Positions 1 to 64,000 of a stretch of DNA of 64,000 bases are shown here, piece by piece. The notes below the pieces were generated by a model. That model was not told the origin of the DNA, did no database searches, and saw only the letters and a program-made list of their open reading frames with translations. The stretch is from Solidesulfovibrio alcoholivorans DSM 5433 (GTDB taxonomy: Bacteria > Desulfobacterota > Desulfovibrionia > Desulfovibrionales > Desulfovibrionaceae), in NCBI RefSeq assembly GCF_000702665.1, contig NZ_JNJA01000002.1, forward strand, positions 310,001 through 374,000, given 5' to 3'. Each line of letters opens with the position of its first letter. Position 1 is the stretch's first letter. The position numbers and the translations under genes are program-made.

Positions 1-41
1 CCCAGGTTTTGCGCGGATTTTGGGGCGTGGGTGGTTTCTTC

Positions 42-72
42 TTGACACTCCTGGGCTATTGATGGAGAAAAT
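42..72 (+). promoter_or_regulatory. Probable sigma-70 promoter of the dcw operon
   Basis: A perfect TTGACA -35 hexamer sits at 42-47. The best -10 candidate is GAAAAT at 67-72, but the 19-nt spacer is long, so the -10 is weak. The site lies just upstream of the MraZ boxes and 45-75 nt before mraZ, where the operon promoter is expected. Seen: the -35 match. Inferred: that it drives the operon. Confidence 0.55.
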
Positions 73-97
73 GTGGGAAAAGGTGGTAAGAAGTGGT
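73..97 (+). promoter_or_regulatory. MraZ operator: three 10-bp-spaced boxes
   Basis: GTGGG (73-77), GTGGT (83-87) and GTGGT (93-97) are direct repeats with an exact 10-bp period. MraZ is known to autorepress dcw operons by binding several TGGGN boxes separated by 5 nt upstream of its own gene. Position, period and core all fit. The two downstream boxes depart from GTGGG in the fifth base. Confidence 0.8.
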
Positions 98-118
98 GAG
101 CCGCCGTAGCGAGGACGC

Positions 119-577
119 GTGTTCCGAGGCCATTCCTACCGCAGCCTGGACCCCAAGGGGCGCTTGATGCTGCCGCCCGAGTACCGGGAGGAGGTCTTGT
201 CACGTGTCGAAGACGGCCGGATCATGCTCACAAACAACTTCGACGGTGCCGTCACCGGCTACCCCATGGACGTCTGGGTGCAGGTGGAGGCCAGCTTCGC
301 GGAGGGCAACAAGCTCGACCCGCGCATCCGCGACCTGGAGCGGTTCCTCATCTCCGGGGCCATGGAGGTGACGCTGGACAAGCAGGGGCGCATCCTGGTG
401 CCGCCGTACCTGCGCACTTACGCGCAGCTGGACAAGGATCTGGTGCTCGCCGGCGTGGGCGAGAAGTTCGAAATCTGGAACCAGACCAAGTTCGAAGAGC
501 GGCGGCGGCAGGTGGGCCTGCGCATCGACGCGGATCTGGCCGCCCTGGCCGACCTGGGCGTCAAGATCAAGCTCTAG
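119..577 (+). CDS. mraZ: Transcriptional regulator MraZ
   Basis: This 152-aa protein has two AbrB-type DNA-binding modules with the family signature DxxGR: LDPKGRLMLP near residue 11 and LDKQGRILVP near residue 87. MraZ forms a ring-shaped multimer that binds direct repeats upstream of the dcw operon and represses it. The start is GTG at 119 with a GAGGA ribosome site at 111-115. It is the first gene of the cluster, 8 nt before rsmH, and the operator lies just upstream, so autoregulation is likely. Confidence 0.95.
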   Translation: MFRGHSYRSLDPKGRLMLPPEYREEVLSRVEDGRIMLTNNFDGAVTGYPMDVWVQVEASFAEGNKLDPRIRDLERFLISGAMEVTLDKQGRILVPPYLRTYAQLDKDLVLAGVGEKFEIWNQTKFEERRRQVGLRIDADLAALADLGVKIKL

Positions 578-585
578 GCCCGCCG

Positions 586-1542
586 ATGTTGTCCGCGCCC
601 GTACACGTCCCGGTCCTGCTCAAGGAGGTCCTGGAGTTCCTGGCCATCCGGCCGGGCATGAAAATTTTGGACGCCACCACAGGGCTTGGCGGGCATTCTA
701 GGGGGATGCTCGAAGCGGCCGGGGGCGATGCCTGGCTGCTCGGGCTCGACAGGGACAGGGAGGCCCTGGACGAGGCCGGGCGGCGCCTTACGGCATACGG
801 CGAGCGGGTGCGCCTCGTGCGCGCGCCGTTCAGTCGGTTCCCGGCGGCCCTGGCGGAGGCGGGGTGGGAGAAGGTCGATGCCGCATTGCTGGACGCGGGG
901 GTGTCCTCCTTGCAGCTCGACGACCCGGAGCGCGGCTTCGGGTTTTTGCACGACGGCCCCCTGGACATGCGCATGGGGGCCGAGGACGGCGGGGAGAGCG
1001 CCGAAGGGCTGGTCAACCTGGCGTCCTTTGCGCGGCTTCGGGACCTCATCCGGGAGTACGGCGAGGATCCGCAGGCCGGGCGCATCGCCCGCGCCATCGT
1101 CGCCGCCCGGGAGGAAGCCGCCATCACCACCACGGCCCGTCTGGCCGAGATCGTGGCGGCGGCCTACCCGGCCAAGTGGCGGGCGACGGCCAGGCAGCAT
1201 CCGGCCACCCGGACGTTCCAGGCCCTGCGCATGGCGGTCAATGACGAGCTTGGGGAGTTGAAGGAGTTCTTGCGGGCCATTCCCGACCATCTCGCCCCGG
1301 GGGGGCGGGTGGCTGTGATCTCCTTTCATTCCCTCGAGGACAGGATGGTGAAGCACTCCTTTCGCGCGGAGGCCACGGACTGCGTGTGCCCGCGCGAACA
1401 GGTGGTGTGCGTGTGCGGCCACAGGGCGCGCTACCGCATCCTGACGAAAAAGCCCGTCATGGCCGGCGAAGAAGAAGTGGCGGCCAACTCGCGGGCGCGA
1501 AGCGCCAAGCTGCGGGTGGCCGAGCGGCTGCCGGACGCCTGA
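586..1542 (+). CDS. rsmH: 16S rRNA (cytosine1402-N4)-methyltransferase RsmH
   Basis: This 318-aa protein (MraW/RsmH) transfers a methyl group from SAM to N4 of C1402 in the ribosomal P site. The SAM-binding signature is DATTGLGGHSRGM near residue 29, and the family motif FHSLEDR lies near residue 246. A cysteine cluster (CVCPREQVVCVCG) follows near residue 267, as in other RsmH proteins. The ATG is 8 nt after the mraZ stop. Length and position between mraZ and ftsL are typical. Confidence 0.96.
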   Translation: MLSAPVHVPVLLKEVLEFLAIRPGMKILDATTGLGGHSRGMLEAAGGDAWLLGLDRDREALDEAGRRLTAYGERVRLVRAPFSRFPAALAEAGWEKVDAALLDAGVSSLQLDDPERGFGFLHDGPLDMRMGAEDGGESAEGLVNLASFARLRDLIREYGEDPQAGRIARAIVAAREEAAITTTARLAEIVAAAYPAKWRATARQHPATRTFQALRMAVNDELGELKEFLRAIPDHLAPGGRVAVISFHSLEDRMVKHSFRAEATDCVCPREQVVCVCGHRARYRILTKKPVMAGEEEVAANSRARSAKLRVAERLPDA

Positions 1543-1588
1543 GGGGGGCGTGCGGCGCGACGCCGACGCTGGAGACCGAGGAGGGGAG

Positions 1589-2011
1589 ATGGGCACGCTT
1601 TCGCGGGAATGGGCGATATCCATGGCGTTTAGCCTGGTCTTGCTGCTGGTCTTCGGCCTGGGGCTCGTCTGGCTCAACATCGAGCGGGTCGATCTGGCGT
1701 ACGAGCTCAACAAGATGCAGCGGCAGATCGACGAGGTCGAAGCCCTGGCCGCCAAGCTCGAAGTGGAGCGCAACACGCTCATCACGCCCTCGCGCCTGCG
1801 CGAGGTGGCGCGGGATTACGGCCTGGGGCCGGCGCGGCCGGGACAGATCCGCCGCGTGGGGCCGGACGGCGCGGTGGAGGCATCGCCGCTCGTGGCCATT
1901 TCGGACGATTCCCGGCCGAAGGGCCAGGCCAAGGCGTCGCCGGATGCGCCGCCTGCCGCGAAAACGAAGCCCAGGGAGAAGTCCCGGGCCAAAGCCGTCG
2001 GGACGCCGTAA
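1589..2011 (+). CDS. ftsL: Cell division protein FtsL-like
   Basis: A 140-aa bitopic protein with a short cytoplasmic N-terminus and one membrane helix at about residues 10-30. A coiled-coil stretch runs from about 33 to 65 and a Lys/Pro/Ala-rich tail follows. FtsL forms a complex with FtsB and FtsQ that activates FtsW-FtsI. Sequence identity is low in this family, so the call rests on topology and position between rsmH and ftsI. ATG 1589 is chosen because GAGGAGGGG lies immediately upstream; a longer frame from 1550 lacks such a site. Confidence 0.82.
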   Translation: MGTLSREWAISMAFSLVLLLVFGLGLVWLNIERVDLAYELNKMQRQIDEVEALAAKLEVERNTLITPSRLREVARDYGLGPARPGQIRRVGPDGAVEASPLVAISDDSRPKGQAKASPDAPPAAKTKPREKSRAKAVGTP

Positions 2012-2028
2012 GGGACGCGGGAGCAGGC

Positions 2029-4083
2029 ATGCGCGCTTCGAAGGTCGATCGCCAGCAACAGACCGTCCGGGATTGGAGCCGGGTCAAGCTCACGTGCGTG
2101 GGTGTTTTTTTCTGTCTGGCCTGGCTCGGGCTGTGGACCCGGGCGGGCTATCTCCAGATCGTGGCCGGCCCGGAGCTGGCGGAAAAGGCCATTCGGCAGC
2201 ATCTGGCCTCGGAGGTGGACAAGGGGGCCAGGGGCGAGATCTACGACCGGGGCGGCAGGCTGCTCGCCAAAAGCGTCGAGGTCGAGGCCCTGTTCGTGCG
2301 GCCCAAGGAAATCGAGGAACCGGAAAAGACCGCCGCCTTCCTGTCAAAAGTGCTGCACATGAAGGAACAGCGGGTGCTCAAGAAGCTGCAAAGCTCTTCC
2401 TCCATGGTCTACGTTTCCTGGCGCGTGGGCGACCGTACCGCCGCCCGCATCCGCGAAGCGAAACTGCCCGGTGTGTATTTCACCAAGGAATTCGCCAGGT
2501 TTTATCCCAACGGCCATCTCGCCAGCCAGCTCATGGGCTTCGTCGGCGTCGGCGACGTGGGCCTGGAAGGCATGGAAAAGGCCTTCGACGAGCGCCTCAC
2601 CGGCCGCCAGGCCAAATACGTGGTGCAGCGCGACGCCTCGGGCCGCCGCTTCTTTTTCGATTCCCAGGGACGCGAGCTCAACGATGTCAACGGCAAGGGC
2701 GTGCGCCTGACCATCGACTCCCAGATCCAGTTTTTCGCCGAGGAGGAGCTGGAAAAGGCCGTCACCGCCAACAACGCCAAGGCCGGCACGGCCATCGTGG
2801 TCCACGTGCCCACGGGCGAGATCCTGGCCATGGCCAACTACCCCTTCTTCAACCCCAACGTAGGGCGCGGCATCAGCCCGCGCATCGCCCGCAACCACGC
2901 CGCCCTGGACGTGTTCGAGCCCGGCTCCACCATGAAGCCCCTGCTCGTGGCCGCGGCGCTCCAGGAGCGCGTGGTCAAGCCCACCTCGACGTTCAATTGC
3001 GAAAACGGCAAGTTCTCCTTCGCCAGCCGCGTCATCAAGGACACGCACTCCTACGGCGTGCTGCCCGTCAGCATGATCGTGCGCGTTTCGAGCAACATCG
3101 GCGCGGCCAAGATCGGCCTCCAGCTCGGCGCGACGCGGCTGCATTCCTATTTCGAAAAGCTCGGCTTCGGCCGCCCCACGGGCCTGCCCATCTCCGGCGA
3201 GGGCAAGGGGCTGCTGCGTCCGCTCAAGTCCTGGTCTCCCCTGGACGTGGCCACGCAATCCTTCGGCCAGGGCGTGGCCGTCACCCCGGTCCAGCTCGCC
3301 CAGGCTTTTCTCATCCTGGCCAACGACGGCGTGTACAAGCCGCTGAAGCTCGTGGCCGACCCCGACGACACCATGCCCAAGCGTGCGCCTTACCGCGTCT
3401 TCGACGTCGACGTCTGCCGCTCCGTGGAACGCATGATGCGCGACGTGGTCAACGAGGAACACGGCACCGGCAAAACGGCGCGCATCGCGGGCCTGGAGAT
3501 CGGCGGCAAGACCGGCACCGCCCAGAAGGCCGCGGCCCACGGCGGGTACGGCAACAAATATCTCGGCTCCTTCGTCGCCTTCGTGCCGGCGATCACGCCG
3601 GAGTACATCGTCATGGTCATGGTTGACGAACCCGAGCCGAGCCACTACGGCGGGGTCGTCGCCGCGCCGGCGGTGCGGGAGATGACGCTGCGCACGTTGT
3701 CCTACCTCGGCCGCATGCCCGAGACGGTCCAGGCTTCCGCCGCGTCGGCGGGCCCGGCCCAGACCGCGCCGGCCGTGCCGGCAGGCCAGGCGGGCCAGGC
3801 GGCCCGCGCCGAACAGGCCAAGGGGCCCACGAGCGCCGACAAGGAGATCATGGAGATCGCCCAGTCCACGCCCACGGAGGTCAAGGCCGTCGAGGTCCAC
3901 TCCGTACCCAATTTTTCCGGCATGCCCCTGCGCAAGGCCGTGGAAATCCTCATGCAAAAGGGCATCGTGCCCAAGCTCGAAGGGCAGGGGCTCATCGTCA
4001 ACAAGCAGAGCCCGGCCCCGGGCGCGCCCTGGCCGGGCGAGAACAAGAACGATTTCGTGTTGTGGCTTTCCAGGCCCTCCTAA
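2029..4083 (+). CDS. ftsI: Septal peptidoglycan transpeptidase FtsI (PBP3) with C-terminal PASTA domain
   Basis: A 684-aa class B penicillin-binding protein that crosslinks septal peptidoglycan in the periplasm with FtsW. A signal anchor lies at about residues 23-43, followed by the dimerisation domain. The transpeptidase domain has S300-T-M-K303 (catalytic serine), S354-S-N356 and K494-T-G. After an Ala/Gln/Pro-rich linker (about 565-610) comes one PASTA-like domain (about 626-680), starting VPNFSGMPLRKAVEIL. E. coli FtsI lacks this domain. ATG 2029 lies 17 nt after ftsL. Confidence 0.95.
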   Translation: MRASKVDRQQQTVRDWSRVKLTCVGVFFCLAWLGLWTRAGYLQIVAGPELAEKAIRQHLASEVDKGARGEIYDRGGRLLAKSVEVEALFVRPKEIEEPEKTAAFLSKVLHMKEQRVLKKLQSSSSMVYVSWRVGDRTAARIREAKLPGVYFTKEFARFYPNGHLASQLMGFVGVGDVGLEGMEKAFDERLTGRQAKYVVQRDASGRRFFFDSQGRELNDVNGKGVRLTIDSQIQFFAEEELEKAVTANNAKAGTAIVVHVPTGEILAMANYPFFNPNVGRGISPRIARNHAALDVFEPGSTMKPLLVAAALQERVVKPTSTFNCENGKFSFASRVIKDTHSYGVLPVSMIVRVSSNIGAAKIGLQLGATRLHSYFEKLGFGRPTGLPISGEGKGLLRPLKSWSPLDVATQSFGQGVAVTPVQLAQAFLILANDGVYKPLKLVADPDDTMPKRAPYRVFDVDVCRSVERMMRDVVNEEHGTGKTARIAGLEIGGKTGTAQKAAAHGGYGNKYLGSFVAFVPAITPEYIVMVMVDEPEPSHYGGVVAAPAVREMTLRTLSYLGRMPETVQASAASAGPAQTAPAVPAGQAGQAARAEQAKGPTSADKEIMEIAQSTPTEVKAVEVHSVPNFSGMPLRKAVEILMQKGIVPKLEGQGLIVNKQSPAPGAPWPGENKNDFVLWLSRPS

Positions 4084-4096
4084 GGATGGCGCAGCA

Positions 4097-5560
4097 ATGA
4101 TGACGACAGCAGGCGACGCGGCGTTCGCCGCCCTGGTGGAAACGGTGCGGGCCGGCGGGGTTCCCGTGGCCGCGCATTCGGCCAAGGTGCTGCCGGGTGG
4201 CGTGTTCGTGGCCATGGCCGGCAACGCGGCCGACGGTGCGCGTTTCGTTCCCGACGCCGTGGCGCGCGGTGCGGCCTGGGTGGTCGGCGTGCCCGGCACG
4301 GCGCTGCCGCAAGGCGCGGCCGCGCGATTCGTTCCCGTGGACGACCCGCGCGTCGCGTTGGGAACGCTTGCCGGCGCGCGCTACGGCACCGACCGCATGG
4401 CCATGCCCGTGGCCGCCGTGACCGGCACCAACGGCAAGACCACGGTCAGCTACCTGCTTGAATGCCTGGGCGCCGCCGCCGGTAAAAAGGTCGGCGTGCT
4501 CGGCACCGTGGCCTACCGCTGGCCCGGCTTTTCCCGCGACGCGTCGCTCACCACCCCGGACTGCCTGACCATCCACGAAAACCTCGCCGCCATGGACCGC
4601 GCCGGTTGCGACCTCGCCGTCATGGAGGCCTCCTCCCACGCCCTGGACCAGGACCGCCTCGCCGGCCTTGCCTTCGCCGCCGCCGCCTTCACCAACCTGA
4701 CCCAGGACCATCTGGACTACCACCGCGACATGGAGACCTATTTCGCGGCCAAGGCCAAGCTGTTCCGCGCCTACCGCGTCGATCCGGCGAGGGCCGTGCT
4801 CAACTTCGACGACCCCTTCGGCCTGCGGCTTTTGCGCGAATTTCCCCAGGCCATCGGCTATGGCCTCGGCAAGCCGCCACACGGGTTTTCCCGGCTGCTC
4901 GCCGGCGGCATCCGCGAACACGGCCGCGACGGCTTGGTGCTCGGCGCGACTTTCGGCGACGAGGCCTTCGAGGTCGCCTCGCCCATGCCCGGCCGCCATA
5001 ACGCCGCCAACCTGCTGGCCGCCATGGGCCTGGCCCTGGCGCTCGGCCTGTCGGCCGAAACCTTCGCCTCCCTGGCCGATTGCCACGGCGCGCCGGGCCG
5101 CCTGGAGCGCATCCCCAACCCGGCCGGACTCACGGTGCTGGTCGATTACGCCCACACCCCGGACGCCCTGGAAAACGTGCTCTCCGCCGCAAGGGAGTTC
5201 ACGCCCGGCAAGCTTTACGCCGTGTTCGGCTGCGGCGGCGACCGCGACCGCACCAAGCGGCCGCTCATGGCCGCGGCCGTGGCGCGCCACGCCGACGTGG
5301 CCGTGCTCACCTCCGACAATCCCCGCCACGAGGAACCGCTGGCCATCATGGAGGACGCCAAGCCCGGGCTCGCCGGAGCCCGCCGGGCCATCCTCGAACC
5401 GGACCGGCGGCGGGCCATCGAACTGGCCCTTGGCGCAATGCGGCCCGAGGACGTGCTGGTCATCGCCGGCAAGGGACACGAAACCTATCAGCAGATCGGC
5501 GACGTGAAGTACCCGTTTTCCGACGCCGCCGTGGTCAGGGAGCTCACCGGATGCGCATGA
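4097..5560 (+). CDS. murE: UDP-MurNAc-L-Ala-D-Glu:meso-diaminopimelate ligase MurE
   Basis: A 487-aa cytoplasmic Mur ligase that adds the third stem-peptide residue. The ATP loop GTNGKTT lies near residue 113. The substrate-selecting motif is D407-N-P-R410, which in this family indicates meso-diaminopimelate rather than lysine. The gene starts at ATG 4097, 13 nt after ftsI, and its end overlaps murF. Confidence 0.97.
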   Translation: MMTTAGDAAFAALVETVRAGGVPVAAHSAKVLPGGVFVAMAGNAADGARFVPDAVARGAAWVVGVPGTALPQGAAARFVPVDDPRVALGTLAGARYGTDRMAMPVAAVTGTNGKTTVSYLLECLGAAAGKKVGVLGTVAYRWPGFSRDASLTTPDCLTIHENLAAMDRAGCDLAVMEASSHALDQDRLAGLAFAAAAFTNLTQDHLDYHRDMETYFAAKAKLFRAYRVDPARAVLNFDDPFGLRLLREFPQAIGYGLGKPPHGFSRLLAGGIREHGRDGLVLGATFGDEAFEVASPMPGRHNAANLLAAMGLALALGLSAETFASLADCHGAPGRLERIPNPAGLTVLVDYAHTPDALENVLSAAREFTPGKLYAVFGCGGDRDRTKRPLMAAAVARHADVAVLTSDNPRHEEPLAIMEDAKPGLAGARRAILEPDRRRAIELALGAMRPEDVLVIAGKGHETYQQIGDVKYPFSDAAVVRELTGCA

Positions 5561-6963
5561 CCCTGTCTGCTATCCTCGCGGCCACCGGGGCCGTCGGCGA
5601 CGTGGGGGAGCGGGGCAATCCCGTCATCGAGGCCGTCCGCATCGACAGCCGGGCCGTGATCCCGGGCTGTCTGTTCGTCTGCGTGCCGGGCGCGCGCCTG
5701 GACGGCCACCATTTCGCCGCCGAGGCCGTGGCCAAGGGCGCGGCAGCCGTGCTGGCCGACAGGCCCCTGTCGGGCCTGCCCGAAGGCACGCCGGTGCTCC
5801 TCGTGCGCGACACCGTGGCCGCGCTCGGCAAGCTCGCCCGCGCCTGGCGCGAGAGCGTCGAGGCCAAGCTCGTGGCCGTCTCCGGCTCGGCCGGCAAGAC
5901 CACGGTCAAGGAGCTTTGCGCCGCGATCCTGTCCCGGGTCGGGCCAACGGCCAAGAACTATAAAAATTACAACAACCGCATCGGCCTGCCGCTGTCCATG
6001 CTCGAGGCCGCGGCCACGGACCGCTTCTGGGTCATGGAGCTCGGCATCTCCGCTCCCGGCGAAATGGCCCCACTGGCCGCCATCGCCGAGCCGGACATCG
6101 CCGTGATCCACAACGTCGGCCCGGCCCATCTCGAGGCCCTTCGCGACGTGGCCGGCGTCGCCGCCGAGAAGACGCGGCTTTTTGGGGCGCTGCGTCCGGG
6201 CGGCGTGGCGCTCGCGTCCATGGACTATCCCGAGCTCTGGGAAGCGGCCCTGGCCGTGTACCCGCGCGTGCGGGGCATGTCCGTGAGGGGCCAGGGCGCG
6301 GGCCACGCCGCCCCGTATCGCGCCAAGTACCTGGGCGCGCTCTCCGAAGGGCGCGGCCGCTTTTTCCTCAAGCTCGGCGATCTCGAGCTCGAGGCCGTCA
6401 CCCCCCTGACGGGCGGGCATTTCGCCGAGAACATCCTGGCCGCCGCCGCCGCCGCCCATATCCTGGGCGCGGGCGAAAAGCAGATCGTCTCCGGGCTCGA
6501 GACGGCCGTGATGCCCGAGCAGCGTTTCCTGTGCCGCCGCCAGGGCTGCTTCACCATCATCGACGACACCTACAACGCCAATCCGCTGTCCATGCGCCGC
6601 GCCATCGCCTCGGCCGCCGAGGCCGCAAAGGACAAACCCCTCGTCCTCGTGCTCGGCGAGATGCGCGAAATGGGCGCCCATGCCGCGGACGAACACGCGC
6701 GCCTCGGCGAGATCGCCGGGTGCAGCGGCGCGAAGGCCGTCTTTTTTCACGGCAACTACGCCGACGCCGTGGCCGAGGGCCTGACCCGTTCCGGCTTTTC
6801 CGGCCGTTTCGCCGTGGTCGACACCCCGGACGCCTTTGTCGAGGCCGCAACGCCCCTGGGCCTCGACTGCGGGGTGCTGCTTTTCAAGGGTTCGCGTTCC
6901 ATGCGCATGGAGGAATACCTGGCAGCCTTCACCCAGAGCCTCCAGAAGGATGCCTCGGCATGA
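5551..6963 (+). CDS. murF: UDP-MurNAc-tripeptide:D-Ala-D-Ala ligase MurF
   Basis: A 470-aa Mur ligase that adds D-Ala-D-Ala to complete the cytoplasmic pentapeptide precursor. The ATP loop is [11 protein letters not shown] near residue 113, with DDTYNANP further on. ATG 5551 is chosen because AGGGAG at 5537-5542 sits 8 nt upstream; ATG 5557, forming an ATGA overlap with the murE stop, is an alternative two codons later. The gene ends in an ATGA overlap with mraY. Confidence 0.96.
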
Positions 6964-8036
6964 TCTATTACCTGCTGGTGCCGCTTGCGGCGCATTTAAG
7001 CGCCCTGAACGTCTTCCGCTACATCACGTTCCGGTCGATCGCGGCGCTTCTGACCGCCCTGGTCCTTTCCATCGTCTTCGGGCCGCGGTTCATTCGCTGG
7101 CTCACGCGCCTCAAGTACGGCCAGTACATCCACGAGGATGTGGCCGCCCACCAGCGCAAGGCCGGCACCCCGACCATGGGCGGCCTGCTCATCGCCTTCT
7201 GCATCCTGGTCAGCGTGCTGCTCTGGGGCGACCTGGCCAACGAATACGTCTGGATGACCATCTTCGTGTACCTGGGATTCGGCGCGCTCGGCTACGTGGA
7301 CGACCACGCCAAGGTGGTGAAGAAGCAGAACAAGGGCCTCTCCGCACGGGGCAAGCTCCTGGGGCAGCTCATCGTCTCGGGCGTGGCCGCCGCCGTGCTG
7401 CTGTCCGACCCCGAGTATTCCACGCGCCTGGCCGTGCCCTTTTTCAAGCACATCAATCCAGACCTCGGCTGGGGCTACTATCCCTTCGCCATGCTGGTCA
7501 TGATCGCGGCCAGCAACGCCGTGAACCTGACCGATGGCCTGGACGGGCTCGCGATTGGCCCCATGATCGTCAACGCGGCCATGTTTTCGCTGTTCATCTA
7601 TGTGGCCGGCCACGCGCAGATGGCGCGCTACCTGCAAGTCATGCCCGTTTCCGGCGTCGGCGAGGTCACGGTGTTCTGCGGGGCCATGGTCGGCGCGGGA
7701 CTCGGGTTTTTGTGGTTCAACGCCTACCCGGCGCAGATTTTCATGGGCGACGTGGGTTCGCTCTCGCTTGGCGGGGCGCTCGGATTCCTCGCGCTTTTGT
7801 GCAAGCAGGAGCTGCTCCTCATCGTCGTCGGCGGCCTGTACGTGGCCGAGACCGTCTCGGTCATCCTCCAGGTCGGCTACTTCAAGATGACCGGCGGCAA
7901 GCGGATTTTCCGCATGGCCCCGCTGCACCACCATTTCGAGCTCATGGGCGTGCCGGAATCGAAGATCATCATCCGGTTCTGGATCCTCTCCATCCTGTTG
8001 GCGCTTGTCGGGCTTTCCACCCTCAAACTGCGTTAG
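6960..8036 (+). CDS. mraY: Phospho-MurNAc-pentapeptide transferase MraY
   Basis: A 358-aa polytopic inner-membrane enzyme that transfers phospho-MurNAc-pentapeptide to undecaprenyl phosphate, giving lipid I. Family motifs visible are [12 protein letters not shown] near residue 62, DDHAK near 116, [10 protein letters not shown] near 189 and a [10 protein letters not shown] motif. The C-terminal PLHHHFE near residue 321 is diagnostic. The start ATG overlaps the murF stop (ATGA). No gene intervenes before murD. Confidence 0.97.
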
Positions 8037-8049
8037 GCGGCCGAAAGTT

Positions 8050-9372
8050 ATGTCCGATCTCCTCCATGCCGATCAGCTGCGCGGACACCTCGCCGTGGTG
8101 GTCGGGGCCGGCGCGTCCGGTCGTGCGGCCGCGCGGCTGCTTTCCCGCCTGGGCGCGTCCGTGCGCTTTCTGGAGAAAAACGCCAAGGCCGTGGCCGACG
8201 CCTTTCGCGAGGAAGCCTCCGAAGCCGGGTATGACCTGCGCCTGGGCGCGCACGGCCCGGCCGATTTCGCGGGCGCGGACATGGTGGTGCTCTCGCCCGG
8301 CATCCGCGCCGCGGGCCTTGCCGACTGCCTGGCCGCCTGCCCCGGCGCGCAGGTGCTTTCCGAACTGGAGCTCGCCTCCTGGTTCGTTTCCGAACCCATG
8401 GTCGCGGTCACGGGCTCCAACGGCAAGACCACGACCGTGATGCTCGTCAGCCACCTGCTGGAGGCGGCGGGCAACAAAGTCTTCACCGGCGGCAACATCG
8501 GCACGCCGCTGTCCGAATACGTGCTCTCCGGCGACCCCGCCGATGTGGTCGTGCTCGAGGTGTCGAGCTTCCAGTTGCAGCTCACGCGCACCTTTCGCCC
8601 CCGCGTGGCCGTGCTGCTCAATTTCGCCCCCAACCACCTGGACTGGCACGCGGACCTCGCCGAATACCTCGAGGCCAAGCTGCGCATCTTCGCCGCCCAG
8701 CGCCCGGACGACCTCGCCATCGCCCCGGAAGAGATGCGGGACGCCCTGGCCGGCCGCGCTTTCACCAAGGCCGAGGTCGTCTGGTTTTCGGGCACGGACC
8801 GCTTCACCTGCCCGAGGCTCATTGGCGCGCACAACCGCCAGGACATGGAGGCCGCCTTCCTCGCCGCCGCGCCGTTCGGCGTCAGCGAGGAACTCGCCGG
8901 GAAGGCGTTTGCGACTTTCGTGCCCGCGCCACACCGTCTGCAGGTCATCGGCGAGAAGGGCGGGGTGCTTTTCGTGGACGATTCCAAGGCCACCACGGTC
9001 GCCGCCATGGAGGCGGCCATCCGCAGCTTCGAGCGCCCGGTGCGGCTTTTAGCCGGCGGCGTGTTCAAGGGCGGCGACCTCGCCGCGCTGACGCCGCTCG
9101 TGCGCGAGCGCGTGGCCGCTGTCGGGCTTTTCGGAGCCAACCGCGAGGTGTTCGAGGCCGCCTGGGCCGGGCAGGTGCCCCTTTTCCACGAGGCGACCCT
9201 GGAAGCGGCCATGACCCGGCTTTTCGCCGAAGCAAAGCCCGGCGATGTGGTGCTTTTGTCCCCGGCCACGGCCAGTTTCGACCTCTACGACGGCTACAAG
9301 GCCCGGGGGCGGGATTTCCAGCGGATTTTCGCCGCCTTGCCCATGAACAGGGACGCGGGGGAGCGGACATGA
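8050..9372 (+). CDS. murD: UDP-MurNAc-L-alanine:D-glutamate ligase MurD
   Basis: A 440-aa Mur ligase that adds D-glutamate. It has an N-terminal Rossmann-like segment (VVVGAGASGRAAARLL), the ATP loop TGSNGKTTTV near residue 121, and a C-terminal domain with the VDDSKATT motif. ATG 8050 begins MSDLLHADQ, 13 nt after mraY. A longer in-frame start at 8005 would run into mraY and lacks family similarity. The stop overlaps ftsW as ATGA. Confidence 0.96.
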   Translation: MSDLLHADQLRGHLAVVVGAGASGRAAARLLSRLGASVRFLEKNAKAVADAFREEASEAGYDLRLGAHGPADFAGADMVVLSPGIRAAGLADCLAACPGAQVLSELELASWFVSEPMVAVTGSNGKTTTVMLVSHLLEAAGNKVFTGGNIGTPLSEYVLSGDPADVVVLEVSSFQLQLTRTFRPRVAVLLNFAPNHLDWHADLAEYLEAKLRIFAAQRPDDLAIAPEEMRDALAGRAFTKAEVVWFSGTDRFTCPRLIGAHNRQDMEAAFLAAAPFGVSEELAGKAFATFVPAPHRLQVIGEKGGVLFVDDSKATTVAAMEAAIRSFERPVRLLAGGVFKGGDLAALTPLVRERVAAVGLFGANREVFEAAWAGQVPLFHEATLEAAMTRLFAEAKPGDVVLLSPATASFDLYDGYKARGRDFQRIFAALPMNRDAGERT

Positions 9373-10496
9373 GCGCGGTGCGCGTGGCCACGGCCGAAAA
9401 CAAGCTGCCCGGCCGTTTCGACCTCTGGCTTCTGGGCGCGGCCCTGGTCCTGGCGGGCCTTGGCCTCGTCATGGTCTTTTCCTCGAGCGGCGTCATGGCC
9501 GAGCGCTTAAACGGCAACCGCTACTTTTTCTTCCAGCGCCAGGCCCTTTTCGCCCTGGTCAGCGTCGGGCTCATGACGATTTGCGCCTACATGCCGCGCA
9601 AGGTGCTGCACGGCCCGGTCTACCTCTGGCTGTTCGCCATCATCGGCCTGCTCGTGCTCACCCTCGTGCCGCCCTTTTCCGTCAAGGCCGGCGGCGCGCG
9701 GCGCTGGATGCACCTCGGGCCGGCCACGTTGCAGCCCATGGAGCTGGCCAAGGTGGTGTTGGTCATGTACCTCGCCTATTTCTTCAGCCAGAAACAGAAG
9801 CTCGTCCGTTCCTTTTCCGTGGGATTCATCCCGCCGGTCATGGTCACGGGCTTTCTCGGGCTCATCCTGCTGCTCCAGCCCGACTTCGGCGGCGCGGTTT
9901 TTCTCGGCATGCTCTTTTTCCTCATGAGCCTCGTCGGCGGCACGCGCATCACCTACCTCGCCGTGTCCATGATGTTCGGCATCGGGGCCATGGGCCTGCT
10001 CATCGCCTCCTCGCCCTACCGCTTCAAACGCTGGTTCGCCTTTCTCGATCCCTTCAAGGACCCGCAAAACGTCGGCTACCAGCTCGTCCAGTCCTTCTAC
10101 GCCTTTGGCTCGGGCGGCATCGTCGGAGCCGGTTTCGGCGCGGGCAAGCAGAAGCTGTTCTATCTGCCCGAGGCCCATAACGACTTCATCATGGCCGTGC
10201 TCGGCGAGGAGTTGGGCTTTATCGGCGTGTCGCTTGTGTTTCTGTGCATCGGCATCCTGTTGTGGCGCGCATTCAAGGTGGCGCTCGCCCAGGACGACCT
10301 GCGCGACCGTTTCACGGCCTATGGCATGGCCCTGGTGCTCGGGCTCGGCTTCGTCCTCAACCTCGCGGTGGTGCTCGGCTGCGTGCCGCCCAAGGGCGTG
10401 GCCATGCCTTTTTTGAGCTACGGCGGCTCGAATCTGCTCGCCTGCTTCCTGTGCGTGGGCATCCTCCTCAACCTTTCCCGGAGCGCCAGGACATGA
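9369..10496 (+). CDS. ftsW: Septal peptidoglycan glycosyltransferase FtsW
   Basis: A 375-aa SEDS-family protein with about ten membrane helices that polymerises lipid II at the septum with FtsI. Recognisable are GGARRWMHLGP in the first third, LLQPDFGGAVFL, the EAHNDFIMAVLGEE loop and the C-terminal PFLSYGGSNLLACFLCVGILLN-type block. It overlaps murD and murG by ATGA at both ends, implying coupled translation. Confidence 0.96.
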   Translation: MSAVRVATAENKLPGRFDLWLLGAALVLAGLGLVMVFSSSGVMAERLNGNRYFFFQRQALFALVSVGLMTICAYMPRKVLHGPVYLWLFAIIGLLVLTLVPPFSVKAGGARRWMHLGPATLQPMELAKVVLVMYLAYFFSQKQKLVRSFSVGFIPPVMVTGFLGLILLLQPDFGGAVFLGMLFFLMSLVGGTRITYLAVSMMFGIGAMGLLIASSPYRFKRWFAFLDPFKDPQNVGYQLVQSFYAFGSGGIVGAGFGAGKQKLFYLPEAHNDFIMAVLGEELGFIGVSLVFLCIGILLWRAFKVALAQDDLRDRFTAYGMALVLGLGFVLNLAVVLGCVPPKGVAMPFLSYGGSNLLACFLCVGILLNLSRSART

Positions 10497-11602
10497 CACG
10501 CATCGTGTTGACCACCGGCGGCACCGGGGGCCACATTTTTCCGGCTTTGGCCGTGGCTGAGGCCCTTCGCGAGCGCCGCCCGGACGCGGATATCCTCTTC
10601 GTCGGCGGCCAGGGGCCCGAGGGGGCGCTCGCGGCCAAGGCCGGCCTGCCCTTTGTCGGCCTGCCGGCGAGCGGCGTGTTCGGCAGGGGCCTGCGCGCCC
10701 TGGCCGCGCCGTTCTGGATGGCCAAGGCGTTCGGGCTGGCCGTCAAGCTGTTCTCCCGGCAGCGCCCCGCCGTGGTGGCCGGATTCGGCGGCTACGCCGG
10801 GTTCATGCCCGTGGCCGTGGCCCGACTTATGGGCATCCCCACGGCCATCCAGGAGCAAAACAGCGTCCCTGGCGTGACCAACCGCATCCTCGGCCGCTTC
10901 GTGGACCGCGTCTTCATCACCTATCCCGACGAGGGGGGGGCGTTTGCGGCGAGAAAGACCGAGCGCCTGGGCAATCCCATCCGGGGCGGCATCGCCGCGG
11001 GCCGCGACCGTGCGCGCGAAGGGGAGGGCAGGCGTCTGCTCGTGCTCGGCGGCAGCCAGGGAGCCAGGGCGGTCAACGACGCCGTGGCCGACATCCTGCC
11101 GCGCCTGCTCGACGCCGGGATCACCGTGCGCCTCCAGGCCGGCCGGGCCGATTTCGAGCGCATGCGCGAGCGTACCGCCACGATCATGGCCACGCGGCCG
11201 GACGTGCCCGGCGCACCGCGCGTGATCCTGGAAAATTTCATCGAGGACATGGCCGAGGCCTACGCCTTCGCCGATCTCGTCCTGGCCCGGGCCGGCGCGA
11301 CCACGCTCGCCGAGGCCACGGCCGCGGGCAAGCCCTGCCTGCTCATTCCCTTTCCCTTCGCCACCCACGACCACCAGTCCGTCAACGCGGCCTATCTGGC
11401 CAAGGCGGGCGCGGCCGTGGTCGTGGCGCAAAAGGACCTGCCCGGCACGGACCTGGCCGGGATGTGCATCGACCTTTTAAATGACCCGCGTCGTCTGGAA
11501 GCCATGGCCCGGGCCTCGGCCGCCGCCGCCCTGCCGGACGCCGCCGCCGCCGTGGCCGAGGCGCTGTTGCGGCTCGCCGCGTCCGGGGGAGGCGCGCAAT
11601 GA
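10493..11602 (+). CDS. murG: UDP-GlcNAc:lipid I N-acetylglucosaminyltransferase MurG
   Basis: A 369-aa peripheral membrane GT-B glycosyltransferase that converts lipid I to lipid II. The N-terminal lipid-I loop [13 protein letters not shown], a second glycine-rich loop GGYAGFMPV and the C-domain motifs GGSQGA and [10 protein letters not shown] are visible. The ATG overlaps the ftsW stop (ATGA), and the gene ends in the same way on murC. Confidence 0.97.
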
Positions 11603-13011
11603 ACATGCGGCAAGCGACGCGAAACGGCCCCGGGGCCATGCAGAGCAAGGTGCGCAAGATCCACATGATCGGCATCGGCGGCTCGGGCATGAGCGGCATC
11701 GCCGAGGTGCTTTTGAACCTCGGCTACGAGGTCTCGGGCTCGGACATGGCCATGGGCGCGGCCGTCAAGCGCCTGGGCGGCCTCGGCGCGAACATCGCCA
11801 TCGGCCACGGCCGGGAAAACCTGGGCGAGGCCGACGTCGTGGTCAAATCCACGGCCGTGACGAACGACAACCCCGAGGTCGTGGCCGCCAGGGAACGCGG
11901 CATTCCGGTCATCCCGCGCGCGGAGATGCTTGCCGAGCTCATGCGCCTGCGCACCGGCATCGCCGTGGCCGGCACCCACGGCAAGACCACCACGACGTCG
12001 CTTCTGGCCACTATTTTCACCGAGGCCGGCTTCGACCCCACGGTCATCATCGGCGGACGCCTCAACGCCTACGGGGCCAACGCGCGCCTGGGGCAGGGCG
12101 AGTACCTGCTCGCCGAGGCCGACGAATCCGACGGTTCGTTTCTGTGCCTGTCGCCCATCGCCTCCGTCGTCACCAACGTGGACGCCGACCACCTGGATCA
12201 TTACGCCGACCTCGCGGCCATCGACGACGCGTTCGTGGAATTTTTAAATCGCATTCCCTTTTACGGCGTGGCAGTGGTCTGCCTGGACGATCCCGGGGTG
12301 GCGCGCATCCTGCCCCGCGTCAACCGGCCCGTCTTGCCCTACGGCTTCGGGGAAAAGGCTAGGCTTCGCGGCACGGTGCTCGAAACCGGCGACGGCAGCC
12401 GCTTCCGGGTCAGCCTCGACGGGGCCGACCTCGGCGAAATGCGCCTCAACCATCCCGGCCGCCACAACGTCCTCAACGCCCTGGGCGCGATCGGCATCTC
12501 GCTCGAGGCCGGCATTCCCGTGCCCGTCATCGCCGCGGCCCTGGCCAAATTCGGCGGCGTGGGCCGGCGCTTCGAGCGCAAGGGCGAGGCCGGCGGCGTC
12601 ACGGTCATCGACGACTACGGCCACCATCCGGCCGAGATCAAGGCCACGCTGGCCGCGGCCAGGACCGTCTACCCGGACCGCAGGCTGGTGGTGGCGTTCC
12701 AGCCGCACCGTTTTTCGCGCACCAAGCTGCTTTTCGGCGATTTTTGCACCTGTTTCGCCGGGGCGGACCAGCTTCTGCTCACGGAGATCTACCCGGCCTC
12801 GGAAGCGCCGATTCCCGGCGTCAGCGGCGAGAGCCTGGCCCAGGGCATCCGCCAGGTGAGCAAGACGGAAGTGTCCTACTACCGCGATTTCGCGGCCATG
12901 GAGGAAGCCCTGCCCGGCATCCTGCGCCCGGGCGACGTGCTCATGACCCTTGGCGCGGGCAGCATCTGGCAGGTGGGCGTACACTACCTGGAGGCGCATG
13001 GTGACGCTTGA
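11599..13011 (+). CDS. murC: UDP-MurNAc:L-alanine ligase MurC
   Basis: A 470-aa Mur ligase that starts the stem peptide by adding L-alanine. The N-terminal motif [15 protein letters not shown] and the ATP loop [13 protein letters not shown] near residue 125 are diagnostic, with [10 protein letters not shown] in the C-domain. ATG 11599 overlaps the murG stop. An internal ATG at 11638 (MQSKVRKIH) would also give a normal MurC, so the first 13 residues are uncertain. Confidence 0.96.
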
Positions 13012-13888
13012 GGTCAGGCCCGGACCGCTTTTCGCGGACCGGACCACCTTGCGCCTGGGCGGACGCGCCCTGGCGGAAATCGTTTTCACGCGGCCCGAAG
13101 AGGCTGCGGGGCTGGAAGACAGGCTCACGGGCCTTGGCGGCGCGCCGTTCGTCCTTGGCGGCGGCAGCAACGTCCTGGCCGGGGACGGCGAACTGCCGTT
13201 CGTGGTCGTAAGCCCCCGCATCACGGGGGAGCCGGTGATCTTGCACGAACGCCCGCAGGGGAAAATCCGCGTGCGGGTCGGCGCCGGGGTCAAACTGCAA
13301 CGCCTGGTCGCCTGGCTCGCCACACAGGGGCTTTCCGGCCTTGGCGGGCTCATCGGCGTGCCTGGGTCCGTGGGCGGGGCCGTGGCCGGCAATGCCGGCT
13401 CCTACGGCGACGCCATGGGCGACGTGCTGGCCCGGGTGCAGGTCTGGTCGCCCGGGACGGGGCTCGCCTGGGTTGCGCGCGAGGGGTTTGCGGCGGCCTA
13501 CCGCCGCTTCACCGTGACGGGCGTCGCAGGGTTTTTCGTGGTGCTTGCGGCGGAGATCGACTGCGAGGTGGAGGAGCCCGTCGCCATACGGGGGGCGATG
13601 GTGGCCAACCTCAAACAGAAACGGGCCAGCCAGCCCATCACCGCGGCCACGGCCGGGAGTTTGTTCAAGAACCCGCCGGGCGAGGCGGCCTGGCGGTTGC
13701 TCGAGGCTGCGGGATTTCGGGGAAAACGGTTCGGCGGCATGGGGCTTTCCGAAAAACACGCAAACTTTTTGGTGAATTATGGCGGAGGGACGTGCAGCGA
13801 GGCGTTTGCGCTCATCGATGCGGCAAGGGAGGCCGTGCGGGAGCGAAGCGGCCATGAACTGGAACTGGAAGTGAGGGTGGCGCCATGA
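12998..13888 (+). CDS. murB: UDP-N-acetylenolpyruvoylglucosamine reductase MurB
   Basis: A 296-aa FAD enzyme that reduces enolpyruvyl-UDP-GlcNAc to UDP-MurNAc with NADPH. FAD-binding motifs LGGGSNVLA and [21 protein letters not shown] are clear, and the reductase motif SLFKNP lies in the C-terminal part. ATG 12998 lies inside the 3' end of murC (14-nt overlap) with GGAG just upstream. The stop overlaps ftsQ as ATGA. Confidence 0.95.
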
Positions 13889-14829
13889 ATGTCAGGGTAG
13901 GAACGCTTTCCGGGCTCGGAATGGGAGGCGCGGCCAAGAAACGCCGCAACGGGTACGCGGGCTCTCCGCCGCGCGTGACCGTCAAGAGCCGGGTGGTCAA
14001 ATCCAAGGGCAACCGCAACCGCAATTCCCGCAGCTGCGGCTACTCCGTGCACATGCCTACGGTGAGCCTCGGCGGCATGGGCAAGCTTTTCACCCGTGCC
14101 GTGTCCATGGCCTTCATGGGCGCCATTTTATTGGCCGTGAGCGTGGCGCTTCTGGCCGGATACCGCTGGTTGACCACGGTCAATTACTTCGCCCTGCAAA
14201 ACGCCACGATCACGGGGTGCTCCCGGCTGTCCGAGGAACATATCCGCCAGGTGGCGGGACTGGCCCCGGGTGTCAACGTACTATCGCTTTCCATGGACCG
14301 GATGCGGGCCGATTTGGCCCGCGAACCCTGGGTCGACACGGTGACGGTCAAACGGGTGCTTCCCGGCTCCGTCGTCGTGGAAGTGAAGGAAAAGGCCCCT
14401 TCCTATCTTGTGCAGTATCAGGGAACCCTCTATTACGCCGACGAGGTTGGGCGCATCATCGACAAGGTCGAGCCGGGGCAGTTCGTTTCCCTGCCCCAGA
14501 TCGAGGTCGAGGCCGGCATGGAAAAGCACCTGGCCCTGCTGGCCGATCTGCGCCGGGCCGTGGCCGAGCACCAGGTTCCCTTCGATTTCGGGCAGATCGC
14601 GTGGTTGCGCCTCAGTTGGGGCCGGGGCCTGGAAATCCGCCTCATGGATCCGGGCATCCTTTTGTGTCTGGGCTCCAAGGAATGGCGCCGCAACCTCTCG
14701 CGCATGAATCTTGTCTGGACGGACTTGCGCCGGCGGGGTGAACTGGACAAAGTCGGTCTCATCACCGCCGAAGGCGACAAGGTCTGGGTGGAAAAGCGCG
14801 GCAATTCGGGGGAACTGTCGCAAGGCTAG
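13885..14829 (+). CDS. ftsQ: Cell division protein FtsQ
   Basis: A 314-aa bitopic division protein. It has an unusually long basic cytoplasmic tail of about 70 residues rich in Arg/Lys/Asn, one membrane helix at about 76-95, then a POTRA domain from about 100 (ALQNATITGCSRLSEEHIRQ) and the beta domain. FtsQ scaffolds FtsB/FtsL in the divisome. ATG 13885 overlaps the murB stop. Position between murB and ftsA supports the call. Confidence 0.92.
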   Translation: MNVRVGTLSGLGMGGAAKKRRNGYAGSPPRVTVKSRVVKSKGNRNRNSRSCGYSVHMPTVSLGGMGKLFTRAVSMAFMGAILLAVSVALLAGYRWLTTVNYFALQNATITGCSRLSEEHIRQVAGLAPGVNVLSLSMDRMRADLAREPWVDTVTVKRVLPGSVVVEVKEKAPSYLVQYQGTLYYADEVGRIIDKVEPGQFVSLPQIEVEAGMEKHLALLADLRRAVAEHQVPFDFGQIAWLRLSWGRGLEIRLMDPGILLCLGSKEWRRNLSRMNLVWTDLRRRGELDKVGLITAEGDKVWVEKRGNSGELSQG

Positions 14830-14974
14830 GGGAAGGGCGCAACGGCGACGGCGTTTATGGGGGGCCTTTCGCTCCGGGGGGGGCGAAATAGGCAATGAAA
14901 TCGTCGCGTGTTTGACGTAGAACCGTGCGCGGGCGGCACCGACGCCGCGAGTGGAAACGTTCAGGGAGCGGTTT

Positions 14975-16201
14975 ATGGCCAGGTCGGAACTTATCGTCGG
15001 ACTCGATATCGGCACCACCAAGATTTGCGTGGTCGTCGGCGAACTCTCGCCCGAGGGCGTGGACGTGGTGGGCATCGGCACCAGCCCCTCCACGGGCCTG
15101 CGCAAGGGCGTGGTCGTCAATATCGAGCAGACCGTGCAATCCATCAAGAAGGCCCTGGAAGAGGCCGAGCTCATGGCCGGGTGCGAAATCCGCTCGGTCT
15201 ACGCCGGCATCGCGGGCAGCCACATCAAGGGCTTCAACAGCCACGGGGTCATCGCCGTCAAGGGCGGCGAGGTCGGCCCCCGGGACATCGAGCGGGTCAT
15301 CGACGCGGCCAAGGCCGTGGCCATTCCGCTCGACCGGGAAGTCATCCATATTTTGCCCCAGGAATTCATCGTCGACGACCAGCGCGGCATCGCCGACCCG
15401 CTCGGCATGGCCGGCGTGCGTCTGGAAGTGCGGGTGCACATCGTCACCGGCGCGGTCACCAGCGCCCAGAACATCATCCGCTCCTGCCACCGGGCCGGGC
15501 TCGACGTCTCCGACATCGTGCTCGAATCCCTGGCCTCCTCCAAGGCCGTGCTCACGGGCGAGGAGCGGGAGATCGGCGTGGCGCTCGTGGACCTCGGCGG
15601 CGGCACCACGGACCTGGCCATTTTCGCCAATGATTCCATCAAGCACACCGCGGTGCTCGCCCTTGGCGGCACCAACCTGACCAACGATATCGCCTTCGGG
15701 TTGCGCACGCCCATGGCTTCGGCGGAAAAGATCAAGATCAAGTATGGTTGCGCCCTGGCCGAGATGGTGCCAAAAGACGAGGTCATCGAGGTCATGAGCG
15801 TCGGGGGGAGGGAGCCCCGCCGACTCTCGCGACAGGTGTTGGCCGAAATCTGCGAGCCTCGCGTGGAAGAGATGCTGGCGCTGGTCGACCAGGAGCTCAT
15901 CCGCTCGGGCATGAAGAACCAGATCGGCGCGGGCGTCGTCCTCACGGGCGGCACGGCGCTGATCGAAGGCATCCAGGAACTGGGAGAACAGATTTTCAAC
16001 CTGCCCACGCGCATAGGCTACCCGGACAAGGTCGGGGGCCTCAAGGACGTGGTCAACAGCCCCATGTACGCCACCGCCGTGGGGCTGCTCATGTTCGGCG
16101 CGGAAAAGGAAGGCGTGGAGCAGCGCTTCCGCATCCGCGACGAAAATGTGTTCAACCGCATTCTGGGGAGGATGCGGAAATGGTTCGTGGACGTGAAGTA
16201 G
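14975..16201 (+). CDS. ftsA: Cell division protein FtsA
   Basis: A 408-aa actin-like ATPase that tethers FtsZ to the membrane. It shows the phosphate-1 motif [15 protein letters not shown] at the N-terminus, [12 protein letters not shown] (phosphate 2), an adenosine motif [14 protein letters not shown], and a C-terminal amphipathic targeting segment ([13 protein letters not shown]). ATG 14975 has CAGGGAG at 14962-14968; an upstream GTG at 14951 is less likely. The 145-nt gap after ftsQ holds a G/C hairpin near 14864-14893 and no clear promoter. Confidence 0.96.
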
Positions 16202-16263
16202 GTCCGCGAGAGGCCGCTTTTTCGGGGGATTTTCAGGGAGATCCGCTAGGGGGAGACAAGAAG

Positions 16264-17565
16264 ATGGAATATTTGGAACTCGACCAGGGCTCCAACGCCC
16301 GCATCAAGGTCGTCGGCTGCGGCGGCGGCGGTGGAAACGCCGTCGAGAACATGATCTGCTCGGCCATGTCCGGCGTGACCTTCATTACGGCCAACACCGA
16401 TATTCAGGCCTTGCAGAAGTCCCAGGCCGAATACCGCATCCAGCTCGGCGAAAAGCTCACCAAGGGCCTCGGCGCGGGAGCCAATCCCGACGTCGGCCGC
16501 GACGCCGCCCTGGAGAGCATCGACGCCATCCGCGCCGCCATCGGCGATTGCGACATGGTCTTCGTCACCGCCGGCATGGGCGGCGGCACCGGCACCGGCG
16601 CGGCCCCCGTGGTCGCCCAGGTGGCCAAGGAAGCCGGCGCGCTCACCGTGGCCGTGGTCACCAAGCCGTTCTATTTCGAGGGCAAGAAACGCCTGCTCTC
16701 GGCCGAAAAGGGCGTGCAGGCCCTTCGGGACGTGGTGGACTCCATCATCACCATCCCCAACGACCGCCTGCTGTCGCTTGCCTCCAAGAAGGCCACCTTC
16801 ATGGAGATGCTCAAGAAGGCCGACGAGATCCTTTACTACGCCGTCAAGGGCATTTCCGACCTCATCATGGTCCCGGGCCTGATCAACCTGGACTTCGCCG
16901 ACGTCAAGGCGGTGATGAGCGAGATGGGCCTTGCCATGATGGGCTTCGGTACCGCGCGCGGCGAATCCCGCGCCCGCGAGGCGGCGCTCAAGGCCATCAC
17001 CAGCCCGCTGCTCGAGGACGTCACCATCGACGGCGCGCGCGGCGTGCTCATGAACATCACCTGCGGCCCGGACCTCACCATCGAAGAGGTGGACGAAGCC
17101 GCCTCCACCATCACCGAAGCCGTGCACGAGGACGCCAAGGTCTTCTTCGGCACCGTCTTCGACCCCGACGCCACGGACGAGATGCGCATCACCGTCATCG
17201 CCACGGGCATCGAGTCGGCCATGCAGCGCGATGCCGCGCCCGCGCAGAAACGCGAGGAACAGCAAAAGCCCGTCGAAGTCATCACGAGTCTCAACCGCCA
17301 GAAGCCGGCCACCCCGCCCATGGGCGGCGGCGGAGGCGGCGGCGGGGGCGGCATGCAGAGCCCGCGCAGCATGCGCGTGCTCTCCAGCCAGCAGGCCAAC
17401 GACTACAACATCCCGGCCTACCTGCGCAAAGGCGGCAAGAAGGGCAACCCCGAGGCCGCCCTGTCCCAGAACCCGATCAAGGCGCAGCCCGCCGGAGAGG
17501 AAGAGTTCCTCTTCGACGAGGAGGAATTCGAAATTCCCTCTTTCATCCGCATGCAGGCGGATTAG
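16264..17565 (+). CDS. ftsZ: Cell division GTPase FtsZ
   Basis: A 433-aa tubulin homologue that forms the Z ring. The GTP signature [12 protein letters not shown] lies near residue 106 and the T7 synergy loop [11 protein letters not shown] near 209. A variable linker follows with ten consecutive glycines at about 354-363. The C-terminal peptide EIPSFIR is the conserved binding site for FtsA and other partners. ATG 16264 follows an AGGGGGAGA ribosome site. It ends the dcw cluster. Confidence 0.98.
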
Positions 17566-17576
17566 CGGTGTGCCCC

Positions 17577-17602
17577 TTAAAAGATACGGCAGTATTTTTT
17601 AA
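17577..17602 (+). terminator. AT-rich hairpin after ftsZ, probable terminator
   Basis: An 11-bp inverted repeat (TTAAAAGATAC / GTATTTTTTAA, one G-T pair, loop GGCA) begins 12 nt after the ftsZ stop, and its 3' arm contains six T. A second, GC-only hairpin (GGGGGCC / GGCCCCC, loop GCGA) lies at 17664-17681 without a T-tract. Together they probably separate the dcw operon from the next gene. The A/T stem is weaker than a classical terminator. Confidence 0.5.
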
Positions 17603-17698
17603 CAAAAGGAATCGGCGCGCGACGGCTGCGCGGGGGCATTCCCCCTGCGTCCCTGACCCGTCGGGGGGCCGCGAGGCCCCCGGCGGTTGGAAGGCTTC

Positions 17699-19366
17699 TT
17701 GAGCGAAAAAACGCGGGCCAAGGTGTATTTCGGGCTGGACAGGCCCGAGACGCGGGACTTCGGGGGACGGCTCCCCATAGCCCTGGCCGTCCCCGGCGAC
17801 GCCGCCCTGGCCCTCTCGGCGCTCGGCTGGCAGGCCGCCTGGCGGCTGCTCGCCGAAAACCCCGCCCTGGCCGTGGAACGCGTGTTCTGCCGCCCGGGCC
17901 GGCCACCCGTGGCCGAGGATTCGGGCCTCCCCCTGGCCCGCTTCCCGGTGGTCGCCTTTTCGCTGTGCTACGAAGAAGACTACCTGCCCGTGGCCGCCGC
18001 ACTGGCCGCGGCGGAAATCCCCCTCACGTCCGAGGCGCGGCCCGACTTTCCCATCGTCATGGGAGGCGGGCCGCTCTCTTTTATCAACCCTGCGCCCATC
18101 CTGCCGGTGCTCGACCTGCTTTTCGTCGGCGAGGCCGAGGCCGGGCTCGCCGCCGTCATGGACCGGCTGCGCCGTGAGGCCCTGGCCGGCGCGGACAAGG
18201 CCGCCTGCCTCGCCGCCGTGGCCGACATGCCGGGCGTGCTCGTGCCCGGGCGTACGAAAACCCCGGTCGCTCGCGTCGTGGCGCACTGCGCGGACGCGCC
18301 GGGACTGCTCGCCGACCCCGTCCATTCCTGCTTCGTCTCCGGCCACGCCGCCTTCCGCGACATGTTCCTCGTCGAGGTCAACCGGGGCTGTCCCTACGGC
18401 TGCCGCTTCTGCGCCGCGGGCTACGTCTACCGCCCTCCCAGGCAGGCGCGCCTTCGTGATTTGCAGGCGCTTGTCGAGGACGTCTCCCCGCGCAAGGTCG
18501 GGCTCGTGGGCACGGCGCTCACGGACTGGCCCGACCTGCTGCCCTTTTTGCATTGGCTGAGAAAGCGCGGCACGAAATTCTCCCTGTCCTCCATCCGCGC
18601 CGACGGCGTGACCCCGGAGCTGCTCGCCGTCCTGCGCGAGGCCGGCCTGCGCACCCTCACGCTCGCCCTCGAAGCCCCGAGCGAACGCCTGCGCCGCGCC
18701 GCCAACAAGCATCTGTCCGTGGAGGCTCTGTTGCGCGCCGTCTCCCTGGCCGGCAAACACGGCGTGAACCACCTCAAATTCTACCTGATCGTCGGCTGGC
18801 CCGGGGAAACCGAAGAGGATTTCACATCCCTTGCGCCGCTGCTGCGCGAAGTCGCCGCGTCCGCCTCCATCGGTGTGGGCAAGCGCGGTGTGGCCCACGC
18901 CACGCTTTCGGTCAATCCCCTCGTCCCCAAACCCTTTACGCCCATGCAATGGGCGCCCATGGCCTCCGAAGCGGCCATCGAAGCGGCCTACGCCTCTGTG
19001 CGCGCCGCGGCCAAGCCGCTCAAGGGCTTCAAGGTGGAAGTGGAAAACGCCTCCGCCGCGCGCATGCAAGGCCTCCTCGCGCGCGGCGACGCCGCTCTTT
19101 TCCCGCTCATCGAACAGGCCGTCGCCGCCGGGAGCTTCCGCCGCGCGCTCAAATCCTGGGACGGCGACATCGCCGCCTACCTCGACCGCGAACGCCCCCG
19201 TGACGAGGCCTTCCCCTGGGACGTCGTCGATATTGGCGTCTCGCGCGACTTTCTCTGGCGCGAATGGGAGCGCTACCGCGACGGCGTGCCCACGGCCAAA
19301 TGCCCGCCTGCCGGTTGCGGCGATTGCCGGCGCTGCGGGATTTACGCCTTCCCGGGGAAAGGATAA
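17699..19366 (+). CDS. Radical SAM protein, uncharacterised
   Basis: This roughly 555-aa protein has a CX3CX2C cluster (CPYGCRFC near residue 230), the radical SAM [4Fe-4S] site. The N-terminal third (VVAFSLCYEEDYLPVAAAL, IVMGGGPLSFINP) resembles the cobalamin-binding-like domain that precedes many such enzymes; no clear cobalamin-binding motif is visible. Four cysteines cluster at the C-terminus (CPPAGCGDCRRC) and may bind a second cluster or zinc. Start is TTG 17699 with GGAAGG just upstream; TTG 17687 is an alternative. The substrate is unknown. Confidence 0.75.
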   Translation: MSEKTRAKVYFGLDRPETRDFGGRLPIALAVPGDAALALSALGWQAAWRLLAENPALAVERVFCRPGRPPVAEDSGLPLARFPVVAFSLCYEEDYLPVAAALAAAEIPLTSEARPDFPIVMGGGPLSFINPAPILPVLDLLFVGEAEAGLAAVMDRLRREALAGADKAACLAAVADMPGVLVPGRTKTPVARVVAHCADAPGLLADPVHSCFVSGHAAFRDMFLVEVNRGCPYGCRFCAAGYVYRPPRQARLRDLQALVEDVSPRKVGLVGTALTDWPDLLPFLHWLRKRGTKFSLSSIRADGVTPELLAVLREAGLRTLTLALEAPSERLRRAANKHLSVEALLRAVSLAGKHGVNHLKFYLIVGWPGETEEDFTSLAPLLREVAASASIGVGKRGVAHATLSVNPLVPKPFTPMQWAPMASEAAIEAAYASVRAAAKPLKGFKVEVENASAARMQGLLARGDAALFPLIEQAVAAGSFRRALKSWDGDIAAYLDRERPRDEAFPWDVVDIGVSRDFLWREWERYRDGVPTAKCPPAGCGDCRRCGIYAFPGKG

Positions 19367-19388
19367 TCCGGCGGCAAAGGAGTCCGCC

Positions 19389-20003
19389 ATGACGCTTCCC
19401 CTCTACCTCGCCTTCGTCGCGGCAGCGTCCCTGCTGCTCGTTTTCCCCGGCCCCACCGTGCTCATGGTCATCGGCTACGGCCTCGCCGAAGGCCGCAAAT
19501 CGGTCTGGTCCCTCGTGGCCGGCGTGTGCCTGGGCGATGCCGTGGCCTGCGCCGGCTCCCTGGCCGGACTTGGTGCGGTGCTCTCCGCCTCGGCCGCCGC
19601 CTTCACCATGGTCAAGGCCGTGGGCGCGCTCTACCTCGTCTGGCTCGGCATCGGCATGCTGCGCGCCGGTGACGCCTCGGCCGTCGCCCCGGCCTCGTGC
19701 CCGGCCGGACGCAAATTCGTCCACGCCTTTACCGTGACGCTGCTCAATCCCAAGACCATCCTCTTTTTCGTCGCCTTCCTGCCCCAGTTCGTCAGCCCCT
19801 CGGCCCCGGCCCTGCCGCAACTCCTTCTTCTCGGTGCGACCTTTGTCATCCTCGGTGCGTGCAACACCGCCGCCTACGCGACCCTCTCCGGCAGCGTCGG
19901 CGGCCGTATCCGCGACCCGCGCTTCGTGGGCCGCCTGCGCCGCGTGGGCGGCGGCGCGCTCATCGGCGCGGGGGTCATGACGGCGGTCGCGACGAGGCGG
20001 TAG
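19389..20003 (+). CDS. LysE/RhtB-family exporter
   Basis: A 204-aa inner-membrane protein with about six helices. It carries the N-terminal family motif FPGPTVLMVIGYGLAEGRK and the mid-protein NPKTILFFVAFLPQF, both typical of LysE/RhtB amino-acid exporters. Substrate cannot be assigned. ATG 19389 has AAAGGAG at 19376-19382. It starts 22 nt after the radical SAM gene and is probably cotranscribed with it. It converges with the response regulator at 20200. Confidence 0.88.
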   Translation: MTLPLYLAFVAAASLLLVFPGPTVLMVIGYGLAEGRKSVWSLVAGVCLGDAVACAGSLAGLGAVLSASAAAFTMVKAVGALYLVWLGIGMLRAGDASAVAPASCPAGRKFVHAFTVTLLNPKTILFFVAFLPQFVSPSAPALPQLLLLGATFVILGACNTAAYATLSGSVGGRIRDPRFVGRLRRVGGGALIGAGVMTAVATRR

Positions 20004-20057
20004 CGGGGGCGTTGAGGGGAGAGTGGGAGCGGAGAGGGGGAGAGAACGAAGGGGAAG

Positions 20058-20116
20058 CTGCCTCCAGCGGCCGGGAGGGGATCATCCCCTCCCGGACCTC
20101 CCGGGCGGGGGGAAGT
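20058..20116 (+). repeat. Dispersed G/C palindrome, copy A
   Basis: The core is CCGGGAGGGGAT (20071-20082), one central C, then its exact complement ATCCCCTCCCGG (20084-20095). It is preceded by GCCTCCAGCGG and by a purine-rich strand. It lies between the convergent LysE and response regulator genes. One of at least eight related sites in the window. Confidence 0.8.
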
Positions 20117-20199
20117 GGCAAGCGGGTAGGAGGGCGGTCTGTGGGCGAAGCGCCGCATACTAAGAGACTTCCTTTAAGGGCTTCTTTCTCCTCTCTCCC

Positions 20200-21602
20200 T
20201 CACCGGTACCCCTCAGCCGCGATGCCCAATCGCCGCAGGATCTTCTGGAGCGACACCCGTTCCAGCCCGGACAGCCGGGCGGCTTCGGAGACGTTGCCGC
20301 GCGTCTGGCCGAGCAGGCGTTCGACGTAGCGGCGGGTGAAGGCGTCGACGACGCGGGCTTTGGCTTCGAGGTAGGGCGCGGCCATGCCGGCTTCGTCGTC
20401 GCCGTCGATGGGGTCGGACTGGTCGGGGTCGGCGGTGGCCACGGCCTTGGGGCCGATGACGTCGCCGCGGCAGAAGACGGTGAGGCGGCGCACGAAGTTG
20501 AAGAGTTCGCGCACGTTGCCGGGCCAGTCCCGACCGGCGAGGGCGGCGAGGGCTTCGGCGGAGAATTCCTTTTCGCCGATGCCTGTTTCGCGGCAGGCGC
20601 GCGAGAGGAAGGCCGTGGCGAGCAACGGGATGTCTTCGCGGCGTTCGCGAAGGGGCGGCATGCGCACGGTGAGCACGTTAAGGCGGTAGTAGAGGTCTTC
20701 GCGGAAGGATTTGTCGGCGATCTTGGCTTCGAGGTCCTGGTTGGTGGAGGCGAGGATGCGCACGTCGATGGGCGTGGATTTGCTCGAGCCCACGGGGCGG
20801 ACTTCGCGTTCCTGGAGCACGCGCAGGAGTTTGGTCTGCACGCTCATGGGGATGTCGCCGATTTCGTCGAGCACGATGACGCCGCCGTTGGCGGACTGGA
20901 ACAGGCCGCGCCGGTCGCGTTCGGCTCCGGTGAAGGCCCCGCGCACGTGGCCGAAGAGTTCGCTTTCGAGCAACTGGTCCGGGATGGCCGGGCAGTTGAC
21001 GGAAAGAAACGGGCCGGCGGCACGCCGCGACAGGCTGTGTATGGCCCGGGCGGCGAGTTCCTTGCCCGTGCCGGATTCGCCGCGAATGAGCACGGTGTAG
21101 TCCGAGCCGGCCACGGCGGCGATGGCTTCCTTGACCTGCGCCATGGCCGGGGATTCGCCGAGGAGCCCGACGCTTGCGCCGCAGGCTTCGACCGCGGCGC
21201 GAAGACGCTGGTTTTCGCGAAGCAGCTCCGCCCGTTCCAGGCCCTTGGCGATGACCCGGGCCAGATGCTCGGAGTCCACGGGTTTGGTGAGGAAATCGTA
21301 GGCTCCGGCCTTGAGTGCGGCCACGGCCGTGTCGATGTCGCCGTGGGCCGTGAGGAGCACCACGCCCAGGCGCGGTTCCAGGGCGAGCGCCCGGGGCAGC
21401 AACTCCAGGCCTGAAATCCCGGGCATGCGCAGGTCCGTGACGAGCACGGCGCAGGGGCGCGCGGCGAGGTCTTCCAGGGCTGCCTCGCCGGAACAGACGT
21501 GGTCGAGCCGGGCTTCGGGGATTTTGGGCGCGAGCAGCCGGGTGAGCCCGCGGGCGAAGTCCGGCTGGTCGTCGACGATGAGCACGCGCGGCGCGGTTTC
21601 AT

Positions 21603-21606
<4 letters not shown>
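20200..21606 (-). CDS. Sigma-54-dependent response regulator (NtrC family)
   Basis: A 468-aa enhancer-binding regulator. The receiver domain has D12/D13, phospho-acceptor D58 and K108. The AAA+ domain has Walker A GESGTGKE and the sigma-54 contact loop GAFTGA. The C-terminal Fis-type helix-turn-helix is near 430-465 (GNVSEAARLSGLERVSLQ). Its ATG overlaps the stop of the kinase gene (ATGA), so the two are translated together and form one phosphorelay. The likely target is the divergent exporter operon, which has a sigma-54 promoter and a palindromic site (inference). Confidence 0.93.
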
Positions 21607-24068
<2,462 letters not shown>

Positions 24069-24133
24069 GGCCCCTCCCCTTACCTTCTTTTTGGTGCGGA
24101 AGCGTGGAAAACGCAATGCGAACGCCGGGATGC

Positions 24134-24159
24134 GAGGTGCTAACTCGAGTTTGCACCTC
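24134..24159. promoter_or_regulatory. 26-bp near-perfect palindrome, likely enhancer site
   Basis: GAGGTGC (24134-24140) and GCACCTC (24153-24159) are exact complements. The centre, AACTCGAGTT (24142-24151), is itself a perfect palindrome. Only the symmetric pair 24141/24152 is mismatched. It lies about 60 nt upstream of the sigma-54 -24 element, a usual place for an NtrC-type activator dimer. Also covers the 419-bp gap 24069-24487 together with the promoter entry; no gene is seen in that gap. Confidence 0.65.
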
Positions 24160-24217
24160 TGGTCGAGCCTGAAAAAAACATCTTGTTATCCCGGCATGTT
24201 GCTCTCTCTCGTAAAAG

Positions 24218-24233
24218 TGGTCCCGGACTTGCT
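24218..24233 (+). promoter_or_regulatory. Sigma-54 (-24/-12) promoter of the exporter operon
   Basis: TGGTCCCGGACTTGCT fits the -24/-12 consensus TGGCAC-N5-TTGCT: GG and GC are separated by exactly 10 nt, with one base off in the TGGCAC half. Transcription would start near 24245, leaving a leader of about 240 nt before the exporter ATG. The adjacent two-component genes encode a sigma-54 activator, which makes a chance match less likely. Confidence 0.7.
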
Positions 24234-24487
24234 TAAAGGGGCAGCGGGGACACGGGTCCCTGCGGCGGCGTCGGTTTCGGGGAGGGAATTCCCGGGCGAA
24301 GCGCCGGCCGGACTGACAAGGGAGGACGGAGCGAACGCGGGCCGCCGCCGTGGCGCGGCCTTGCGGGAGCGATCGGCGCGGCATGGCGGCCGTCCCGACG
24401 GGCCTTGGGAGAGCGCCTGCGGGAAGGGCGCGCGGTGCGGGCGGTCGCGGCACGGCTGCGTCATCGTCAACGCAAAAGGAGGGAGTC

Positions 24488-25927
24488 ATGGCGGAAAAAA
24501 AATGGCTTACGGAAGACAAGCTGGCCCTTATCCTGGGGCTTGTCCTTTTCGGCTTGTCGCTATTCAACTTCGGCGGCGTGGATCCGCTCGGCTGGGCCGT
24601 CAAGTCGAACGTCTGGATCGAGCCGGGCCAGATGTTCTCGGCGGCCACGGGCGCCTATAAGGGCATGTCCGGGGTGCTTTCGCTCATCCTGACCTGGATT
24701 TTCGTCACCGTGATCCTGGCGTTCGGCATCAAGGCCCTGGGCGGCGATCCGAAACGTTTCATGGTGAGTTTTTCGCTGGTGTTCTTCATCGGCTTTTTCT
24801 GCTTCGCCCTGGGCCACTACGCGACCATCGCGGCCACGCCCAACCAGCTCGCGAAGTACAACCTCAAGTGGGCCATGGGCCTGACCGGCGAGGCGGGATT
24901 CATCATCGCGCTTTTGGTCGGCATCTTCATCGGCAACTTCATGCCGGGGCTGGCCGAAAAGCTGAAGCCCGCGCTGAAGCCCGAGATGTTCGTCAAGATC
25001 GCCATCGTCATCCTCGGCGCGGAACTCGGCGTCAAGTCCGTGGACGCCCTGGGCCTGGCTTCCTCGGTCATCTTCCGGGGCCTTTGCGCCATCGTCGAAG
25101 CGTACCTGATCTACTGGGCTCTGGTTTATTACATCTCCCGGAAATACTTCAAGTTCAGCCGTGAATGGGCGGCTCCGCTCGCTTCCGGCATTTCCATCTG
25201 CGGCGTTTCCGCCGCCATCGCCACCGGTGGCGCGATCCGCGCCCGGCCCATCGTCCCGATCATGGTTTCCTCCCTGGTCGTCGTGTTCACCTGCGTGGAA
25301 ATGCTGATCCTGCCCTTCGTCGCCCAGCACTGGATGTACGGCGAGCCCATGGTGGCCGGCGCGTGGATGGGGCTGGCCGTCAAGTCCGACGGCGGCGCCA
25401 TCGCCTCCGGCGTCATCACCGACGCGCTGATCCGCGCCCAGGCCCTGGCCGCGGACGGCATCAAGTACCAGGAAGGCTGGGTGACCATGGCGGCCACCAC
25501 GATCAAGATCTTCATCGACGTCTTCATCGGCGTGTGGGCCTTCATCCTGGCCGCCATCTGGTGTACGATGATCGAGTGCAAGCCCGGCGAGCGCATGAAG
25601 TTCGGCGCGATCCTCGACCGCTTCCCGCGCTTCGTGCTCGGCTACGTCATCACCTTCATCATCATGCTGGTCCTTTGCGCCAAGGGCGGCGATATGCTGA
25701 AGTTCGGCAAGACCGCCATCGGCGACACCGGCCCCTTCCGGGCCATCTTCTTCGTGCTGACGTTTTTCACCATCGGCGTGGTGTCCAACTTCAAGAAGCT
25801 GTGGGATGAGGGCATCGGCCGTCTGGCCCTGGTCTATATCGTGAGCCTTTTCGGCTTCATCATCTGGATCGGGCTGTTCATCTCCTGGCTGTTCTTCCAT
25901 GGCGTCAAGCCGCCCCTGGCTTCCTAG
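24488..25927 (+). CDS. YeiH-family putative sulfate exporter
   Basis: A 479-aa polytopic inner-membrane protein with about twelve helices. Conserved-looking blocks include EMFVKIAIVILGAELGVKSV, SGISICGVSAAIATGGAI and AVKSDGGAIASGVITDAL, typical of the UPF0324/YeiH group annotated as putative sulfate exporters. Biochemical function of the family is poorly established. ATG 24488 follows AAAGGAGGGA. The 57-aa gene downstream shares its transcript, and a sigma-54 promoter lies upstream, so expression is probably controlled by the divergent kinase-regulator pair. Confidence 0.85.
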   Translation: MAEKKWLTEDKLALILGLVLFGLSLFNFGGVDPLGWAVKSNVWIEPGQMFSAATGAYKGMSGVLSLILTWIFVTVILAFGIKALGGDPKRFMVSFSLVFFIGFFCFALGHYATIAATPNQLAKYNLKWAMGLTGEAGFIIALLVGIFIGNFMPGLAEKLKPALKPEMFVKIAIVILGAELGVKSVDALGLASSVIFRGLCAIVEAYLIYWALVYYISRKYFKFSREWAAPLASGISICGVSAAIATGGAIRARPIVPIMVSSLVVVFTCVEMLILPFVAQHWMYGEPMVAGAWMGLAVKSDGGAIASGVITDALIRAQALAADGIKYQEGWVTMAATTIKIFIDVFIGVWAFILAAIWCTMIECKPGERMKFGAILDRFPRFVLGYVITFIIMLVLCAKGGDMLKFGKTAIGDTGPFRAIFFVLTFFTIGVVSNFKKLWDEGIGRLALVYIVSLFGFIIWIGLFISWLFFHGVKPPLAS

Positions 25928-25962
25928 CACAGCCGGGTCAAACCATACGCAAGGAGGCCTGC

Positions 25963-26136
25963 ATGGAACCTGAAAAGAAAGACGCGACGTTTTCCGAAGA
26001 GCTCTCGAAAATGGAATGGGAACCGCTCATGCCCATCGAGAAGAAGCTCATCGCCTGGAGCCTCGGCCTGGGCACGGCGCTGCTGTTCATCCTTTACTAC
26101 GTCAGCGGCGTGTTCTTCCCCGGCGCGCACGGCTAG
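25963..26136 (+). CDS. Small single-helix membrane protein of the exporter operon
   Basis: A 57-aa protein beginning MEPEKKDATFSEELSK. An acidic/amphipathic cytosolic N-terminus of about 28 residues is followed by one membrane helix at about 30-51 (KLIAWSLGLGTALLFILYY). ATG 25963 has a consensus AAGGAGG at 25951-25957. It starts 35 nt after the exporter and is followed at once by a strong terminator, so it is the last gene of the operon. I do not recognise a family; an accessory subunit or stability factor for the exporter is inferred. Confidence 0.8.
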   Translation: MEPEKKDATFSEELSKMEWEPLMPIEKKLIAWSLGLGTALLFILYYVSGVFFPGAHG

Positions 26137-26159
26137 GCGCAACGACCACGCGAATAACG

Positions 26160-26189
26160 AACGGGCGGTCCGAAAGGACCGCCCGTTTT
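26160..26189 (+). terminator. Intrinsic terminator of the exporter operon
   Basis: A perfect 12-bp stem (AACGGGCGGTCC / GGACCGCCCGTT) is closed by a GAAA tetraloop, with TT continuing the T-run to 26189. It lies 24 nt after the 57-aa gene. Confidence 0.9.
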
Positions 26190-26236
26190 GCGTGTCTGGC
26201 CGGTGAAATAATCCTGTCTTCCAAATTCCTTCGTTC

Positions 26237-26287
26237 CCCCGTCCAGGGGGCCCGGGGGGATGATCCCCCCGGCCGCCGGCGGCATCT
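26237..26287 (-). repeat. Dispersed G/C palindrome, copy B
   Basis: Core CCGGGGGGAT (26252-26261), central G, ATCCCCCCGG (26263-26272). On the minus strand it is preceded by GATGCCGCCGGCGGCC, matching the flank of the other copies. It lies between the exporter terminator and the 3' end of the next minus-strand gene. Confidence 0.75.
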
Positions 26288-26310
26288 TCTCTCCCTCTTG
26301 CCGTACCCCG

Positions 26311-28287
26311 CTACGGCCGTACGGCGTTGCGGCCTGCCGTATAGACCAGCGCCTCGCCCCAGGGCGCGCGCGTGCGCAGGGCCGGCTTTTGTCCGGCCAG
26401 GCAAGTCTCCGCCTGTTCGTTTTCCATGACGACGGTGACGTCGAAGCGCGTGACGGCCTCGCGAAGCATCTGGCAGTCACGGATGTCGTATGCCTCGTCG
26501 CCAAGCGCCGCCACGGGCGCGTCCGGGCCGGCCACGACCCAGTCCTGGGCGCGGGCGTAGAAGAGGATCGGGTAGATCACGCTGTCCTTGCCGGTCACGA
26601 GCAGACCCTTGCCGCCGGGATAGATGCCGCCCGCGAGATAATCGAGCAGGAGCGGGGCGTTGAAAAAGGCGGCGTAGGCGTCGCGCCGCGTGCCCGGCCG
26701 GTCCAGGATCGACGGCGCAAAGGGCGGGTCGGCCTCGGGCAGGTATCTGGCGTCCAGGAGCGGCCGGTCCTGGTTGGCAAGGACGGCTGCCGCAAGCGTC
26801 GCGGCGGCGACGGCGAGAATCGGCAGGCGAAGCGGTCGCCGATCGTGCCAGACGCGCCGCGCCGCGACGAGGCAGGGTGCGCTCGCGGCGAAAAAAAGCG
26901 TGAAAAACCGGTTGTTGTAGCTGAACCAGGTGATCTTGTAGGCCACCAGCAGCGCGAATGCGGCAAGGGACGCGGCCGTGAGGCGGCACAGCAGGTCGTC
27001 CCGGCGAAAAAGCCCCGCCGCGACGCAGGGGACCACGAGCAGGCCCCCGAGCAGGCCGAACCAGGCCGCGTCCTCGCGCAGGGCGTTGCCCGGGGCGTAG
27101 GCGGGGTGAAAATCCATGGATGCGCCCGGTCCCTTGCCCGGGCCGAAGAGTGCGCCGTGCAGGTCGCGGCGCGCCGTGAACCAGGCGCGCCCGGGGATGT
27201 CCAGCACGTCCAGGGCGTAGCGCGTGAGGTTCGCCGCCGCGCCGCGCAGGCCGTCGGCGTTTTCGTGCAGGGCCACGGCCGCGCGCGGACCGAAGGGGTC
27301 GCCAAAGCGCGTGAGGTTCACCCACTGGCTGAACAGGCACAGGCAAAGCATGGCCGCAAGCAGCAGCGACGCCCCGGCGAACCTCGGCCGCGACGCCGCC
27401 CAGGCACGGGCCAGCGCGGCGCGCAGTTCCCTGCGCCGGACCCAAAGGACGAGCGCGACGCAGGGACCGCCGAAGAGCGCGAAATGGCTTTTGGTGGAGA
27501 TGCCGTAAAAGGCGAAGACGAGCAGCAGGGCAAGCCGGCCGAGGGCGGGGCGATCGAGCAACCCTCCCGCGGCCACGAGGCAGGCCACGGCCATGGCCGC
27601 CGCGCCGATGTCGTTTTTGGTGGAGACGGCCTCCAGAGGCAAAAGCGTGAGCGAAGCGACGACAAGGGCCGTGCGCAGGGCGAAGGCCGTGTCCCCGCGT
27701 CGCCTGGCCAGGGCGAACGTGCCCGAGAGGGTGGCGAGATAGGCCGTTAGCGAGAAGGCGGCGATGGCCCGGTCCGTGCCGTAGCGCAGGAAAAACCAGT
27801 GGAGCAGGTCGAATCCCGGGCTGAAGGACAGCTGGCGAAACGTCGCGTAGTGCGCGGGGGCCAGCGTGTTCTCGCGCATCATGACCAGCACCCGCGCCAG
27901 ATTGTAAGTCATGGAGTCCCAGTTGGTCGGCGGCGCGACCCAGACCGTGACGCCGAGGCCGGCGATGGCCGCGCCGAGAAGCCAGGCGACGGGCAAGGAC
28001 GCGGCCAGGCGCAGGGCTCGCCACAGTTCCGGCAGGAAGCGGCGTTCGCCCCGGGTAAGCCCGGCCGAGCACAGGCCGCAGACGGCCGCGTCGAGCAGCC
28101 AGGGGAAGCGGGCGAGGCGCAGGGCGAAAAGGAGTTGTATCGCGATGCCGAGGCTGGCGAGCGTCAGCGCCAGGGCGCGGCACAAGGCCTCGCCAAAGGG
28201 GATGGCCGTCGGTTGCAGGCGGTATAACACCGCGACGCAACAGGCGAGTTCGCCGAGCAACAGCAGGGAAAGCAGTCCGTCGGGCAT
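26311..28287 (-). CDS. Polytopic membrane protein, GT-C (family 39-like) glycosyltransferase
   Basis: A 658-aa protein with about a dozen hydrophobic helices and a soluble C-terminal part of about 150 residues. The first large loop carries PPTNWDSMTYNLARV, resembling the acidic motif of lipid-linked-sugar-dependent GT-C enzymes, and SYNNRFFTLFFAA lies further on. It probably transfers a sugar from a polyprenyl donor to a surface acceptor, but neither donor nor acceptor can be read from context. ATG 28287 has GGAGG upstream on the minus strand; longer frames upstream lack one. It is monocistronic and divergent from the 28501 gene. Confidence 0.6.
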   Translation of the reverse strand: MPDGLLSLLLLGELACCVAVLYRLQPTAIPFGEALCRALALTLASLGIAIQLLFALRLARFPWLLDAAVCGLCSAGLTRGERRFLPELWRALRLAASLPVAWLLGAAIAGLGVTVWVAPPTNWDSMTYNLARVLVMMRENTLAPAHYATFRQLSFSPGFDLLHWFFLRYGTDRAIAAFSLTAYLATLSGTFALARRRGDTAFALRTALVVASLTLLPLEAVSTKNDIGAAAMAVACLVAAGGLLDRPALGRLALLLVFAFYGISTKSHFALFGGPCVALVLWVRRRELRAALARAWAASRPRFAGASLLLAAMLCLCLFSQWVNLTRFGDPFGPRAAVALHENADGLRGAAANLTRYALDVLDIPGRAWFTARRDLHGALFGPGKGPGASMDFHPAYAPGNALREDAAWFGLLGGLLVVPCVAAGLFRRDDLLCRLTAASLAAFALLVAYKITWFSYNNRFFTLFFAASAPCLVAARRVWHDRRPLRLPILAVAAATLAAAVLANQDRPLLDARYLPEADPPFAPSILDRPGTRRDAYAAFFNAPLLLDYLAGGIYPGGKGLLVTGKDSVIYPILFYARAQDWVVAGPDAPVAALGDEAYDIRDCQMLREAVTRFDVTVVMENEQAETCLAGQKPALRTRAPWGEALVYTAGRNAVRP

Positions 28288-28431
28288 GGACCTCCGGGAC
28301 GTTGTCGGCCCAAAAAAGCCGTCCGCGTCATGGAACATACAGGAAAATGCCGCCGGAAAAAGCCTTGCCGCCGCATGCCGCATGGGGCATTGCAGGCGCA
28401 GGAGCCGGCGCCTACGCGCCTTGGCCAAGCC

Positions 28432-28460
28432 TTGCCAAACGCCGGCTTCGGCATTATCTG
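28432..28460 (+). promoter_or_regulatory. Candidate sigma-70 promoter for the FAD/Fe-S oxidoreductase
   Basis: TTGCCA (28432-28437), a 17-nt spacer and TATCTG (28455-28460) lie 40 nt before the start codon. The -35 is five of six but the -10 only three of six, so this is tentative. The rest of the 213-bp divergent gap (28288-28500) shows nothing else I can name. Confidence 0.3.
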
Positions 28461-28500
28461 ACTCCCTCCCTCATTTCAACCCTCGCCGGAAGCGCCCAAT

Positions 28501-31500
28501 ATGTCGGAGCGAACGCCTCATATATCCCTGCCCCTCGAACGCCTTGTGCCGCGGGTCCTCGACATCAGCCCCGAGGAACTCGATTCCTGGCCCGAGGACG
28601 CGCGAAACCTCGCCGTGGCCGTGGCCGCCGAACTTTTTCTCGTGCGCGCCAATCCCTTCATCAAGCCCGACGACGTCAAGGCCTCGGTGGAAAAACGCCT
28701 CGCCGAAGCCAACCCCAAGGCCTGGGGCGACTATCCCCGCACCATTCGCAGGGCCTACAAGGCCTTTTGGGACGTGTTCGAGGCGGACAAGCGCTTTCGC
28801 GACAATCTGGTCGAACGCCTGCGCCAGTTCCTGCCGGCAGAGGATGTGGTCACCGCGGCGCACTCCCTGGTCGAGTGTTCCACGGACGCCACGGACCTGC
28901 GCATGGAGATCCCGCTGTGCATGCTCCTGCCCGAGTCGGCCGAGCATATCCGCCATATTCTGCGCCTGGCCAACGAGCTGGAATTCGCCGTCATCCCGCG
29001 CGGCGGCGGTTCGGGCCTGACCGGCGGCGCCGTGCCGGCGCACCGCCGCTCGGTGATCCTGAGCCTTTCGAAATTCAAGAAGATCATTTCCGTCGACACG
29101 GAAGCCAGGACGCTTTGCGCCCAGACCGGCGTCATCACCATGAAGGCCATCAAGGCCGCCGAGGCCAAGGGCCTGCTCTTCACCGTGGACCCGGCCTCCA
29201 AGGCCGCGTCGTCGCTTGGCGGCAATATCGCCGAGAACGCCGGCGGACCCTTCGCCTTTGAATACGGCACCACGCTCGACAACATCATCAGTTACAAGAT
29301 GGTCGAGGCCACGGGCGAGATCATCGAGGTGCGCCGGGTGGACCACCCGCGCCACAAGATCCGTCCCGACGAGACGGCCGTGTTCGAGGTGCTCGACGGC
29401 GAGGGCGCGGTGCGCGACGTCATAAGCCTGCCCGGCGACCAGATCCGGGCGAAGGACCTGGGCAAGGACGTCTCCAACAAGTACCTCGGCGGCCTGCCCG
29501 GCGTGCAGAAGGAAGGCGTGGACGGCATCATCACCGAGGCCTGCTTCGCGCTTTATCCGATCCCCAAGTATTCGCGCACGCTGTGCCTGGAATTTTTCGG
29601 CCGCTCCATGAAGAACGCCATGTGCGTCATCCGCGACGTGGTGGGCCTGCGCAACCGCATCCGCGAAGAAGGCGACGCGGTCAAGATTTCCGCGCTGGAG
29701 GAGTTCAACTCCAAGTACGTACGGGCCATCAACTACGTGAAGAAGTCCTCGCTCTACGAGGGCGACCCCATTTCCGTGCTGCTGCTCCAGCTCGACTCCG
29801 ACGACGAGGACGCGCTCATGCGCGCCGCGGCCGACATCGTGGACATCGTCGATCCCTACGACAATGTGGACGTGTTCGAGGCCAAGGACGCCAAGACCGC
29901 GGAACTGTACTGGGAGGACCGGCACAAGCTCTCGGCCATCTCCAGGCGCACCTCGGGCTTCAAGATCAACGAGGACGTGGTCATCCCGCTGTCCGTCGTG
30001 CCGGAGTTCGCCGAATTCCTGGAGGACTTGAACCTCCACTGCATCGCCCATGCCTACCGCACGGCCCTGCAAAACGCCGGCCGGCTGCCCGGCATCCCGG
30101 CTTCGGACGAATTCATCGCCATGGAGCTGGAATTTTGCGACCGCGTGCTGCGCGGGCGCATCACGGGCCGGGACCTGTCCGACTCGGAAGTGGAGATGCA
30201 GACCTACTACTTCTTCACGGACCTCGCCGCGCGCTATCCCCGGCTCAAGGACCGCCTCGCCGCCATCCACGCCGACCTTGCCGCCACGCGCATCGAGGTG
30301 GCGAGCCACATGCACGCGGGCGACGGCAACTGCCACGTGAACATCCCGGTCAATTCCAACGACCCCGAGATGATGCGGCAAGCCTGGGAGGCGGCGGAAA
30401 AGGTCTTCGAGAAGGTCACCCAGCTCGGCGGCGCGGTCTCGGGCGAACACGGCATTGGCATCACCAAGATCGCGTTCCTCGCCGAGGCCAAGATCGAGGC
30501 CCTGCGCGCCTACAAGAAACGCGTGGACCCCAAGGGCCTCATCAACCCGGGCAAGCTGACCACGCGCGAGTTGGCCGTCGAGCCCTACACCTTTTCGTTT
30601 AACCGCTTGATCCGCGACATCAAGAAGACGGCGTTACCCGACAAGGATACGCTGATTTCGATTCTAAGCGGCATCCAGTTCTGCAACCGCTGCGGCAAGT
30701 GCAAGCAGGTCTGCCCGATGTTCGCGCCGGAATACGGGATGCTCTATCATCCGCGTAACAAGAACATCGCCCTTGGCGCGATTATAGAGGCCATCTACTA
30801 TTCCCAGATCGCGCATGGCGAGCCCGATCCGGCGCTGCTCGACAAGCTGCGCGGCATCATCGACCACTGCACGGCCTGCGGCAAGTGCACGGGCGTGTGT
30901 TCGGTGAAGATCGAGTCCGGCAAGGTGGCGCTGGGGCTGCGCAATTTCCTGGACCAGCAGGGCTGCGGCGGGCATCCCATCAAGCACAAGGTCCTGTCGT
31001 ACCTGGTCGAGGACGTGTCCGACCGCGCGCCCAGGGCGGCCAAGCTCGCGGCCTACGGCCAGCAGTTCCACAACAAGGCCATGCCGCTTCTGCCGCGCTT
31101 CTGGCGCGACCGCATCGAGAACCCGGCCCTGCGCGGCCCCAACCCGTCCATCGGGCTGCGCAATCTCTCCGAGCGGCTGGACCTGGACAAGGGTTCCATC
31201 TTCATCCCCAAGGAGGGGCGCGAGGCCCCCGAGACGGTGCTCTATTTTCCGGGCTGCGGCGCGTCGCTTTTTTCGAGCGCCATCGGCATGGCGGCGGTGC
31301 ATCTGCTGCTGCGGGCCGAGGTGGCGGTGCTCATCCCCCACCGGCATCTGTGCTGCGGTTATCCGCTGCTCGCCGCGGGCATGGGCGAGGAGTATCGCCG
31401 CAACCGCGAGCGCAACCGCGAGGCGCTGCGCGCGCTGCTCGAAGAGGCGGAGCAACTGGGGCTTTCGCCTTCCCACTGCCTGACGAGCTGCGGCACCTGC

Positions 31501-32025
31501 CGCGAGGCGCTGGAGGAACACGAACTCAAGACGTTGCGGCCGGACCTCGCGCACATGGATGTCACGCAGTTTCTGCTCGGCCGTCTGGATTTCCCGGCGT
31601 CGGGGGACACCACGCCGATCCTCTACCATGCCGCCTGCCACTGCGAGTGGGCCGACGTGCCGAAGAACAAGGCCACGGGTATGTACATGGCGGCCCTGCG
31701 CAAGGTCACGGGCCGGCCTGTGGAGCTTTCGCCCAACTGCTGCGGCGAGTCCGGCATGGGGGCGATGACCACGCCCGCCATCTACAACCGGATTCGCGAG
31801 CGCAAGCGCGTCACGCTGGCCGAGAACCTGGCCGACGCGCCGGAAACGATGCCGATCCTGGTCGGCTGCCCGTCGTGCAAGATGGGCATCAACCGCATCC
31901 TTGCGGAGCTGCGCGACAAGCATCCGGTGCTGCACACGCTCGAGTACCTGGCCGAGGCGCTGGACGGCCCCAAGTGGAAGAAACTGCTGAAAAAAAATGT
32001 CAAGGACGCCCGCGTGCGCGGCTAG
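28501..32025 (+). CDS. FAD-linked/iron-sulfur oxidoreductase, D-lactate dehydrogenase type
   Basis: A 1174-aa fusion. The N-terminal half is a GlcD-type FAD domain with IPRGGGSGLTGGAVPA near residue 165, plus HMHAGDGNCHVN and GEHGIG in the C-terminal cap. Two 4Fe-4S sites follow: C728/C731/C734/C738 and C790/C793/C796/C800. The last 350 residues contain two CCG-type cysteine modules (YFPGCGASLFS, CCGYPL; YHAACHCEW, CCGESGMG, GCPSCK). This layout fits a one-polypeptide 2-hydroxyacid dehydrogenase passing electrons from FAD to a membrane or soluble acceptor; D-lactate is the likeliest substrate in this group. Confidence 0.88.
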   Translation: MSERTPHISLPLERLVPRVLDISPEELDSWPEDARNLAVAVAAELFLVRANPFIKPDDVKASVEKRLAEANPKAWGDYPRTIRRAYKAFWDVFEADKRFRDNLVERLRQFLPAEDVVTAAHSLVECSTDATDLRMEIPLCMLLPESAEHIRHILRLANELEFAVIPRGGGSGLTGGAVPAHRRSVILSLSKFKKIISVDTEARTLCAQTGVITMKAIKAAEAKGLLFTVDPASKAASSLGGNIAENAGGPFAFEYGTTLDNIISYKMVEATGEIIEVRRVDHPRHKIRPDETAVFEVLDGEGAVRDVISLPGDQIRAKDLGKDVSNKYLGGLPGVQKEGVDGIITEACFALYPIPKYSRTLCLEFFGRSMKNAMCVIRDVVGLRNRIREEGDAVKISALEEFNSKYVRAINYVKKSSLYEGDPISVLLLQLDSDDEDALMRAAADIVDIVDPYDNVDVFEAKDAKTAELYWEDRHKLSAISRRTSGFKINEDVVIPLSVVPEFAEFLEDLNLHCIAHAYRTALQNAGRLPGIPASDEFIAMELEFCDRVLRGRITGRDLSDSEVEMQTYYFFTDLAARYPRLKDRLAAIHADLAATRIEVASHMHAGDGNCHVNIPVNSNDPEMMRQAWEAAEKVFEKVTQLGGAVSGEHGIGITKIAFLAEAKIEALRAYKKRVDPKGLINPGKLTTRELAVEPYTFSFNRLIRDIKKTALPDKDTLISILSGIQFCNRCGKCKQVCPMFAPEYGMLYHPRNKNIALGAIIEAIYYSQIAHGEPDPALLDKLRGIIDHCTACGKCTGVCSVKIESGKVALGLRNFLDQQGCGGHPIKHKVLSYLVEDVSDRAPRAAKLAAYGQQFHNKAMPLLPRFWRDRIENPALRGPNPSIGLRNLSERLDLDKGSIFIPKEGREAPETVLYFPGCGASLFSSAIGMAAVHLLLRAEVAVLIPHRHLCCGYPLLAAGMGEEYRRNRERNREALRALLEEAEQLGLSPSHCLTSCGTCREALEEHELKTLRPDLAHMDVTQFLLGRLDFPASGDTTPILYHAACHCEWADVPKNKATGMYMAALRKVTGRPVELSPNCCGESGMGAMTTPAIYNRIRERKRVTLAENLADAPETMPILVGCPSCKMGINRILAELRDKHPVLHTLEYLAEALDGPKWKKLLKKNVKDARVRG

Positions 32026-32066
32026 GCGAACGCGGACATCGCTCCCGTTCGTCAGGCCTTTTCAGG

Positions 32067-32099
32067 AAGCCCCCTTCGTTGGAGGGGGCTTTTTTTTTT
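32067..32099 (+). terminator. Intrinsic terminator after the FAD/Fe-S oxidoreductase
   Basis: AAGCCCCCT (32067-32075) pairs with AGGGGGCTT (32083-32091), loop of 7 nt, followed by T to 32099. It lies 42 nt after the stop codon. Confidence 0.92.
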
Positions 32100-32161
32100 G
32101 CGCTGCGGCACGCGCCGCGTATCCTGGTGAGATTCCATGGTAAAATATAAATTAAAATATA

Positions 32162-32195
32162 TTGATTCTTGCCATGCCGCCTGCGATATATCGCA
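32162..32195 (+). promoter_or_regulatory. Promoter region with 14-bp palindromic operator before the subtilase
   Basis: TTGATT (32162-32167), a 17-nt spacer and GATATA (32185-32190) form a modest sigma-70-like promoter. The perfect palindrome TGCGATATATCGCA (32182-32195) covers the -10, as a repressor site would. The 30 bases before it are almost pure A/T, in contrast to the rest of the window. Confidence 0.5.
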
Positions 32196-32238
32196 TTGTA
32201 GAAGAGTGTGGGAAACTGGTCAGTACAGGAGGTGGAAC

Positions 32239-33459
32239 ATGGGCATTTTGGAAAAAGTTCTCATAGTCCGCAACGTGGCCAAGAGAGATATGTCCGAACC
32301 CTTTGCGGTGGCGGCTGCGTCGCGGCATGCCGCAACGCGCTGGGGCGCGGGATTCGAGACAATGGCCGCTCCGGCTGCGGTTTCGGCTCCTCCGGAGTTG
32401 CGGCTGGACACGGCCACGCTGACGCCCAAGGAGATCCTGGATTCGAGTCGGGGACCGGATGTCGTGGGCATCGCCCCCCCCATGGCCACGATGCTCGTGC
32501 GGCCCGTGACGGAAAGCGCCCCCGGGCCGGTTTGGGGGCTCGACGCCGTCGGCGCGACGCGGTCGGCTTATACGGGCAAAGGCGCGGTGGTCGCGGTGCT
32601 CGATACGGGGATCGACAAAAGCCATCCGGCGTTTTCGGGCGTGGCCATCGAGGAAAAGGATTTCAGCGGCTGCGGCAACGGCGACGTCCAGGGCCACGGT
32701 ACCCATTGCGCGGGGACCATTTTCGGCGGCTCGGCCAACGGCGTGCGCATCGGCATCGCGCCGGGCGTGAAAAAGGCCCTTGTCGGCAAGGTGTTCGACG
32801 ACAGCGGCCCGGGTTCCACGGAGATGATCGTCGAAGGGGTGCTTTGGGCCCTGCAGCAAGGGGCGAACATCATTTCCATGTCCCTGGGCCTGGATTTCTC
32901 GGGCCAGGTCGCGCATTACGTCGCCGCGGGCATGCCCGTCGAGGCGGCGACCTCGAAAACCCTCGAAGCCTACCGGGCCAATGTGCAGCTGTTCGACAAC
33001 CTGTTCGCCCTGGCGGTGGACAACGCGGTGTGGGACCAGGGCACGCTGTGCATCGCCGCAGCGGGCAACAGCAGCGACCGCCCCCGTTACGTCATCGGGG
33101 CCGGACTGCCGGCGGCCGCGAAGAACATCATCAGCGTCGGCGCCGTGGAGCAGGCCGAGGGGGGGAAATACGCGGTGACGTATTTCTCCAATACGTATCC
33201 CCAGATTGTGGCGCCGGGGGCGCAGGTGACCTCCGCCGTACCCGGCGGCGGGCTCGGCGCGAAAAGCGGGACCAGCATGGCCTGCCCCCATGTGGCCGGC
33301 GTGGCGGCGTTGTGGTGGGAAACCCTGGCGCAGGGCATGCCTTCCGCGCTGCGGGCCAGGATGGTGCAGGCCAAGCTCCTGGGCACGGCCCGCGGCAACG
33401 TGTTCGCGCCGGGCGACGATCCGGCCGATCTGGGCACGGGCCTTGTGACGGCGCCCTAG
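32239..33459 (+). CDS. S8 (subtilisin-like) serine peptidase without signal peptide
   Basis: A 406-aa subtilase with an intact catalytic set: D122 (AVLDTGID), H153 (GHGTHCAGT), oxyanion N277 (AAAGNSS) and S346 (GTSMACPHVAG). About 100 residues precede the catalytic domain and could be a propeptide. No signal peptide or membrane helix is visible, so a cytoplasmic location or non-Sec export is likely. ATG 32239 is set by AGGAGGT at 32227-32233; a frame opening at 32137 lacks a ribosome site. An insertion at about 222-262 follows the strand that ends SMSLGLDFSG. It is followed by an SGNH hydrolase, probably in one transcript. Confidence 0.9.
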   Translation: MGILEKVLIVRNVAKRDMSEPFAVAAASRHAATRWGAGFETMAAPAAVSAPPELRLDTATLTPKEILDSSRGPDVVGIAPPMATMLVRPVTESAPGPVWGLDAVGATRSAYTGKGAVVAVLDTGIDKSHPAFSGVAIEEKDFSGCGNGDVQGHGTHCAGTIFGGSANGVRIGIAPGVKKALVGKVFDDSGPGSTEMIVEGVLWALQQGANIISMSLGLDFSGQVAHYVAAGMPVEAATSKTLEAYRANVQLFDNLFALAVDNAVWDQGTLCIAAAGNSSDRPRYVIGAGLPAAAKNIISVGAVEQAEGGKYAVTYFSNTYPQIVAPGAQVTSAVPGGGLGAKSGTSMACPHVAGVAALWWETLAQGMPSALRARMVQAKLLGTARGNVFAPGDDPADLGTGLVTAP

Positions 33460-33619
33460 CGCGCGGCGTCCCGGAGCGCGGCAATGAAGCGGCGCGCCTT
33501 TCGCGGGCGCGGCACGCGCGGTGCGGCGGTGTTCCCCCTGGCGGGCGGTCGCGGTTCCCGATGCCAAACGGCACGCGCGTGCCCGGCATCGTGCCGGTGC
33601 ACGGACAAGGAGAACGATC

Positions 33620-34504
33620 ATGGCTGATTATGCGCAGTTACGGAAAGACTACGCCCATCTCGACAGCCTCACGCAAGCCCAGTTGCAATCCTTCAAGGCG
33701 GAAGCCACGGGCCTTGGCGTGCAAGCCGCCATCGCCGGCACCCGGACGGCGGCCTTGGGGTCGGGGCCGCGTCTGGTCGCCGAAGGGGATTCCTGGTTCG
33801 ACTACATGCCCGGCACGGATTTGATCGATTGCCTGCGCTACTACCACGGCTACGACATCAAGAATTTCGCCCAGGCCGGGGACACCCTGGAGAACATGGT
33901 CTACGGCAGCAAGAACACCGGCAGTTTTGCGCCGCGCCCCTGCCAGTTCGAGCTCGTCGCCCAGGCCCTGGCCAAGTACAAGCCCAAAGTCTTCCTGTTC
34001 TCGGGCGGCGGCAACGACATCGCCGGGGACGAGTTCGCCGCCTACCTCAACCATACCGCCTCCGGGGACGCGTCCTTTCTCCGTCTGCCTGTCGTGGACT
34101 ACATGTTCGCGTACTTCGAAAGGATTCTCGTGGCATTGATCGGGAAGGTCAAAGATGCGAGCCCTGGAACCCACATCGTCATGCACGGATACGGCTGCCC
34201 CGTCCCGACGGGCAAGGGGGTGGGCATCTTCGGGTTCTGCTTCGCCGGGCCATGGTTGCGCCCGGCTCTGGCGAGCAAGAGGATCGATGTGCAAAAATAC
34301 GGTTGCGCCATCGTGAAGACGCTCATCGATCGTTACAATACGATGCTCGCGAAGCTCGACGCCGATTGCGCCAACTTCCACCATGCCGATGTGCGGGATC
34401 TGGTGAATCCCGATACGGACTGGGAAAACGAGCTGCACCTGACGAATAGCGCCTACGCCCGCGTGGCCTACCGGATCCACGAGATCATCGAGGCGTTGCC
34501 GTAG
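33620..34504 (+). CDS. SGNH/GDSL-family hydrolase, cytoplasmic type
   Basis: A 294-aa protein with GDS motif E55-G-D-S58-W (S58 nucleophile), a block III motif SGGGNDIAG (N132) and a C-terminal block with NELHLTNSAYARV. These fit the SGNH esterase/lipase superfamily. No signal peptide is visible. ATG 33620 has AAGGAG at 33607-33612. It lies 160 nt after the subtilase; the gap has no gene or terminator, so cotranscription is plausible. Substrate unknown. Confidence 0.8.
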   Translation: MADYAQLRKDYAHLDSLTQAQLQSFKAEATGLGVQAAIAGTRTAALGSGPRLVAEGDSWFDYMPGTDLIDCLRYYHGYDIKNFAQAGDTLENMVYGSKNTGSFAPRPCQFELVAQALAKYKPKVFLFSGGGNDIAGDEFAAYLNHTASGDASFLRLPVVDYMFAYFERILVALIGKVKDASPGTHIVMHGYGCPVPTGKGVGIFGFCFAGPWLRPALASKRIDVQKYGCAIVKTLIDRYNTMLAKLDADCANFHHADVRDLVNPDTDWENELHLTNSAYARVAYRIHEIIEALP

Positions 34505-34535
34505 GCGGACTGCGCGCCAGGAGCGCTCTGCCGTC

Positions 34536-34587
34536 GCCTTGCAAGGGGAAGGGATGTCGCGTAGGTCTCCGTGACCCCTTGCAAGGC
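34536..34587. repeat. 13-bp inverted repeat with palindromic arms upstream of ruvX
   Basis: GCCTTGCAAGGGG (34536-34548) and CCCCTTGCAAGGC (34575-34587) are exact complements 26 nt apart. Each arm contains the 10-bp palindrome CCTTGCAAGG. It may be a pair of binding sites for a dimeric regulator or a long-loop terminator for the SGNH gene; no T-tract follows. Confidence 0.6.
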
Positions 34588-34644
34588 GCTGCGGCGTCGC
34601 AAGGACGGCAGCCGGCCGACCGGCGGCTGCTCCCGGAAAGCCCC

Positions 34645-35097
34645 ATGCCGCGAATTCTCGCCATAGACTACGGACAGGCCCGCGTCGGGCTCGCCGCGAC
34701 CGATCCCGGCGGGACCGTCGTCTTCGCCCTGCGCACCGTCGCCTGGGAAACCCGCGAAGCCTTGTTTCGCGAGCTGCTTGACGTTATCACCGAGGTGCGC
34801 CCCGCATGCATCGTCGTGGGCTACCCCGCGCGCGCCGGCGGCGACGAAGGCCTCACCGGCCGGCAGGTGCGCAACTTCATCGAACGGCTCAAACGGCGCA
34901 CGGACATCCCCGTGGACTGCGCCGACGAGGCCCACTCCACGGAAGAAGCGGCCGAACGGCTGCGAGAGGCCGGACTTTCCGGCCGCGAACTGGCGGCCCG
35001 GCTCGACGCCGAAGCCGCCGCCGTCATACTGGAGCGCTACCTGCGCGGCGGAGCATTATGCTGCGATCCCTCCTCCTCGGCGTCTGCATCCTCCTGA
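34645..35097 (+). CDS. ruvX: Putative pre-16S rRNA nuclease / Holliday junction resolvase-like RuvX (YqgF)
   Basis: A 150-aa RNase H-fold protein. The N-terminal MPRILAIDYGQARVGLA has the catalytic Asp, the middle IVVGYPARAGGDEG is the usual GxP motif, and DEAHSTEEA matches the DERxTT-like acidic motif in degenerate form. The family processes the 16S rRNA 5' end in E. coli. ATG 34645 gives the family length. The 3' end overlaps mltG by 40 nt. Confidence 0.88.
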   Translation: MPRILAIDYGQARVGLAATDPGGTVVFALRTVAWETREALFRELLDVITEVRPACIVVGYPARAGGDEGLTGRQVRNFIERLKRRTDIPVDCADEAHSTEEAAERLREAGLSGRELAARLDAEAAAVILERYLRGGALCCDPSSSASASS

Positions 35098-36077
35098 TCG
35101 GCCTCGCCGGCCTGATCGGCTACAAGGCTTACGAATTTCTCACCATCCCGCCGGCCAGGCCGGGTGAAACCAAGGTCGTCTTCATCGAGCCCGGCCAGTC
35201 CTTCGAAACCACCGCCAAGATGCTCGTGACCGAAGGCGCGCTGCGCGACGCCGACGGTTTCCGGCTGCTCGCGCGCGTCACCGGCAAAGGCGGCAAGGTA
35301 AAGGCCGGCGAATTCGAAGTCAGCACCGGCTGGACCCCGACCCAGCTCCTCGACTACCTGACCACCGCCAAAGGCGTGCAACACAAGCTCGCCGCGCCCG
35401 AAGGCCTCACCATGCGCCAGATCGCGCGGCTCGCCGAAGAGGCCGGCCTGTGCTCGGCCGGCGCGTTCCTGAAAGCCGCAAGCGACCCCAAGCTCCTGGC
35501 CAAATACGACATCCCGGCCCAAAGCGCCGAAGGATTCCTCTTCCCCAACACCTACCTCTTCACCCGCAAGCGCGGCGACGACGGGACCTACGTCGTCGAG
35601 GCCATGCTCAAGGAATTCTGGAAACAGGCCGAAGCCGTCTGGCCCGGCGACACCCATCCCAAGGGCAAGGACCTCCTCGCCGCCGTGACGCTGGCCTCCA
35701 TCGTGGAAAAGGAAACCGGCGTCGATGCCGAACGCCCGCGCGTGGCCGGCGTGTTCGCCAACCGCCTCGCCAGGGGCATGCTGCTGCAAACCGATCCCAC
35801 CATCATCTACGGCCTCGGCGAAAAATTTGACGGCAACCTCACCCGCGCCAACCTCGAAGACACCGCCAACCCCTACAACACCTACGTGCGCCCGGGCCTG
35901 CCCCCCGGCCCCATCTGCTCGCCGGGGCTCAAGTCCCTGCAAGCCGTGACCGCGCCCGAAGTCCATGATCTCTACTACTTCGTGGCCACGGGCGAAGGCG
36001 AACACAAGTTCAGCAAGACCCTCGACGAACATATCAACGCCGTGAACAAATACCAGCGCAAGCGCGGCAAGAAGTAG
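35058..36077 (+). CDS. mltG: Endolytic murein transglycosylase MltG
   Basis: A 339-aa bitopic enzyme that cleaves nascent glycan strands in the periplasm. It has one N-terminal membrane helix (about 4-24), a LysM-like region with FIEPGQSFETTAKML, and the YceG catalytic domain with ASIVEKET (catalytic glutamate E217), LQTDPTIIYGLG and YNTYVRPGLPPGPI. ATG 35058 lies inside ruvX, a 40-nt overlap that suggests coupled translation. Confidence 0.94.
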   Translation: MLRSLLLGVCILLIGLAGLIGYKAYEFLTIPPARPGETKVVFIEPGQSFETTAKMLVTEGALRDADGFRLLARVTGKGGKVKAGEFEVSTGWTPTQLLDYLTTAKGVQHKLAAPEGLTMRQIARLAEEAGLCSAGAFLKAASDPKLLAKYDIPAQSAEGFLFPNTYLFTRKRGDDGTYVVEAMLKEFWKQAEAVWPGDTHPKGKDLLAAVTLASIVEKETGVDAERPRVAGVFANRLARGMLLQTDPTIIYGLGEKFDGNLTRANLEDTANPYNTYVRPGLPPGPICSPGLKSLQAVTAPEVHDLYYFVATGEGEHKFSKTLDEHINAVNKYQRKRGKK

Positions 36078-36108
36078 AGAGGGGAGAGACGGGAGAGTAG
36101 GGGAGAAG

Positions 36109-36158
36109 AATGCCTCCGGCGACCTGGAGGGGCCGAGGGCCCCTCCAGGACCACCCCG
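36109..36158 (+). repeat. Dispersed G/C palindrome, copy C
   Basis: GAATGCCTCCGGCGA leads into CCTGGAGGGGCC (36123-36134), loop GAG, GGCCCCTCCAGG (36138-36149). It sits between mltG and the QueG-like gene, preceded by a purine-rich strand related to the tandem repeat at 37104. Confidence 0.8.
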
Positions 36159-36217
36159 GTAGGGGGAGGGGCTGGTGCTATGTGGCCGTGTGCACAGGGC
36201 ATGCGGGGAGGGACGCC

Positions 36218-37090
36218 ATGGAAGGGATCGTTGCGGACATCATGGCCTGGATGGCCGACCGGGCCAACAACGCGCTGTGGCCGGGCTCCGGGCTGCCCGC
36301 CTTCGATGCGCCGCTGATCGGCTTCGCCGCGGGCGCGGACCCGCTCTTTGCGTTCCTGCGCGACGACATCGGCCCGGACTTCTACTGGACGCCCGAGGCC
36401 GCCTTCGCCGACGCGTTCCCGGACGCTTCCGCGCCGGCCGAGGAACTTTCCGTCATCGCCTGGGTGCTGCCGCAGACAGCGGCCACGCGCGAGGCGCACA
36501 GGCAGTGCCGCGAATTGCCGAGTCTGCCCTGGAGCCAGGCCAGGCACTGGGGCGAGAAGGTCAACGAGGCCCTGCGCCGCTTCGTCGTGGACCGGCTGGC
36601 CGCACAGGGTGTCGCCGCAACGGCCCCGGTCCTGTCGCCGCAATGGGGACGCGCGCTCTCGCCGCGCTACGGCTTCGCCTCGCGCTGGTCCGAGCGCCAC
36701 ACCGCCCACGCCTGCGGCCTGGGCACGTTCGGCCTTTCGGACGGGCTCATCACCCCGGCCGGCAAGGCCGTGCGCGTGGGCAGCGTGGTGGCGCGGGCGG
36801 CCTATCCCCCCACGCCGCGCCCCTACGCCCGCCACGACGCCTGGTGCCTGCGCGCCACGGGCGTCCCCTGCCGGGCCTGCATGAAACGCTGCCCCGTCGG
36901 GGCCATCAGCGAAGCCGGCCACGACAAGACCCGCTGCAAGGACTACATCCGGGGCGTCACCGCGCCCTACGTGGCCACCGGGCAGATGCCCGGCATCCCG
37001 GTCAACAGCTGCGGCCTGTGCCAGGTGGGCGTGCCCTGCGAACACCGCGACCCGACCGCCCGCAAACGCGAGAAGGCGGCGAGGGAGTAG
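36218..37090 (+). CDS. QueG-like 4Fe-4S ferredoxin-domain protein
   Basis: A 290-aa protein. The C-terminal third has two cysteine clusters, CRACMKRCPVGAI near residue 223 and SCGLCQVGVPC near 265, resembling the double-cubane ferredoxin part of epoxyqueuosine reductase and reductive-dehalogenase-like proteins. The N-terminal part (HACGLGTFGLSDGLITPAGKAVRVGSV) also matches that superfamily. It is shorter than bona fide QueG and lacks its HEAT-like tail, so the substrate is uncertain. ATG 36218 has GGGGAGGG upstream. Confidence 0.7.
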   Translation: MEGIVADIMAWMADRANNALWPGSGLPAFDAPLIGFAAGADPLFAFLRDDIGPDFYWTPEAAFADAFPDASAPAEELSVIAWVLPQTAATREAHRQCRELPSLPWSQARHWGEKVNEALRRFVVDRLAAQGVAATAPVLSPQWGRALSPRYGFASRWSERHTAHACGLGTFGLSDGLITPAGKAVRVGSVVARAAYPPTPRPYARHDAWCLRATGVPCRACMKRCPVGAISEAGHDKTRCKDYIRGVTAPYVATGQMPGIPVNSCGLCQVGVPCEHRDPTARKREKAARE

Positions 37091-37103
37091 GAGCGAGGGT
37101 GAG

Positions 37104-37219
37104 GAGAAACGGGGAGAGTGGTGGCGAGGGGGGAGAAACGGGGAGAGTGGTGGCGAGGGGGGAGAAACGGGGAGAGTGGTGGCGAGGGGGGAGAAACAGG
37201 GAGAGTGGTGGCGAGGGGG
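37104..37219 (+). repeat. 29-bp tandem repeat, four units
   Basis: Units start at 37104, 37133, 37162 and 37191, each beginning GAGAAACGGGGAGAGTGG; the fourth has one substitution (AAACAGGG). A fifth unit starts at 37220 but breaks into dispersed copy D after GAGA. The strand is almost entirely purine plus T. The units are contiguous, so this is a minisatellite and not a CRISPR. It occupies most of the 256-bp gap before phoU. Confidence 0.95.
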
Positions 37220-37221
37220 GA

Positions 37222-37271
37222 GAATGCCTCCGGCGGCCAGGAGGGGGTGACCCCCTCCTGGACCTCCTCGA
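37222..37271 (+). repeat. Dispersed G/C palindrome, copy D
   Basis: GAATGCCTCCGGCGG leads into CCAGGAGGGGG (37237-37247), loop TGA, CCCCCTCCTGG (37251-37261), then ACCTCCT. It directly abuts the 29-bp tandem repeat and lies between the convergent QueG-like and phoU genes. Confidence 0.85.
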
Positions 37272-37346
37272 AAGGGGAGCGGAGTATCGCGCGGGCTTGA
37301 AGAGAGAGCGGCAGGCTTGGGAAGGAAGCCGCGAGCGTGGCGGGGC

Positions 37347-38021
37347 TCAGCCGCCCTGGGACGGCAGGCCGCACTTGTGCTTGTAGTCGATGGCCTTGCG
37401 GATGAAAATCGTGGATTCGGCGATGTTGGCGCACTGGTCACAGATGCGCTTGAGGCTGTGGGCCACGAAGGACTGCTGCACCGCGCGTTCCACTGGCCGG
37501 GACTCGCGGATCATCTCGCTCGTCACCTCCCGGAAGATGCGCACGTTGAGGTCGAGCGCCGCGGCGTTTTGCGCGATAATCGCCACGGCCGCCTCGGCAT
37601 TGAGGTCCATGTAGCAGTTGATGCAGGCGCGCATGAGCTCCAGGGCCAGGTCGGCCAGGCGGCGCAGGTCCTCGTGCATGGGCTGGCGCGGCTCGGTGGT
37701 GAGGACGACCACCCGCTCGGCGATGTTGACCGCCTCGTCGCCCAGCCGCTCGATGTTGACCAGCATGCGCATGGACCCGACGATGAAGCGCAGGTCCTTG
37801 GCCACGGGATGGTGCAGGGCCAGGATTTTCAGGCTCTCCGAATCGACCCGGCACTCGTAGTCGTTGATCTCGCGGTCCGCGTCGATGACTTCGCGGGCCT
37901 TGGCGGCGTTGTGCTCAAGCAGGCTGGACACCGCTTTTTTCACGGCGTCCTGGGCCAGATGCATCATTTGCAGGACATCCACCTTGAGCGAATGGATGGC
38001 GTTGTCGAGCGGGGTTTCCAC
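37347..38021 (-). CDS. phoU: Phosphate signalling regulator PhoU
   Basis: A 224-aa all-helical protein of two three-helix repeats. The metal-binding helices NIERLGDEAVNIAE (near 88) and SLKRICDQCANIAE (near 187) are the family motifs. PhoU restrains PhoR/PhoB signalling and the Pst transporter. The start is GTG 38021 with CGGAG upstream. No pst genes are in the window. A Pho box lies about 80 nt upstream, so it probably belongs to the Pho regulon. Confidence 0.95.
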   Translation of the reverse strand: METPLDNAIHSLKVDVLQMMHLAQDAVKKAVSSLLEHNAAKAREVIDADREINDYECRVDSESLKILALHHPVAKDLRFIVGSMRMLVNIERLGDEAVNIAERVVVLTTEPRQPMHEDLRRLADLALELMRACINCYMDLNAEAAVAIIAQNAAALDLNVRIFREVTSEMIRESRPVERAVQQSFVAHSLKRICDQCANIAESTIFIRKAIDYKHKCGLPSQGG

Positions 38022-38098
38022 GTCACACTCCGGGTTTTCCCCAGGCTTGGCGGCCTTGGGATCGCGATTCCGTCAACCCTTTTCGTCCCTTGTTACGG

Positions 38099-38127
38099 GC
38101 GACAGTGGTGTGACAGAATTGTGACGA
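38099..38127 (-). promoter_or_regulatory. Pho box (PhoB site) upstream of phoU
   Basis: On the minus strand there are three direct repeats at an exact 11-bp period: TCGTCAC, CTGTCAC and CTGTCGC. The PhoB consensus is an 11-bp repeat of CTGTCAT plus a 4-bp A/T spacer; one spacer here is AATT, the other ACCA. Promoter orientation matches phoU. Confidence 0.75.
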
Positions 38128-38192
38128 TTCGGACAAGGCGTGTCAACAAGTCCCGTGGGCGCGGCCAGCCGGGTAATGCTGCGACGTCTGCG

Positions 38193-39413
38193 TTACGACA
38201 AGGTGTCGCGGTCCCGCACGCCGACCAGGTAGAGGATGCTGTCCAGGCCCAGGGTGGAGATGGCCTGTCCCGCGCCTTTTTTTACCACGGGCTTGGCGTG
38301 GTAGGCGATGCCGAGGCCCGCGATGCCGAGCATGGGCAGGTCGTTGGCCCCGTCGCCCACGGCGATCACCTGTTGCAGGGAGAGTCCTTCCCTGTCGGCC
38401 AGCATGCGCAGGATGTCGGCCTTGCGCGTCGCGTCCACGATGTCGCCGAGCACCTCGCCCGTGAGCTTGTTGTCCTTGATTTCCAGCTCGTTGGCGAAGA
38501 CGTAGTCGATGCCCAGCCGTTCCTTGAGGCGGTTGCCGAAATAGGTGAAGCCGCCGGAGATGATGGCGATCTTGTAACCGAAGCGCTTGAGGTTGGCGAT
38601 GAGCCGCTCGGCCCCGTCGTTGAGCGGAATGCGCGCGGCCACGGTCTCCAGGGTGGCGGCGGGAAGCCCCTGCAACTGGCGCAGACGGCGGCGCAGGCTT
38701 TCCTTGAAGTCGATCTCGCCGCGCATGGCCGATTCGGTGATGGCGGCCACGGCCTCGCCCGCGCCCGCCGCCTTGGCCAGTTCGTCGATGACCTCGGCGG
38801 CGATCAGCGTCGAGTCCATGTCGAAGGCCACGAGCCGGCGGTTGCGGCGGAAGGCGTTGTCCTCCTGGATGGCGATGTCCACGCCGAGCGCCCCGGAGAT
38901 GGCCAGGAATTCGCTTTTGAGCGCCGTCAGGTCCTCGGGCGTGCCGCGCACGGAAAATTCCACGCAGGCCATGCGCGGCTGGTTGGCGCCGGAAAGCGAC
39001 GCCCGGCCGGACAGGCGGGTGATGACGTCGATGTTGAGCCCGTTGTCCGCGATGACGCCCGTGACCGCGGCGATCTGCTCGGCGGTCAGCCTGCGGGCGA
39101 GCAGCGTGACGATGCGCCGGTCCTTGCCCTGCGCGTCCACCCAGGACTCGTAGCTCGCCGCGTCCACCGGGGTGAAGGACAGGTTGACCCCGAGCTTGTG
39201 GCCGCAAAACAGCAGGTCCTTCAAAAAGGGCGTGGATTCGCCGCCGCTCGGGGCCTTGACCAGGATACCGAGGGAAAGCGTGTCGTGGATGACGGACTGG
39301 CCGATGTCCAGGACGTCGGCTTTGTGGCGGGCCAGTTCGGCGGTGACGGCGGCGGTGAGGCCGGGCTTGTCCAGGCCGGAGACGCGGATGAGGATGATTT
39401 CAGGCTCGTGCAT
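38193..39413 (-). CDS. serB: Phosphoserine phosphatase SerB with N-terminal ACT domains
   Basis: A 406-aa HAD phosphatase that makes L-serine from phosphoserine. The first 180 residues hold two ACT-type regulatory domains (IILIRVSGLDKPGLTAAV; IVTLLARRLTAEQIAAV). The catalytic core has D198-M-D200-ST, ISGGFTYF, and GDGANDLPML. ATG 39413 begins the first ACT domain; no convincing ribosome site is seen. It lies 171 nt upstream of phoU. Confidence 0.93.
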   Translation of the reverse strand: MHEPEIILIRVSGLDKPGLTAAVTAELARHKADVLDIGQSVIHDTLSLGILVKAPSGGESTPFLKDLLFCGHKLGVNLSFTPVDAASYESWVDAQGKDRRIVTLLARRLTAEQIAAVTGVIADNGLNIDVITRLSGRASLSGANQPRMACVEFSVRGTPEDLTALKSEFLAISGALGVDIAIQEDNAFRRNRRLVAFDMDSTLIAAEVIDELAKAAGAGEAVAAITESAMRGEIDFKESLRRRLRQLQGLPAATLETVAARIPLNDGAERLIANLKRFGYKIAIISGGFTYFGNRLKERLGIDYVFANELEIKDNKLTGEVLGDIVDATRKADILRMLADREGLSLQQVIAVGDGANDLPMLGIAGLGIAYHAKPVVKKGAGQAISTLGLDSILYLVGVRDRDTLS

Positions 39414-39621
39414 CGGGAGCCTATAGCGCCCGGGCGCGCGGCGGGCAAGATGGAGCGGGCCGGATGGCGGCGTGCGGTCGCGGACGCTTTTGCCCTTTCC
39501 CCCCTCAGCGCTTTCGGGTATAGTCAATACGAGGCGTCGTTGCCTCCGATGAGGCGTCGATCCCGTCGCCTTGGCCGTGGGTCGGACGACCCCCGCCGGA
39601 CACCATGACACAGGAGGAGAA

Positions 39622-39846
39622 GTGGCCAAGAACGCGTATACATTCGCCAAGAGAGCCAAGGAACTGGCCAAGAAGAAAAAGAAGGAAGAAAAACAGCAGC
39701 GCAAGACCGAGCGCCCGGACGTCGAGGAAGGGCCGTACTTCGACGAAGCCACCGGACAGGTCGTCTATCCCGAGGCCCGGTCCGAGTCCGAAGATGATGC
39801 CGTTGCGCCCGGGGCGAATGCCGCCGCGGACGAGAAGGCCGGCTGA
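39622..39846 (+). CDS. Small highly charged protein, unknown function
   Basis: A 74-aa protein starting at GTG 39622 behind CAGGAGGAG. It begins MAKNAYTFAKRAKELAKKKK, a basic helix with a run of lysines, followed by an acidic half with ATGQVVYPEA. There is no signal or membrane helix. The basic start resembles small nucleic-acid- or ribosome-associated proteins, but I do not recognise it. An in-frame ATG at 39571 has no ribosome site. The 208-bp gap before it contains a TATAGT at 39519-39524 without a good -35. Confidence 0.65.
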   Translation: MAKNAYTFAKRAKELAKKKKKEEKQQRKTERPDVEEGPYFDEATGQVVYPEARSESEDDAVAPGANAAADEKAG

Positions 39847-40005
39847 CCGGCCGGCGCCAGCCTGACGCCCGGCCCGCCTTTTCCGCCACCCGTGCCGTCT
39901 CCCGGGTTTCGCCGGACGCCGTCAGGGCCGCACGCCCTGGCGACGCCTGTTTGCTTCTTTCCGGCGACCGCGACGAGGCCCGCACGGGCGGCCGGCCCGG
40001 GCCGG

Positions 40006-40182
40006 TTACGGCAACAGGAACGACGGCGTTTTTTGCCGCATGGTGCGAAAATCCTGCCGTCCCGAAACCTGGGTCAGGCAGTCGTTGCTCTGGCGATCGA
40101 GAATGCGCTCCAGCTCGCCCGTGGCCACCGGCGCGCAGGCGGCCAACAGCAGGGCGAGCAGCGCGACCAGTATGCGTGGCAT
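40006..40182 (-). CDS. Small putative lipoprotein
   Basis: A 58-aa protein, MPRILVALLALLLAAC then a short polar tail. The lipobox LAAC puts the lipidated cysteine at residue 16, leaving a 43-residue mature chain. AGGGAGG lies upstream of the ATG on the minus strand. No family recognised. The 160-bp region between this gene and the small charged gene (39847-40005) shows nothing. Confidence 0.6.
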   Translation of the reverse strand: MPRILVALLALLLAACAPVATGELERILDRQSNDCLTQVSGRQDFRTMRQKTPSFLLP

Positions 40183-40224
40183 GGCGCGAGCCTCCCTTGG
40201 GGGGCGATTTTGCCGCCCCGACGC

Positions 40225-40230
40225 TATAAT
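40225..40230 (+). promoter_or_regulatory. Candidate -10 element in the divergent lipoprotein/aminotransferase gap
   Basis: A perfect TATAAT lies 100 nt before the aminotransferase start in a GC-rich background, but the hexamer 17 nt upstream (GGGCGA) is not a -35. A small hairpin, GGGGCG / CGCCCC, lies at 40201-40219. Promoter assignment is tentative. Confidence 0.3.
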
Positions 40231-40329
40231 GCAGCATCCGTGCCCGCCCGAAGCTCCCCCGGCCCGATTGCCCGGCTCCGGCTTTTGCCGTAAGGTCCGC
40301 ACCTCACCGCAATAACGGAGAAACATGCC

Positions 40330-41466
40330 ATGCCTGACGCCCCGTTTCCCGAATATACGCTTTTCATCACCGGCCCGACCTACGTCCGTCCCGAAGTGCG
40401 CGCCGCCGGGGCCTGGCCCGAATACGGCCACCGCGACAGGGAAAACGCCAAACGCTTCGAGCCGATCTTCGCCGACCTCGCCGCCATCGCGGCCCTGCCG
40501 GACGACTACAGGACCATCCTTTTCCTGGGCTCGGGCTCCACGGCCATGGAAGCGGCCGTGCGCTCCCTGGTCGCCGACGGCGAGACCATACTGCACGTGT
40601 CCATGGGCGCGTTCGGCGACCTGTGGCACAAGATTTCGCTGGAAAACGGCAAGAAGGCGGTCCTGCTCGCCGTCGAGCCCGGCCGCGCCGCCACGGTCGA
40701 AGCCGTGGAAGCGGCCATGGACGCGCACAAGCCCGCCGTGGTCGCCGTCACCCACAACGAGACCTCCACGGGCGTGACGAACGACGTCGTGGCGCTCGGG
40801 CGCGCGATCAAGGCCCGGGGCGCGCTCGCCGTGGTGGACGGAGTGAGCATCTTCGGCGGCGCGCCAAGCGGCATCGCGGCGTCCGGCTGCGACATGTACT
40901 GCACCGCCACGCAGAAATCGCTGGGATTAAACGCCGGCTTCGGCATCGGCTTCGTGAGCCCCGCCGCCATCGACAAGGCGCATCACGTCACGGCCCGGGG
41001 GCATGCGTCCGACATCCTGGCCCACCTCGGCCGCGCGGCCAAGTTCCAGACCCAGTCCACGCCCAACGTCAGCCTCGGCAACCAGATGTGGCTGCAACTG
41101 GAATACATCGTGAAGGAAGAGGGCATCGAGGCGCGGTTTTCCCGCCACATCGCCATGCGCGAGCAGACCGAGGCTTTTGTGCGTTCGTTGCCCGGGTACG
41201 GCCTGTTCGCCGAGGAAGGCCACCGCTCGCCCACCGTGACCACGGTCGTCGTGCCGGGCGGCATGACGTTTTTCGATCTCAAGGCCGTCAAGGAAGCCAT
41301 GCGCGCCAAGGGCTACCTGTTCGACCCCGGCTACGCCAAGCTCAACGAGGATTTCGAGGCCGTGGGCAAGCGGCCGATCTTTCGCATCGGCCACATGGGC
41401 GACATCACCCCGGCCATGCTCCAGGGCTTTCTCGACGCCCTGGGCGAGGTCCTGTCCAAACGCTAG
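40330..41466 (+). CDS. Class V aminotransferase, possibly phosphoserine aminotransferase-like
   Basis: A 378-aa PLP enzyme. The Schiff-base lysine is K196 in CTATQKSLGL, with the cofactor Asp in ALAVVDGVS. Overall it resembles the alanine-glyoxylate / serine aminotransferase branch of class V. Proximity to serB suggests the phosphohydroxypyruvate to phosphoserine step, but serine-glyoxylate or serine-pyruvate activity cannot be excluded. ATG 40330 follows ACGGAG. Confidence 0.82.
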   Translation: MPDAPFPEYTLFITGPTYVRPEVRAAGAWPEYGHRDRENAKRFEPIFADLAAIAALPDDYRTILFLGSGSTAMEAAVRSLVADGETILHVSMGAFGDLWHKISLENGKKAVLLAVEPGRAATVEAVEAAMDAHKPAVVAVTHNETSTGVTNDVVALGRAIKARGALAVVDGVSIFGGAPSGIAASGCDMYCTATQKSLGLNAGFGIGFVSPAAIDKAHHVTARGHASDILAHLGRAAKFQTQSTPNVSLGNQMWLQLEYIVKEEGIEARFSRHIAMREQTEAFVRSLPGYGLFAEEGHRSPTVTTVVVPGGMTFFDLKAVKEAMRAKGYLFDPGYAKLNEDFEAVGKRPIFRIGHMGDITPAMLQGFLDALGEVLSKR

Positions 41467-41485
41467 AAAACGCTAGATCGCCGCA

Positions 41486-41512
41486 GGCCGGCGCGTCACG
41501 CGCCGGCCTTTT
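41486..41512 (+). terminator. Terminator embedded in the tail of the convergent gene
   Basis: GGCCGGCGCG (41486-41495), loop TCA, CGCGCCGGCC (41499-41508), then TTTT. It lies 20 nt after the aminotransferase stop. The TCA loop is the stop codon of the convergent TtuA-like gene read from the other strand, so the right arm encodes that protein's last residues. Confidence 0.75.
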
Positions 41513-42404
41513 CCACGAGACTGCGGATGCGGCACACGCCGCAGACCTCCGCCGACGACGGATAGCCGCACCGCGCGCAGGGCTGCAATATCGGCCCGGC
41601 GTCGTTTCCTTCCCCACGAAAATACTGCCTGCCCTTGGCCAGAAACGCCTCGTAAAAGGCCGTTTTCTGGCCGGGGCTCGTGTATTCCAGGTCGGACAGG
41701 AGCCGTTTGTGGCTCGTGAAGCTGGCCCCGCCGGAGTAGGGGCAGGCCGCCTTCCAATGGTCGATGCCCTTTAAGAAGCAGTAGGCCGCGGTTTCGAATT
41801 CGGTGAGCCGGTAGAGCGGCTTGATCTTGCGCACGAAGCGCCCCTCGGCCGGCAGCGACGGCCCCTGCCCGCCCAGGTAGGCCTCGTCCCAGCGCAGCAC
41901 GTTGGCGAAAAGCCGCGCCGTCTCGTCGTCCAGGTTGTGCCCCGTGGCCAGGGCGGCATAGCCGCTTTCGTAGGCGAACCGGTTGAAATAATGCCGTTTG
42001 ATCTTGCCGCATACGGCGCAGATGGGGCGGTGCACCGCGTCTTTGACCTTGGGGATGGCAAGTCCCAGGTCCGCCATGCGCAGCACGTGGAGCGCAAATC
42101 CGTTTTCCCGGCAGTACGCCTCGGTGCGCGCGCACACCGGGTCCGAGGAGTCCGGGATGCCCAGGTGCACGTGCAGCCCGGCCACGTCGTGGCCGAGGTC
42201 GGAGAGTACCCGCAAGAGCGCCAGCGAATCCTTGCCGCCGGAAACCGCCACCAGCACCTTCTCGCCCGGCGCGATCATGGCGTGGCGCCGGATCGCCGTC
42301 TCCACCTGGCGCTTGAAGAACAGCTCGAAACAATCGGGGCAAAACCCGGCATGATGGCTCGGCAGCTTCACCGCCGCTGTCTCGCCGCAGCGTTTACATT
42401 TCAT
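41496..42404 (-). CDS. TtuA-like tRNA 2-thiolation enzyme
   Basis: A 302-aa PP-loop ATPase (SGGKDS, 55-60) with two zinc-binding ends: C3/C6/C22/C25 and C276/C279/C288/C291. The inner cysteines C129, C132 and C221 occupy the places that bind the catalytic [4Fe-4S] cluster in TtuA, almost residue for residue. TtuA thiolates a tRNA uridine using sulfur delivered by the ubiquitin-like TtuB. A ThiS/MoaD-like protein is encoded upstream on the same strand, supporting this over TilS/TtcA. ATG 42404 has AAAGGA upstream. Confidence 0.85.
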   Translation of the reverse strand: MKCKRCGETAAVKLPSHHAGFCPDCFELFFKRQVETAIRRHAMIAPGEKVLVAVSGGKDSLALLRVLSDLGHDVAGLHVHLGIPDSSDPVCARTEAYCRENGFALHVLRMADLGLAIPKVKDAVHRPICAVCGKIKRHYFNRFAYESGYAALATGHNLDDETARLFANVLRWDEAYLGGQGPSLPAEGRFVRKIKPLYRLTEFETAAYCFLKGIDHWKAACPYSGGASFTSHKRLLSDLEYTSPGQKTAFYEAFLAKGRQYFRGEGNDAGPILQPCARCGYPSSAEVCGVCRIRSLVEKAGA

Positions 42405-42430
42405 AAGATCCTTTGAGGGAGGGCGAGGAG

Positions 42431-42502
42431 AACCGGGGGGGAAACCCCTTTTTGAAAAAAGGGGTTTCCTCCCCCGGACCCCCACCTTCCCCAAAAATTT
42501 TT
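42431..42502. repeat. Long hairpin element, copy H
   Basis: Arms 42433-42453 and 42456-42477 pair over about 20 bp with one bulge: a CCGGGGGG outer part and an AAACCCCTTTTT inner part. It is followed by ACCCCCACCTTCCCC and an A5T5 block. It lies between the sulfur-carrier gene and the TtuA-like gene and is a different type from copies A-F. Confidence 0.75.
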
Positions 42503-42574
42503 AAAGGGAGGACAGGTGTTGCTTCTTAGCATACTGTCCTGGTCGGAATATTTAAGCCTTCCCCCCCTTACGGG

Positions 42575-42622
42575 GTGGTCCAGGAGGGGCCCTCGGCCCC
42601 TCCTGGCCGCCGGAGGCATTCC
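42575..42622 (-). repeat. Dispersed G/C palindrome, copy E
   Basis: CCAGGAGGGGCC (42580-42591), loop CTC, GGCCCCTCCTGG (42595-42606). On the minus strand it is preceded by GAATGCCTCCGGCGG, as in copies C and D. It is 30 nt after the stop of the sulfur-carrier gene. Confidence 0.85.
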
Positions 42623-42653
42623 TCTTTCTTCTCCCCTTTCTCCTTCACCTTCC

Positions 42654-42851
42654 CTATCCGCGCGACACGACGGGGCGGATGGCGACGTGGTCGCCGGGGC
42701 GCAGGTGGCGGTCCGGGGTGAGCAGTTCGCCGTCGCGGATGACCAGGGCGTCGTTGACGCGCAGGTGAAGTTTGTTGAGCAATTGGAGGACGGTCTTGAT
42801 TTTTTCGAAAGTGGCTGGCGTGTTGTTCGTGCCCAGTGTTACGGTGATCAT
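42654..42851 (-). CDS. ThiS/MoaD-like sulfur carrier (TtuB-like)
   Basis: A 65-aa beta-grasp protein (MITVTLGTNNTPATFEKIK; LRVNDALVIRDGELLTPDRHL; GDHVAIRPV). Such carriers end in Gly-Gly, which is adenylated and thiocarboxylated. This one ends V-S-R-G, with a single terminal glycine. It is probably the sulfur donor for the TtuA-like enzyme on the same strand, 249 bp downstream past two palindromic elements. The start ATG lacks a clear ribosome site. Confidence 0.78.
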   Translation of the reverse strand: MITVTLGTNNTPATFEKIKTVLQLLNKLHLRVNDALVIRDGELLTPDRHLRPGDHVAIRPVVSRG

Positions 42852-42999
42852 GGGCCGCAGGTGTAGCCTGCGGCGCGGTTGGAATCAAGGCGAGATACCG
42901 GGGAAAACGGTTGACCCGGCCCGGGCTTTTCAGCATAACCTTGAAGTCGAAAGACGCGTGCATTCGATCACTTTATGCCGTGGTACAAGGAGTTTAGCC

Positions 43000-43365
43000 A
43001 TGAGCGGGAAGATTTTGGTCGTCGACGACGAGAAACATATCCGGATGCTCTATCAGGAAGAGCTCGAAGGGGAGGGCTACGAGGTCGTGACCTCCGACGG
43101 CGAGGAAGAGATTCTGCCGCTGATGGCCCGGGTGTCGCCGGACGTCGTGGTGCTCGACATCAAGCTCGGCGGCAACCGCTCGGGCCTCGACCTGCTCCAG
43201 GAGATACGCGGCAAGGACCAGAGCATCCCCGTGATCCTGAGCACGGCCTACGACAGCTTCCAGCACGACCTCAAATCCATCGCCGCCGACTACTACGTGG
43301 TCAAGTCCGTGGACCTCGGGGAACTCAAGAACAAGGTCGCCCTGGCCATGGAAAAAGCCGGCTGA
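43000..43365 (+). CDS. Single-domain response regulator
   Basis: A 121-aa stand-alone receiver with D9/D10, phospho-acceptor D53 (VVLDIKLGG) and a lysine in YYVVKSVD. It has no output domain, so it acts by protein contact or as a phosphate shuttle. ATG 43000 is set by AAGGAG at 42987-42992. No kinase is adjacent. A GC hairpin (GCGCCCCGGA / TCCGGGGCGC, 43388-43419) follows it without a T-tract. Confidence 0.93.
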   Translation: MSGKILVVDDEKHIRMLYQEELEGEGYEVVTSDGEEEILPLMARVSPDVVVLDIKLGGNRSGLDLLQEIRGKDQSIPVILSTAYDSFQHDLKSIAADYYVVKSVDLGELKNKVALAMEKAG

Positions 43366-43485
43366 GGAGCCGCCGTTTCACGGACATGCGCCCCGGACGC
43401 CCAGCCGGCTCCGGGGCGCGCCGCCAGGCCGTCTCCGGCCCGCCGCCCTTGCCCCCACCAGCCGTTCGTGCTAGCCGCCTTGCCC

Positions 43486-44130
43486 ATGTTTCCAGAAATT
43501 TCCCAGACCATGCAGGAGATCGCCCTGCTCGTGGTGCCGGTGCTCATGGCCGTGACCTTCCATGAGGCGGCCCACGGCTATGTGGCCAACTGGCTCGGCG
43601 ACCCCACGGCGCGCCTGGCCGGACGGCTGACGCTGAATCCCATCAACCACCTGGACGTGCTCGGCACGCTGGCCTTCCTGCTCACGCGCATGATCGGCTG
43701 GGCCAAGCCCGTGCCCGTGGATCCGCGCTATTTCCGCAATCCGGTGAGGGGCATGATGCTCGTGGCCCTGGCCGGTCCGGCCATGAACTTCCTGCTCGCC
43801 GTGCTGAGCGCCCTGGCCGTGCGGGGCATCGAATACCTGGGCCGCGGCGTGGCGCAGGGGACGCTTGCGTACAGCGTCCTCGAGCCGCTGCTTTACATGT
43901 GCGCGGCCGGGGTCACGGTCAACATCGCGCTCGGCATCTTCAACATGCTGCCCGTGCCGCCGCTCGACGGCAGCAACGTGCTCGCCGCCTTCCTGCCGCC
44001 GCGCATGGCCATGCGCTACCAGAGCTTCGGCCGCTGGGGCTTTCTGCTGCTCATCCTGCTGGCCGTGTTCGGCGTGCTCGGCAAGCTCATCGGCCAACCG
44101 GTGGCGGTGTTGTCCCGGATGCTGCTCTAG
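43486..44130 (+). CDS. Site-2 protease family metalloprotease (rhomboid-independent S2P)
   Basis: A 214-aa membrane zinc protease. HEAAH (near residue 26) supplies the zinc ligands and NMLPVPPLDGSNVL (near 151) the third ligand and S2P/M50 signature. It has about five membrane helices and no PDZ domain, as in the short S2P group B. ATG 43486 is preferred; GTG 43468 would add six residues. Substrate unknown. trpS follows 61 nt later. Confidence 0.9.
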   Translation: MFPEISQTMQEIALLVVPVLMAVTFHEAAHGYVANWLGDPTARLAGRLTLNPINHLDVLGTLAFLLTRMIGWAKPVPVDPRYFRNPVRGMMLVALAGPAMNFLLAVLSALAVRGIEYLGRGVAQGTLAYSVLEPLLYMCAAGVTVNIALGIFNMLPVPPLDGSNVLAAFLPPRMAMRYQSFGRWGFLLLILLAVFGVLGKLIGQPVAVLSRMLL

Positions 44131-44191
44131 GCGGGGGAACCTCCCTTCGCCTTTTTTCCATACCCTTCACGAGGAAACGGATCATATTGCC

Positions 44192-45199
44192 ATGAGTGAG
44201 AACACCCCCAAGGAAAACAAGCGGATCGTCTCCGGCATGCGCCCCACCGGCCCCCTGCACCTGGGCCACTACTTCGGCGTGCTGAAAAACTGGGTCGAGC
44301 TCCAGGAAACCCACGAGTGCCTTTTCTTCGTGGCCGACTGGCATGCGCTGACCACGGAATACGCCGACCCCAAACGCATCAAGGGCTTCGTGCCGGAACT
44401 GGTCAAGGACTGGGTGGCGGCCGGGCTCGATCCGGAAAAATGCGTGCTGTTCCAGCAGTCCCAGGTCAAGGAGCACGTGGAGCTGCATTTGCTGCTGTCC
44501 ATGCTCACGCCCGTTTCCTGGCTCGAGCGCTGCCCCACCTACAAGGACCAGCTGACCGAACTTGCGGCCAAGGACCTGACCACCTACGGCTTCCTGGGTT
44601 ATCCGGTGCTCATGGCCTCGGACATCCTGCTCTACAAGCCGGCCTTCGTGCCCGTGGGCCAGGACCAGCTGCCGCACCTGGAACTGACCCGGGAGATCGC
44701 CCGCCGCGCCAACCACCTCTACGGGAACTTCTTCCCCGAGCCGCAGGCACTGCTGACGCCCGACGCCAAGCTGACGGGCCTCGACGGGCGCAAGATGAGC
44801 AAGAGCTACGGCAACGCCATCGGCCTGTCCGAGGACCCGGCGAGCATGAAGAAGAAGGTCATGAGCATGCTGACCTGCGAAAAGCGCGCCCGCCTGACCG
44901 ACCCCGGCGATCCCAAGGAGTGCAACCTTTTCCCCTACCACGAGCTTCTGACCGACCCGGCGCGGCTGCCCGAGATCGTCGAGGGCTGCACCCACGCCAC
45001 CTGGGGCTGTGGCGACTGCAAGAAGCTGCTCGTCGAGTCCATGACCGCCTTCCTGGAACCCATCCGCGACCGGCGCAAGGCCTTCGACGCCAAGCCCGAC
45101 CTCGTGCGGGAACTCCTGGAAAAGGGCAACGCCGCGGCCCGGCAGCGGGCCTGCCGCAACCTGGAAGCGTTCCGCAAGAAGCTCAACCTCAATTTTTAG
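44192..45199 (+). CDS. trpS: Tryptophanyl-tRNA synthetase
   Basis: A 335-aa class I synthetase that charges tRNA-Trp. The HIGH-type motif is PLHLGHYFG near residue 19 and the KMSKS motif is intact (RKMSKSYGN near 209). Length is the usual bacterial size. A CGDCKK motif lies in the C-terminal part. The ATG lies 20 nt after CGAGGAAA. A strong terminator follows. Confidence 0.96.
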   Translation: MSENTPKENKRIVSGMRPTGPLHLGHYFGVLKNWVELQETHECLFFVADWHALTTEYADPKRIKGFVPELVKDWVAAGLDPEKCVLFQQSQVKEHVELHLLLSMLTPVSWLERCPTYKDQLTELAAKDLTTYGFLGYPVLMASDILLYKPAFVPVGQDQLPHLELTREIARRANHLYGNFFPEPQALLTPDAKLTGLDGRKMSKSYGNAIGLSEDPASMKKKVMSMLTCEKRARLTDPGDPKECNLFPYHELLTDPARLPEIVEGCTHATWGCGDCKKLLVESMTAFLEPIRDRRKAFDAKPDLVRELLEKGNAAARQRACRNLEAFRKKLNLNF

Positions 45200-45257
45200 G
45201 GAAGCGTCGGCGCGTCGGTTCGACGCCGCGCGGCTGCCGCGCCGACAGCCTTTTCGG

Positions 45258-45301
45258 GAAAGGGATTTCTCCTCAGGGAGAAATCCCTTTTTGTTTTTGC
45301 C
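45258..45301 (+). terminator. Intrinsic terminator of trpS
   Basis: A perfect 14-bp stem, AAAGGGATTTCTCC (45259-45272) with GGAGAAATCCCTTT (45277-45290), loop TCAG, then T2-G-T5. It lies 60 nt after the trpS stop and between convergent genes. Confidence 0.92.
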
Positions 45302-45363
45302 CGTGGCGAAGCGAATGCGTTGCGGCAACAGGTCTGCGGAACAGTCACGCGTCGTCCCGTTCC

Positions 45364-46293
45364 TTACCTTTGCCCCGTGCGTGGTTGCGGTCTGGACAAG
45401 CGCAGCACGCGCCTGTCCACCGTGGCGAACAGGATGCCCGCGATGATCATCCCGCCGCCGACGATGTGGAAGGACGCGATGGACTCCCCGAGCAGCCAGG
45501 CCGATTCGACGGCGGTGAAAAGCGGCAGGCTGTAGTAGACCATGCCCGCAAGCACCGGGCCGATGCCCGCGATGGCCCGCGTCCAGAGGACGTAGGCGAT
45601 CGTGGAGCAGCCGATGCCCGCATAGGCGATGCCCGCGACCACGGGCACGGTGAGCGCCGGGGCGGGCAGGACGGCGACTTCCACGGCGAGCCCCGGCAGC
45701 AGGAACACGAGGCCCAGGGCGAAGGTGGCGGCGTTGTACCCGGCAAGGGACAGCCCCTTGGGGCGGTTGCGCACGAAAAGCGAATAGAGCGCGAAGCTGG
45801 CCGCGCCGGCAAGGGCCCAGAGGTCGCCGGGGTTGAAGCGGACGGCCGCCAGATGCTGCCAGTCGCCCCGGGAGAGAAGCGTCAGGACGCCGCACAGCAC
45901 GACGCCCATGCCCGCCAGCCGCCGCCAGGTGATGGGTTCGGCGTAGAGGATGCGGGAAAGCAGCATGATGATGACCGGCGCCGTGGGCACGAGCAGGGCC
46001 ATGTTGAGGCTCTGGGTCGTCTGGCCGGCCTTGTAGACGAATGTGTTGAGCAGCGTGACGCCGAGCAGGCCCATGACCGAAAGGTGCCGCCAGTGGCGGC
46101 GCATGAGCGGCCAGTCGGCGCGCAGGTGCGGCAGCGCCCAGGGCAGCAGGCAGGCCAGCGCCAGCAGCCAGCGCCAGAAATTGAGCTGGATGGGCGCAAT
46201 GGCGTGGGCGATGCCGCGGGCCACCACGAAATTGCCGGCCCAGACGACCGTCGCGGCAAGGGCGGCCAACAGGCCGGTCAGAGAAGGCGACAT
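45364..46293 (-). CDS. EamA/DMT-family transporter
   Basis: A 309-aa inner-membrane protein with ten predicted helices in two EamA repeats (first GLLAALAATVVWAGNFVVAR; second DLWALAGAASFALYSLFVR). DMT exporters carry amino acids or metabolites; substrate cannot be assigned. It starts 21 nt after the upstream hypothetical gene on the same strand, so the two are probably cotranscribed. Confidence 0.88.
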   Translation of the reverse strand: MSPSLTGLLAALAATVVWAGNFVVARGIAHAIAPIQLNFWRWLLALACLLPWALPHLRADWPLMRRHWRHLSVMGLLGVTLLNTFVYKAGQTTQSLNMALLVPTAPVIIMLLSRILYAEPITWRRLAGMGVVLCGVLTLLSRGDWQHLAAVRFNPGDLWALAGAASFALYSLFVRNRPKGLSLAGYNAATFALGLVFLLPGLAVEVAVLPAPALTVPVVAGIAYAGIGCSTIAYVLWTRAIAGIGPVLAGMVYYSLPLFTAVESAWLLGESIASFHIVGGGMIIAGILFATVDRRVLRLSRPQPRTGQR

Positions 46294-46314
46294 GGTGCGG
46301 CTTCTGGCGGGGAA

Positions 46315-46734
46315 CTACTTGAGCGAGCCGATCTTGCCGAACTTGGTGGATTCGGCGCGGTAGAAGACGTTTTCGATGACCTTGTCGTTGCCCACATCCT
46401 TGTAGTCGATGCGCACGGGTGAGCCGTCCTCCTTCACCTTGCGGAAGAAGTCGGCGATGTTCTTGAACTTGTCCGAACGCAACCCGGGATCGACCACGAA
46501 GAATCCCTGGCTCGTCACGATGGTCAGGACGTTTTTCGTTTCCTGGACCTCTTCCACCAGGGCGGTGGTCTTTTTGTACTTCACCGCGAGGCTGTCCTCG
46601 GTCACGAAATCCATCACATAATATGCGGCCACGATGAAAAGCAGGAAGGAAAAAAGCAGGAGCACTTTTCCCTTGTTGACGGCGAAATCGCCGATGACCT
46701 GTCGCAGCCGTTCAATCTTGGTCTTGTCGATCAT
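46315..46734 (-). CDS. Hypothetical bitopic membrane protein
   Basis: A 139-aa protein. A basic 22-residue N-terminus precedes one membrane helix (about 23-43, VLLLFSFLLFIVAAYYVMDF). A soluble, presumably periplasmic, domain of about 95 residues follows with no cysteines or recognisable motif. Codon use is noticeably less GC-rich than neighbours (many AAG/AAA, ATC and TTC codons). It is cotranscribed with the DMT gene. Not recognised. Confidence 0.75.
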   Translation of the reverse strand: MIDKTKIERLRQVIGDFAVNKGKVLLLFSFLLFIVAAYYVMDFVTEDSLAVKYKKTTALVEEVQETKNVLTIVTSQGFFVVDPGLRSDKFKNIADFFRKVKEDGSPVRIDYKDVGNDKVIENVFYRAESTKFGKIGSLK

Positions 46735-46933
46735 GGGGCCTCGTTGCGCCGGGTGCGCTTGCCATGCTCCCGGGCCGTTTCACGGCGAAGACCATACCAC
46801 TCCTTGGCGAGGGAAAAAAGAGAAGAATCCGGGGCAATCCGGCAGCGTAGGGGCCGCGTGGGCGACACGGGCCCGCCGACGGCGCGCCGCGCGGAGCCTT
46901 GTCGGCCCTTTGCGGCGCGTCCCCAGGCAAAGG

Positions 46934-47521
46934 CTACGGTTCGATTTTCGTGCCGAGCATCTCCAGGAATTTGCGCATCCATTCCGGATGGGCCGGCCAG
47001 GCCGGGCCGGTGACGAGGTTGCCGCTGACCACGGCGTTGGTGAACGTCGCGTTGGGGCCGACGTAGGTGCCGCCGGCGCGTTCGATATCCGGCTGCACGG
47101 CCGGGTAGGCCATGCAATTGCAGCCGGAGACCACGTCCGCCGCCACCAGCACCTGCTGGCCGTGGCAGATGGCCGCGATGGGTTTTTTCGCCGCGCCGAA
47201 ATGCTTGACGATCTCGATGACGCGCGGGTTGAGCCGGATGTATTCCGGCGCGCGCCCGCCCGGCACGACCAGGGCGTCGAAGGACTTCTCGTCCACGGCG
47301 TCGAAGTCGTAGTTGAGCTGGAAGTTGTGGCCGGGTTTTTCGCTGTAGGTCTGGTCGCCCTCGAAGTCGTGGACCGCCGTGCGCACCGTTTCCCCGGCCT
47401 TCTTGCCCGGGCACACGGTTTTGATGTCGTGTCCGACCATGACGAGCATCTGGTAGGGCACCATGACTTCGTAGTCTTCGACGTAGTCACCGACGAGCAT
47501 CAGGATCTTTTTGACCGCCAT
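46934..47521 (-). CDS. DJ-1/PfpI family protein
   Basis: A 195-aa protein of the DJ-1/PfpI superfamily. The nucleophile elbow is AAIC119-H120-GQQVL with E15 as the partner acid, and [12 protein letters not shown] is the conserved glycine turn. Members act as chaperones, deglycases or amidases; which applies here is unclear. ATG 47521 follows AAGGAG on the minus strand. The 199-bp gap to the next gene (46735-46933) holds GC inverted repeats but no clear terminator. Confidence 0.9.
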
Positions 47522-47606
47522 CGCTTACTCCTTGTGCGGTTTCGCCCGCCGCCGGAAGCGGCGGCGGACCCGGCGCGACGCCAACGGCCCGTGGACCGCC
47601 CGCGGG

Positions 47607-47954
47607 CTATTTGGCGCAGTTGCACCGGTAGAATTTGCGGTTGCAAAATTCCAGGCAGGTGTCCCGGGTCTGTTGCACCTTGGCCGCGCACGGGCCCGGC
47701 ACGTCGGCTTCGAGTTCCATGGCGCGCTGCTTGCACGACGCCTGGCAGGCGGCCATGTCCTCGTGGTAGTCCGTGGCCACCGCCTGGAACACGCCGCAGA
47801 CGCGGGAGGCGCAGGCCGAGACCGCCCCGGCCGGATCGGAGCGGCAGGATGCTTCGAATTCCTGGGGCGTGATGATCGGCAGGGTATGTTTGGCGCAGCC
47901 CCACGCGCCAAGGCAGCAGCAGGCGAGCAAGAGCAGGCTGAAAGGTCGCGGCAT
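47607..47954 (-). CDS. Small cysteine-rich exported protein
   Basis: A 115-aa protein with an N-terminal hydrophobic segment (PFSLLLLACCCLGAWGCAK). LLAC or AWGC could be a lipobox, so it is a lipoprotein or a secreted protein. The mature part has about twelve cysteines in a helical context, including two CX3C pairs (CQASC and CLEFC) about 27 residues apart and an ending CRCN-type cluster (YRCNCAK). This suggests a disulfide-braced helical hairpin, or metal binding. Not recognised as a known family. Confidence 0.65.
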   Translation of the reverse strand: MPRPFSLLLLACCCLGAWGCAKHTLPIITPQEFEASCRSDPAGAVSACASRVCGVFQAVATDYHEDMAACQASCKQRAMELEADVPGPCAAKVQQTRDTCLEFCNRKFYRCNCAK

Positions 47955-48115
47955 GACGGCATCCCCCCCTGGCCCGGGCGGGCAAGGACTTTTTCGAGAT
48001 TCGCCGCCGTTGTACCTGCTCGGCCGTGTCCTGACAAGCCGGCCTTGCGCGAGGCACGCAGGGGCCGTAGAAATGGGGCCGCGCCGCTGCCCGGCGCAGC
48101 AGGGGATTGCCGACC

Positions 48116-50629
48116 ATGGGGCCACGCCGCAAACGACCGCCCGCTTCACCGCCGCGCGCCGCGCCGCTGCTCCCCTGGCATCCCTGCCTGCCGGCCTATG
48201 CCGCGGGCATCCTCGCCGTGGCCTTCCCTTTGCCCGCGCTGTGCGGTTTGTTGCTGCTCGCGCTCTTCCCCCGGCCCGCCCCGGGCCGGCCGCGCCTGCT
48301 TGCGCTCTGCCTGGCCTTCGTTTTCGGCTATGCCGCCGGATTTCTCGCCATGCCGGCAGCGCCAAAGGAAGTCCCCGCGTGCGTCGCGGGGCGCAAGCCC
48401 TGCGCCGTCGCCGGCCGGGTGGCCGCCGTGGAGGGCCGCCCCGGGGGACGGCTCGGCGTGGTCCTTGAGGACGCGACGGTCACGGAGGGCGCGGCAGGGG
48501 GCGCGCCCCTGCCCGGAAAGCTGCTGCTGACCATCGACCGTCCGGCCTTTCGCCCCGTGCCTGGCGCGCGTCTTGGCGTCACGGCCCGCGTGCGCACGAC
48601 CGGTGGCTTCGACAACCCCGGGGGGGCGGATTTCGCCTTCAGCCGTCGCCTGGAGGGGATTTTCTGGCGCGCCTACGTCCGGGGCGACAAGGGGCAGGTC
48701 GCGCTTCTGGCGCAAAGCCGCGACGGCCCGGCGCGCTGGCGCGAGGCGCTGCGGGAAAAAACGGCAGCGCTCCTGGCGGCGCGGGAGGCGCCGGACGCCG
48801 CCGCGCAGGCGGGGCGGGCCATGGTCCTGGCGCTTGTCTTCGGCGACCGCGCGGGCCTTTCCGCCGCGGACGTCGATCTCGTGCGCCGGGCGTCGCTCGC
48901 ACACACCCTGGCTCTGTCCGGCATGCATGTGGGGTTCGTGGCCGCCATGGGCCTGGCCCTGACAGTGTTTGTGGTCCGGCTTTTTCCCGGCATCTGCCTG
49001 CGTCTGCCCCGGCCCCACCTGGCGCTTTTGCTGACCGGACCGCTGGTTGCGGCCTACTGCTGGCTGGGCGGGGCCTCGCCGAGCCTCATGCGCGCGGCGC
49101 TCATGTTCGCCGCCTTCGGGCTCATGCTGGCGCTGCGTCGCGACAAGGCGCTGCTCGACGGCCTGTTCCTGGCCCTTGCCGCCATCCTTTGCTTCGCGCC
49201 CCTTGCCGCCTACGACCCCCGGCTCCAGCTTTCGGCCCTGGCCGTGGCCGGCATCGGCGTGCTCTGGCCCCTGCCGCGCCGGCTGCGCGGCAACGCGGCG
49301 CTGGCGCGCGTCACGCGCCCGCGCGTCACGCGCCCGCGCGTGCTCGCCTGGGCCGGCGGCATCCTCTGGGCCAGCATCTGCGCCGAGGCGGCGGTCCTGC
49401 CCCTTGTCGCACGGCTCTACGGCGACGTCACGCCGAGCTTCTGGGTCAACCTCTTCTGGCTGCCCGTGCTGGGCACGCTGGCCATGCCCCTGGCCCTGGC
49501 CGGCCTTGCCTGCGCGGTCGTGCCGGGCGGGGCGGTCCTTGGCGGCTGGCTGCTCGGCGGCGCGGCCGCGTGCTGCCAGGGGCTCATGCGCGCGCTCGAT
49601 TTCCTGGCCGGCCACGGCCTGCTGCCCGTGGCCGCCATCCTGCGCCCGACCTGGCCCGAGGTGCTCGGCTGTCTGGGCCTTCTCGCCGGGCTCGCAGTGG
49701 CCCTGGCCGGGGGGCGGCGCGCCACGGCGGCCCTGGCCGCGAGCCTGTGCCTGCTCGTCGCCCCGACGTTCTCTCGCGTCGTCGTTGACCTCGACGGCGC
49801 GGTGCGCCTGACCGTCCTCGACGTGGGCCAGGGCCAGTCCGTGGTCCTGGAACTGCCGCGCGGGCGCAGGTTCGTGGTGGACGCCGGCGGGCTTTACGGC
49901 GATTTCGACGTGGGCCGCCATGTCGTGGGCGCGTTTCTCACCGACGGCCGGCCGCCGCGCATCGACGCCGCCTTCGCCAGCCATCCCCACGCCGACCACG
50001 TCAAAGGCTTCGTCTCGCTGCTTGCGCGTTTCGAGGTGGGCGCGTTTTTCGACAACGGCGGCACGCCCGAGGGCGCGCTCGCCGCGCCCATGGCCGCGGC
50101 TTTGGAAGCGCGGCGCATCCCCCATGCCTCCCTGGCCGCGGGCGACGCCATCGACCTCGGCGACGGGCTGGCCCTTGCCGTGCTGCACCCCGGCCCGGAC
50201 GACGACCGCTCGGGCAACAACGGTTCGCTTGTCCTGCGCCTGACGCGAAACGGCCGGGGACTGGCCGTCATTCCCGGCGACGCCGAGCGCGGCGTGCTCT
50301 CGCGCCTGGCCGCCTCGGGCGCGCAGCTTTCCGCGGACGTGCTCGTCCTGCCGCACCACGGCTCGGCAACGGGCCTTTCCCGGCGGTTTCTCGCCGCGGT
50401 TTCGCCCCGGGCGGCCATCGCCAGCTGCGGCGACACCTGGGCCTTTCCCGCGCCCAAGCTCGTGGCGTTCCTGCTAAAACGCGGCTGCCGCGTCTATGCC
50501 ACCCGCAGCGACGGGGCCGTGACCGTGACCTTTCCCGCTGGCGCGGCGGTCCCTGTCGTGCGAACCCGCCATGATGCCGGCGAGGGGGACGCCGAAACGC
50601 CGTTTGCCATGGCGGCCGGCACGCGGTAA
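48116..50629 (+). CDS. comEC: ComEC/Rec2 family DNA-uptake channel protein
   Basis: An 837-aa polytopic protein. It has an N-terminal membrane segment and an OB-like domain (DUF4131 region). The Competence membrane domain has HTLALSGMHVGFVAAMG near residue 263. A C-terminal metallo-beta-lactamase domain starts near 567 (VLDVGQGQSVVLELP) with ligands SHPHADHVKG. In competent bacteria ComEC carries single-stranded DNA across the inner membrane. ATG 48116 is chosen with AGGGGA 10 nt upstream; TTG 48107 is an alternative. It is divergent from the Cys-rich gene. Confidence 0.92.
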   Translation: MGPRRKRPPASPPRAAPLLPWHPCLPAYAAGILAVAFPLPALCGLLLLALFPRPAPGRPRLLALCLAFVFGYAAGFLAMPAAPKEVPACVAGRKPCAVAGRVAAVEGRPGGRLGVVLEDATVTEGAAGGAPLPGKLLLTIDRPAFRPVPGARLGVTARVRTTGGFDNPGGADFAFSRRLEGIFWRAYVRGDKGQVALLAQSRDGPARWREALREKTAALLAAREAPDAAAQAGRAMVLALVFGDRAGLSAADVDLVRRASLAHTLALSGMHVGFVAAMGLALTVFVVRLFPGICLRLPRPHLALLLTGPLVAAYCWLGGASPSLMRAALMFAAFGLMLALRRDKALLDGLFLALAAILCFAPLAAYDPRLQLSALAVAGIGVLWPLPRRLRGNAALARVTRPRVTRPRVLAWAGGILWASICAEAAVLPLVARLYGDVTPSFWVNLFWLPVLGTLAMPLALAGLACAVVPGGAVLGGWLLGGAAACCQGLMRALDFLAGHGLLPVAAILRPTWPEVLGCLGLLAGLAVALAGGRRATAALAASLCLLVAPTFSRVVVDLDGAVRLTVLDVGQGQSVVLELPRGRRFVVDAGGLYGDFDVGRHVVGAFLTDGRPPRIDAAFASHPHADHVKGFVSLLARFEVGAFFDNGGTPEGALAAPMAAALEARRIPHASLAAGDAIDLGDGLALAVLHPGPDDDRSGNNGSLVLRLTRNGRGLAVIPGDAERGVLSRLAASGAQLSADVLVLPHHGSATGLSRRFLAAVSPRAAIASCGDTWAFPAPKLVAFLLKRGCRVYATRSDGAVTVTFPAGAAVPVVRTRHDAGEGDAETPFAMAAGTR

Positions 50630-50639
50630 CACCCGCGCC

Positions 50640-51635
50640 ATGCGCGAAACGACGCCCCCGAAATCCTCTCCCGAGGTCCGGGCGGCCCGCTTGTCCCTGG
50701 GGGTCGCCGTGGCGCTGCTGCTCGTCAAAATGGCGGCCTGGCTGCTCACCGGTTCCGCGGCCATCCTTTCCGACGCCCTGGAATCCATCATCAACGTCGT
50801 GGCCGCGGCCTTTGCCGTACTGAGCGTCACCGTGGCCGACTCGCCGCCCGACGAGCGCCACCCCTACGGCCACGGCAACATCGAATACTACGCCGCCTGG
50901 CTCGAGGGCATGCTCATCCTGCTCGCGTCCATCGGCATCTTCTACGAGTCCTGGGACAAGATTTTCCATCCCGCGCCCATGCCCAACCTCGGCGCGGGCG
51001 TTGCCCTGCTCGCGGCCGCGGGCGGCGTCAACCTGTGGCTGGGCATGCGGCTCGTGCGCCAGGGACGCAGTTCCGGGTCGCTGACGCTCGAAGCCGACGG
51101 CAAGCACGTGCTCACGGACGTCTATACTTCGGCCGGCGTGTTCGTGGGCCTGGGGCTGGTCTGGGGCACGGGCTGGCTGTGGCTCGATGGCCTGGTCGCC
51201 TGCCTGGTCGGGGTCAACATCGCCTGGGCCGGAGTGGGGCTCGTGCGCCGCTCGGTTTCGGGCTTCATGATCGAGTCCGACCCGGTGTTGCTCGAACAAA
51301 TCTGCTCGCTGCTCCGGGAAAACCGCCAGCCGGCCTGGATCGACATCCACCGCCTGCGCGCGATCAAGGCCGGCCGGCGTGTCCATGTGGACCTGCACCT
51401 CATCCTGCCCCGCGACATGACCCTGGCCGAGGCTCACCGGCATGTGGACGCCATGGAGCAACTGCTGCGTTCGCGCCTGGGGCCCGAGGCCGACGTCATG
51501 ATCCACGCCGACCCCTGCGTCGACGCCCGCTGCCCGGTGTGCGAGGCCGAGCCGTGCGACCTGCGCGACAGCGCCAACTCGGCCACGCCCGTGTGGACGC
51601 CGCAGACCACGGGCGAGCCGAAAAAAGGCACTTGA
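50640..51635 (+). CDS. Cation diffusion facilitator (CDF) metal transporter
   Basis: A 331-aa CDF protein with six helices that exports divalent metal by proton exchange. Site A has SDALES (helix 2) and HVLTD (helix 5), with a HPYGHGNIEY linker motif typical of the family. The C-terminal cytosolic domain has an added cysteine cluster (CVDARCPVCEAEPC), which may sense or bind metal. ATG 50640 begins just after comEC. The metal (Zn, Fe, Mn) cannot be assigned. Confidence 0.9.
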   Translation: MRETTPPKSSPEVRAARLSLGVAVALLLVKMAAWLLTGSAAILSDALESIINVVAAAFAVLSVTVADSPPDERHPYGHGNIEYYAAWLEGMLILLASIGIFYESWDKIFHPAPMPNLGAGVALLAAAGGVNLWLGMRLVRQGRSSGSLTLEADGKHVLTDVYTSAGVFVGLGLVWGTGWLWLDGLVACLVGVNIAWAGVGLVRRSVSGFMIESDPVLLEQICSLLRENRQPAWIDIHRLRAIKAGRRVHVDLHLILPRDMTLAEAHRHVDAMEQLLRSRLGPEADVMIHADPCVDARCPVCEAEPCDLRDSANSATPVWTPQTTGEPKKGT

Positions 51636-51702
51636 TCCCGGCAGGTCCCGGCGTCGCGGGAACCCTCTTTACAGGCCCGGGGCGCGGCGCTACCGTCGCG
51701 CC

Positions 51703-52476
51703 ATGAAGCTGCGCGCCCTGGTCGTGGACGACGAAAAGCCGGCTCGCGACGAGCTCGCCTACCTGCTCGGCGCCCACGCCGACATCGAGGTCGGCGAGGC
51801 GGACAGCGCCCGCGCAGCCCTGGCCGCCATCGAGGCGGACAGGCCCGACCTCGTGCTCCTCGACATCCGCATGCCCGGCCAAGACGGCTTCGACGTGCTG
51901 CGCCAGGCCATGGACTGCGCCCATGTGCCCCTTTTCATCTTCGTGACCGCCTACGACCAGTACGCCGTGGCCGCCTTCGAGCAAAACGCCGTGGACTACC
52001 TGCTCAAGCCCGTCTCGCCCGAGCGCCTGGCCGTGAGCCTCGAGCGCGCCCGGGGGCGGCTGGCCGCGGGAAAGGCCCGCGAGGCCGAGGCCATGGCCGC
52101 GCTTTTGGCCGGGCTTGGCTGTGGCGGCGGCAGGGCCTGCGCGCGCGTCGCCGTGGAGCGCCACGGCCGCATCGCGCTTTTGCCCGCGGCGGAAGTCTTT
52201 TGCCTCGAGGCCGACGACAAGGGCGTCAACGCCCTGACCGACCAGGGGCGCTTTCCCTGCCACGGCCTGCCAACCCTGTCCCGGGCCGAGGAGCGTCTGG
52301 CCGGACTGTCCTTTTTCCGCGCCAACCGCGCCGCGCTGGTCAACCTCGAGCGCGTGGCCGAACTCTCGCCCTGGATCGGCGGCAAGTACCTGCTCGTGCT
52401 CGGCGACCCGCAGCGTACGGAAGTCACGGTCAGCCGCAACCGCGTGCGCGAATTCAAGGAGCGCCTCGGGCTGTAG
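51703..52476 (+). CDS. LytTR-family response regulator
   Basis: A 257-aa regulator: a receiver domain (D9/D10, phospho-acceptor D54 in VLLDIRMPG, KPVSP loop) followed by a LytTR DNA-binding domain from about residue 145 (VAVERHGRIALLPAAEVFCLEAD; FFRANRAALVNLERV). Partner of the LytS kinase 12 nt downstream; together with cstA the order resembles BtsR-BtsS-BtsT of enterobacteria. It begins 67 nt after the CDF gene. Confidence 0.93.
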   Translation: MKLRALVVDDEKPARDELAYLLGAHADIEVGEADSARAALAAIEADRPDLVLLDIRMPGQDGFDVLRQAMDCAHVPLFIFVTAYDQYAVAAFEQNAVDYLLKPVSPERLAVSLERARGRLAAGKAREAEAMAALLAGLGCGGGRACARVAVERHGRIALLPAAEVFCLEADDKGVNALTDQGRFPCHGLPTLSRAEERLAGLSFFRANRAALVNLERVAELSPWIGGKYLLVLGDPQRTEVTVSRNRVREFKERLGL

Positions 52477-52488
52477 GAGGGGAGCGGC

Positions 52489-54240
52489 ATGAATCTCGAC
52501 ATCTTCGTTCCCGCCGTTCCGGACCTGTTCCTGAACCTGTCCCAGCGTTTCGGCCTGCTGCTCGCCGGCGGCTTCGCCATCATGACGCTCGCCCCGTTCG
52601 AGCGCATGCGCACGGGACGGGAAAGGGCCCTGTGGAGCATGCTCGCCGTCACGGTCCTTTTTGGCATCTTCGGCATCCTCGGCACCTATACCGGCAACTA
52701 CGTCTTCCATTCCTACGCCAACCTGCGCGCCATGGGCGTGATCACGGCCGGGCTCTTCGGCGGCCCGGTGGTCGGCATCGGGGCCGGGCTCATCGCCGGC
52801 GGCCACCGTTACCTGATCGACGTGGGCGGGTTTTCGGCCCTGCCCTGCGCCCTGGCCACGTTCCTCGAGGGCACGGCCGCGGGGCTCATTGCCCGGCGCT
52901 ATCCGGGCAAGTCCCTGGACTGGGGCGTGGCCATGGCCCTGGGCATCGTGGGGGAAACCGTCCACATGGGCCTCGTGCTCGCGCTGTCGCGGCCCTTTGC
53001 CGAGGCCGTGGACCTCGTCGAGGTCATTGGCGCACCCATGATCGTCATCAACGCCATGGGCGCGGCCATCTTCGTCAAGGCGCTCGGCGTGCAGCGCCGG
53101 CTGCGCGAACTGCGCGACTCGACCGAGGCGAGACGCATCCTCTCCATCGCGAGCAAGACCGTGGCCCACCTGCGCGGCGGCCTCACCCCGCAGTCGGCCC
53201 AGGCCACGGCGGCAATCATCCTGGCCGAGACGGGCGTGGCCGCCGTGGCCGTCACGGGCGTATCCGCCATCCTGGCCCATGTCGGGGCCGGCGAGGACCA
53301 CCACCGCTCCGGCGAGCACTGGCGCACCCGGGCCACGCAGCAGGCCATCGAGTCCGGGCAGGCGCTTTTTCTCCACGATGCGGAATCCATCGGCTGCGCC
53401 AAGGCCGGCTGTCCGCTGCGCGAGGCCATTGTCGTGCCCCTGCGCAAGGGCGCGGAAATCCGCGGCTGCCTCAAGCTCTACGGCACCAAGGACCGCCCCC
53501 TGGACACGCCCCTGTTCGAACTGGCCAAGGGCTTGGCCGCGCTTTTTTCCACCCAGCTCGAACTGGAGGACATCGGCATCGCCAACCAACTGCTGGCCCA
53601 CGCCGAAATCCGCCGCCTCCAGGCCCAGATCAACCCGCACTTCCTTTTCAATTCCCTCAACACCATCGCCTCGTTTTGCCGCACCGCGCCGGGCCAGGCC
53701 CGGGAACTCCTGCTCGACCTCGCCCGCTACATGCGCCGCAACCTGGACAGCTCGCGAGGCCTCGTGCGCTTGTCCGAGGAAATGGACCAGGTGCGCTCCT
53801 ACCTGGCCATCGAACAGGCCCGCTTCGGCGAGCGCATCCGAAGCGAGATCGACCTGGAGCCGGGCTGCGAGCAATGGCTCGTGCCGCCGCTGATCATTCA
53901 ACCGCTTGTGGAAAACAGCGTCCGCCATGGCCTGCAAGGCCGGGAGGAGGGCGGCCGGGTGCGCGTGGCCGCGCGCCGCGAAAACGGCCACCTCTGCGTG
54001 GCCGTGGAGGACGATGGCCTGGGCATGAGCCGCGACGTGGTGGACGTCATCCTTTCGCCGCGCTCCCTCGAATCCCTGGCCGAGGGCGTGGGCGCGCGCA
54101 ATTCCAACCAGCGCCTGATCCAGCTCTACGGCCCCGAGTACGGGCTGCGCGTGGACAACGCCCCGGGCCGGGGCAGCCGGATCACCTTCCGCGTGCCCGC
54201 CGCCGGCCCGGCCCCCGAGGCCCTGTCAGCCAGCCCCTGA
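52489..54240 (+). CDS. LytS/BtsS-type sensor histidine kinase
   Basis: A 583-aa kinase. The N-terminal half has a 5TM-LytS (5TMR) ligand-sensing domain (about 20-190), then a GAF domain (about 220-360). A His_kinase region carries the phospho-acceptor in QINPHFLFNSLN, and an ATPase domain follows. This family senses small metabolites; BtsS senses pyruvate. Start ATG 52489 follows GGAGGGG. It probably phosphorylates the LytTR regulator upstream and controls cstA downstream. Confidence 0.92.
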   Translation: MNLDIFVPAVPDLFLNLSQRFGLLLAGGFAIMTLAPFERMRTGRERALWSMLAVTVLFGIFGILGTYTGNYVFHSYANLRAMGVITAGLFGGPVVGIGAGLIAGGHRYLIDVGGFSALPCALATFLEGTAAGLIARRYPGKSLDWGVAMALGIVGETVHMGLVLALSRPFAEAVDLVEVIGAPMIVINAMGAAIFVKALGVQRRLRELRDSTEARRILSIASKTVAHLRGGLTPQSAQATAAIILAETGVAAVAVTGVSAILAHVGAGEDHHRSGEHWRTRATQQAIESGQALFLHDAESIGCAKAGCPLREAIVVPLRKGAEIRGCLKLYGTKDRPLDTPLFELAKGLAALFSTQLELEDIGIANQLLAHAEIRRLQAQINPHFLFNSLNTIASFCRTAPGQARELLLDLARYMRRNLDSSRGLVRLSEEMDQVRSYLAIEQARFGERIRSEIDLEPGCEQWLVPPLIIQPLVENSVRHGLQGREEGGRVRVAARRENGHLCVAVEDDGLGMSRDVVDVILSPRSLESLAEGVGARNSNQRLIQLYGPEYGLRVDNAPGRGSRITFRVPAAGPAPEALSASP

Positions 54241-54373
54241 AATCGTCGTTTCAGCCCCTCGATTATCCCTTTCGCGTGGGGGGCATTGTTGTCGGTTTTC
54301 CCCGGTGGCATCACGGGGCCGAACTCGGCAACAGGCCGTCCCCGAGACGGGCGGTCAAACACGGGAGGCTGGT

Positions 54374-56185
54374 ATGAACGCCCTGACCCTGGTCTTTGCC
54401 GCCCTGTGCATCTTCGCCATAGGGTATCGCTTTTACGGACTTTTCTTTGCCAAGAAAGTCCTCGGCGTCAACGACTCGCGCCTGACGCCGGCGATCACCA
54501 TGGCCGATGGACAGGACTACGTGAAGACCAACAAGTTCGTCCTTTTCGGTCACCACTTCGCGGCCATCGCCGCGGCCGGACCGCTCATCGGCCCGGTGCT
54601 CGCCGCGCAGTTCGGCTACATGCCGGGGGCGCTTTGGATTCTCGTCGGCTGCGTGCTGGCGGGCTGCGTCCACGATACGGTGGTGCTGTTCGCCTCGGTG
54701 CGCCACAAGGGCCGTTCCCTGGCCTACATCGCCAGCAAGGAAGTCGGCAAGGCGACCGGCGGCGTGGCTTCCGTGGCCGTGCTGTTCATCCTCATCCTGA
54801 CCCTGGCCGGCCTGTCCCTGGCCGTGGTCAACGCCATGCACGACAGCCCCTGGGGCTCGTTCACGGTCTTCGCCACCATCCCCATCGCGCTGATCATGGG
54901 CGTGTACCTGCACAAGTGGCGCGACGGCGACGTGCTCGGCGCGTCGGTCATCGGCGTGGCGCTCATGTTCATCACCATCCTGGTCGGCCCGTACGTGGCC
55001 GAGAGCCCGTTCTGGCGGCCCATTTTCGACCTGCCCCGCCCGGCCATCGCGCTCACCATCCCGCTCTACGGCTTCGTGGCCTCGGTGCTGCCGGTATGGC
55101 TGCTGCTGTGCCCGCGCGACTACCTGTCCACCTACTTAAAGGTCGGCACCATCTTCGCCCTGACCGTGGGCATCTTCTGGGTGCACCCGATGTTGCAGAT
55201 GCCGGCCCTGACCCAGTTCACGGGCGGCGGCGGCCCCATCATCGGCGGCGCGGTGTTCCCGTTCCTTTTTATCACCATCGCCTGCGGCGCGCTTTCGGGC
55301 TTCCACGCCATCATCGGCACGGGCACCACGCCCAAGATGCTCGACAGCGAGCACAACCTGCTCTTCGTCGGCTTCGGGGCCATGCTCATGGAAGGCTTCG
55401 TGGCCATCATGGCGCTGGTCGCGGCCTGCGTGCTCATGCCCGCCGACTACTTCGCCATCAACACCGTCCCGGCCGTGTTCGCCAAGCTCGGCATGACCCC
55501 GGTGGACCTGCCCGCCCTGGCTTCGGCCGTGGGCGAGAACATCCAGGGCCGTCCCGGCGGCGCGGTTTCCCTGGCCGTGGGCATGGCCCACATCTTCTCG
55601 TCGATCCCGTTCATGAGCCACCTCATGGGCTACTGGTACCACTTCGCCATCATGTTCGAGGCCGTGTTCATCCTCACGGCCGTGGACACCGGCACCCGCG
55701 TCGGCCGCTTCTTCCTCCAGGAAATGATCGGCCAGGTGGTGCCCAAGTTCCAGGAAAAGCACTGGTGGCCCGGCATCATCAGCACCTCGGCCATCTTCAC
55801 CTTCGCCTGGGGCTATCTGGTCTACACCGGCGACATCTCGACCATCTGGCCGCTTTTCGGCATGTCCAACCAGTTGCTCGCCGCCGTGGGCCTGCTCATC
55901 GGCACGACCATGATCATCCGCATGGGCAAGGCGCGCTACGCGGCCCTGACCGCCGTTCCGGGCCTGGCCATGGTCGTCATCACCGGATGGGCCGGCTATC
56001 TCCAGATCGTCAACACCTACCTGCCTGCGGGCAAGTACCTGCTGACCTTCCTGGCCATCGTCATCCTGGCGCTCATGGCTATCGTCATCGTCGGCACGGT
56101 GCGGCGCTGGATCGAGCTGCTTGAGATCAAGAAGCCCGTGCAGGACGCCTACGGCGACACGGTGCTGGAAATCGTCGGGGAATAG
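54374..56185 (+). CDS. CstA-family (BtsT-like) pyruvate/peptide transporter
   Basis: A 603-aa inner-membrane transporter with about 16 helices. Family motifs include the N-terminal GVNDSRLTPAITMADGQDYV, VLAAQFGYMPGALWILVGC and SGFHAIIGTGTTPKML. CstA and BtsT import peptides or pyruvate with protons. ATG 54374 is set by GGGAGG at 54363-54368. A 133-bp gap after the kinase gene precedes it; I looked for LytTR sites there and saw no convincing pair. The C-terminus VLEIVGE is normal. Confidence 0.93.
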   Translation: MNALTLVFAALCIFAIGYRFYGLFFAKKVLGVNDSRLTPAITMADGQDYVKTNKFVLFGHHFAAIAAAGPLIGPVLAAQFGYMPGALWILVGCVLAGCVHDTVVLFASVRHKGRSLAYIASKEVGKATGGVASVAVLFILILTLAGLSLAVVNAMHDSPWGSFTVFATIPIALIMGVYLHKWRDGDVLGASVIGVALMFITILVGPYVAESPFWRPIFDLPRPAIALTIPLYGFVASVLPVWLLLCPRDYLSTYLKVGTIFALTVGIFWVHPMLQMPALTQFTGGGGPIIGGAVFPFLFITIACGALSGFHAIIGTGTTPKMLDSEHNLLFVGFGAMLMEGFVAIMALVAACVLMPADYFAINTVPAVFAKLGMTPVDLPALASAVGENIQGRPGGAVSLAVGMAHIFSSIPFMSHLMGYWYHFAIMFEAVFILTAVDTGTRVGRFFLQEMIGQVVPKFQEKHWWPGIISTSAIFTFAWGYLVYTGDISTIWPLFGMSNQLLAAVGLLIGTTMIIRMGKARYAALTAVPGLAMVVITGWAGYLQIVNTYLPAGKYLLTFLAIVILALMAIVIVGTVRRWIELLEIKKPVQDAYGDTVLEIVGE

Positions 56186-56205
56186 GTTCCCGCGACCTGC
56201 CTGCG

Positions 56206-56255
56206 ACGGCGAAAACGTCCGGTGCGGCGATGCCGCACCGGACGTTTGCCGTTTT
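56206..56255. terminator. Bidirectional intrinsic terminator
   Basis: A perfect 16-bp stem (arms 56213-56228 and 56232-56247, loop GAT) is flanked by a further pairing ACGGC/GCCGT. T-runs follow on both strands (TTTT at 56252-56255; AAAA at 56212-56215). It sits between cstA and the convergent hybrid kinase. Confidence 0.9.
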
Positions 56256-56266
56256 GCGGCGGGAGA

Positions 56267-58351
56267 TCAGTCGCTGTCCCGGGGCGCGGCGAGCAAGCCG
56301 CTCAGGGTGCCAAGAAGCGTGGCTTTGCGCACGGGTTTGGTGAGGAACGCGTCGCAGCCGGCGGCCAGCGCCTTGCGCTCGTAGTCGGCGAAGGCGTGGG
56401 CCGAGAGCATGAGCACCGGCGTGCGCGGTGCGCGGGATACGGCCTCCACCCGCCGGATGGCTTCGGTGGCGGCGCAGCCGTCCAATTCGGGCATTTCCAT
56501 GTCCATGAGCACGATGTCGAAGCGCCCTGGGGCGAACCGTGTCAGGGCCTCGACGCCCGTGCTGGCGAAGGCGATGTCGTAGGGCTCCTTGTCCAGGAAC
56601 AGGCGGACCATTTCCCGGTTGGCCAGGGAATCCTCGACCAGGAGCAGGCGGCGTCGGCGTGCAAGCGGCGGCGGTGTTGGGGAGGTCGCGCTTTCGCGCC
56701 GGGACGCATCGTGCTTCTCGCCGGACAGCGACGGCAGGGTGCAGGTGAAGCGCGAACCCTGCCCGGGCACGCTGTCCACGGAAATGGCTCCGCCCATGCG
56801 CTCCACCAGGCTTTTGCAGATGGCGAGCCCCAGGCCCGTGCCGGTGGGACGCCTGCCGGCACGGGCCTGGGTGAAGGGCGCGAAAATACGGTCGCAGTCC
56901 TCGGGCGCGATGCCGACGCCGGTGTCCGTCACATCGAGCCGCAGGCCCGGCGCGCCCGAAGGCGCGCCGGGTGCCCCGCAGCGCGTGGCCTCGAGGGCGA
57001 TGCCGCCCGCTGCCGTGAATTTCACCGCGTTCCACAGAAGGTTGAGCAGCACTTGGCGCACCCGGTCCGGGTCGTTGACCATGCGCGCCGGCAGTTTTGC
57101 GTCCAGGCGTACGGTGAAGGACAGCCCCTTTTCCTCGACGGCCACGGCCATCATGTCCCGCACCTGTCCGACCAGCGCCGCCGGGTCGAAGGACTGCGGT
57201 CGCAGTTCGAGCTTGTTGGCCTCGATCTGGGAGATGTCGAGGATGTCGTTGATGAGGTGGAGCAGCACCTGCCCGGCGCTTTCCAGGGAAGTGAGGTAGC
57301 GCGCCTGCTCGGGCGCGAGGGCGGTTTCGCGCAGGAGTTCCGCCATGCCGAGGATGATGTGCATGGGCGTGCGGATCTCGTGGCTCATGTTTGCCAGAAA
57401 TTCGGTCTTGGCCCGGTTGGCGTTCATGGCCGCGTCCCGGGCTTCGGCCAAGCGCTGTTCGTACTGCTTGCGCAGGGTCAGGTCGCGCGCGGCGACCAGG
57501 GACAGGGTGCGCCCGCGTTCGATGAACGCCACGCCGTGGACCTCGGTGGGGAAGGTCGTGCCGTCGGCGCGCCGGGCCAGTCCCTCGAAGCGAAAGGGGC
57601 CCGGCTGCATGTTTGCCCAGATGCCGTGCAGGACCTCGGCAGGGCAGGACACCTCGAAATCCGTGACGCAAAGGCGCGTGAGCGTCTCCCGGTCGTAGCC
57701 GAGCAGCAGGCAGGCCTGGTCGTTGAAGTCCAGGATCTTGCCGGCCATGTCGTGCAGGAAGACCGCATCCGGCGTGTTCTGGGCCAGCATGCGAAAACGG
57801 GCCTCGCTTTCCCGCAGCGCCTGCTCGGCCTCCTTTTGCGCGGTGATGTCCGTATTGGCCCCGGTCAAGCGCGTCACGCGGCCCGAAGCGTCGCGTAGCG
57901 CGCCGCCCCGGCACAACATCCAGCGGTAGGTGCCGTCCTTGTGGCGCAGCCGGAATTCCAGGGTGAAGGAGGTGTTTTCTCTCCCGGCGCACTCCTCGAG
58001 CGCCTGCGACACCCGCGCCACGTCATCGGGATGCATCCGCTCCCAGTACGCTTTCAGGTCGGGCGGTGTCTCTCCCTGGGCGAACCCCAATTGTTCCAGC
58101 CAGCGAGCCGAAAAGGAAACCTCCCCCGTGTCCGGGGTCCAACTCCAGGCGCCGTCCGTCTGCGGCAGGACTTTGGCGAAGTCCGCTTCGCCGTCCTGCC
58201 CACGGTGGTCTGCGGCAAAACCGCATGTGTTGGCGGCATCCGGGGAACCCTGAGAATCCGGCGCAGGCGCGGGGCCTGATGTCGGAAGTGTTGCTTCCGA
58301 CGCCTCGGGATCAAGAAGCGGCGCTGCCGCGGGGGGCGGTATTTTTGCCAT
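56267..58351 (-). CDS. Cytoplasmic hybrid sensor histidine kinase
   Basis: A 694-aa kinase with no membrane helix. Two PAS domains (about 60-170, PAS_3 type ending LTGANTDITAQK; about 185-305) precede a HisKA domain with MSHEIRTPM. An ATPase domain (DTGVGIAPED, GTGLGLAICKSLV) follows, and a C-terminal receiver (VEDS, phospho-acceptor in LMDMEMPELDG, KPV). The output partner is not in the window. A CCGATGG-G-CCATCGG palindrome at 58383-58397 lies just upstream on the minus strand. Confidence 0.9.
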   Translation of the reverse strand: MAKIPPPAAAPLLDPEASEATLPTSGPAPAPDSQGSPDAANTCGFAADHRGQDGEADFAKVLPQTDGAWSWTPDTGEVSFSARWLEQLGFAQGETPPDLKAYWERMHPDDVARVSQALEECAGRENTSFTLEFRLRHKDGTYRWMLCRGGALRDASGRVTRLTGANTDITAQKEAEQALRESEARFRMLAQNTPDAVFLHDMAGKILDFNDQACLLLGYDRETLTRLCVTDFEVSCPAEVLHGIWANMQPGPFRFEGLARRADGTTFPTEVHGVAFIERGRTLSLVAARDLTLRKQYEQRLAEARDAAMNANRAKTEFLANMSHEIRTPMHIILGMAELLRETALAPEQARYLTSLESAGQVLLHLINDILDISQIEANKLELRPQSFDPAALVGQVRDMMAVAVEEKGLSFTVRLDAKLPARMVNDPDRVRQVLLNLLWNAVKFTAAGGIALEATRCGAPGAPSGAPGLRLDVTDTGVGIAPEDCDRIFAPFTQARAGRRPTGTGLGLAICKSLVERMGGAISVDSVPGQGSRFTCTLPSLSGEKHDASRRESATSPTPPPLARRRRLLLVEDSLANREMVRLFLDKEPYDIAFASTGVEALTRFAPGRFDIVLMDMEMPELDGCAATEAIRRVEAVSRAPRTPVLMLSAHAFADYERKALAAGCDAFLTKPVRKATLLGTLSGLLAAPRDSD

Positions 58352-58566
58352 GGGCGACGGGGACGGGGAAACGGGGTGAACGCCGATGGGCCATCGGTTT
58401 GCATGAGAAGTGCACGCCGCCTTTACCTTGCTTGAGGCTATCCCATCCTGATTCGGGAAGCAAGTTCGTATCTACGATATCTAGGCGAGAAAGTTACATA
58501 TTCATGGATCGTCCCGACATGCCGTCAGAACTCTTGGAAGCTATCGGCAGGATGGCGGGGGAAAAA

Positions 58567-58781
58567 TAGTGGTACAAAATATTTTTTCGTGCTACTAGCC
58601 AAGCCCAGTGAAAGGGCATAGTGTTGCCTTGCTGCCGTGCCGGGTCCCTTGGGCCTGTCGCGAAGGCGCACAACAAAACCGCTGTCTGCTGGCAAGGGGG
58701 TGACCCCGCGCCGAGGATACCGCCATGAACCACGACGCAACCCATGCCTTTTTTCGCCTCCGGCGGGAAAAGGCTTTTTTT
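58567..58781 (+). promoter_or_regulatory. Structured leader with attenuator-like terminator before the hydrogenase regulator
   Basis: The 450-bp gap 58352-58801 has no gene of its own. It contains a hairpin TAGTGGTAC / GTGCTACTA (58567-58597), a compact GGGG-TGA-CCCC hairpin (58697-58707), and an intrinsic terminator ending 20 nt before the next ATG. GGCAAGGG (58691-58698) could pair with CCCATGCC (58741-58748), seven of eight bases, sequestering the terminator's 5' arm. No known riboswitch class matched by eye. Confidence 0.45.
58746..58781 (+). terminator. Intrinsic terminator just upstream of the hydrogenase regulator
   Basis: GCCTTTTTTCGCC (58746-58758) pairs with GGCGGGAAAAGGC (58762-58774) over 13 bp with two G-T pairs; loop of 3 nt; then seven T. 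The ribosome site of the next gene (AAGGGAGGA) begins 6 nt later, so a transcript that reads through must pass it. Confidence 0.85.
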
Positions 58782-58801
58782 ATGGTCAAGGGAGGACGTT
58801 C

Positions 58802-59077
58802 ATGAACAGACGCATCGGCGTGATCGGCATCGTCATCGAGGATCCCAAGCATACCTCGGAGAAAGTCAACGCCGTGCTGAGCGAACACGGCGCCATGATT
58901 CTCGGCCGCATGGGCATCCCCCGTCCCGAATACCACGCCGGCGTGGTGGCGCTCATCATCGAGGGCACAACCGACGAGATCGGTTCGTTAACAGGCAAGC
59001 TCGGGAATCTCCCCGGAGTCACGGTCAAATCCGCGCTCACGTCCAAGTCCTTGCACAAGGAGCAAGATCATGATTGA
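58802..59077 (+). CDS. TM1266-type iron-only hydrogenase system regulator
   Basis: A 91-aa ACT-like protein (MNRRIGVIGIVIEDPKHT; VVALIIEGTTDEIGSL). The family is found with [FeFe]-hydrogenase maturation genes and is annotated as a putative regulator; its mechanism is not established. ATG 58802 has AAGGGAGGA upstream. Its 3' end overlaps hydG by 8 nt, so the two are translationally coupled. Confidence 0.85.
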   Translation: MNRRIGVIGIVIEDPKHTSEKVNAVLSEHGAMILGRMGIPRPEYHAGVVALIIEGTTDEIGSLTGKLGNLPGVTVKSALTSKSLHKEQDHD

Positions 59078-60506
59078 CGAATCCCAAAGAACTTCCGACG
59101 CGTTCATCGACGACGCGCGTATCGCGGCAGCGCTTGCCAACGCCAAAACGGCGGCGGGCGATCCGGCCAAGGTCGGGGCCATTATCGACAAGGCCCTGCT
59201 GTACAAGGGCCTCACCGCCGAGGAAGTGGCCGTGCTTCTCGAAGTTGAGGACAAGGCCTTGCTCGAGCGCATGTTCACGGCCGCCAAGACGGTCAAGGAA
59301 GCCATATACGGCAAGCGCATCGTCCTGTTCGCGCCGCTGTACCTGTCGAGCTTTTGCGTCAACAACTGCGTCTACTGCGGCTACAAGCGCAGCAACAAGG
59401 AGCAGCTGCGCAAGCGCCTGACCATGGACGAGATCAAAAACGAGATCGAGATCCTCGAATCGCTCGGGCACAAGCGCCTGGCCGTGGAAGCCGGCGAAGA
59501 CCCCAAGAACTGCCCCATCGAATACGTCACCGACGCCATTCGCGCCATCTACAGCATCCGTGACGGCAACGGCTCCATCCGCCGCGTCAACGTCAACATC
59601 GCCGCCACCACCATCGAGGATTACAAAAAACTCAAGGAAGCGGAGATCGGCACCTACATCCTTTTTCAGGAAACCTACAAGCGCGACCGCTACGCCGAGC
59701 TCCATCCCTCCGGCCCCAAGCACGACTACAACTGGCACACCACCGCCATGGACCGCGCCATGAAGGCCGGCATCGACGACGTGGGCATCGGCGTGCTCTA
59801 CGGCCTCTACGACTGGAAATACGAAACCGTGGCCATCTTCCTGCACGCCGAACACCTGGAAAAAACCTTCGGCGTCGGCCCCCACACCATCTCCGTGCCG
59901 CGCATGCGTCCGGCCGGGGCCGTCAACCTCGACACCTTCCCCTATCTCGTGCCCGACGAGGCCTTCAAAAAAATCATCGCCATCATCCGCCTCGCCGTGC
60001 CCTACACCGGCATGATTCTCTCCACCCGCGAAGAGCCGGATTTCCGCGACGAACTCATCGACTGCGGCATCTCGCAAATCAGCGCCGGCTCCTGCACCGG
60101 CGTCGGCGGCTACCAGAAAACCGTCGTCGAACACGAGTCCACCCACAACACCAACAACGGCCAGCAGTTCGAGCCAAGCGACCAGCGCTCGCCCAACGAA
60201 ATCATCCGCATGCTCTGCCAGCGCGGCTTCGTGCCGAGCTACTGCACCGCCTGCTACCGCCAGGGCCGCACCGGCGACCGCTTCATGTCCCTGGCCAAGG
60301 ACGGCACCATCCAGAACGTCTGCCTGCCCAACGCGCTGCTCACCTTCAAGGAATACCTGATCGACTACGCAGATCCTGAAACCAAGGTCGTGGGCGAAGA
60401 ACGCATCAAGGAAGCTCTCGGCACCATACCCAAGGACGGCATCCGCGAACTCACCGCCCAGCGTTTGCATGACATCGAATGCGGACGCAGGGATTTGTTC
60501 TTCTAG
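59070..60506 (+). CDS. hydG: [FeFe]-hydrogenase H-cluster maturase HydG
   Basis: A 478-aa radical SAM tyrosine lyase that makes CO and CN ligands for the hydrogenase H-cluster. The radical SAM cluster is C96-X3-C100-X2-C103 (CVNNCVYC). The auxiliary [4Fe-4S] cluster motif CX2CX22C is intact (CTACYRQGRTGDRF ... C). Both distinguish HydG from ThiH. ATG 59070 has AAGGAG upstream. Neither HydE, HydF nor the hydrogenase subunits are in the window, so other maturation genes must be elsewhere. Confidence 0.95.
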   Translation: MIDESQRTSDAFIDDARIAAALANAKTAAGDPAKVGAIIDKALLYKGLTAEEVAVLLEVEDKALLERMFTAAKTVKEAIYGKRIVLFAPLYLSSFCVNNCVYCGYKRSNKEQLRKRLTMDEIKNEIEILESLGHKRLAVEAGEDPKNCPIEYVTDAIRAIYSIRDGNGSIRRVNVNIAATTIEDYKKLKEAEIGTYILFQETYKRDRYAELHPSGPKHDYNWHTTAMDRAMKAGIDDVGIGVLYGLYDWKYETVAIFLHAEHLEKTFGVGPHTISVPRMRPAGAVNLDTFPYLVPDEAFKKIIAIIRLAVPYTGMILSTREEPDFRDELIDCGISQISAGSCTGVGGYQKTVVEHESTHNTNNGQQFEPSDQRSPNEIIRMLCQRGFVPSYCTACYRQGRTGDRFMSLAKDGTIQNVCLPNALLTFKEYLIDYADPETKVVGEERIKEALGTIPKDGIRELTAQRLHDIECGRRDLFF

Positions 60507-60548
60507 GGAAATCGCGTAAGACACGGCACATGCCCGTGCATGAGGTCC

Positions 60549-60593
60549 CGGCCGGCCGGAAGTGGCGCATTCCCTTCCGGCCGGCCGCGTTTT
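60549..60593 (+). terminator. Terminator after hydG
   Basis: A 14-bp perfect stem, CGGCCGGCCGGAAG (60549-60562) with CTTCCGGCCGGCCG (60574-60587), loop of 11 nt, followed by CGTTTT. It is 43 nt after the hydG stop. Confidence 0.75.
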
Positions 60594-60643
60594 CGGGGCA
60601 GGGATCGCGGCCGGCGTCTCGCGCTGGCAAAGGAGGTCGCTTC

Positions 60644-61426
60644 ATGATGTGTCCGCTCTGCGCCGCTCCAACCGGGACGACAAGAGGTTATGGCAGGACC
60701 TTTTACGCGTGCCCCCTCTGCGGGCATCTCTTTACGCGCGATTACGACGAAACTCAGTTGCGTCGGGGCATGGGCATGGAAGGGTCGTGGTCCGGGCCAG
60801 GGGGCGGGGGGTATCGCGAGTACTGCCTCGTCAAAATCCTGGAGCAGTTATGCGGCATGAAGTCGTTTCTCCTTTTCGGAACCGGCAACACGCCGACACT
60901 GGCCCGCCTATTGGCCGAAGGGGTCGATGTCGTGGGTTGCGATATTTCGCCGGACGTCGTGGCCTATAAAAAGAGCGTCCACGGCGAGGAGCGCTTTGAT
61001 CAACCCGACGCGTTGCCCGGGGGGAGGCTGTTTGACGGCATCGTGGCGGTCGAGGTGATCGAGCACTTTGTCAATCCCCTGGAATCGTTCGGCTTACTGT
61101 TTAGCTGTCTCGCCCCGGAAGGAATCGTCGCCGGGACGACGGATTTTTATCCGGGAGGGCCGATCGAGGATGCCAACAGGTATATGTCCCATAAGGGGCA
61201 TGTGGCATACTGGTCCCAGGCGAGTCTGCAAACTGTCGCGGCGCGGTTCGACAGAAGCGTGACCGCCTTCGAGATGGTGCGGCCGGGATCGATTCTGCCC
61301 GATGAAAAGTTCCGGCTGCTTTGGCCGAACAAGCGCGTGTTTTTTATGCACGGCCGGGGAGAGAATGGAAGGCGGCTGCGCGCGTTGCACCACGACATGG
61401 ATATCCTGGATATCAACATGCCCTAG
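60644..61426 (+). CDS. Class I SAM-dependent methyltransferase with N-terminal zinc ribbon
   Basis: A 260-aa protein. Two CX2C pairs at the N-terminus (CPLC at 3-6 and CPLC near 23) form a zinc ribbon. A Rossmann methyltransferase domain follows with FLLFGTGNTPTLARLL (motif I variant), DVVGCDIS, and VAVEVIEHFVNPL. The layout is like Methyltransf_23 proteins acting on sugars or small polyketides; substrate unknown. ATG 60644 follows AAAGGAGG at 60629-60636. It is a single gene between the hydG terminator and repeat elements. Confidence 0.78.
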   Translation: MMCPLCAAPTGTTRGYGRTFYACPLCGHLFTRDYDETQLRRGMGMEGSWSGPGGGGYREYCLVKILEQLCGMKSFLLFGTGNTPTLARLLAEGVDVVGCDISPDVVAYKKSVHGEERFDQPDALPGGRLFDGIVAVEVIEHFVNPLESFGLLFSCLAPEGIVAGTTDFYPGGPIEDANRYMSHKGHVAYWSQASLQTVAARFDRSVTAFEMVRPGSILPDEKFRLLWPNKRVFFMHGRGENGRRLRALHHDMDILDINMP

Positions 61427-61446
61427 GAGAGAATAAGCGAAGAGGA

Positions 61447-61494
61447 AGAATGCTCCGGCGGCCGGGGGGGATCATCCCTCCCGGCCGCCTCTTC
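61447..61494 (+). repeat. Dispersed G/C palindrome, copy F
   Basis: AAGAATGCTCCGGC leads into GGCCGGGGGGGAT (61460-61472), central C, ATCCCTCCCGGCC (61474-61486), one G-T pair. It follows the methyltransferase stop directly. Confidence 0.75.
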
Positions 61495-61553
61495 GTTGCG
61501 CCAACGCCAAGCCTCCCGGTGCCCGCATCCTCCCCCGCGCCACGACGCCGAAC

Positions 61554-61650
61554 GGGGGGACCGGGGGGAGTGACTCCCCCCGGCGGGGTCCGGGGCAAAG
61601 CCCCGGCGGGTGCAGGGCAGCGCCCTGCCGGGGTCCGGGGCAGCGGCCCG
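61554..61650. repeat. String of G/C hairpins, element G
   Basis: Successive inverted repeats: CCGGGGGGAGT / ACTCCCCCCGG (61561-61583), CCGGGGC / GCCCCGG (61590-61606), GCAGGGC / GCCCTGC (61612-61628), each joined by CGGGGTCCG-like linkers. It sits in the convergent gap before the lipoprotein gene. The 233-bp gap 61427-61659 is otherwise filled by copy F. Confidence 0.75.
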
Positions 61651-61659
61651 GTTCCCTGG

Positions 61660-62262
61660 CTAGTTCCCGAGCAGCGAGGCGGCGACGTCTTTGGCGAATT
61701 GTTCGAGGAGCTTGCTTTGGGCGGCGGCGAGGCTTTCGTAGTCGGGCGCGGCGACGGATTCGCGGTATTCGTTGGAGCGCCAGGCGACGTTGTTGCCGTC
61801 GGCGTCGAGGATGGACCAACTGGCGCGCAGCACGGTGTCCTGGCCGAGCATGCCGTCGAAGCGGGCGACCTGGATGACGATCTGGCGGTCGGGGTGTCCG
61901 CCGGTAGGCCAGGGGTAGGTGACGAGCGGTTTGGCGCACACGAGCCCGGCGAGGTTTTCGGTGAGGATGCGCTGGAAGTTTTCGCGCGGGGTTTCGATCC
62001 ACTGGTCGAATTCGGCCAGGTGCATGCGGTTGCCGCCGGACCGGGTGACGATTTGCGACCGGTCGAGGTAGGCGGGAAAGTCCACGGGGCCCACGCCCAC
62101 GGACATGCAGGGTCCGGCGGGCGCGGCATCGCTTTTTTGTGGCGTGGCGTTGAGGGAATAGAAGTGGGTGGGCGCGGATTTGCCGCAGCCGGCGAGGGGC
62201 AGCATGCCGACTGCGAGGGCCATGGCCACGATGCCGTTGCGGACGGCGGATTTCGTGTTCAT
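61660..62262 (-). CDS. ABC-type transport auxiliary lipoprotein (PqiC/ABC_trans_aux)
   Basis: A 200-aa lipoprotein with signal and lipobox LAGC (lipidated C26). The mature part fits the PqiC-like auxiliary component of MCE transport systems (MSVGVGPVDFPAYLDRSQIVTR is the family core). It lies last in the operon. Its ATG overlaps the MlaD-type gene stop (ATGA). It likely links the periplasmic MCE protein to the outer membrane. Confidence 0.88.
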   Translation of the reverse strand: MNTKSAVRNGIVAMALAVGMLPLAGCGKSAPTHFYSLNATPQKSDAAPAGPCMSVGVGPVDFPAYLDRSQIVTRSGGNRMHLAEFDQWIETPRENFQRILTENLAGLVCAKPLVTYPWPTGGHPDRQIVIQVARFDGMLGQDTVLRASWSILDADGNNVAWRSNEYRESVAAPDYESLAAAQSKLLEQFAKDVAASLLGN

Positions 62263-63266
62263 TTGCGGGGAGCTCCCTTGCCCTGGATGAGCGCTTCGGG
62301 GTGACGTTCCAGGAAGTTTGCGAACTCGCGTATGGCGCGCGCGGCGTTGGTGATTTCGGCCAAGGCCCGGTTGAGGTCGGTGATCGTGGGCGAATTGGAG
62401 TTCACGATTTTCTGGAAGTTGTTGATGGCGGACCGGCTGTCCTTGAGCGTGGTGTCGAGGGAGCCGAGCGTGTTCTTGGCCGCGCTGCTGAGGCCCTCGG
62501 AGCGCGTGTCGAGGTGTTTGGCCAGATCGCCGAAGTTGGTAATGGCCTCTTCGAGGTTTTGGGCGAGGGGGCCGACCTTGTCGCGGATGTCCTGGAGCAG
62601 CGTGTTGCCGGTGTTGAGGGTGGCGTCGATTTTGCCCGGCAGCGCTTTGAGTTGCGGCGAATTGACGAGGGTTTCGATGCCGGTGACCGCACCGATGAGG
62701 CGATCGACGAGTTCCTGGAGCGGCAGTTGCTTGATGGTCTCGGTGAGCTTTTCAAAGGTCGAGGGCACGGTGGGGATTTCGGCGATGTCGCTGTGCCCCA
62801 CCAGCCGCAAGGGGGTGTCCGGCATGAGGTCCAGGGAAACGGCGAGTTGCCCGGTGACGAAGCTCTGGGTCACGAGCTGGGCGCGCAGTCCTTTGTCCAC
62901 GAGTTGCGCCAGGAGGTTGCCGGGATTCTCCTTGCGGGCATCAGCCAGCGACATGTCTTTTTCCCCGGGTTTGCCTGTGAGCTTGATCTTGCCGCCGAGG
63001 ATTTCCACGACCACCGGGATATAGAACTTGAGGTGGGTGGGGTCGGCCTCGATGCTGATTTCCTTGACAGAACCGATGGGCACGCCGCGGAAGACCACGG
63101 GCGCGCCGACCTCGAGGCCGCCCACGGAGTTGGGGAAAAACATGATGCAGCGGTAGGTCTTGGTGAAAAACGTGCCCGAGCCCAGGGCCACGATGGCTCC
63201 AAGGGCCAGTGCTATGGCGCCGAGGACGAAGAGGCCGATTGTGGTTTTGTTGGTTTTGGCGCTCAT
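62259..63266 (-). CDS. MCE/MlaD-family substrate-binding protein
   Basis: A 335-aa protein with an N-terminal membrane anchor (about 9-31), one MCE domain (about 40-150; VGGLEVGAPVVFRGVPIGSV) and a long helical C-terminal region (about 160-320). It resembles MlaD/YebT-type proteins that pass phospholipids between membranes; the long tail can form a channel-like bundle. ATG 63266 gives the anchor. It starts 38 nt after the ABC ATPase. Confidence 0.9.
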   Translation of the reverse strand: MSAKTNKTTIGLFVLGAIALALGAIVALGSGTFFTKTYRCIMFFPNSVGGLEVGAPVVFRGVPIGSVKEISIEADPTHLKFYIPVVVEILGGKIKLTGKPGEKDMSLADARKENPGNLLAQLVDKGLRAQLVTQSFVTGQLAVSLDLMPDTPLRLVGHSDIAEIPTVPSTFEKLTETIKQLPLQELVDRLIGAVTGIETLVNSPQLKALPGKIDATLNTGNTLLQDIRDKVGPLAQNLEEAITNFGDLAKHLDTRSEGLSSAAKNTLGSLDTTLKDSRSAINNFQKIVNSNSPTITDLNRALAEITNAARAIREFANFLERHPEALIQGKGAPRK

Positions 63267-63304
63267 GCGGAGGGTTCCTTTCGCCTGTTGCCGTTTGCGG
63301 CGGG

Positions 63305-64000
63305 CTATTTCTCGCCCCTGGTCAGAAAGTGGCGCAGGTTGGGGTCGGTGGTGTGGGCCAGCAGTTCCTTGGGGTTGCCGCTGGCGCTCATGGTCCGGGT
63401 TTCGACGTTCAAAAAGACCGAATTGTTGCCGATGGCGAAGATGCTGGCCAGTTCGTGGGTAACGACCACGAAGGTGGCGCGCAGGCTCTCGCGCAATTCC
63501 AGGATGAGTTCGTCGAGCAGGTGGGCGCTCACCGGGTCGAGGCCGGCCGAGGGCTCGTCGAAAAAGAGAATGTCCGGGTCGAGCGCCATGGCCCGGGCCA
63601 GCCCGGCGCGCTTGCACATGCCGCCGCTGATTTCCGACGGGTAGAAGTCCTCGAAGCCGGCGAGGCCGACCAGGGCGAGCTTGAGCGAGGCCAGTTCCCG
63701 GATGTCCCTGGGCTTGAGCCGGGTGTACTGCGACAGGGGCAGGCCGATGTTTTCGGCCAGGGTCATGGAGCTGAAAAGCGCCCCGGACTGGTAGAGGATG
63801 CCGGTGCGGCGCAGGATGGCGTCGCGCTTCTCTGGCTCCGAGTCCCAGAGGCTGCCTTCCCGGTAGAGGATCTTGCCCTTGGCCGGCTCCTTGAGGCCCA
63901 CGAGTACGCGCAGCAGGGTGGATTTGCCGCAGCCGCTGCCGCCCATGATGATGAAGACGTCGCCGCGGTTCACGGTGAAGTTGAGGTCGCGCATGATGAT
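63305..64000 (-). CDS. ABC transporter ATPase, MlaF type (partial)
   Basis: At least 229 residues of a lipid-transport ABC ATPase, cut at the right edge of the window. Walker A GGSGCGKST, a signature motif variant SEISGGMCKRAGLARA, Walker B ILFFDEPSAGLD and H-loop VVTHE are present. The codons upstream of the first in-window ATG remain open, so the real start lies beyond 64000. First gene seen of the Mla-type operon; the permease is not visible. Confidence 0.9.
   Translation of the reverse strand: MIMRDLNFTVNRGDVFIIMGGSGCGKSTLLRVLVGLKEPAKGKILYREGSLWDSEPEKRDAILRRTGILYQSGALFSSMTLAENIGLPLSQYTRLKPRDIRELASLKLALVGLAGFEDFYPSEISGGMCKRAGLARAMALDPDILFFDEPSAGLDPVSAHLLDELILELRESLRATFVVVTHELASIFAIGNNSVFLNVETRTMSASGNPKELLAHTTDPNLRHFLTRGEK

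Follow-up and report, generated by a model that had tools for sequence, protein, structure and literature searches.

A stretch of 64,000 nt of the Solidesulfovibrio alcoholivorans genome (the window) carries what is fairly probably a heme-sensor/sigma-54 circuit driving a transporter for sulfur oxyanions together with a small membrane partner; it would be the local copy of a circuit found widely in Desulfovibrionaceae. In this scheme a redox or gas signal, for which nitric oxide is at present the best candidate, would be read by a periplasmic c-type heme Cache domain, which would set the state of a kinase; the kinase in turn would control phosphorylation of an NtrC-type regulator. The regulator would bind a 26-bp palindrome and, from the same face of the DNA, contact sigma-54 polymerase some 80 bp downstream; in this way it would drive the transporter and its partner. 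The cargo of these two would most likely be sulfite or a sulfur oxyanion related to it, with export as the probable direction, and this would ease the stress caused by a block of dissimilatory sulfite reduction; a heme-domain chemoreceptor appears to be a further target of the regulator in 4 of the 14 genomes of the genus. The type of circuit is already known from Desulfovibrio vulgaris; what seems to be new is mainly the small partner, the link to sulfite reduction and the chemoreceptor target. With these three additions, the cargo of the putative sulfate exporter (PSE) transporters of sulfate reducers and the trigger that switches them on become testable questions.

Heme kinase, regulator and signal

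The sensor histidine kinase is encoded on the minus strand (21603..24068) from an ATG at 24068, with a TTG at 24116 as a longer in-frame alternative; the first intergenic base on its 5′ side is 24069. According to the coordinates, the gene overlaps by 4 bases with the second gene of the pair, which encodes the response regulator (20200..21606, minus strand). Divergent from both lie the transporter gene (24488..25927, plus strand) and an open reading frame for a 57-aa protein (25963..26136, plus strand). Read directly, the parts and coordinates of kinase, regulator, exporter, small protein, palindrome and promoter are all as the earlier note had claimed, and its reading of the locus as a heme-sensor kinase, a sigma-54 activator, an enhancer-like palindrome, a -24/-12 element and a two-gene target operon is supported by the domain matches and by the footprint described below.

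The N-terminal domain of the kinase matches PF11845 (Tll0287-like; 125.4 bits, Pfam cut-off 24.1) and carries a CXXCH motif for heme c attachment, CLHCH (residues 164-168; 23565..23579, minus strand), the combination expected of a Tll0287/sCache_heme sensor domain; the motif is flanked by hydrophobic segments (residues 14-32 and about 212-237) and the domain is periplasmic by prediction. A weak PAS match, HisKA and HATPase_c complete the protein, and the closest solved relative of the heme domain by sequence is Tll0287 (5b82, E 4e-6). CXXCH is present in all 80 distinct heme kinases adjoining a regulator in the fetched loci, a count that is partly circular because the profile recognising the kinases was built from CXXCH-bearing copies; the genome itself has four PF11845 matches. 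The regulator consists of a receiver, a sigma-54 activator domain with GAFTGA and a Fis-type HTH (HTH_8, 22.2 bits, barely above the cut-off of 22), the make-up of an NtrC-type enhancer-binding response regulator. Regulators of this kind occupy 89 places in the fetched loci, many of which were obtained for holding such module genes; a heme kinase lies within 4 kb at 84 of these places and a PF03601 transporter within 6.5 kb at 75.

The sCache_heme (DUF3365/Tll0287) sensors GSU0582 and GSU0935 belong to the same domain family as the window kinase and share its CXXCH (for the GSU proteins according to a section of the preprint PMC12889525), and that preprint reports NO-sensor-like behaviour for sCache_heme domains that are fused to signalling modules; among the published sCache_heme members none was found tied to a sigma-54 PSE circuit. 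We infer the signal, with nitric oxide as the candidate, and the direction in which the kinase acts on the regulator. It is quite possible that the heme domain senses oxygen or redox potential instead. A passage of PMC8396549 presents the D. vulgaris chemoreceptor DcrA, whose periplasmic domain carries c-type heme, as a sensor of redox potential and oxygen (it is likened to the window kinase by its c-type heme, not by sequence comparison), and the second target found here is a heme-Cache chemoreceptor, too. However, the relevant passages of the preprint (PMC12889525) state that those purified sCache_heme proteins that were tested formed no stable oxygen complex and that one of them, from P. 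azotoformans, held NO as slowly as known NO sensors.

Known circuits of the same kind

The earlier note held the circuit to be undescribed, which has to be given up: DVU0943-0946 and DVU0539-0545 of D. vulgaris are of the same kind and come with DAP-chip, gel-shift and reporter data, as documented in sections of three papers (PMC3333781, PMC4641369, PMC10102598). The passages on these genes in Rajeev et al. (2011, PMC3333781) report that binding of DVU0539 and DVU0946 was mapped by DAP-chip and one common motif confirmed by gel shift, that the DVU0542 promoter was transcribed with both regulators, that both regulators appear to be autoregulated, and that orthologues and motifs exist in all environmental Desulfovibrio species, D. 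magneticus, apparently a member of the same genus as the window, being among the genomes screened. The corresponding passages of Kazakov et al. (2015, PMC4641369) name DVU0943-0946, DVU2133-2132 and DVU0542-0545 as sigma-54 targets and speak of “no data on substrate specificity” for the sigma-54-controlled PSE/TSUP transporters of D. vulgaris. The window combines a regulator of the DVU0946/DVU0539 type with a site upstream of a PSE operon, as these regulons do; by analogy with the related D. vulgaris regulators, for which DNA binding and promoter activation are shown, and by the footprint, the regulator of the window very likely exerts its control at the DNA level through the palindrome and sigma-54.

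DVU0943-0946 of D. vulgaris Hildenborough resembles the window as an operon with a sigma-54 two-component system, for which passages of PMC3333781 and PMC4641369 give mapped binding and a sigma-54 promoter. In relatives from Nitratidesulfovibrio (L038, L041-L045) transporter, small protein, heme kinase and regulator run in one direction, which is the layout that DVU0943-0946 implies; judging from the published range and these relatives it is a single co-directional operon, whereas the genes of the window are divergent. Its presumed orthology to the window rests on the Nitratidesulfovibrio relatives and not on the Hildenborough sequence. DVU0539-0545 is closer in arrangement: a 2023 fitness study (PMC10102598) describes, in its passages on the locus, divergent kinase-regulator and PSE operons with molybdate phenotypes, a small one-helix protein encoded with the PSE transporter, and activation of the DVU0542 promoter in E. 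coli. Unlike its counterpart in the window, the PSE operon also encodes a 133-aa small protein and two universal-stress proteins; compared with the window, the presumed counterparts of the locus (L086, L091) show 61-62% identity for the regulator and 24% for the transporter. The kinase DVU0540 seems to oppose its regulator DVU0539 according to the same passages (PMC10102598), and thus a scheme in which the signal activates the kinase and the kinase activates the exporter may be too simple. While the two D. vulgaris kinases are stated not to be paralogous in a passage of Rajeev et al. (PMC3333781), the presumed counterparts of both, seen in the loci of relatives, carry the heme domain.

Outside this group, Salmonella YeiH/YeiE likewise pairs a PF03601-type transporter with a divergent activator; the passages on YeiE describe a LysR-type, sulfite-binding regulator, and no heme kinase or sigma-54 system appears in them.

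Transporter, small partner and cargo

The transporter (479 aa) is a long-form member of PF03601 (PSE), which it matches with 80 bits (gathering cut-off 24.5), and the only PF03601 protein of its genome. The designation “YeiH-type” used in the earlier note stands at this level but not for the YeiH subfamily, whose model TIGR00698 (NCBIfam) is matched with 39.3 bits at a curated cut-off of 232.6. The structural model shows the broad fold of CPA/AT-type transporters and agrees with published PSE models, as far as these are presented in sections of PMC8396727; there, PSE_2 topology is given as having two extra N-terminal helices, with 11 membrane helices and two re-entrant helices. Among the nearest fold matches (Foldseek, with VIA-align as a second look) is the citrate symporter CitS; a likeness between a modelled fold and a known one says nothing on the substrate.

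The 57-aa protein has one hydrophobic stretch, consistent with a single-pass membrane protein, and has no match in Pfam or NCBIfam. In the family set, every one of the 42 long-form loci, the window included, encodes a small protein of this family 3′ of the transporter, and so do all 80 named loci, which are the best 80 of 357 relatives, the count being silent on more distant ones; the consensus of the small-protein family contains EE..xKMEYEPLxPxEKKLI. The labels of these best 80 loci, as given in the database records, many of them metagenome bins, range from Desulfovibrio to Moorella, Nitrospirae, Acidobacteria and Bacteroidetes. The kinase-regulator pair is present in 16 of the same 80 and absent from most; therefore, the small protein is a partner of the transporter and not of the switch. 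Its constant pairing with the long-form transporter is seemingly new, and the earlier view of the small subunit as undescribed is borne out insofar as the passages of the literature naming DVU0943 and DVU2133-2132 give no function for the small gene.

Three groups of transporters occur among the module loci, the long form and two others with about 28% and about 22-25% identity to the window transporter. In four loci from the genus of the window (L073-L076) the transporter opposite the same kinase-regulator pair (72-83% identical) is not the long form but a paralogue with 22-23% identity, which indicates that transporter partners have been exchanged.

As for the cargo, dsrA-dsrB follow 3′ in the same orientation in 6 of the 80 named loci (the best of 357 relatives), and 62 of these 80 have at least 3 kb of downstream sequence; in five of the six dsr-linked loci the dsr genes tested exceed the NCBIfam cut-off for dsrA or dsrB. 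In Moorella mulderi (L171) divergent dsrAB copies are found about 3 kb downstream, after a DsrK-like gene that stays below its cut-off; dsrAB were not found in the Desulfovibrionaceae loci among the 80. This linkage of the long-form transporter, which seems not to have been noticed before, speaks for sulfite or another oxyanion of sulfur as the cargo and not for lactate. Because of the dsrAB linkage and because Salmonella YeiH confers sulfite resistance (as stated in a passage of PMC12880088), sulfite or a related oxyanion is the best guess for the substrate, in favour of which the molybdate phenotypes of the DVU0539-0545 genes (PMC10102598) are counted as well; together with the constant small partner and the heme sensor, the linkage yields a testable hypothesis for both the substrate and the signal of a PSE transporter.

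Substrate and direction of transport are what we infer from these neighbourhoods and relatives, and other assignments have to be weighed. It seems somewhat unlikely that the transporter works as an importer, supplying respiration with sulfite or another sulfur oxyanion instead of exporting it: the dsrAB linkage would fit supply of the reductase equally well, and the direction of transport is not readable from sequence, but export fits better with the protection against sulfite afforded by the PF03601 relative YeiH of Salmonella (PMC12880088, in the passage mentioned), and induction by a stress-type heme sensor would fit relief. We regard it as unlikely that the circuit belongs to lactate/pyruvate utilisation, with a transporter that moves an organic acid or serves carbon metabolism. 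Passages of PMC4641369 group the PSE targets of the DVU0946/DVU0539 regulators with lactate metabolism, and passages of PMC3333781 give the lactate operon DVU3025-3033 and the permease DVU2451 as further targets of DVU0539; moreover, further along the window, at 28501, comes a gene for an FAD-linked oxidase that has Fe-S and cysteine-rich domains, and CitS could be taken to hint at an organic acid. Against this stand the position of the transporter and its partner upstream of dsrAB in the six loci, the two sites of the genome itself, which precede the transporter and a chemoreceptor, and the silence of fold similarity on substrates. Transport of sulfite or a related oxyanion, probably outward, is the reading followed here.

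Palindrome, promoter and further targets

The intergenic region holds the 26-bp palindrome GAGGTGCTAACTCGAGTTTGCACCTC (24134..24159), predicted to be the enhancer site of the regulator and paired at 12 of 13 positions, and the -24/-12 element TGGTCCCGGACTTGCT (24218..24233, plus strand), a putative sigma-54 promoter. The palindrome core starts 80 bp before the latter (24218); the kinase gene lies about 65 bp away on the other side, and the palindrome may serve autoregulation as well. Sigma-54 promoters in general follow GG-N10-GC with conserved flanks, with which TGGTCCCGGACTTGCT agrees (promoter match TGGTCCCGGACTTGC at 24218-24232), and the element is kept across relatives.

Taken singly, neither element stands out: TGG-N8-TTGC has 13 matches in the window versus 10.4 expected, and the bare core with one mismatch occurs at 2 places in the genome versus 5 for the reversed control and is thus not rarer than it. 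A pattern written from the palindrome itself has a single match in the window and none in 100 shuffles, which shows only the absence of local repetition. In combination at 80 bp, palindrome and promoter are beyond chance. Genomes were scanned whole and unselected with the bare core (own genome) and with both composite patterns (genus; genus and family), while the loci behind the spacing, target and module counts were chosen for holding modules or pattern matches. The composite of core and promoter matched 10 of the 14 genomes of the genus, and with a looser core and a stricter promoter 13 of 14 as well as 47 of the 288 family genomes, some of these at places with no module gene nearby (L303-L305); the reversed composites had 0 matches among the genomes listed in the genus and family scans.

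A weight matrix from 33 sites outside long-form loci gives the consensus nAGGTGCTAACTCGAGTTAGCACCTn, nearly the palindrome of the window, which fits this matrix; the training sites had been selected with a strict core pattern that was initially noticed at long-form loci, which partly imposes the core letters and leaves only the flanks (AGGTG), the two inner positions and the centre free. Scored in this way, the pair is found upstream of exporter orthologues, where the earlier note had looked for its footprint, in 16 of 17 long-form loci with a regulator nearby versus 6 of 25 without (at most 1 of 100 shuffles was as good; the shuffles kept base composition alone and had the same freedom in the allowed spacings, which were fixed after earlier site data had been seen). 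Of the six pair-bearing loci without a nearby regulator, one is a short contig (L050), three come from genomes with a regulator elsewhere (L049, L051, L054) and two have weak sites (L059, L066). One locus with kinase and regulator (L053) lacks the pair before the long-form gene by the matrix; here an 11-of-14 site precedes a second PSE gene, located upstream.

The named set, which partly repeats genomes of the family set, has the pair in 10 of 15 loci with kinase and regulator versus 5 of 63 without, one of 16 and one of 64, respectively, having been left out for a short upstream stretch; the shuffles and the choice of spacings were as for the family set. The five loci with kinase and regulator in which the pair was not found (L159, L160, L164, L180, L208) are labelled, for example, Deltaproteobacteria or Desulfobulbus; three of them (L159, L160, L164) have a good -24/-12 element and no palindrome. 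The palindrome is weak in Nitratidesulfovibrio (scores 1.7-9.8 versus 31 in the window) and in one member of the genus (L034, score 6.2). The distance between palindrome and promoter at 60 composite sites is 78-83 in 36 cases, 99-105 in 14, 69-71 in four, 91-93 in three and elsewhere in three, the range being limited beforehand by the search pattern for loci fetched through the family-wide composite scan; these spacings are roughly whole turns of DNA apart, as expected if an activator acts while bound to an enhancer. A phased pair of this kind may serve as a footprint for locating the regulon in other Desulfovibrionaceae genomes.

That the palindrome and the promoter-like element are a chance occurrence, or reflect autoregulation of the kinase operon only, is most improbable: the elements taken singly are no commoner than expected or than the reversed control, the palindrome is close to the kinase start and both D. 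vulgaris regulators appear to autoregulate (PMC3333781, in the passages cited), but the composite patterns stand against 0 matches for the reversed control and the phased pairing is kept upstream of transporters, including the co-directional operons of Nitratidesulfovibrio (L041-L045), in which there is no longer a kinase gene opposite the site.

The circuit had been called self-contained; it is compact, as claimed, yet probably not closed, for the composite pair occurs at two places in the genome, the window and one on contig C9. There it lies 79 bp before TGGTACGGTCCTTGCT and a gene for a 610-aa chemoreceptor with a Tll0287 heme domain; since the bare core is no rarer than its reversed control, it is the promoter at 79 bp that lends this second site its credit. 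Counting the genome of the window, 4 of the 14 genus genomes have a site before a heme-Cache chemoreceptor (L243, L280, L281, L283), and such a chemoreceptor as a second target would seemingly be new. Tentatively, and with considerable doubt, all this may be joined into one reading: the long-form PSE and the small protein would be an obligate two-subunit transporter for sulfite (sulfur oxyanions) that belongs to dissimilatory sulfite metabolism across phyla; in Solidesulfovibrio it would be wired to a heme-Cache cascade in which one regulator drives both efflux and a chemoreceptor with the same heme sensor domain. If so, nitric oxide or another poison of sulfite reductase would trigger detoxification and escape at the same time.

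The gene 3′ of the 60 composite sites is a PF03601 transporter in 42 cases, a heme-Cache chemoreceptor in four, another chemoreceptor in one and a heme kinase in one; at the remaining 12 it is another gene, unlabelled or absent, two of these 12 being followed by a split-Soret cytochrome c (PDB 1h21, E 6e-99 and 8e-92). Split-Soret cytochrome c is also an extra target of the DVU0946/DVU0539 motif in strains G20 and Miyazaki, according to a passage of PMC3333781; the shared target ties the palindrome to the published motif, the two being compared by target and not by letters.

Apparent transporter exchange and dsrAB neighbours

Four genomes from the same genus as the window (loci L073-L076) carry the same pair of heme-Cache histidine kinase and NtrC-type response regulator opposite a different PF03601 paralogue, which has 369 aa and only 22-23% identity to the window's transporter; it looks as if the transporter opposite the pair had been swapped. 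Among other relatives, dsrAB lies downstream of the long-form PSE transporter and the small protein, on the same strand (L170, L171, L187, L193, L199, L204); in L171 the genes are dsrAB-like, divergent in sequence and at greater distance.

Other genes behind palindrome and promoter

A second palindrome core, with one mismatch, is located on another contig of the source genome (region C9:84229-86333, equivalent to L243:7230-9333), followed 79 bp further on by a strong -24/-12 element and then by the gene of a heme-Cache methyl-accepting chemotaxis protein of 610 aa; this layout is also present in three further genomes of the genus (L280, L281, L283). Palindrome-promoter pairs likewise precede genes for split-Soret cytochrome c (L282:6765-7631 and L287:6280-7143, both plus strand). 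At four loci of one genus (L097, L080, L084, L079), a gene that lies beyond the heme kinase encodes a protein of 408-417 aa without any Pfam match; in L097, this gene (2704-3954, minus strand) is preceded by such a pair (91 bp).

Other genes of the window

The plus strand also encodes a radical SAM protein (17687-19366), followed by a LysE-type exporter (19392-20003). A further plus-strand gene (28501-32025) codes for a protein of 1174 aa that combines an FAD-linked oxidase with 4Fe-4S and cysteine-rich domains (PF01565, PF02913, Fer4_8, CCG) and resembles respiratory lactate/glycolate dehydrogenases.
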